From Treponema sp. (GTDB taxonomy: Bacteria > Spirochaetota > Spirochaetia > Treponematales > Treponemataceae), in the NCBI GenBank assembly GCA_017453705.1, contig JAFTEK010000060.1:1-24423 (forward strand): a stretch of DNA of 24,423 bases, in the 5' to 3' direction. Shown here one piece after another: positions 1-24,423 of the stretch (the first letter of the stretch is position 1; every line of letters begins with the position of its first letter). Both the position numbers and the translations under genes were made by a program. The notes beneath the pieces are model-generated. The model was given only the letters and a program-made list of their open reading frames with translations. It was not told the DNA's origin and did not search any database.

Positions 1-455
<455 letters not shown>

Positions 456-463
456 TTGGCAAA

Positions 464-492
464 ACTATACTATATATAGAAGAAAAAGGCAA
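464..492 (-). promoter_or_regulatory. Predicted gyrB promoter, nearly leaderless
   Basis: On the minus strand TTGCCT (492-487) and TATAGT (469-464) are separated by 17 bases. The expected start of transcription, about seven bases on, is at 456-457, one or two bases before the gyrB ATG at 455. No ribosome-binding site fits in between. Seen by eye only; no expression data. Confidence 0.55.
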
Positions 493-520
493 GACAGCGG
501 ATTGGCAACGGGGCAGGCCT

Positions 521-600
521 ATTGCGAATTCATCCGAATTCGGTAAAAATTCTCAATAGTATTGCGAATTTATCCAAATCCGGTTATAATTCTCAATATG
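521..600 (+). repeat. Two tandem 40-bp promoter-like units ending at an ATPase start codon
   Basis: Units 521-560 and 561-600 follow each other without a gap and differ at about seven of 40 positions. Each begins ATTGCGAATT and ends with AATTCTCAAT plus two bases; these ends are near-perfect inverted repeats of each other (9 of 10). The first unit also holds the palindrome CCGAATTCGG. The second unit contains a full sigma-70-like promoter and its last three bases are the ATG of the ATPase gene. The first has the same -35 hexamer but a weaker -10 (AAAAAT). Confidence 0.85.
562..590 (+). promoter_or_regulatory. Predicted leaderless promoter of the first DUF4143 ATPase
   Basis: TTGCGA (562-567), a 17-base spacer and a consensus TATAAT (585-590). 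The start of transcription is expected at 597-598 and the ATG is at 598, so the transcript should begin at the start codon. There is no Shine-Dalgarno sequence upstream of 598. Confidence 0.65.
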
Positions 601-1779
601 ATCACGAGGGAACGATACGTCAGGGAAGTCCGGGGCTTCTACAACAGCGACCTCATAAAGATTTTCACCGGAGTGCGCCGCTCTGGGAAGTCCATAATCA
701 TGGGGCAGGTCGCCGATGAAATCCGCCGGAAGTCCGACAACATAGTTTACCTGGACTTCGATGACCGGGCGGTGACGGCCTCGGTGCAGTCGTGGCAGGA
801 CATTGTTTCCTATGTCGCAGGCCACCGAAAAGAGGGGCTGTGTTACGTCTTTCTGGACGAAGTGCAGGAAATCGAGGGCTGGCAGTTCGCATGCCGCTCG
901 CTCAGGCGTGAAAACTGCTCCGTGTTCATAACCGGATCAAACTCCAAGCTGCTCTCCAAGGAATTCACCAAGGAGCTTTCAGGCAGGTATGTCTCGTTCA
1001 GGATACGCCCCTTCGTCTACAGGGAGCTGGTGGAGTATGCAGGTCAGCTGGGAAAGGAGATGACCGTCACGGACTATCTTGTCTGGGGCGGATTCCCCAA
1101 ACGGTTGGAATTCAACAGCACGGAAGAACAGCGGCGGTACATCAACGACCTGGATACCACTATCGTACAGAACGACATCATCAACCGCTATAAGATACGG
1201 AAGGCGGATGAGTTCAAGAAGCTCGCCAACTTCATCCTTATCTCAAACTCACGCATCTGCTCGGCCAATTCCATCGCGGACTATATGAAAGGAAACGGGA
1301 CAAACTGCACGGCGAACACCGTCCAGAAATGGATAGGATACCTTGCCGAGGCATACATCATCGACCAGATTCCCCGCTACTCACGCAAGGCAAAAAGGGA
1401 ACTTGAACAGACCCGCAAGCTCTACAACAGCGACGTTGCCCTGAATTCCATCCGGGTCACGAACGGACGCTTTGACCTTACACACAACCTTGAGAACATC
1501 GTGTACAACGAACTGCTGTACCGGGGCTACAGCCTGTCGGTCTATGATAACAACGGGCGCGAGATAGACTTCCTTGCCGAGAAGGACGGCAAGCGGTATT
1601 ACGTGCAGGTCGCCTACAGCGTGGAGGACGAGAAAGCCTACGAGCGCGAATTCTCGGCATTCGGCTCGATTAGCCAGATAGACAAGAAGATACTCATCAC
1701 CAACGACGAGCTGGACTATTCGACGAGCAACGTGGAGCACATCCGCCTGAAGGACTTCCTGCTGGCGGACTCACTGTAG
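598..1779 (+). CDS. AAA ATPase with C-terminal DUF4143 domain
   Basis: A 393-residue member of the large AAA_14/DUF4143 ATPase family, whose cellular role is not established. Visible motifs: Walker A GVRRSGKS (25-32), Walker B VFLDEVQ (84-90), a sensor-like ITGSNSKLLS (111-120), GGFP (164-167), then a winged-helix-like stretch and the C-terminal DUF4143 region. This region has the PD-(D/E)XK-like core REIDFLA (321-327) followed by YYVQVAY (335-340 area). The usual catalytic E-x-K is replaced by Q-V-A, so nuclease activity looks unlikely. An upstream in-frame ATG at 562 exists, but it lies inside the promoter and repeat; family members normally begin with a short M-I-x-R-x-x-Y, which matches the start at 598. 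The gene stands alone between gyrB and an envelope gene and has its own promoter in a tandem repeat. Such genes are often present in many copies per genome and are probably transferred. Confidence 0.88.
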   Translation: MITRERYVREVRGFYNSDLIKIFTGVRRSGKSIIMGQVADEIRRKSDNIVYLDFDDRAVTASVQSWQDIVSYVAGHRKEGLCYVFLDEVQEIEGWQFACRSLRRENCSVFITGSNSKLLSKEFTKELSGRYVSFRIRPFVYRELVEYAGQLGKEMTVTDYLVWGGFPKRLEFNSTEEQRRYINDLDTTIVQNDIINRYKIRKADEFKKLANFILISNSRICSANSIADYMKGNGTNCTANTVQKWIGYLAEAYIIDQIPRYSRKAKRELEQTRKLYNSDVALNSIRVTNGRFDLTHNLENIVYNELLYRGYSLSVYDNNGREIDFLAEKDGKRYYVQVAYSVEDEKAYEREFSAFGSISQIDKKILITNDELDYSTSNVEHIRLKDFLLADSL

Positions 1780-1810
1780 GGGCGACAGAATTCCATTCGT
1801 AATATAGGGC

Positions 1811-1897
1811 GGAACCGGTCAGTCCCGCTCATGGAACCGGTCAGTCCCGCTCACGGAACCGGCCAGTTCCGCTCATGGAACCGGTCAGTTCCTCATG
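1811..1897 (+). repeat. Tandem 22-bp array, about four copies
   Basis: Units start at 1811, 1833, 1855 and 1877; the last is shortened. Each begins GGAACCGGTCAG or GGAACCGGCCAG and ends CCCGCTCAT/C or TCCGCTCAT. Within units 3 and 4 GGAAC and GTTCC face each other around six bases, so each unit can fold into a small hairpin. The period is not a multiple of three, so the array is not coding. It occupies most of the 206-base gap between the ATPase gene and the LysM gene; no terminator with a T-tract is visible in that gap. Confidence 0.85.
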
Positions 1898-1985
1898 TTT
1901 ACACTGCTACAGCATACAAACTGAACTTTTTCGAGCTCCCCTAGTTCTCAATAAAATCGACTTTTGAGCCGAAAATAGAGAAAGT

Positions 1986-2894
1986 ATGAAGTCTTTAGTT
2001 TCCAACTGTGTAAAAAAAGTATCATTCTGCGTACTCATAACGCTTGTGACGGGAATTCCTCTCATTGCGGCCCAGGCAAGTGCTACATACACGGTGGAAA
2101 AGGGCGACACCCTCTATTCCATTAGCCGGAAGTACGGAGTCTCGGTTGCGGCCCTCAGGTCAGAGAACAACATAAAGAGTGACAATATCATATTCGTAGG
2201 GCAGAAGCTTTCCATACCAGGAAGCGGCAGTGAGGACAAAGTGGAAAAAAAGCCCGCCCAGAAGACCGAGGCGGCGAATGTCAAGCAAAAGGACAAGTCC
2301 CAGTCACGCCAGTACGATGTTTACACAGTCCAGAGGGGCGATACCTTCTATAATATAGCAAAGGTCAACGACATCTCTGTGGCCAAGCTCAAGGAGCTGA
2401 ATTCGATAGACGATGAGAGCAAACTGCGCATAGGCCAGAAGCTAAAGATTCCCGTAAGTTACGTGGACACTGACAATGCCAAGCTTCCCGACTTGCCTTC
2501 TTCTGATCCGCGGAAATATTCTGAAAAACTGGGTGACTCAAGCCTGACCTGGCCAGTGGAAAAGCCTACTGTCACCTACACCGAGGGCAAAGTCTCCGGC
2601 GTTCACCTGTCTGCCAAAGATGGTGAGACGGTCAAGTGCATCCGCGCGGGAATCGTCATGTATACAGGCAGCTATAGGGGCTACGGCCAGGTCGTCTTTG
2701 TCCAGACCAAGGCTGACTATATCTATGCCTACACAGGGCTTGCTAGCACCTCCGTCCAAAAGGGCGACTATGTGGTCTTTGGCGACAAGCTGGGCGAGGC
2801 CGGCAAGGACAGCATCAAGGGTTCCTCCCAGATTTCCCTGATGGTTTTCCTTAACTCGAAACCCATAGATCCGGCTAAAGCACCCAGAGGATGA
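1986..2894 (+). CDS. Exported LysM protein with degenerate M23 (LytM-like) domain
   Basis: A 302-residue envelope protein predicted to bind peptidoglycan. It has a signal peptide (about 1-33, hydrophobic core VSFCVLITLVTGIPLIAA), LysM 1 (about 35-78, YTVEKGDTLYSISRKYGVS), a charged Lys/Glu/Gln-rich linker (80-110), LysM 2 (about 113-156, YTVQRGDTFYNIAKVNDIS) and an M23-like fold (about 188-298). In the M23 region the scaffold is recognisable (GYGQVVFVQ, VQKGDYVVFGDKLGEAG). The zinc ligands are gone: the His of the Y-x-H-L segment is Thr-Gly (YAYTGLAS), and the H-x-H segment reads ISLMVF. It is therefore likely a non-enzymatic amidase activator or structural protein, as in the EnvC/NlpD group, rather than an endopeptidase. 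AGAGAAAG lies just before the ATG at 1986, and a weak TTTCGA/TAAAAT pair (1929-1957) could be the promoter. Confidence 0.85.
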   Translation: MKSLVSNCVKKVSFCVLITLVTGIPLIAAQASATYTVEKGDTLYSISRKYGVSVAALRSENNIKSDNIIFVGQKLSIPGSGSEDKVEKKPAQKTEAANVKQKDKSQSRQYDVYTVQRGDTFYNIAKVNDISVAKLKELNSIDDESKLRIGQKLKIPVSYVDTDNAKLPDLPSSDPRKYSEKLGDSSLTWPVEKPTVTYTEGKVSGVHLSAKDGETVKCIRAGIVMYTGSYRGYGQVVFVQTKADYIYAYTGLASTSVQKGDYVVFGDKLGEAGKDSIKGSSQISLMVFLNSKPIDPAKAPRG

Positions 2895-2948
2895 GCTTGG
2901 GCAGGGTGAGCCTTCCTTTGTGATGTCTGAGCCGTTTGTCAACTTTGA

Positions 2949-2998
2949 GCAGTTTCAAAAGTCTTGGGCAACGTGTTGCGTGGACTCTTTGAAACTGC
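2949..2998 (+). terminator. Large stem-loop after the LysM gene
   Basis: GCAGTTTCAAA (2949-2959) pairs with TTTGAAACTGC (2988-2998), and the pairing continues inward with one bulge. A second perfect hairpin, GCAACgtGTTGC (2968-2979), sits in the loop. There is no strong T-tract. It lies 55 bases after the LysM stop, so it may end that transcript. Its outer stem resembles the stem-loop at 13053-13090. The rest of the 2895-3183 gap is AT-rich and holds the importer promoter. Confidence 0.55.
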
Positions 2999-3073
2999 CC
3001 CTTTAAACAGCTTTCGTATTATTTTTAACTTTATGCCGTATTTTTTTCTAACTTTTTAACGGCTCGTATGGGT

Positions 3074-3144
3074 AATCCTAAAAAAATCCAAATAAATTCC
3101 TAAATATTCGAATTCCAAAAGAGGCTCCTGGGGCTTAATATAAT
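3074..3144 (+). promoter_or_regulatory. Importer promoter with helically phased direct repeats
   Basis: A TATAAT at 3139-3144 lacks a convincing -35 hexamer, as expected for an activated promoter. Upstream are short direct repeats of the form A-W-TCC-W-AAA at 3074-3082, 3085-3093 and 3096-3104. Their TCC cores are 11 bases apart (3076, 3087, 3098), with a further TTCC core at 3113-3116. Repeats spaced by one helical turn next to a weak -35 suit an AraC-type activator; the response regulator encoded at 7951-9561 is the obvious candidate. This is inference. Confidence 0.4.
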
Positions 3145-3183
3145 AGTATAAAATTAAGTAATTCATCGAGTGGAGGTATTTTG

Positions 3184-4146
3184 ATGAAAAAGAGCCTGAT
3201 TATCGTAACCGCGCTTATGTGCGTTGCATCGCTGTTCATTTCCTGTGCAAAAAAGCCCGCCAAGGGATCTGATGGAACTGTGAAGATTGGAATTATCAAC
3301 AACCCGCCGTCAGAGTCTGGCTACCGTGCTGCCAACGTCAAGGACTTTGAGACTGTGTTCACGTCAGCCAAAGGATATGATGTAAAGACATTCTACAGCC
3401 TTAAGAATGATGAGCAGCTCAATGCCGCCGCGCAGTTCATCACCGATGGAGTGGACTACCTGCTCCTCTCCGCCGCCGCCACCGATGGATGGGAAGCCAC
3501 CCTCAAAAAGGCTCAGAAAGCCGGTGTCAAGGTGTTCCTCTTTGACCGTATGATTAACGTTGATGACAGCCTGTATGAGGCAGCCGTTGTCTCTGACATG
3601 GCAAAGGAAGGCGAGACTGCTGTTAACTGGCTTAAGTCACAGAATCTGGGCAGCTACAATGTCATTCACATCCAGGGAGCTATGGGTTCTGACGCACAGC
3701 TTGGACGCACTGGTGCCCTTGACAAGGAGTTTGCCGCCGGAACGATGAAGAAGGTCGTCCAGCAGACCGCTACATGGGACGAAGCTGAGGCCAAGAAGAT
3801 TGTCGAGTCTGTCATCAACTCTGGCGAGGACTTCAACGTTGTGTATGCCGAGAATGACGGTATGGCCAAGGGAGCTGTTGCTGCCCTTGACGAAGCTGGA
3901 ATCACCCACGGAGTCAGCGGAAAGGTCGTTGTCATGGGATTCGACTGCAACAAGTGGGCTCTCCGTGAGCTGCTCGCCGGCAACTGGAACTATGATGGAC
4001 AGTGCTCTCCATTCCAGGCTGCAATCATCGAGAATATGATTAAGAGCGGAAGCGTTCCTTCAAAGAAGATTATCAACGAGGAGAAGGGCTTTGACGCACA
4101 GAAACTGACACAGGCTGACATTGACCTGTACGGTTTGGGTGACTAA
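3184..4146 (+). CDS. Sugar ABC transporter substrate-binding lipoprotein
   Basis: A 320-residue periplasmic-binding-protein-4 family lipoprotein that captures a sugar for the importer encoded downstream. The N-terminus is a lipoprotein signal with lipobox LFISC (Cys21). The mature part begins with the typical first beta strand KIGIINNPPSESGYRAANVK. It then shows DGVDYLLLSAAATDGW, VFLFDRMIN, VYAENDGMAKGAVAALDEAG and VVVMGFDCNKWA, the hinge and ligand-contact order of ribose/galactofuranose-type binding proteins. The ATG at 3184 is preferred over a TTG three bases upstream because GGAGG (3172-3176) then has seven-base spacing. First gene of the importer operon; the ligand cannot be read from sequence, and relatedness to YtfQ-type proteins is general. 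Confidence 0.9.
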   Translation: MKKSLIIVTALMCVASLFISCAKKPAKGSDGTVKIGIINNPPSESGYRAANVKDFETVFTSAKGYDVKTFYSLKNDEQLNAAAQFITDGVDYLLLSAAATDGWEATLKKAQKAGVKVFLFDRMINVDDSLYEAAVVSDMAKEGETAVNWLKSQNLGSYNVIHIQGAMGSDAQLGRTGALDKEFAAGTMKKVVQQTATWDEAEAKKIVESVINSGEDFNVVYAENDGMAKGAVAALDEAGITHGVSGKVVVMGFDCNKWALRELLAGNWNYDGQCSPFQAAIIENMIKSGSVPSKKIINEEKGFDAQKLTQADIDLYGLGD

Positions 4147-4157
4147 TATCTAGGGGG

Positions 4158-4191
4158 ACACTGAATAATCCAAATGCGGATTATTCAGTGT
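4158..4191 (+). repeat. Palindrome, CACTGAATAAT family, copy 1
   Basis: ACACTGAATAATCC (4158-4171) pairs perfectly with GGATTATTCAGTGT (4178-4191) around a six-base loop, 12 bases after the binding-protein stop. There is no T-tract. The same arm sequence recurs at 20952-20986 after fabV, so this is a small dispersed palindrome. It could protect the 3' end of the binding-protein mRNA. Confidence 0.8.
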
Positions 4192-4230
4192 TAACTCCGA
4201 AACTAGCTCGTGCGCAAAGGCTGATAGTAC

Positions 4231-4271
4231 GGCGCAAAATATGTACGATACATATTTTGCGCCTTTTTTTT
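4231..4271 (+). terminator. Strong intrinsic terminator inside the importer operon
   Basis: GGCGCAAAATATGTA (4231-4245) and TACATATTTTGCGCC (4249-4263) form a perfect 15-bp stem with a three-base loop, followed by eight T (4264-4271). It lies between the binding-protein gene and the ATPase gene, on the same strand. Partial read-through would give much more binding protein than membrane components. No promoter is obvious between it and 4295. Confidence 0.88.
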
Positions 4272-4294
4272 CAGAATCAAAGGTAGGCTTGTCA

Positions 4295-5815
4295 ATGGAA
4301 AATAGTGTCGTGCTGACAATGCGCGGAATCTACAAGGAATTCCCTGGAGTAAAGGCACTTCAAAACGTGGACTTTACCCTGCGCAAGGGAGAGGTTCATG
4401 CGCTGATGGGTGAGAACGGGGCGGGAAAGTCCACGCTGGTAAAGGTTCTCACTGGAGTACATGAAAAGGATTCGGGAGAAATAAGGATAGCAGGCTTTGA
4501 CGGCCCTGCCACAATCAAGTCTCCCCAGGATGCCCAGAACCTGGGCATAAGCACAGTATATCAGGAAATCACCCTCTGCCCGAATCTGACCGTGGCAGAG
4601 AATATGTATATCGGGCGGGGCAACTATATGTTCGTAAACCGCCGTGCCCAGGAAAAAAAGGCGACAGCTCTTCTGGAAAAGCTGCATATACCCGCCCATG
4701 CAGGACAGCAGCTGGGGACATGCTCACTCGCGGTGCAGCAGATGGTTGCGATAGCCCGTGCGGTTGACATGGACTGCAAGGTTCTTATTCTTGACGAACC
4801 GACGTCATCACTTGACGAGCATGAGGTGGAGCTTTTGTTTACGCTCATGCGCGACCTAAAGAGCCGTGGGGTCGGCATAATCTTTATCACGCACTTTCTG
4901 GAACAGGTATACGAGGTATGTGACAAGATAACGGTTCTCCGGAATGGTGAGCTGGTCGGTGAGTACACGGTTAGCGAGCTGCCCCGTGTAAAGCTCATCT
5001 CCGCCATGTTGGGAAAGGACATGGAGGACATGACCAACCTGAAAAATCAGAAGCGTCCATACGATGAGAAGGGGGAGCCTGTATATGAGGCTAAAGGCCT
5101 TTCCAGCACTGAGGGAGTACGCCCGTTTGACTTCCGCATAGGCAAGGGCGAGGTCAACGGCTTTACCGGACTTTTGGGCTCTGGCCGCAGTGAGAGCGTT
5201 CGTGCCATATTCGCGGCAGACCGGGTTACAGGCGGCAAGGTCAAGGTGAACGGCAAGGACAGGAAGATAGCCAGGCCTAAGGACGCGATGAAAAGCGGGA
5301 TAGGATACCTGCCGGAAGACCGCAAGGGAGACGGTATAATACAGGATTTGTCCGTGCGTGAGAACCTGATTCTTGCCCTCCAGGTGCTGAAGGGATTTAC
5401 CAGGCCTATATCACGTGCGGAATCCGAGAAGCTGGCTGATGAATACATCAAGTTGCTTGAGATAAAGACTGCTTCCAAGGAGACCCCGATTAAGTCCCTC
5501 TCTGGTGGAAACCAGCAGAAGGTCATTCTCGCCCGCTGGCTTTTGACCCATCCCCAGTACCTCATACTGGACGAGCCTACACGTGGAATAGATGTCGGAA
5601 CCAAGCTGGAAATCCAGAAGCAGGTGCTTAAGCTTGCGGAAGATGGAGTGAGCGTGACGTTTATCTCCTCAGAAATCGAGGAAATGCTTTCCGTATGTCA
5701 GAGGCTTATCGTTATGCGTGACCGAAAGATTGTAGGGGAGCTAAGGGGTGAGCAGCTCAGTCAGGACGTAATCATGCAGACCATTGCAGGAGGCAAGGCA
5801 CAAAATGGCAAATAA
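4295..5815 (+). CDS. Sugar ABC transporter ATPase, two ABC domains (RbsA/MglA/YtfR type)
   Basis: A 506-residue tandem ATPase that powers the sugar importer at the inner membrane. The first domain has Walker A GENGAGKST (39-47), a degenerate signature around SLAVQQMVAIARAV and Walker B VLILDEPTSS (163-172). The second has a degenerate Walker A (GLLGSGRSES), a good signature LSGGNQQKVILARW and Walker B YLILDEPTRGIDVGT. This asymmetry, one complete and one degraded nucleotide site, is normal for the RbsA/MglA class. An in-frame ATG at 4241 lies inside the terminator stem and would add a non-homologous extension. The ATG at 4295, with AGGTAGG at 4281-4287, fits the family N-terminus and is chosen. 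The 3' end overlaps the first permease gene by 11 bases. Confidence 0.93.
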   Translation: MENSVVLTMRGIYKEFPGVKALQNVDFTLRKGEVHALMGENGAGKSTLVKVLTGVHEKDSGEIRIAGFDGPATIKSPQDAQNLGISTVYQEITLCPNLTVAENMYIGRGNYMFVNRRAQEKKATALLEKLHIPAHAGQQLGTCSLAVQQMVAIARAVDMDCKVLILDEPTSSLDEHEVELLFTLMRDLKSRGVGIIFITHFLEQVYEVCDKITVLRNGELVGEYTVSELPRVKLISAMLGKDMEDMTNLKNQKRPYDEKGEPVYEAKGLSSTEGVRPFDFRIGKGEVNGFTGLLGSGRSESVRAIFAADRVTGGKVKVNGKDRKIARPKDAMKSGIGYLPEDRKGDGIIQDLSVRENLILALQVLKGFTRPISRAESEKLADEYIKLLEIKTASKETPIKSLSGGNQQKVILARWLLTHPQYLILDEPTRGIDVGTKLEIQKQVLKLAEDGVSVTFISSEIEEMLSVCQRLIVMRDRKIVGELRGEQLSQDVIMQTIAGGKAQNGK

Positions 5816-6890
5816 AATACAAGCACAGGTCAAGAAACTGTTCCAGTCTCAGCTTGCAATACCTATCGTTGCGCTGCTGATACTCGTACTGTTCAACCTT
5901 ATCCGTGACCCCAGCTTTTTCTCCATCGTAATCAAGAAGAACAACTTGGGCAACACCGTTCTTTCTGGAAACCTTGTCAGTATCCTGAACGGTGCGTCGG
6001 AGCTGGTGATTCTTTCCATCGGAATGACCTTGGTGACATCTGCGACAAAAGGTCAGGACATCTCCATTGGTGCCGCCGCCGCAATCGCAGGCTCGGTGTT
6101 CGTCAAGATTCTGCGCTCTGGTGAAATAGGCGCGGCTTCTATACTGGGAGGCTTCCTGCTCGCCTGTGTCGTGGCGACAATCTTCTGCTTGTTCAACGGA
6201 GTGCTTATAGCCAAGTTCAACATACAGCCGATGATTGCCTCCCTTATCCTGTATACGGCGGGTCGTCCTATAGCCTACTGGATTAACGGCGGTGCTACCC
6301 CAAACGTGGAAAGCCCCTTGCTCACTTATATAGGAGGTTTTATACCCCACATTGCGGTTCCGACACCGATACTTGTGGTCATATTGTTTATCATATTGAT
6401 AAACCTGCTTTTGACCAAGACGACGTTAAGCCTGTATATACAGTCGGTGGGAATAAACGAGCGTGCTGCCAAGCTCAACGGAATTGACCCTGTGATGATG
6501 AAGATGATTGTCTTTGTAATCCTTGGGCTATGTGTGACAATGGCCGGTTCTATCAATGTGTGCCGCATTGGTCTTATAAACCACGAGACCATCCTGTTGG
6601 ACATAGAGATGGATGCGATTCTTGCTGTCGCAATAGGTGGAAATTCCCTCGGAGGCGGTAAGTTCAAGCTGTCAGGCTCTATCCTGGGCGCGTATATTAT
6701 ACAGGCTCTGACTATCACCTTGTACGCAATGAAGGTATCTTCAACAGCGGTAAAGGCTTATAAGGCCGTGGTCATTGTCATAATCGTTGTGGCCGGTTCC
6801 CCGGTTGTTAAGGTCTGGCTTGGCCGCATGAAGGATAAGCTTTTGGCAAAGACTGCTGTTAAGTCAGCTGCAAAAGTGGAGGCTCGTTAA
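5805..6890 (+). CDS. Sugar ABC transporter permease 1 (RbsC/YtfT type)
   Basis: A 361-residue inner-membrane permease of the BPD_transp_2 (ribose/galactofuranose) family. After a short amphipathic N-terminus the first membrane span is LAIPIVALLILVLFNLI. Further spans, roughly eight to ten in all, include LGGFLLACVVATIFCLFNGVLI and ILVVILFIILINLLL. Family motifs are present: ATKGQDISIGAAAAIAGS (the G-x-D-I-S-x-G loop) and LAVAIGGNSLGGGKFKLSGSILGA. The start at 5805 has AGGAGG at 5788-5793 and overlaps the end of the ATPase gene, which suggests translational coupling; an upstream TTG at 5784 is less likely. The C-terminus is alanine- and lysine-rich. It should pair with the next gene as a heterodimer. 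Confidence 0.92.
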   Translation: MANKIQAQVKKLFQSQLAIPIVALLILVLFNLIRDPSFFSIVIKKNNLGNTVLSGNLVSILNGASELVILSIGMTLVTSATKGQDISIGAAAAIAGSVFVKILRSGEIGAASILGGFLLACVVATIFCLFNGVLIAKFNIQPMIASLILYTAGRPIAYWINGGATPNVESPLLTYIGGFIPHIAVPTPILVVILFIILINLLLTKTTLSLYIQSVGINERAAKLNGIDPVMMKMIVFVILGLCVTMAGSINVCRIGLINHETILLDIEMDAILAVAIGGNSLGGGKFKLSGSILGAYIIQALTITLYAMKVSSTAVKAYKAVVIVIIVVAGSPVVKVWLGRMKDKLLAKTAVKSAAKVEAR

Positions 6891-6892
6891 TC

Positions 6893-7954
6893 ATGGCGAA
6901 TATAGTTTCAAATCTCTTGCTTAAGAAAAAGGACAGGCAGCCGCTTTCCAACACGACACTGCTATTGACTATTACCGTCTGCACTTTCATAGGAATGTAC
7001 CTGCTCGCGATGATAATCTGGGGCGGAGGCTTTCTGAACCCCCAACAGTTCCTGGACTTGTTTAACAACAATGCATATCTTATCATCGCGGCCTGCGGCC
7101 TGACAGTCGTAATGATTACGGGGGGTATAGATATATCCGTCGGTGGCTCGGTCGCGCTTATTACAATGGCTTCTGTAGTCTTTATGGAAGACCACGGCGG
7201 TGGCATTTTCAGTTCCGTCCTGATAGCTGTCGGCATAGGGCTTGCAATGGGGCTGGTACAGGGCTGCTTTGTCGCCTACCTAAAGATACAGCCTTTCATC
7301 GTCACGCTGGCCGGGATGTTCTTTACACGGGGAATGACCACGATTGTCAGCAAGGTGCCCCGCACCGCCGCTAACGAGTCGTTCCTTAAGCTCAAGGACT
7401 ACTATATTGACATACCCTTCCTGGGGACTTGGGCCAGAAACGGCAACTGGATTCCATCGTCAATAGAAGTCGGTGTCGTGATAGCCCTTCTGGTCGTGCT
7501 CATCTTATGGGCGGTCCTAAAGTGGACCCGTCTGGGACGCAATCTCTATGCGGTTGGTGGAAACAGCGAGAGCGCACTTATGCTGGGCATAAACGTCCAG
7601 CGAACCCAATTCCTTGCATACGTGCTCTGCGGACTCCTTGCAGGAATTGCGGGCTTTGTCTACCTCTTGCACACTGGGGCCGGGAACTCATCCAATGCGA
7701 CTGGCGCGGAGATGCAGGCTATAGCTTCCTCTATAATCGGAGGAACCTTGCTATCCGGTGGAGTCGGTAGCGTGGTCGGAACTTTGTTTGGTGTTATGTC
7801 TCTGAAGACGATAAACAACATCGTCGTGGCATCAGGCCTGCGTGAGCCTTACTGGCAGAGCATTACGACGGGCCTCATGCTCTGTTTCTTCATACTGCTG
7901 CAAAGTGTCATTCTTTCACAGAGAAAGAAGAAACTCGGAGCTATGGCCGGCTAG
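6893..7954 (+). CDS. Sugar ABC transporter permease 2 (YjfF/RbsC type)
   Basis: A 353-residue second permease, starting two bases after the first one ends. Hydrophobic spans alternate through the whole length (TTLLLTITVCTFIGMYLLAMI at the start, ITTGLMLCFFILLQSVIL at the end). Signature segments are VVMITGGIDISVGGSVALI and ASSIIGGTLLSGGVGSVVGTLFG, as in the YjfF side of galactofuranose importers. GGAGGC lies upstream of the ATG. The pair of non-identical permeases, with a two-domain ATPase and one binding protein, has the YtfQRT-YjfF gene layout, so a furanose or pentose substrate is plausible but not shown. The stop codon lies inside CTAG (7951-7954), which also supplies the stop codon of the convergent response regulator gene. 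Confidence 0.92.
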   Translation: MANIVSNLLLKKKDRQPLSNTTLLLTITVCTFIGMYLLAMIIWGGGFLNPQQFLDLFNNNAYLIIAACGLTVVMITGGIDISVGGSVALITMASVVFMEDHGGGIFSSVLIAVGIGLAMGLVQGCFVAYLKIQPFIVTLAGMFFTRGMTTIVSKVPRTAANESFLKLKDYYIDIPFLGTWARNGNWIPSSIEVGVVIALLVVLILWAVLKWTRLGRNLYAVGGNSESALMLGINVQRTQFLAYVLCGLLAGIAGFVYLLHTGAGNSSNATGAEMQAIASSIIGGTLLSGGVGSVVGTLFGVMSLKTINNIVVASGLREPYWQSITTGLMLCFFILLQSVILSQRKKKLGAMAG

Positions 7955-9561
7955 GAAGCAGAAATAGAAAGCTTGTACTCACGGGGCGAAAGCCCCGTGT
8001 TCTTTTTAAAGATGTAACTAAAGTAATGCGGGTCGGAAAAGCCGCACTCATAGGCTATGTCATAGCCTTTTAAGTCAGTCTCCCGCATGAGTTTTTTTGC
8101 GTTTTCAATCCGCACATCCGTCAGGTATTCGATAAAGGTCGTCCTGCATTCCTGTGAAAAAATAGTGCTGAAGTGGTTGGGGCTCAGGCATACGGCCTGT
8201 GCCACGGTCGAAAGGGTAGTGTTTGGGTCGGTGTAATGCTCTTCTATAAACCTCTTGGCCTTGAGTATTACGTCCGCGTACTTTCCCGTCATCTTGGAAT
8301 CCCTGTATTCCAGCGCAAAAGAAAGGACTTGCTCCATTTTCTGTGTGAAAACAGCTTCGTCCTGCACGGCATCGTCCATGAAACTGCGTTGCAGTATGTC
8401 AGGCTTTAATAGCTTTATGTCACCGCCTAATTTTTCAACAAGCTTGGAGACAGCGAAAATCAAATCAACGAGAAGATAGGATGCAAATACCTTGAACTGG
8501 CCGGGATTGCTCCTGATTAGCTGCATGGACTCGTCTATTATGGCGGAAATGTCGTTCTTTCCCGCATACTTTAGCCTGTCCACCAGGGGGTCGTTCTCCT
8601 TGAGATCCAGGAGGGCGGAGTTTTTGCCGTCAGAGCTGCTGGCGGTATCCTGCTCCAAATCCTCCGTGCTTATGATACGGTTGTGTTCGTCCTTGTCACC
8701 TAGTTCCAGTATCCTCTTTGCGTCAGAATAAGAGATGGCCAGCTGTGACAGGTGATCCACTGTTTTTCCGATTGCGGAGAGTACCGTGCATCCCCCGTTT
8801 TTGGATACTATGTGGCCTATGGCTTCTGCCGCATGAAAGACGCTTTCATCAAGTTCTTCATTGGAGCTGCCTTTGAATATGCACACGAGCAAATTTGAAT
8901 GGTGGAAAAAACAGTCCGCCTGCTCCCATGCAGCCGAATATGAGTTAAGCAGGGAACATGCCTCCTGTTGGCTCTCCACGTTCCCGTTAAGGCTTTGGAT
9001 GCGGCTGATGAGAACCCTGTAAAAGCGGGCTATCAAGTTTATCCCAAGCTCCTGGCTCCTTTGCATTACAGTCGCCATATCCTCAGAGCCATGCACAAGG
9101 TTGTTCAGGAACTCTTTCTTTTTAAGCGTCTCGCTGGACTTAAGCTCTGCCTTGAGCCGGGAAATATCGGACAGCTGCTTGCGTTCCTTGTCAATCTGCA
9201 TGGCGGCTTTGTCAAGGGCGGAAAGAATCTCATCGGGGGTAAAGGGTTTTAGAAGGTAATCTTCTATCCCTATTGATATAGCTTTCTTGGCATAGTCAAA
9301 CTCATCATGGCCGGACAGGATTATAACCTTTATCCAAGGCTGTATCTTTTTTACAGCGGCTGCCAGCTGCAGGCCGTCCATGAATGGCATCTTGATGTCT
9401 GTAATCAGTATGTCAGGGCGTATCTCCTGTATCATTGAGAGGGCTATCTCTCCGTCGGTAGCTTCTCCTGCAAAGCTGAATCCACGGCTTTCCCAGTCAA
9501 TCTTGCTCCTTATTCCCTCCAGGACTATGGGCTCATCATCAACTGCAAAGACGCTGTACAT
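7951..9561 (-). CDS. Response regulator, receiver plus AraC-type DNA-binding domain (YesN type)
   Basis: A 536-residue cytoplasmic transcription regulator. The receiver domain (about 3-120) has the acidic pair VDDEP (8-9), the phospho-acceptor Asp55 in ITDIKMPFMDG, and the Lys of LLKPF. A long middle region (about 130-425) has no motif I recognise, as is usual for YesN proteins. The C-terminal ~110 residues are a double helix-turn-helix AraC domain (TLSTVAQAVCLSPNHFSTIF, then GYDIAYECGFSDPHYFSYIFKK, ending TGLSPREY). It is the last gene of the minus-strand sensory operon. Its ATG directly follows the kinase stop (TAAATG), with AGGAGG inside the kinase gene. It converges on the importer operon and is the natural candidate for its activator. 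Confidence 0.94.
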   Translation of the reverse strand: MYSVFAVDDEPIVLEGIRSKIDWESRGFSFAGEATDGEIALSMIQEIRPDILITDIKMPFMDGLQLAAAVKKIQPWIKVIILSGHDEFDYAKKAISIGIEDYLLKPFTPDEILSALDKAAMQIDKERKQLSDISRLKAELKSSETLKKKEFLNNLVHGSEDMATVMQRSQELGINLIARFYRVLISRIQSLNGNVESQQEACSLLNSYSAAWEQADCFFHHSNLLVCIFKGSSNEELDESVFHAAEAIGHIVSKNGGCTVLSAIGKTVDHLSQLAISYSDAKRILELGDKDEHNRIISTEDLEQDTASSSDGKNSALLDLKENDPLVDRLKYAGKNDISAIIDESMQLIRSNPGQFKVFASYLLVDLIFAVSKLVEKLGGDIKLLKPDILQRSFMDDAVQDEAVFTQKMEQVLSFALEYRDSKMTGKYADVILKAKRFIEEHYTDPNTTLSTVAQAVCLSPNHFSTIFSQECRTTFIEYLTDVRIENAKKLMRETDLKGYDIAYECGFSDPHYFSYIFKKNTGLSPREYKLSISAS

Positions 9562-11034
9562 TTACGCTTCCTCCTGCGCAAGGGAAATGGTGGAAGGGAT
9601 TGTAAAGGAGATGCAACTGCCTTTCCCCGCCTCTGACTCTATCACAAGCCCTTCTGTCTGTTCCCCATAGTAGAGCTTGAGTTTTTTGTTCACATTATAC
9701 ATGCCGTACACGGAGCTGAGCTTCTCTGAGTCTTCCGCCCCTGTCGCAAGTTCCTGCCTTACCTCGTCAAGCCTCTCCTGGGTAAAGCCTGCTCCGTCGT
9801 CCATCACGGCAAAGCGGATGGACTTGTGCCCCTCGTCAAGATAATGCACGGAGACGTTGAGTTTACCCCGCCCACGCTTGTTCTTTATCCCGTGGTAAAT
9901 GGCATTTTCCACCAGAGGCTGTAACACAAGCTTGATCATCTTAAAGTCCATGAGGGACTCGTCAGCGTCAACCTCATAGCTCAGGATGTCCGCATATCGT
10001 ATTTTCTGTATCGTAAGATAATTTCTTATATGGTCAAGCTCCTGTTGTATCGTAATCCACTCGTGCCCCCTGCTGAGGGAGATGCGGAGAAAGTCGGAGA
10101 AAGCCTTGGTAATCTTGACAACTTCTTCCGTCCTTTCTTCTTCCGCAAGCCATACTATCGTGTCAAAAGTGTTGTACAGGAAGTGCGGCGTAATCTGAGC
10201 CTGCAAAGCTTTCATCTCTGCCTTCTGGAAATTCTTCTGCTCCTCCACGTTCCTCTTTAGGAGTGCATCTATCTGCTCTGTCATGGAGTTGAGGTTTCCT
10301 GCAAGGGCATCAAGCTCGTCTACATGGGGTATGTCCATTCGGGCGGTCAAGTCTCCGTTTGCGACCCGTGTGGAAAGTTTTTCCATGTCTGAGATGGGCT
10401 TGCTGATTGCCCCTGAGACAGAGATAAAGCTGTTTATGGAAGCAAAGACCGCAAAGATTGTTATGAGCAGCTGCAGGGCGGAAAGAATTATGGATGTGTT
10501 CTTTATGGAATCATTGGTTCTCGCGGCGGACTCGCTTTCGACGATGATGAAATCCTGCATTATGTCGGAGAAAAGGGATGCCACAGCCCTTATGTCGTCA
10601 AGGGCGGCTTCGTTCTGAGTGACCGTGCTTCCTTCCGCAATCTGTGAAATCAGCATCTGCACATTGCGCTTTAGGGTTGCCCCTGCCCTTATTGCCACCT
10701 CCAGGTTCTCTTGGCTGGCTGTTCCTTTTGCAGAAGAAAGCATGGCCAGCAGACCTCGTTCTATTTCATCCAGCATGGCGGACTGCATTCCTTCACGGAT
10801 TCCTTTCTTGCCGCAGATTATGTCCCAAAGCTCCGCAGGTATGTCGTTCTTGGCAATGCTGTTTATCCTGTTTGCCGTGCTTACGTTTGCAATTATCTTG
10901 TTGTATTGCTGTGTGTGTACCTGGGATACGATTATTGAATAGACGGTTGGAACCGTTGTGATGGAAAGCAGCAGGATGTATGTGCACAGTATGGTTCTGC
11001 GCATGTTTTTGTTTTTAACAATCTTGGTCTTCAC
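9562..11034 (-). CDS. Sensor histidine kinase (YesM/LytS type) with HAMP domain
   Basis: A 490-residue membrane kinase. First membrane span about 13-36, extracytoplasmic region about 37-179, second span about 180-206, HAMP linker about 207-258. The His_kinase domain has the phospho-acceptor His284 in QITPHFLYNTFD. The ATPase domain has the N-box LQPLVENAIYHGI (Asn377) and MDDGAGF. The start is GTG at 11034, four bases after GGAGG (11043-11039), a tight spacing; the next in-frame ATG (residue 11) has no ribosome-binding site, so GTG is kept with some doubt. The sensory region is short and helical, which suits signal reception from a partner binding protein, encoded 17 bases upstream, rather than direct ligand binding. 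Confidence 0.93.
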   Translation of the reverse strand: MKTKIVKNKNMRRTILCTYILLLSITTVPTVYSIIVSQVHTQQYNKIIANVSTANRINSIAKNDIPAELWDIICGKKGIREGMQSAMLDEIERGLLAMLSSAKGTASQENLEVAIRAGATLKRNVQMLISQIAEGSTVTQNEAALDDIRAVASLFSDIMQDFIIVESESAARTNDSIKNTSIILSALQLLITIFAVFASINSFISVSGAISKPISDMEKLSTRVANGDLTARMDIPHVDELDALAGNLNSMTEQIDALLKRNVEEQKNFQKAEMKALQAQITPHFLYNTFDTIVWLAEEERTEEVVKITKAFSDFLRISLSRGHEWITIQQELDHIRNYLTIQKIRYADILSYEVDADESLMDFKMIKLVLQPLVENAIYHGIKNKRGRGKLNVSVHYLDEGHKSIRFAVMDDGAGFTQERLDEVRQELATGAEDSEKLSSVYGMYNVNKKLKLYYGEQTEGLVIESEAGKGSCISFTIPSTISLAQEEA

Positions 11035-11051
11035 GGTTCCTCCGGGCTTGT

Positions 11052-12101
11052 TCAGTATCCCCTGGGGCGGTACAACGAGAAATCATCATTCTCTGTAAAG
11101 ATTGTCTCCCGGTTGTATGTGGTGCGTGGTATTGTCTCGCCCTTTGATACGGCTTTTACCAAGTCCATGAGCATGGGGCCTAAATCCGGGTTACATTCCA
11201 CCACGCAGGAGAGCTTTCCCGCTTTCAGGGCATCTATGGACTTTTGCTCGGCGTCCACGCTGATTATAATGGTGCTTGAAAGGGGAATGCCATAATTCTC
11301 TAGGGAATCCAAAAGGCCGAGTGTCATTGGGTCATTATGGGAATATACAACGTCAATTTTACGCCCCTGATAATAGAGGGCATCGTTTTTGGAGTCAGGT
11401 AGTTCCCTGTTGGCCTGTATCAGCTTTTCCGCGATTTCCCTGCCTTTGGAGCGCAGGAAGTCGCCGCTCTCCGTGTGGATTATCTTGAAGCGTGAATCAG
11501 CTTCTAGTATCTCGCGGAAACCGGCAGCCCTCTCTTTGACGACAGAAGAATTTTCCGTGCCGGACATCTCAAAAATGGCTATCTCTCCTTCCCTGTCCGT
11601 GCACTTGTTAAAAAGGAATCTCGCGGCTCTCCGGCCTTCCTCGATTGCGTCCTCTCCCAGGAAACCCGCATATAAGGATGGGTCAGAGTTTATCTGCCTG
11701 TCCACGACTATGACCGGTATGCCTGCCTCTTTTGCCTCTGTAAGAACGTTGTCCCAGCCGTCTTCGACAATCGGAACGAATGCTATTACATCTACCTGAT
11801 AGACGATGAAGGAACGGATAGCCTTGAACTGGTTTGCCTGCTTTTGCTGAGCGTCGTCAAATAGTATCTGTATGCCGTTTCTTTCTGCGGCCTCGAATAT
11901 AGATTGGGTGTTCCTTGTCCTCCATGCACTTTCCGACCCAATCTGCGAGAATCCAAGGATAAGCCTGCCGGACTTTTCTTTTTCCTGCGCAGGCCTGGAC
12001 TGGGAGTAGCGAATCTTGGCTATGAAAGCCAGCAGGAAGATTACACAGGCAACAAAGGACAGCAGGGAAAGACGCTGAATGCGCCTGACGTTCCAGGCCA
12101 T
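11052..12101 (-). CDS. Membrane-anchored YtfQ-like sugar-binding sensor protein
   Basis: A 349-residue periplasmic-binding-protein-4 family protein with an uncleaved-looking N-terminal anchor (about 11-29, LSLLSFVACVIFLLAFIAK) and no lipobox. The binding fold resembles YtfQ closely: ILGFSQIGSESAWR, DDAQQKQANQFKAIRSFI, PVIVVDRQIN, ESGDFLRSKGREIAEKLIQA and VVYSHNDPMTLGLLD. Its place directly before a YesM-type kinase gene, and its anchor, argue for a sensory role: it would bind a sugar outside the membrane and signal to the kinase, as XylFII does for LytS in clostridia. It is distinct from the importer's lipoprotein at 3184-4146, so this locus has one binding protein for transport and one for sensing. 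It starts six bases after the preceding stop, without a clear ribosome-binding site, so it is probably translationally coupled. Confidence 0.9.
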   Translation of the reverse strand: MAWNVRRIQRLSLLSFVACVIFLLAFIAKIRYSQSRPAQEKEKSGRLILGFSQIGSESAWRTRNTQSIFEAAERNGIQILFDDAQQKQANQFKAIRSFIVYQVDVIAFVPIVEDGWDNVLTEAKEAGIPVIVVDRQINSDPSLYAGFLGEDAIEEGRRAARFLFNKCTDREGEIAIFEMSGTENSSVVKERAAGFREILEADSRFKIIHTESGDFLRSKGREIAEKLIQANRELPDSKNDALYYQGRKIDVVYSHNDPMTLGLLDSLENYGIPLSSTIIISVDAEQKSIDALKAGKLSCVVECNPDLGPMLMDLVKAVSKGETIPRTTYNRETIFTENDDFSLYRPRGY

Positions 12102-12107
12102 GAGCTA

Positions 12108-13031
12108 TCAGGAATGCCTTGCGGAATGAGCGAGCTTCACTTCCTGGACGGCCTGGGTGCATGTCGCTTCCATTGTGATGCCATCCCTCTTGCGCTTTAG
12201 GAATTCTGTATAGGCATCCTGCAGCAGGGTTCTGGTAGGCTCCGTGGAAAGCTCGTATATCTTGGACTGGACTTTGAACCTGGTGTCATCGGTCAGCCCT
12301 GTGCTTCCATCCTTTTGCAAGAATACAAAGACAAAGAGCTTGCCGTTCTGCGCGTCTCTCTCCATAATCTTCTTGCAGTCCGTGCGGAACCGCAGTCCGC
12401 TGGTCTGAATCAGGACATCCTCATGGGTGTCATAAGGGGGCATAATGTCCACATCGGTCATAATGCAGGAGAAGTGGTTGATGCTGTAGTCCATCATTGT
12501 TGCGGGTATCCTGCGCCCTGCTTCCCTGATAAAGAAGGTGGCCGTGCTGCTCGCACCGCAGCTTACCCTGATGTGCTTGCGTTTGCCCCTCGCACCGCAT
12601 TCTTCCAAGTGCTGCAAAATCAATGGGAAGTTCTGTGACCGTTTAAGGTTAAGGGGGATAAAACCGCACTGTATCTTCATCGCGTTGTACAAGTTTTCTA
12701 TCGCAAGCCTCTCGCCCTCCATGCTCCTCTTGGTGTACATTATGCCAATGCGGACGCTGTCCTGATGGTTCTTGATAAAACGCAGTATCAGCTCCGACCA
12801 CTGGATTCCCTCAAGGGGCAGGTCTATGTAGAAGAAAAAAATAGAAGAAGGGAACAGCTGGGCTGCCAGCTCCAGCTTTTGTATCAGGACCTTGGTGGAA
12901 GACTCCTGTAGACGGTAGGCCTCATAGCCATATACGATTAAATCCTCAAGGACGGCTTCCGGTAATATCGATGAGTCCGCCCCGACAAAAAAAGTCTTAT
13001 AGCCTGTTATTTCAGTCCCGGCTTCCGCCAT
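12108..13031 (-). CDS. PilZ-like domain protein with N-terminal receiver-like region
   Basis: A 307-residue soluble protein of unknown function, first gene of the sensory operon. The N-terminal half (about 11-130: KTFFVGADSS, SSIFFFYIDLP, RIGIMYTKR) has the alternating pattern of a receiver-like fold but no acidic pocket. From about 150 it resembles a PilZ domain: the R-x-x-x-R motif (Arg151, Arg155 in KRKHIRV), then a beta-rich stretch with DYSINH (181-186), where family members have D-x-S-x-x-G; the Gly is lost. Binding of cyclic-di-GMP is thus possible but doubtful. The ATG at 13031 follows GGGAGG at good spacing; an upstream TTG at 13046 would remove that site. A PilZ gene ahead of a sugar-sensing kinase operon could link second-messenger level to sugar uptake. 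Confidence 0.6.
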   Translation of the reverse strand: MAEAGTEITGYKTFFVGADSSILPEAVLEDLIVYGYEAYRLQESSTKVLIQKLELAAQLFPSSIFFFYIDLPLEGIQWSELILRFIKNHQDSVRIGIMYTKRSMEGERLAIENLYNAMKIQCGFIPLNLKRSQNFPLILQHLEECGARGKRKHIRVSCGASSTATFFIREAGRRIPATMMDYSINHFSCIMTDVDIMPPYDTHEDVLIQTSGLRFRTDCKKIMERDAQNGKLFVFVFLQKDGSTGLTDDTRFKVQSKIYELSTEPTRTLLQDAYTEFLKRKRDGITMEATCTQAVQEVKLAHSARHS

Positions 13032-13052
13032 AGTGATTCCTCCCAATTGTCC

Positions 13053-13090
13053 GGGGCAGTTCCAAAAGTACCGACTTTTGCAACTGCCCC
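13053..13090 (-). repeat. Palindrome in the leader of the sensory operon
   Basis: GGGGCAGTT (13053-13061) pairs with AACTGCCCC (13082-13090), and CAAAAGT with ACTTTTG inside it, with a single C-C mismatch and a four-base loop. It lies in the 147-base divergent gap, 21 bases before the PilZ-like start. It cannot end a gene and could instead attenuate the sensory operon. Its stem resembles that at 2949-2998. Confidence 0.7.
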
Positions 13091-13157
13091 AATGTTCTTA
13101 TTTTGGCACAATATAGGAAAAAAAACAAGCAGGTTATGACTGGACAAGAATCTGGGA

Positions 13158-13163
13158 TAAAAT
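13158..13163 (+). promoter_or_regulatory. Possible rsmE -10 box
   Basis: TAAAAT preceded by GGGA lies 15 bases before the rsmE ATG; TTATGA at 13134-13139 is a poor -35. The predicted leader is about nine bases and contains no ribosome-binding site. Confidence 0.35.
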
Positions 13164-13178
13164 GTAGAATGTGGCTGT

Positions 13179-14030
13179 ATGAGGCAGTTTGTTTCATCGC
13201 AGGGCCTGGACAAGGATGGCTGCCTTCTGGTGGAAGGCGATAAGTTTCACTATCTTTCCGCTGTGCTGCGGTTAGTTCCCGGAGATATGCTCTATGTCCG
13301 CCTTCCGTCTGGTATTCTCCAGCAGATGACCGTTGCCAGGGTCGAAAGCGATGTGCGACGTCTTGTCCTTTCCCTTGCCGGTCAAGACTCTGGAGCCGGG
13401 AAGGGCTTTTCAGGCGCCGTCCCGCTCAAAAGAGAGGACGATACAAATTTCCTCCTCTTTCAGCTGGTTCCCAAGCCTGCGAAAATGGATTTGATTATCA
13501 GGCAGGCCACGGAATGTGGAGTTTCTTCTATTATACCTGTTGCTGGCGAGTTCTGTCAGAAGGGCAATGTGGAAAGCGCGTCCAAAAAGTCATCTCCGTC
13601 GGATTCCCGCTGGCAGAGGGTCATCACCGAGGCTATGGAACAGAGCGGCAGCCCCGTCCAGACAAAGGTTCTTCCCTGCAAGACATTTGATGAGTCCCTC
13701 ACGTTCTGGCAGGAACTGTGCAACGCACAGGACAAATCTCACATGGCCTTCATCCTGTACGAGAGGAGCGAGGCGACGCTTCCTGTTCATGGGGCGGTTT
13801 ACAAAGCTCTAGAGGCTCTTAAAAAGGTCGGGAAAAATGCCGATATAGCGATTATGGTGGGGGCCGAAGGAGGAATTTCTCCATCCGAACTGGAAAAGGC
13901 CAGGAATCATGGCTTTGTCCCCGTGCACCTGCAAACAAACATACTGCGCTGTGAGACCGCATCCCTTTACGGACTGGCGGCTGTGCAAAGCGCGGTCATG
14001 GAGTCGGATATATGGAAATTGAAAGAATAG
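13179..14030 (+). CDS. rsmE: 16S rRNA (uracil-1498-N3)-methyltransferase
   Basis: RsmE methylates U1498 in the 3' minor domain of 16S rRNA using S-adenosylmethionine. The 283-residue product has an N-terminal PUA-like region (FHYLSAVLRLVPGDMLYV, 25-42) and a C-terminal SPOUT domain. The SPOUT domain carries the knot motifs KMDLIIRQATECGVSSIIPV, MVGAEGGISPSELEKA (usual G-P-E-G-G-F-S) and NILRCETASLYGLAAVQ (usual I-L-R-x-E-T-A). The family length is about 240-250; the excess is a Ser/Lys-rich insert and a Lys-rich loop near residues 128-140 and 205-215. First gene of a three-gene plus-strand cluster; it overlaps the next gene by 19 bases. Divergent from the sensory operon. Confidence 0.9.
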   Translation: MRQFVSSQGLDKDGCLLVEGDKFHYLSAVLRLVPGDMLYVRLPSGILQQMTVARVESDVRRLVLSLAGQDSGAGKGFSGAVPLKREDDTNFLLFQLVPKPAKMDLIIRQATECGVSSIIPVAGEFCQKGNVESASKKSSPSDSRWQRVITEAMEQSGSPVQTKVLPCKTFDESLTFWQELCNAQDKSHMAFILYERSEATLPVHGAVYKALEALKKVGKNADIAIMVGAEGGISPSELEKARNHGFVPVHLQTNILRCETASLYGLAAVQSAVMESDIWKLKE

Positions 14031-14746
14031 AACTGCTGGGAGTTCCTGTGGACGTATGCCGCCCATCGGACTTTGAACAAGCCATTGTCTCCCTCATGGA
14101 GAAAGAAGGACCCAAGCAGATTGTATTCCTGTCCATCTGGGATCTGCTAAAGGCAATGGGCAAGAGCGAGTTTGCCAAGGCGGTCAAGCAGGCGGATTTG
14201 ATTCTGCCGACATCCAAGAGCATCATAAGCGGGGCCAGGTTCCTCAAGCTTACCGTACCTACCCGTTGGAATCCATTTGACAGCGTAGTGAACATTATGA
14301 CCCTGCTGGAAAACCGCTACAAGTCAATTTATCTGTTGGGCGGACACAAGAAAACCCTGCTTGCGGCGGAGAGAAACGTCCGCATGACATTCAAAAGCCT
14401 GCAGATTGTTGGTCGCTATGTCGGCTACTATCCAAAGAGCGAGGATGCCGCTGTAATCGAAGCCGTCCGCAAGTCCTCCCCTTCACTTGTCATAATGAGC
14501 GACGGACTAAAGGACAAGTTCTGCTGGTTCCATAACAGAAGGGAAAACTTTAGCACCAGTATGTTCCTGTATTACCCCGATGCCGTGGCGATATTCAGCG
14601 AACGCAAGGCTCACGTAAAAAAAGAAACATTCGACAAGGGATTGGAGTTCCTGCCGGAAGCCATACGGTCCCCCCTCAAGTTCTTTCTGGTTTTCCCCTT
14701 CCTTCACTACAAGCTGCTCCTTGTCTGGCACCGCCTGTTTGACTAG
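14012..14746 (+). CDS. Divergent WecG/TagA/CpsF-family glycosyltransferase-like protein
   Basis: A 244-residue relative of WecG/TagA enzymes, which transfer an N-acetylaminosugar to a lipid-linked acceptor at the inner membrane. Recognisable: the opening ELLGVPVDVCRPSDFEQAI, SIYLLGGHKKTLLAAERNV, LQIVGRYVGYYP, and a hydrophobic basic C-terminus (SPLKFFLVFPFLHYKLLLVW) like the membrane-binding tail of the family. Two hallmark motifs are altered. The D-G pair after the first strand is replaced in LILPTSKSIISGAR. The G-x-P-x-Q-E-x-W motif reads SDGLKDKFCWF. Activity is therefore uncertain; it may be a non-catalytic or differently specific member. Its start lies within rsmE, implying coupling. Role in envelope polysaccharide is only a guess from the family. 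Confidence 0.72.
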   Translation: MEIERIELLGVPVDVCRPSDFEQAIVSLMEKEGPKQIVFLSIWDLLKAMGKSEFAKAVKQADLILPTSKSIISGARFLKLTVPTRWNPFDSVVNIMTLLENRYKSIYLLGGHKKTLLAAERNVRMTFKSLQIVGRYVGYYPKSEDAAVIEAVRKSSPSLVIMSDGLKDKFCWFHNRRENFSTSMFLYYPDAVAIFSERKAHVKKETFDKGLEFLPEAIRSPLKFFLVFPFLHYKLLLVWHRLFD

Positions 14747-14756
14747 CAGGACAAAG

Positions 14757-15869
14757 ATGCAGGTATATCTTTTTAGCTCGTCTAATTTCATCATCCATAG
14801 CTGCAAGCTCGCACTTGCGCAGAAGTTCAGCCTTCACGTAATGGAATGTCAGTACCTTAGGTCTCTTATGTCCATCTCGGCACGTGTGGATGCCGTTCTG
14901 CTGGACTGCGGCAGCTTTACTGGCGAAGAACTGGAAGAACTGGCTTTTCTCCATGCCGATTGGAAGGGCGGCCATCTCATCCTGCTTGCAGACTCTGATA
15001 TGATGAAGTCCTTCCCCAAAAGCTGGAAGAAAAGCCCAATCGTCCTGGATCCCATGCTGCCGTCAGAACAGCTCTTGGAAGGCATACTCAAGATTATTGG
15101 GGACAAGAAAGCCCCGTACAAGTGCAGTTTGGATGCCTTTGAACCGACAGACCCCTTGTCCAAATACAGGAGGAAAACCGCCCAGGACAGGATGCAGCTC
15201 ATAGCCAAGAGCGATGCGGACATTCTTCTGCTGGGAGAAAGCGGGGCGGGCAAGTCCTATCTGGCAGAACAGATTTACGCGATTTCCGGGCGAATGGGGG
15301 ACTTCATCAGCGAAAGCCTTGCCAACATCTCACCTTCCCTTTTTGAAAGCGAGCTGTTCGGGACGGTTGAAGGGGCATACACTGGTTCTTTGGACAAAAT
15401 GGGGCTGCTGGAAGCCGTGGGAGAAGGGACATTGTTCTTGGACGAGATAGGGGAACTGCCGCTACAACTTCAGTCCAAGCTTTTCTCCGCTCTCGACAAA
15501 AGGTCTTTCCGGAAAGTCGGCAGCGTCAAGGAGCAGCCCTTTGAAGGAAGGCTTATTTTTGCAACCAACAGGAATCTTGAGCAGGCCGTAGAAGAGGGGA
15601 GCTTTAGGGAAGAGCTTTACAACAGGATAAGCATGGCCACGATATTTGTTCCTCCGCTCAGGGAGAGGGCAAATGAGATACAGATGCTGGCCGCCCAGTT
15701 TGCCCAAGACGAAGGCAAGACCCTCTCCCTGACCGCTATGGAAAAACTTGAATCCTACGATTATCCCGGCAATGTCAGGGAACTAAAGAACATAGTGCGT
15801 CGCTCATGCCTGCTCAGCAGCAGGAATACGCTGGAAGCCGACGACATAAGCTTTTCAAGAATCATGTAA
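14757..15869 (+). CDS. Sigma-54 activator-type AAA+ protein lacking a DNA-binding domain
   Basis: A 370-residue protein. The N-terminal ~115 residues have a receiver-like pattern, but FSSSN stands where the acidic pair should be, although VLLD (Asp50) remains; it is probably not phosphorylated normally. The central AAA+ domain is intact: Walker A GESGAGKS (160-167), GAYTGS (206-211) at the position of the sigma-54-contacting GAFTGA loop, Walker B GTLFLDEIG (224-232), arginine-finger region FREELYNRI, and YPGNVRELKN. The protein stops at SFSRIM, 30 residues after this, with no Fis-type helix-turn-helix. Such shortened activators can work without enhancer DNA (FlgR of Helicobacter is a known case). 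The start at 14757, with GCAGGA upstream, is chosen over 14721, which lies inside the preceding gene. Confidence 0.85.
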   Translation: MQVYLFSSSNFIIHSCKLALAQKFSLHVMECQYLRSLMSISARVDAVLLDCGSFTGEELEELAFLHADWKGGHLILLADSDMMKSFPKSWKKSPIVLDPMLPSEQLLEGILKIIGDKKAPYKCSLDAFEPTDPLSKYRRKTAQDRMQLIAKSDADILLLGESGAGKSYLAEQIYAISGRMGDFISESLANISPSLFESELFGTVEGAYTGSLDKMGLLEAVGEGTLFLDEIGELPLQLQSKLFSALDKRSFRKVGSVKEQPFEGRLIFATNRNLEQAVEEGSFREELYNRISMATIFVPPLRERANEIQMLAAQFAQDEGKTLSLTAMEKLESYDYPGNVRELKNIVRRSCLLSSRNTLEADDISFSRIM

Positions 15870-15882
15870 GGCGGCTGGCGGG

Positions 15883-16377
15883 CTATCGGAGCCTTGCTAT
15901 GACGGAGCTGTTTATGTGGGTTATTGCCCCGGCCAGTGCATCCGCGGCGTGGTCGGGCTTAGGCTCGGTCTTGAGCCCCAGGAGCAGCTTGACGTACTGC
16001 TCGACAGTCTCCTTGTCTGCGGAACTTGTGCCTGTGACGGCAGTTTTAATCTGATTGGGGCTGTACATGGCAAGTGGAATGGCCTGCTGAGCCAGGCATA
16101 AGGTTATGACCCCTTTTGCTTCCGCTACAGCAAGGGCACTGGACGTGTTGCGGGCAAAGTACAGGGCTTCCATCTCAGCTTCGTCCGGGCGGAACTCGTC
16201 TATCACGGCAAGAATCCTGTTGTATATTGCCAAAAGGCGGGTGGAATGGTCTTCTGAGCTGGGGGTTTCAATGACACCGTAGCTGACCATCTTAAGCTTG
16301 CCTAAAGAGGCATCCACTACGCCAAAACCTGTGTTTGCAAGACCGGGATCTATTCCCAATACGCGAATCTTTTTCAT
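15883..16377 (-). CDS. ruvC: Holliday junction resolvase RuvC
   Basis: RuvC is the dimeric endonuclease that cuts Holliday junctions in the RuvABC pathway. The 164-residue product has the normal length and the full catalytic set: Asp10 (LGIDPGLANTGFG), Glu70 (EMEALYFARN), His143 and Asp146 (PDHAADALAGAI), corresponding to Asp7, Glu66, His138 and Asp141 of the E. coli enzyme. The conserved T-G and K-x-x-V segment is present as KTAVTGTSSADKETVEQYV. The start at 16377 (MKKIRVLGIDPG) is the family start; an upstream extension to 16422 reads through the yebC terminator and is rejected. No ribosome-binding site is visible. AATAAA eight bases upstream may be a weak -10 box. It converges on the sigma-54-type gene with only 13 bases between stops. 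Confidence 0.96.
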   Translation of the reverse strand: MKKIRVLGIDPGLANTGFGVVDASLGKLKMVSYGVIETPSSEDHSTRLLAIYNRILAVIDEFRPDEAEMEALYFARNTSSALAVAEAKGVITLCLAQQAIPLAMYSPNQIKTAVTGTSSADKETVEQYVKLLLGLKTEPKPDHAADALAGAITHINSSVIARLR

Positions 16378-16401
16378 GCTATGGTTTATTCCAGACAAGG
16401 C

Positions 16402-16437
16402 AAAAAAAAAGAACGCTTCCATCTGGATGCGTTCTTT
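16402..16437 (-). terminator. Intrinsic terminator after yebC
   Basis: On the minus strand AAAGAACGC (16437-16429) pairs with GCGTTCTTT (16416-16408), with TCCA/TGGA continuing the stem inside, and is followed by a run of T to 16402. It lies 31 bases after the yebC stop and 25 bases before ruvC, so ruvC depends on read-through or its own promoter. Confidence 0.85.
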
Positions 16438-16467
16438 CTAAAAGCTTCCTTACGGACGGCCGGTCAA

Positions 16468-17217
16468 TCAGCCTACGCTGTCGGGGTCAAAGTCATCAGG
16501 ATACTCAACGGTCGTGTAGACGTTCTGGACATCCTCGTCTTCTTCCAGCTTGCTGACAAGCTTTGCAACCTTCTTTGCGGTGTCAGCGTCAACAGAGGTG
16601 TATGCCTGTGGAACCATGGACACCTCAGCGGAAAGTGACTCAAAGTTCTTGGACTGAAGTGCCTCAAGAACCTTGTCGAAGGAAGACGGGTCGGTCGTAA
16701 CGGTTGTAACGCCGTCTTCTGTCGTTATGTCCTCGGCACCAGCTTCAAGGGCGACTTCCATAATCTCGTCCTCGCTGACCTTCTCGGCATCGTATTCAAT
16801 CACTCCCTTGCGGTCGAACATACGGGATACTGAACCGGTTGTTCCCAGGTTTCCACCGTTCTTGGTGAAGAAGTTGCGGACATTGGCCGCGGCACGGTTC
16901 TTGTTGTCGGTAAGGACTTCTACCAGGACAGCGACTCCGCCCGGTGCATATCCCTCATATACAAGCTCCTCATAGGAAGTGGCTCCAAGCTCTCCCGTTC
17001 CCTTCTTGATGGCCCTCTCGATGTTGTCTTTGGGCATAGAGGCGGCCTTCGCCTTGAGCATGGCAGTACGGAGACGAGGGTTAGAAGCAGGGTCTCCGCC
17101 GCCCATCTTAGCTGCAATCGAAATCTCCTTTATGAACTTTGTGAACAGCTGTCCGCGCTTGGCATCGGCAATACCCTTAGCATGTTTGATTGTTGACCAT
17201 TTGCTGTGTCCCGACAT
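16468..17217 (-). CDS. yebC: YebC/PmpR-family protein
   Basis: A 249-residue member of the widespread YebC (TACO1/PmpR) family. Members have been described as transcription regulators and, more recently, as helpers of ribosomes at difficult sequences; which applies here cannot be read off. The N-terminus is diagnostic: [32 protein letters not shown]. Further family blocks are [35 protein letters not shown], split over residues 40-75, and the acidic C-terminal domain, ending [23 protein letters not shown]. The ATG at 17217 follows GAGGAG with good spacing. It has its own promoter at 17253-17282 and terminator at 16402-16437, so it is a single-gene unit. Its codon choice (GGA, GTC, AAG) looks like a well-expressed gene, an impression only. 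Confidence 0.96.
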
Positions 17218-17252
17218 GGGTAACTCCTCTAAATAAAACAGTTTGTAGGGTG

Positions 17253-17282
17253 ATTTTATCATCAAACCGTATAATATGTCAA
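17253..17282 (-). promoter_or_regulatory. Predicted yebC promoter
   Basis: Minus strand TTGACA (17282-17277), 18-base spacer, TAAAAT (17258-17253). The -35 is a perfect consensus. It begins one base from a perfect palindrome at 17284-17316. The leader would be about 30 bases and contains the yebC ribosome-binding site. Confidence 0.75.
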
Positions 17283-17283
17283 C

Positions 17284-17351
17284 GCCTATCCAAAAACCTT
17301 TGGTTTTTGGATAGGCAACGAGATTAAAAACACTTCGTGTTTTTAATCTCG
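17284..17351. repeat. Two adjacent perfect 15-bp hairpins between luxS and yebC
   Basis: Hairpin 1: GCCTATCCAAAAACC (17284-17298), loop TTT, GGTTTTTGGATAGGC (17302-17316). Hairpin 2: CGAGATTAAAAACAC (17319-17333), loop TTC, GTGTTTTTAATCTCG (17337-17351). They are separated by two bases. They lie downstream of luxS and immediately upstream of the yebC -35. Neither is followed by a T-tract, although each stem contains a run of five A and T. They could end luxS transcription or mark a repeat insertion. Confidence 0.85.
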
Positions 17352-17406
17352 CGGAAATAAGAAAGTCCTAGGAGAGCCTGTGGTCTCGTGCGGATATACG
17401 AGGGGA

Positions 17407-17886
17407 TTACTCCGGGTAGACGGTGTGGGCTTTGTCCAGCTTGTTAAGCGTGCCTTCCAGATAGCGGTTTGCGAGCCAGTTAGCCATTCCCAGGTTCTGG
17501 TCTAAGTAATTGCCGCAGTCGTGGGCTGTCGCGCCGGGGATTTCTCCCTTGTAGTCCCTGATGAATTCAAACATCCTTTTTATGAGGGGGGCGACGGCCT
17601 CCGATGTCAAGTCCCCGAAGAGAACCAGGTAAAATCCTGTCCTGCATCCCATCGGCCCAAAGTAGACGACATTCTCTTTCCATTCCGCGTCGTTGCGAAG
17701 GAATGTTGCTCCCAGATGCTCAATCGTGTGCATCTCAGCGGTGTTCATCACCGGCTCCTTGTTGGGGGCGGTCATACGCAGGTCAAAGGTCGTAACCGTG
17801 ACGTTTTCCTTTTTGTCTTTGCGGGAGACGTAAACCCCCGGCTCCAGCTTGAGGTGGTTTACCGTGAAGCTAGCAATCTTTTCCAT
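17407..17886 (-). CDS. luxS: S-ribosylhomocysteine lyase (AI-2 precursor synthesis)
   Basis: LuxS splits S-ribosylhomocysteine into homocysteine and DPD, the precursor of autoinducer-2, in the activated methyl cycle. The 159-residue product has normal length and the metal site H-x-x-E-H: His53, Glu56 and His57 in MHTIEHLGATFLRN. The third metal ligand is Cys124 (AHDCGNYLDQNL), and the catalytic Cys81 is in GPMGCRTGFYL. The start at 17886 (MEKIASFTVNHLKLEPG) is the family start and has AGGAGG upstream; extension to 17940 runs into the promoter. No pfs/mtnN or metK gene is nearby in the window. It is transcribed away from a lipoprotein gene whose promoter region overlaps its own. Confidence 0.96.
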   Translation of the reverse strand: MEKIASFTVNHLKLEPGVYVSRKDKKENVTVTTFDLRMTAPNKEPVMNTAEMHTIEHLGATFLRNDAEWKENVVYFGPMGCRTGFYLVLFGDLTSEAVAPLIKRMFEFIRDYKGEIPGATAHDCGNYLDQNLGMANWLANRYLEGTLNKLDKAHTVYPE

Positions 17887-17910
17887 ATAGTTCCTCCTGC
17901 AATAGTACCG

Positions 17911-17940
17911 AGTATACAAGTTCTTAGCCCCACTAGTCAA
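17911..17940 (-). promoter_or_regulatory. Predicted luxS promoter
   Basis: Minus strand TTGACT (17940-17935), 18-base spacer, TATACT (17916-17911). The leader is about 20 bases and includes AGGAGG. The -35 occupies the same bases where the -35 of the divergent lipoprotein promoter would fall. Confidence 0.75.
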
Positions 17941-17954
17941 TGCTGGCGAGCCTG

Positions 17955-17963
17955 TGTTATACT
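17955..17963 (+). promoter_or_regulatory. Extended -10 box of the lipoprotein gene, leaderless
   Basis: TGTTATACT: TATACT at 17958-17963 with an upstream TG in the extended -10 position. Six bases separate it from the ATG at 17970, so transcription should begin at the start codon. There is no good -35 and no ribosome-binding site. Confidence 0.55.
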
Positions 17964-17969
17964 GCTCCT

Positions 17970-18614
17970 ATGAGTGTATTCCGCCCGCGCCAGGCTATGA
18001 TTCCGCTCCTGCTCGCCCTTGTTTTCCTGTCCTGTGAGACAAGCTCGCACCTTCCTCAAGAAAAAAGACCCGGCGGGTCTGGCAGCAAGGCACCTGTGAC
18101 AACAGAATCTTCTGATGAAAGCGGGATAAACACTGATGACTGGACGGCTGCGAAGAGTCTGGTGGATTTGGTCGGGAAATGGGAAAGCTCCGGTGATTCC
18201 ATATACGAATATCCTTTCAAGGTGGACGGCAAGAAATACATGAGGATTGCATGGAGTGAATGTGACGACACCCCCATCTGGAAGGCTTACGCGCTTAAAA
18301 AGGGCTGTGATATGCAGACCCTTTGGCAGATACGATTTTCCTGCATTTCAGACATATACGGCCAGAACTTGCCCATAGCCGATGCAAACGGCACACAATA
18401 CGGAATAAAGCTGTCGCAGCGTGACGGCAGGATTTATTCCCGCAGGGAGATGCTTGTAAGCGAGAGGCTGCTGCTGGTAAACCTGGGCTTTTTCCTGATT
18501 TCCCCTGACAAAGACCTCTTTGTCGAAAAGGGGACTCTCCGCCTGGCTTCTGACAACTTTGATGACCTTTCGAGCGGAGGCAATATATATAGAAGAAAAA
18601 ATGGAGGAGAGTGA
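17970..18614 (+). CDS. Small lipoprotein of unknown function
   Basis: A 214-residue predicted lipoprotein that I do not assign to a family. Lipoprotein signal with hydrophobic core IPLLLALVFLSC (lipobox FLSC, Cys22), then a Ser/Lys/Pro/Glu-rich linker (about 25-55), then a compact domain. In it WTAAKSLVDLVGKWESSG, FKVDGKKYMRIAWSECDD and IRFSCISDIYGQNLPI look like a beta-rich, lipocalin-like or calycin-like fold; the G-K-W-x-S start is typical of such domains, but this is impression only. The ATG at 17970 is preferred because the promoter -10 lies immediately before it; an upstream frame start at 17940 would precede the promoter. Its stop overlaps the start of the patatin gene (TGATG), so the two are probably co-translated. 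Confidence 0.78.
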   Translation: MSVFRPRQAMIPLLLALVFLSCETSSHLPQEKRPGGSGSKAPVTTESSDESGINTDDWTAAKSLVDLVGKWESSGDSIYEYPFKVDGKKYMRIAWSECDDTPIWKAYALKKGCDMQTLWQIRFSCISDIYGQNLPIADANGTQYGIKLSQRDGRIYSRREMLVSERLLLVNLGFFLISPDKDLFVEKGTLRLASDNFDDLSSGGNIYRRKNGGE

Positions 18615-19483
18615 TGGGGCGTCTTTGTCTTAAGCTGCTTTTTTTGCTGTTGCTGCCTCTTTCTACAGCCAAGGCGGAGCAGGTTGGCCTTGTTCTGGCG
18701 GGCGGCGGCGGAAAAGGAGCCTACCAGGTGGGCGTGTGGAAGGCACTGGCGGAATATGGCCTTGCACAGCGGGTGACAGCCATATCCGGGACAAGCGTGG
18801 GCGCGCTAAATGCAACCCTTTTCTCATGTACAAGTTCAGAAAAAGCCGAGCAGCTGTGGCTGGAGGAAGTTCCCGGCCAGCTGACCCGCGATGCCCTTAT
18901 TTCCCAGGAAGGGCTGGAAGAGATAATAAATGCTACTCCAATACACAAAATTCAAGGCTCCTACCCCCGAGTCTGTGCAACCTGTGTTAGAAAGCAATGG
19001 ATTGTCGGAACGCTGATAAACTACATAACCTCCAGCGTTGGCAGCCGGGCCTACCGCTTTTGGCTCAACGATGAACCCAACACATACTGGATAACCAAGG
19101 AGCTTTTGGCTTCTTCCGCCTTTCCTGGGATTTGTCCCGCCGTTGAGCTTAAGGACGGTGAAGAATATGTGGACGGAGGCTGGGAAGGAGTCGGCGGTGA
19201 CAATGTTCCTATAGACCCCATCGTGAAATCTTGTCCAGATATAGGCAACATCATCGTCGTTTACTGCGATGAGCAGCCTGCCCGCCGTATCAAGGTCAAG
19301 AACTATGACTGGCTCAAGGTGACGGAGATAATTCCTTCCATAGACACGGCGGGGCTGTTTGACGGCACAGTGAACTTCTCATACAACCGCATCCGCCTGC
19401 TCATAGACACAGGCTACGAGGACACTGCCAGGCTCTTGAAGGGGCGCGGACTGTACCCCGTGTCGTCCTACTGGTTTGACTAG
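18614..19483 (+). CDS. Exported patatin-like phospholipase
   Basis: A 289-residue serine hydrolase of the patatin family, which deacylates phospholipids or other lipids with a Ser-Asp dyad. A cleavable signal peptide (LKLLFLLLLPLSTAKA, ending about residue 21) leads into the oxyanion loop AGGGGKGAYQVGVW (29-42). The nucleophile is Ser61 in GTSVG, followed by S-A-F-P (168-171), and the dyad Asp187 is in YVDGGW. All essential motifs are intact. The signal peptide puts it in the periplasm or outside; many bacterial patatins are cytoplasmic. The ATG overlaps the stop of the lipoprotein gene, with GGAGGAGAG before it, so the lipoprotein may be a partner or accessory factor. Downstream it is followed by the 23-bp array rather than a clear terminator. 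Confidence 0.9.
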   Translation: MGRLCLKLLFLLLLPLSTAKAEQVGLVLAGGGGKGAYQVGVWKALAEYGLAQRVTAISGTSVGALNATLFSCTSSEKAEQLWLEEVPGQLTRDALISQEGLEEIINATPIHKIQGSYPRVCATCVRKQWIVGTLINYITSSVGSRAYRFWLNDEPNTYWITKELLASSAFPGICPAVELKDGEEYVDGGWEGVGGDNVPIDPIVKSCPDIGNIIVVYCDEQPARRIKVKNYDWLKVTEIIPSIDTAGLFDGTVNFSYNRIRLLIDTGYEDTARLLKGRGLYPVSSYWFD

Positions 19484-19501
19484 GAGGGGGCAAGTACCGT
19501 G

Positions 19502-19640
19502 TAGTGTGTCTGGCACACACTATGTAATGTGTCTGGCTCACACTATGTAATGTGTCTGGCTCACACTATGTAATGTGTCTGGCTCACACTATGTAATGTG
19601 TTTGGCTCACACTATGTAATGTGTTTGACTCACACATTGC
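19502..19640 (+). repeat. Tandem 23-bp array, six copies, with inverted arms
   Basis: GTGTCTGG or GTGTTTG cores start at 19506, 19529, 19552, 19575, 19598 and 19621, an exact 23-base period. The middle copies are almost identical; the outer two differ. The outer units fold best: AGTGTGT/ACACACT (19503-19521) and AATGTGT/ACACATT (19618-19638), while middle units keep TGTG/CACA arms. The array fills the gap between the patatin gene and the fabV promoter. The period is not a multiple of three, and there are no unique spacers, so it is neither coding nor CRISPR. Confidence 0.88.
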
Positions 19641-19663
19641 CGCCTTGTCGACAAAAAGACACA

Positions 19664-19693
19664 TTGACGCATAATGTCAAATTGCGATAAAAT
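19664..19693 (+). promoter_or_regulatory. fabV promoter with inverted repeat over the -35
   Basis: TTGACG (19664-19669), 18-base spacer, TAAAAT (19688-19693). The -35 is the left arm of TTGACgcataatGTCAA (19664-19680), a perfect 5-bp inverted repeat with a seven-base centre. A repressor bound here would block the polymerase. GAGGGA at 19701-19706 is the ribosome-binding site. Confidence 0.6.
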
Positions 19694-19711
19694 CATTGCC
19701 GAGGGAATAAC

Positions 19712-20941
<1,230 letters not shown>

Positions 20942-20951
20942 GACCTATGGA

Positions 20952-20986
20952 AACACTGAATAATCGAATGCCCATTATTCAGTGTT
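20952..20986. repeat. Palindrome, CACTGAATAAT family, copy 2
   Basis: AACACTGAATAAT (20952-20964) and ATTATTCAGTGTT (20974-20986) form a perfect 13-bp stem with a nine-base loop. It lies between the convergent fabV and pseudouridine synthase genes, where it could act on both transcripts. The arms equal those of the palindrome at 4158-4191. Confidence 0.82.
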
Positions 20987-20995
20987 AACAAGGGG

Positions 20996-21931
20996 CTAAT
21001 GCCCCCTCTTGCCCAGTTCCACGTATGAGCCGTGCGCTTTTTCCTTTGCGGATGGCCGCCTGTTTTGGCGTGGAACTGAGCTGCTATTGCCTTCTTCCCT
21101 GCGATGGCTTGGTCTGGCCTGTTTCCAAATGGGGGCTGAGGGCTTTGAATCTCCCTTTTCCACATAAGAAAGCCAATTTTCATCTTCTGGAACTTCAAAG
21201 CTCATGAGTTTTCCCGATGTGGGATGGGCTAGCTCCAGTCTGCGGGCATGGAGGGCCAGCCTATGGAAAGGGTCAGTCCTGGCCCTGTAGTTCTCATCTC
21301 CTGCCAGTGGATAGCCCAAGTATGACAGATGTGCTCGTATCTGGTTCTTCTTTCCTGTTTCAAGGGTAAGCTCAAAGAGCGTGTGGGTCTCCCCCCTAAA
21401 GACAATCTTATAATGCGTTACGGCACGGACGGCTTTGGAAAGCCTCTCATCCCCTTCGTCTGGAACATAAGCCACATGATAGGCATTCTCTGCCAGGGGC
21501 AGGTCTATCGTGCCTTCTGTAGCCAGTTCCCGACTGTCATGCCTTGTGACAGGGTTTTCCGCCACAGCCCGGTAGATTTTGCGGGTTTTGCCGCCATGCC
21601 ACTGGCTTATTATCTTCTTTTGGGCTGCCTCGTTGAGGGCAAAGACCATAACCCCGCTGGTATCCCTGTCCAGCCGATGAACGGTAAAGGGACGGTGGCT
21701 TTTGGTCCAGTCACCGCGTCCCCGCATTATTTTTTCGATTGTGTCCAGGGCCGTCCTTGCCTTGCTGCCGGGATAAGGAACTGAGAGCATACCTGACGGC
21801 TTTTCTATCACGATTATGTCCTTGTCTTCGTAAAGGATCTTTATTCTCTCGCGTCCATAGTCCGCCTTGTGCTCACGCTTGTATTGGGTGCTAGCCTTTA
21901 CAGTGTGGAGCGTCTGCCCCTCATTCGCCAT
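20996..21931 (-). CDS. RluA-family pseudouridine synthase
   Basis: A 311-residue enzyme that isomerises a uridine in rRNA or tRNA. The RluA catalytic motif HRLDRDTSGVMVFA contains the catalytic Asp88. Other family blocks are IIVIEKPSGMLSVPYPG, KIYRAVAENP, FELTLETGKKNQIRAHLSYLGYPLAGD and RLALHARRLELAHP. No N-terminal S4 domain is present; a basic ~30-residue leader and a Lys/Arg/Ser-rich C-terminal tail of about 40 residues flank the core and may contact RNA. The exact target site (RluA, RluC, RluD or other) cannot be told. The start at 21931 overlaps the end of the diguanylate cyclase gene by 11 bases, with AAGGACAGG upstream, so the two form an operon. GGGGCtaatGCCCC (20992-21005) spans its stop codon. 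Confidence 0.92.
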   Translation of the reverse strand: MANEGQTLHTVKASTQYKREHKADYGRERIKILYEDKDIIVIEKPSGMLSVPYPGSKARTALDTIEKIMRGRGDWTKSHRPFTVHRLDRDTSGVMVFALNEAAQKKIISQWHGGKTRKIYRAVAENPVTRHDSRELATEGTIDLPLAENAYHVAYVPDEGDERLSKAVRAVTHYKIVFRGETHTLFELTLETGKKNQIRAHLSYLGYPLAGDENYRARTDPFHRLALHARRLELAHPTSGKLMSFEVPEDENWLSYVEKGDSKPSAPIWKQARPSHRREEGNSSSVPRQNRRPSAKEKAHGSYVELGKRGH

Positions 21932-23033
21932 GAATTACGCACCTGTCCTTGCCAGAATTCTTGGCCACGTAGAGGGCATTGTCGGCTTGGTTAAAAAGCT
22001 CCTGATAGTCCGGCCTTGGCGTTCCCTTTTTAAAGAGTGTACAGCCAACGCTTATGCTGTAGTGCTCGTACTTGGTATTGTAACGGAAGAAATTCTTTAG
22101 GCTGACTGTCAGGGCCTTTACCTTTTCTTCCACAATATCGCGATCCAGCCGTCCTCTCATAAGTATGACAAACTCGTCCCCTCCGAACCTGCCGACAAAA
22201 TCCGAAGAACGGCAGCAGTCCAAAAGGCAGCGGCCTGTGTTTGCGATAAAGAAATCCCCGATGGAATGTCCAAAGCTGTCGTTTATGCTCTTGAAGTTGT
22301 CTATGTCCATAACCAGGAGACAGCCCTCGCAGCTCTCGCTCCTCAGTGCATTCATCGTGTTGCTTTCAAAGGCTGCCTTGGTCATTGCCCCGGTCAGTGA
22401 GTCCGTGTCCCTCTGGATTTTGATAATCCGGCGGTTGGTAAAGTCTTCCATGCGGCTCATCTGCTGGTTTGTGTTCATGAATAGGGATACGATGAAATAA
22501 GATACAACGTTCACCAAGTCATTGGAAAAAAATGCAGGGGCTTTGACCCTATGGCTCTCAAGCAGGAAGAATATGCCGACAATCACCATGATGAGATTGC
22601 CCCTCCAGGGGCTGTCACATAGTAGGGACGGAAGGATAATCAGCATGACGATGAAGGTGACGGCAGGAAAAGGCCCGTGGACAACTCCCGTGTAATAGCC
22701 GTAGGCATAGCCTGTCAGCTGCAGGAGGTAGAAGGTCAGCAGGACAGGAAGGCCTGATGTCTCCGGCTTGAACATAAAGCAGGTCATCAGATGTATTCCC
22801 ATGCTTATAACAGCCATCCCTATGTATACGAATGGATATTCATAAACCTGTGTCGCCCCGGTAAAGCTTATGCATGATATGATAAAAAAGATGAGGAAAA
22901 AGAGGGCTGAACAAAAGCGGAGCATCTTGTAGTTGTAGGCCGCAATCATGGGCTTTATGTCTTCAAGTTCCTTGGCATCTTCCATACCAAGGCAGAATTT
23001 ACGGAGAATGCTCCCAATGCGCTTAAGTTCCAT
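21921..23033 (-). CDS. Membrane diguanylate cyclase (GGDEF)
   Basis: A 370-residue enzyme predicted to make cyclic-di-GMP from GTP. The N-terminal half has about six membrane spans (about 37-56, 66-86, 95-112, 120-139, 146-160, 172-187) with no recognisable sensor name. A short coiled linker follows (MSRMEDFTNRRIIKIQ). The GGDEF domain begins DTDSLTGAMTKAAFE. It has the metal-binding Asp243 in VMDIDNFKSIND, an intact GGDEF (284-288) and an R-x-x-D inhibitory site (Arg275-Asp278), so it should be active and feedback-inhibited. The start at 23033 is fixed by a TATAAT six bases upstream. A longer frame to 23177 would translate the 33-bp array into an 11-residue repeat and is rejected. It is co-transcribed with the pseudouridine synthase gene. 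Confidence 0.92.
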   Translation of the reverse strand: MELKRIGSILRKFCLGMEDAKELEDIKPMIAAYNYKMLRFCSALFFLIFFIISCISFTGATQVYEYPFVYIGMAVISMGIHLMTCFMFKPETSGLPVLLTFYLLQLTGYAYGYYTGVVHGPFPAVTFIVMLIILPSLLCDSPWRGNLIMVIVGIFFLLESHRVKAPAFFSNDLVNVVSYFIVSLFMNTNQQMSRMEDFTNRRIIKIQRDTDSLTGAMTKAAFESNTMNALRSESCEGCLLVMDIDNFKSINDSFGHSIGDFFIANTGRCLLDCCRSSDFVGRFGGDEFVILMRGRLDRDIVEEKVKALTVSLKNFFRYNTKYEHYSISVGCTLFKKGTPRPDYQELFNQADNALYVAKNSGKDRCVIHGE

Positions 23034-23039
23034 TCCTTC

Positions 23040-23068
23040 ATTATAATGGCTGTTTAGCTTTTTTTCAA
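23040..23068 (-). promoter_or_regulatory. Predicted leaderless promoter of the diguanylate cyclase
   Basis: Minus strand TTGAAA (23068-23063), 17-base spacer, TATAAT (23045-23040), then GAAGGA and the ATG at 23033. Transcription should begin at the A of the start codon, which makes the adjacent GAAGGA useless as a ribosome-binding site. Confidence 0.7.
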
Positions 23069-23082
23069 TAAAATAATGACAC

Positions 23083-23240
23083 GGAGATTTTGTGATGAAC
23101 GACTCTTCAAAATGTGGAGATTTTGTGATAAATGACCCTTCACAACATGGAGATTTTGTGATAAAAACAGCTTCCAAATACGGAGATTTCGTGATAGAAT
23201 ACCCCTAAAATGAAGGAGATTTTGTGAGGAGCTTTATCCC
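23083..23240 (+). repeat. Tandem 33-bp array (five copies) leading into the second ATPase gene
   Basis: The core GGAGATTTTGTGAT, or a variant with one or two changes, starts at 23083, 23116, 23149, 23182 and 23215, an exact 33-base period. The core is followed by about 19 less conserved bases, often containing CTTC and AAA. The last copy changes after GGAGATTTTGTGA to GGAGCTTTATCCC and runs directly into the ATG at 23241. GAGGAG at 23226-23231 in that copy is the ribosome-binding site. TGTGATAAA in copies 2 and 3 resembles an extended -10 box, and TAAAAT at 23206-23211 is another candidate. Read on the minus strand the array is open and would encode F-I-T-K-S-P repeats. Confidence 0.88.
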
Positions 23241-24423
23241 ATGCCGGAAAGCAAGCTGAAAAGAAAGATATATAGTGAATTGCTGAAATGGAAGAATGAA
23301 TATGCTCCCGAATATGCCTTGTTCTTAAAAGGGGCACGGCGTGTAGGAAAGACGACCGTAGCGGAAGACTTTGGCCGCAATGAGTACAGGTCCTTCGTCA
23401 CAATCAACTTCCAGTCAGCGAATGATACGATCCGGGATTTGTTCGTGAACAGCCTGCTTGACCTGGAATACTTTTATAATGTCATCCAGATGCAATACGG
23501 CGTAAGGCTCCAGGAAAGGGAGTCCTTGGTCATATTGGACGAGATACAGCTTTTTCCCCTTGCGAGGCAGGCGCTCAAAAGCCTGCTCGCCGACGGCCGC
23601 TACGATTTCATAGAGACAGGTTCCCTTGCGGGCATTACAAAAAAAACAGAACGGGAGGAGATACTGATTCCGTCGGAGGAATACGCCATTGAGATGTTCC
23701 CCCTTGATTTTGAGGAGTTCCTGTGGGCTATGGGCGATGAGATGACGATGCCCATACTGCGGGGCAGCTATACCAATCTTAAGGCTTTGGGCAGCCTGCA
23801 CAAGGATGTCTTCCGCCGCTTCAGGGAATATATGTGCGTCGGCGGAATGCCCCAGGCGGTCGTAAAGTACGCGGAAAAAAAGGATTTCGAGGCAGTCGAT
23901 TTCATCAAGAAAGAGATTCTCGCGCTGTACAGGAATGACATCAAGAGCCAGGAAGAAGAGAACGGCGGCTACATCGGGAACATCTTGGACAACGTTCCTT
24001 CCGAGCTTTCCAAGCATGAGAAGAGCAGCAGCTTCAAACTGTCCCATATAAACAAGAATGCCAGGTACAGGGAGTACGGCGGCCCCCTGCGCTGGCTGGA
24101 AGAGGCCATGATTGTGAATGTGGCGAGGAGTGTCTCCGACCCCAGCCCCGCGCTGACGCTCGATTTGGATGACGAAAGGTTCAAGTGCTATTTGCTGGAC
24201 ACCGGGCTCCTCATAAACCTGAGCTTCGGCGACGGTTCCTACATGGACAATGACTTTTACAAGGCGATTCTGACGGACAGGCTTCATGTCAACGAAGGGA
24301 TGTTCGTGGAGAACGTCGTCGCGCAGTGCCTCCGCTCCAACGGGCACAAGCTCCTTTTCTATGTGGAATATGATGCCAAGGGCAAACCGCTGATGGAGAT
24401 AGACTTCCTGATGCGGAAGGACA
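23241..24423 (+). CDS. AAA ATPase, DUF4143 type, 3' end outside window
   Basis: At least 394 residues of a second AAA_14/DUF4143 ATPase; the frame is open to the right edge. Motifs in order: Walker A GARRVGKT (31-38), Walker B LVILDEIQ (96-103), sensor-like IETGSLAGI (124-132), FPLDFEEFLWAMG (153-165), GGMPQAV (201-207), a winged-helix-like region, DTGLLINLSFGD, and near the cut end the start of the nuclease-like core, MEIDFLMRKD. The family function is unknown. It differs clearly from the gene at 598-1779 (another subgroup with the G-S-L-A-G-I sensor and a longer insertion). The ATG at 23241 has GAGGAG nine bases upstream and follows the last unit of a 33-bp tandem array. A long open frame on the opposite strand (23415-24347) is its shadow. 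Confidence 0.9.
   Translation, partial: MPESKLKRKIYSELLKWKNEYAPEYALFLKGARRVGKTTVAEDFGRNEYRSFVTINFQSANDTIRDLFVNSLLDLEYFYNVIQMQYGVRLQERESLVILDEIQLFPLARQALKSLLADGRYDFIETGSLAGITKKTEREEILIPSEEYAIEMFPLDFEEFLWAMGDEMTMPILRGSYTNLKALGSLHKDVFRRFREYMCVGGMPQAVVKYAEKKDFEAVDFIKKEILALYRNDIKSQEEENGGYIGNILDNVPSELSKHEKSSSFKLSHINKNARYREYGGPLRWLEEAMIVNVARSVSDPSPALTLDLDDERFKCYLLDTGLLINLSFGDGSYMDNDFYKAILTDRLHVNEGMFVENVVAQCLRSNGHKLLFYVEYDAKGKPLMEIDFLMRKD

Follow-up and report, generated by a model that had tools for sequence, protein, structure and literature searches.

Among the regulators described so far, RptR of Type I restriction islands appears to be the nearest worked example that we found for the arrangement reported here. 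RptR is a self-repressing defence regulator that acts on three direct repeats lying over its promoter, two intact repeats are needed for full repression, and the repressor is a separate 9-kDa protein with a conserved site (PMC12255303). Unlike RptR, the family considered here has as its presumed repressor the large ATPase itself, and its site diversifies between orthologs. Mobile defence genes autoregulated from operators in their own promoters, and falling into specificity groups, are also familiar from the C proteins of restriction-modification systems and from the SsoII methyltransferase. The C proteins are small, separate proteins, whereas here an AAA+/STAND-like ATPase appears to carry the recognition helix. 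As with RptR and the C-protein autorepressors, the repeated sites overlap the gene's own promoter, assigned here by consensus, and their diversification between orthologs would resemble that of phage immunity groups.

The genes in question correspond to PDC-S01, a candidate defence gene of PADLOC that combines the Pfam domains AAA_14 and DUF4143; its abundance has been described (PMC12988326, PMC13356809), and most PDCs of the core defensome still await validation (PMC12988326). The available portions of these two descriptions mention neither regulation nor a DNA site nor a recognition segment. Few candidate defence proteins are more common than those of DUF4143/PDC-S01, which occur in bacteria and archaea yet are uncharacterised. 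A search of the titles and abstract openings of openly available papers found no description of operators for the DUF4143/PDC-S01/COG1373 family.

The stretch of Treponema sp. DNA analysed here (24,423 nucleotides, referred to as the window) holds two such genes on the forward strand: one at 598..1779, encoding 393 aa, and one of another subfamily at 23241..24422, which runs off the window end. In both, AAA_14 and DUF4143 score above the gathering cut-offs (97.3/66.9 and 80.1/54.5 bits vs. cut-offs of 27/28.1), and both are matched by the PDC-S01 models of PADLOC (E 4.4e-117 for the gene at 598 and 2.3e-88 for that at 23241). The first-pass annotation had described two head-to-tail 40-bp units that end at the ATG of the first gene (598-600), and Tandem Repeats Finder indeed reports an array at 520-598 with 2 copies and a score of 123. 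The unit ends are inverted, as had been noted, with arms TTGCGAATT / AATTCTCAA. The two units are two tandem dyads and hence four half-sites: repeat finding and a genome pattern search place unit 1, a dyad with a 17-bp loop, at 522..556 (half-sites 522-530 and 548-556), and unit 2 lies at 562..596 (half-sites 562-570 and 588-596). Unit 2 overlaps a predicted promoter on the forward strand (562..590), for which direct reading gave the same elements as the annotation, TTGCGA (562-567), a 17-bp spacer and TATAAT (585-590). Because only 7 nt separate the -10 element from the ATG, a leaderless or nearly leaderless transcript is plausible. Within the 2.28 Mb of the own genome (~72% complete), the two window sites are the only exact matches to the pattern TTGMGAATT-N17-AATTCKCAA, and its backwards-read control had no match in the same sequence. 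In the closely related locus L261, whose protein is 93% identical, the arms are the same and the loops have diverged. The placement of a unit directly at the start codon, which the annotation had emphasized, holds for the nearest relatives of the window and not for the other orthologs, in which the last unit mostly ends ~13-110 bp upstream; in orthologs from records other than Treponema it is mostly followed by a leader.

Among the best 80 of 581 loci in a scan of genome contigs, 31 were 53-62% identical to the window gene, and the record titles of these 31 name Clostridia, Bacilli, Lachnospiraceae, Fibrobacter, Treponema, Succinivibrio, Saccharibacteria and others. In 274 genomes of the window's own family a search found 24 matches, spread over 21 genomes; the window itself, L010 and L011 are among them. 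A metagenomic search for orthologs gave 7851 protein matches. Horizontal transfer is the simplest reading of this distribution, keeping in mind that many of the records are metagenome bins. Nearly all orthologs carry tandem dyads, usually two but in some cases three, arranged in a single geometry with outer ends at 0, -35, -41 and -75/-76; array and gene are thus found together in relatives, and the suggestion that each ATPase travels with its own array is borne out by operators that accompany the gene across phyla. When four half-sites at this set spacing were scored without a motif prior in 54 loci (the window and relatives 53-93% identical to it, from many phyla by record title; L277, a broken copy, left out), 51 scored above every one of the 40 shuffles made from the locus itself; of the regions upstream of other genes in the same loci, 8 of 84 did. 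The raw score reached 44 or more in 50/54 loci vs. 2/84 controls, and 40 or more in 53/54 vs. 15/84, where the control starts were taken from open reading frames and not from a gene caller and such simple statistics are inflated by related sequences. The three loci in which the geometry test failed were L124, its near copy L137 (both with GCGCA half-sites) and L128.

Tandem Repeats Finder misses dyads with diverged loops, and geometry-based tests were therefore used in its place; as the only test it was dropped. Upstream of 29 relatives from a protein search it reported an array ending at the start in L011 only, and in L020 a 22-bp array that lies 70-125 bp upstream of the homologous start. 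An early impression that L133 was without an array was likewise overturned when the geometry scan located its operator further upstream. A generic score for direct or inverted repeats exceeded z 4 in 19/32 orthologs, 13/47 homologs of 32-38% identity and 21/186 controls. These 47 more distant genes, also among the best 80 of the 581 contig-scan loci, show no enrichment of direct repeats alone (fraction with z >3 0.09 vs. 0.07 in controls), and inverted repeats are enriched (0.32 vs. 0.11). A dyad arm score of at least 10 within 120 bp of the start was found in 27 of the 47, compared with 17 of 119 controls. Most of the dyads listed for them end ~25-60 bp before the start, and in several, e.g. 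L181 and L166, palindromes repeating at ~40 bp can be recognized by eye.

The half-sites have the approximate form CTG-variable-ATTT, with a core that differs between loci; the cores seen include GGACA, GAAAG, GAAAAC, GCAAA, GACAG, TTTAAG, CCGAG and GCATAA. Within a locus the half-sites change together: in 32 of 34 orthologs (all but L133 and L137; for two loci the anchors were placed manually), the gene-proximal core matches the other three at 4.88 of 6 positions on average, whereas shuffling the loci gives 3.03 (sd 0.19, z ~10), and none of 20,000 permutations scored as high. The operator also changes with the protein. When protein similarity was compared with operator similarity by windowed partial correlation over 31 loci, the peak fell on residues 232-252, with a modest r of 0.25. 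Column by column, in 27 non-redundant loci and with operator bases numbered from 0 in the 11-base half-site, the highest z of 248 variable columns (11.8) was that of column 224 against base 5, followed by columns 57 (z 7.7), 163 (7.2) and 240 (6.6, base 3). In 51 rows representing 49 different proteins, residue 224 (codon 1267-1269) is Arg in all 14 rows with C at base 5 (C5) and in none of the other 37. Residue 240 (codon 1315-1317) pairs with base 3 as N-A 24 times, T-G 8, H-C 7, N-C 4, P-T 3 and M-G 2, with T-A, S-T and K-C once each. Arg is a familiar partner of C:G, and Asn of A:T, in protein-DNA contacts.

In a tree from which residues 199-262 were omitted, C5 and Arg224 each changed three times, and the independent pairs agree (two of two on the starred branches, with three pairs available on all branches), numbers too few for a sign test; for base 3 and residue 240 the pairs are never opposed and often show no difference. 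Column 57 predicts C5 almost as well as 224 in leave-one-out (50/51 vs. 51/51) and fails to mark the informative case, L135. This locus is a natural swap: it has Arg224 and TTTACA, whereas its two sisters have Lys224 and TTTAAG. Of the 99 columns at which L135 differs from both sisters, six carry a residue that 60% or more of each of the other two C5 clades share, and only at column 224 is this residue present in every C5 row and in 0/37 others. Among loci fetched once the rule was known, 20 of 20 distinct genes fit it (19 of them within the 51 rows, and gene 1 of L327 scored by eye), with an independent weight well below 20 since most are close relatives; the only Arg224 among them (L279) is also the only GGACA operator. 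In L133, Lys224 and Pro240 pointed to a TTTAAG operator, a prediction only half blind, as the sequence had been viewed before the scan. The operator class thus tracks protein residues across orthologs, which agrees with the earlier expectation that arrays would match the clade of their own gene.

The co-varying residues fall in a segment (codons 199-262, 1192..1383 on the forward strand) that is probably a winged helix that reads DNA, as suggested by the co-variation and by a weak profile match to an archaeal STAND-type ATPase, PDB chain 2fna_A, which we take to be SSO1545. It was the only chain with E <0.01 in two profile searches (E 3.5e-4 and 1.2e-3), and the match spans the ATPase up to profile residue 265, although in one search no single stretch passes alone. 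STAND ATPases carry a GxP/GxxP motif after the ATPase core, and G164, G165 and P167, invariant in 80 sequences, fit this motif. At the C-terminus, by eye, the window subfamily has E322 and D324, then Q337-V-A, with Lys absent (codons 322-339), where other DUF4143 proteins show ExK and L287 of the second subfamily reads EIDF...IEVK. Gln337, invariant in the 80 sequences, replaces the expected catalytic Glu of the ExK motif, and nuclease activity of the window subfamily is doubtful for that reason.

Directly upstream of the second gene lies, as had been stated, a tandem array of another period and sequence; Tandem Repeats Finder detects a 33-bp array at 23083-23227. It consists of five 14-bp boxes, GGAGATTT(T/C)GTGA(T/G), that start at 23083, 23116, 23149, 23182 and 23215, an exact 33-bp step, and occupy 23083..23228. 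The two window genes differ in their arrays because they belong to two subfamilies, each with its own geometry: 14-bp boxes at steps of 31-36 bp, nearly always 33 or 34, were present in 29 of 29 upstream regions of the second subfamily (L282-L310; L311, with too little sequence, left out). The box score was above all 30 own shuffles in 29/29, compared with 15/111 controls, of which 8 score at least 20; in 7 of those 8 the control gene seems to be a divergent neighbour that shares the array. Together with the 51/54 vs. 8/84 of the first subfamily, these counts provide the enrichment of tandem repeats over control genes that the first-pass annotation had proposed to look for. The boxes vary by clade, and with overall similarity removed (28 loci, L303 left out) box similarity tracks residues 259-285 of L287 best of all windows (r 0.38-0.40). 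As residues 232-252 of the window protein align with 262-282 of L287, this repeats the first-subfamily result in another geometry; residue 224 itself is a gap in that alignment. Across loci the copy number of the arrays ranges from 2 to 5.

Many members of the family can share a cell. The window's own genome (2.28 Mb on 393 contigs, 72% complete) has 23 DUF4143 matches, 21 of them over the cut-off, on 21 of the 393 contigs. Sixteen genes had a start that could be chosen, the rest being fragments or lacking a clear one; Tandem Repeats Finder placed an array within 61 bp of the start in 11 of the 16 and within 25 bp in 10, with periods of 22-40 bp and differing sequences. In other genes it missed repeats that are visible by eye, such as three palindromes, CGGTATATCG, upstream of L051. 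On 20 control contigs picked by number (93 kb), arrays with a period of at least 15 outside reading frames occurred on L099 only, which carries two adjacent 23-bp arrays and one 46-bp array at the contig end. In six genomes with 3-6 second-subfamily copies, all 24 genes read had an array, 4 of the 24 being weak (score <19, about that of the best shuffles elsewhere; the scan had no shuffles of its own), and by eye boxes within one genome differ, except for the similar pair L324/L325. Moreover, genome G187 has two adjacent genes with different operators, TGAAAACTTT and TTG(C/A)GAATT, and the three first-subfamily copies of G085 (L264, L279, L281) have operators of three classes.

With respect to the promoter, -35 and -10 elements each matching at least 4/6 positions occur at fixed places of unit 2 in 21 of 32 loci and of unit 1 in none. 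The common order in unit 2 is half-site L2, -35, half-site R2, -10, with the promoter assigned by consensus only. A -35 at the common position is absent in six GGACA-class loci and in the window; in the window the hexamers are shifted onto the half-sites, which overlie the whole -35 and a portion of the -10. The restriction of promoter hexamers to the gene-proximal unit (21/32, vs. 0/32 for the other) speaks against the copy-number-tuned promoter that had been offered as one interpretation, while the other, an operator and DNA target of the gene's own product, gains support because operator sequence and protein residues change together.

We consider it likely that each AAA_14-DUF4143 (PDC-S01) gene is a self-contained unit, autoregulated through private, phased operators bound by its own protein. 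The protein would comprise, in order, an N-terminal P-loop ATPase, the probable winged helix and a PD-(D/E)XK-like C-terminus, and would bind, as an oligomer, at least two phased copies of its operator over its own promoter. The two dyads of the window subfamily, ~41 bp apart, would correspond to four helical turns, and the direct 14-bp boxes of the other subfamily, ~33 bp apart, to three. In most first-subfamily orthologs, the half-sites of unit 2 would lie upstream of the -35 and between -35 and -10, and with this arrangement as with that of the window, bound unit 2 should exclude RNA polymerase; autorepression is for this reason favoured. Lying on the same face of the helix roughly four turns further upstream, unit 1 would suit cooperative binding. 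Most likely the protein switches its own gene off, and autorepression is, from the placement of the sites, the best-supported sign of regulation, ahead of activation. Since a single cell can hold many paralogs and the genes pass from phylum to phylum, operator and recognition residues would change together and keep the members insulated. A link to the ATP state, a trigger and a role in defence may also belong to the system.

Other uses of the same sites have to be weighed against private autoregulation. The ATPase might bind the arrays mainly as a platform for loading, storage or segregation, in the manner of centromeres or iterons, or as a nuclease target, with repression as a by-product. Phased multi-copy sites, two to five in number, would fit the assembly of an AAA+ oligomer; against this reading, unit 2 holds the promoter at fixed places in 21/32 loci, no further exact dyads are present in the own genome (2.28 Mb, ~72% complete), and cutting is doubtful with Gln337 at the position of the catalytic Glu. 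We regard this alternative as unlikely. It is far less probable still that the sites are read by a regulator encoded elsewhere, be it a host factor or a neighbour: the operators accompany the gene across phyla, adjacent paralogs have different ones, the window dyad is private within its own genome and the sites co-vary with residues of the ATPase itself, even though a genus-wide factor could in theory read a single class.

The array could also act in the transcript, as a hairpin or a repeated ribosome-binding site, and in the second subfamily the last box does often touch the ribosome-binding region. Since the arms of the first subfamily lie mostly upstream of the predicted transcription start, the direct boxes of the second do not pair with each other, and the sites co-vary with a probable DNA-binding segment, an RNA element seems highly improbable. 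The least probable explanation in our judgement is that a promoter was simply duplicated in tandem or copied by slippage, either neutrally or so as to tune expression by copy number. Variation from two to five copies is what slippage would produce, but it would hardly keep the arms while the loops diverge, as in L261, hold the spacing constant over many records or leave a good promoter in one unit only, and control genes seldom have arrays of this kind.

Autoregulation of each gene by its own ATPase, the reading that we prefer, has a wider form that we put forward tentatively, as possible rather than expected: the family may consist of mutually insulated, self-addressing immune switches, with a simple residue-base code, silence maintained by the ATPase state and by oligomerisation on the array, and release upon infection. 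If so, the code would read Arg224-C5 and, at 240, N-A, H-C, T/M-G and P-T, and orthogonal addresses would let many copies coexist, such as the 23 DUF4143 matches of the own genome. Already under the preferred reading, a probable defence gene would have its large ATPase as its own specific repressor. A private operator makes each gene directly assayable by gel shift or reporter, and the residue-base correspondences predict an operator for each protein, so that members not yet read could be matched to sites from sequence.

Copies of the operators on phages were considered and rejected: five dyad patterns representing four operator classes matched 0, 5, 3, 0 and 3 viral stretches, a chance level, as a scrambled palindrome matched 3. 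One viral contig (IMGVR_UViG_3300032007_003503, L338) has, near 14432, a single dyad, TACTGAAAACTTTTTC ... TGCAAAAGTTTTCACT, whose arms match those that the Treponema operators L267/L269 have in unit 1; it precedes an open reading frame that by eye resembles a terminase small subunit, and the locus gave no DUF4143-like match. We retain this extended match as a lead.

Several further arrays were observed in the own genome. Downstream of the first window gene, at 1811-1889, lies a 22-bp tandem array, GGAACCGGTCAGTCCCGCTCA, whose unit recurs on another contig (L046, 1169-1273) ~3 kb from a DUF4143 match. A 23-bp array, TGTAATGTGTCTGGCTCACACTA, with 5.9 copies at window positions 19500-19635, lies between patatin-like and enoyl-reductase genes and has no adjoining DUF4143 gene. 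The two adjacent 23-bp arrays of L099 (1014-1312) are upstream of a 1027-codon open reading frame, and at L053 (3317-3714) a DUF4143 gene has two neighbouring upstream arrays, one of 32 bp and another of 23 bp (8.1 copies). A dispersed 23-bp tandem family, CACCAGATARNGCTATCGTG, has 29 exact matches on 11 contigs (C19, C62, C76, C114, C229, C257, C269, C289, C299, C307 and C340 of G000), 5 of which carry a DUF4143 match, compared with 21 of 393 contigs overall.
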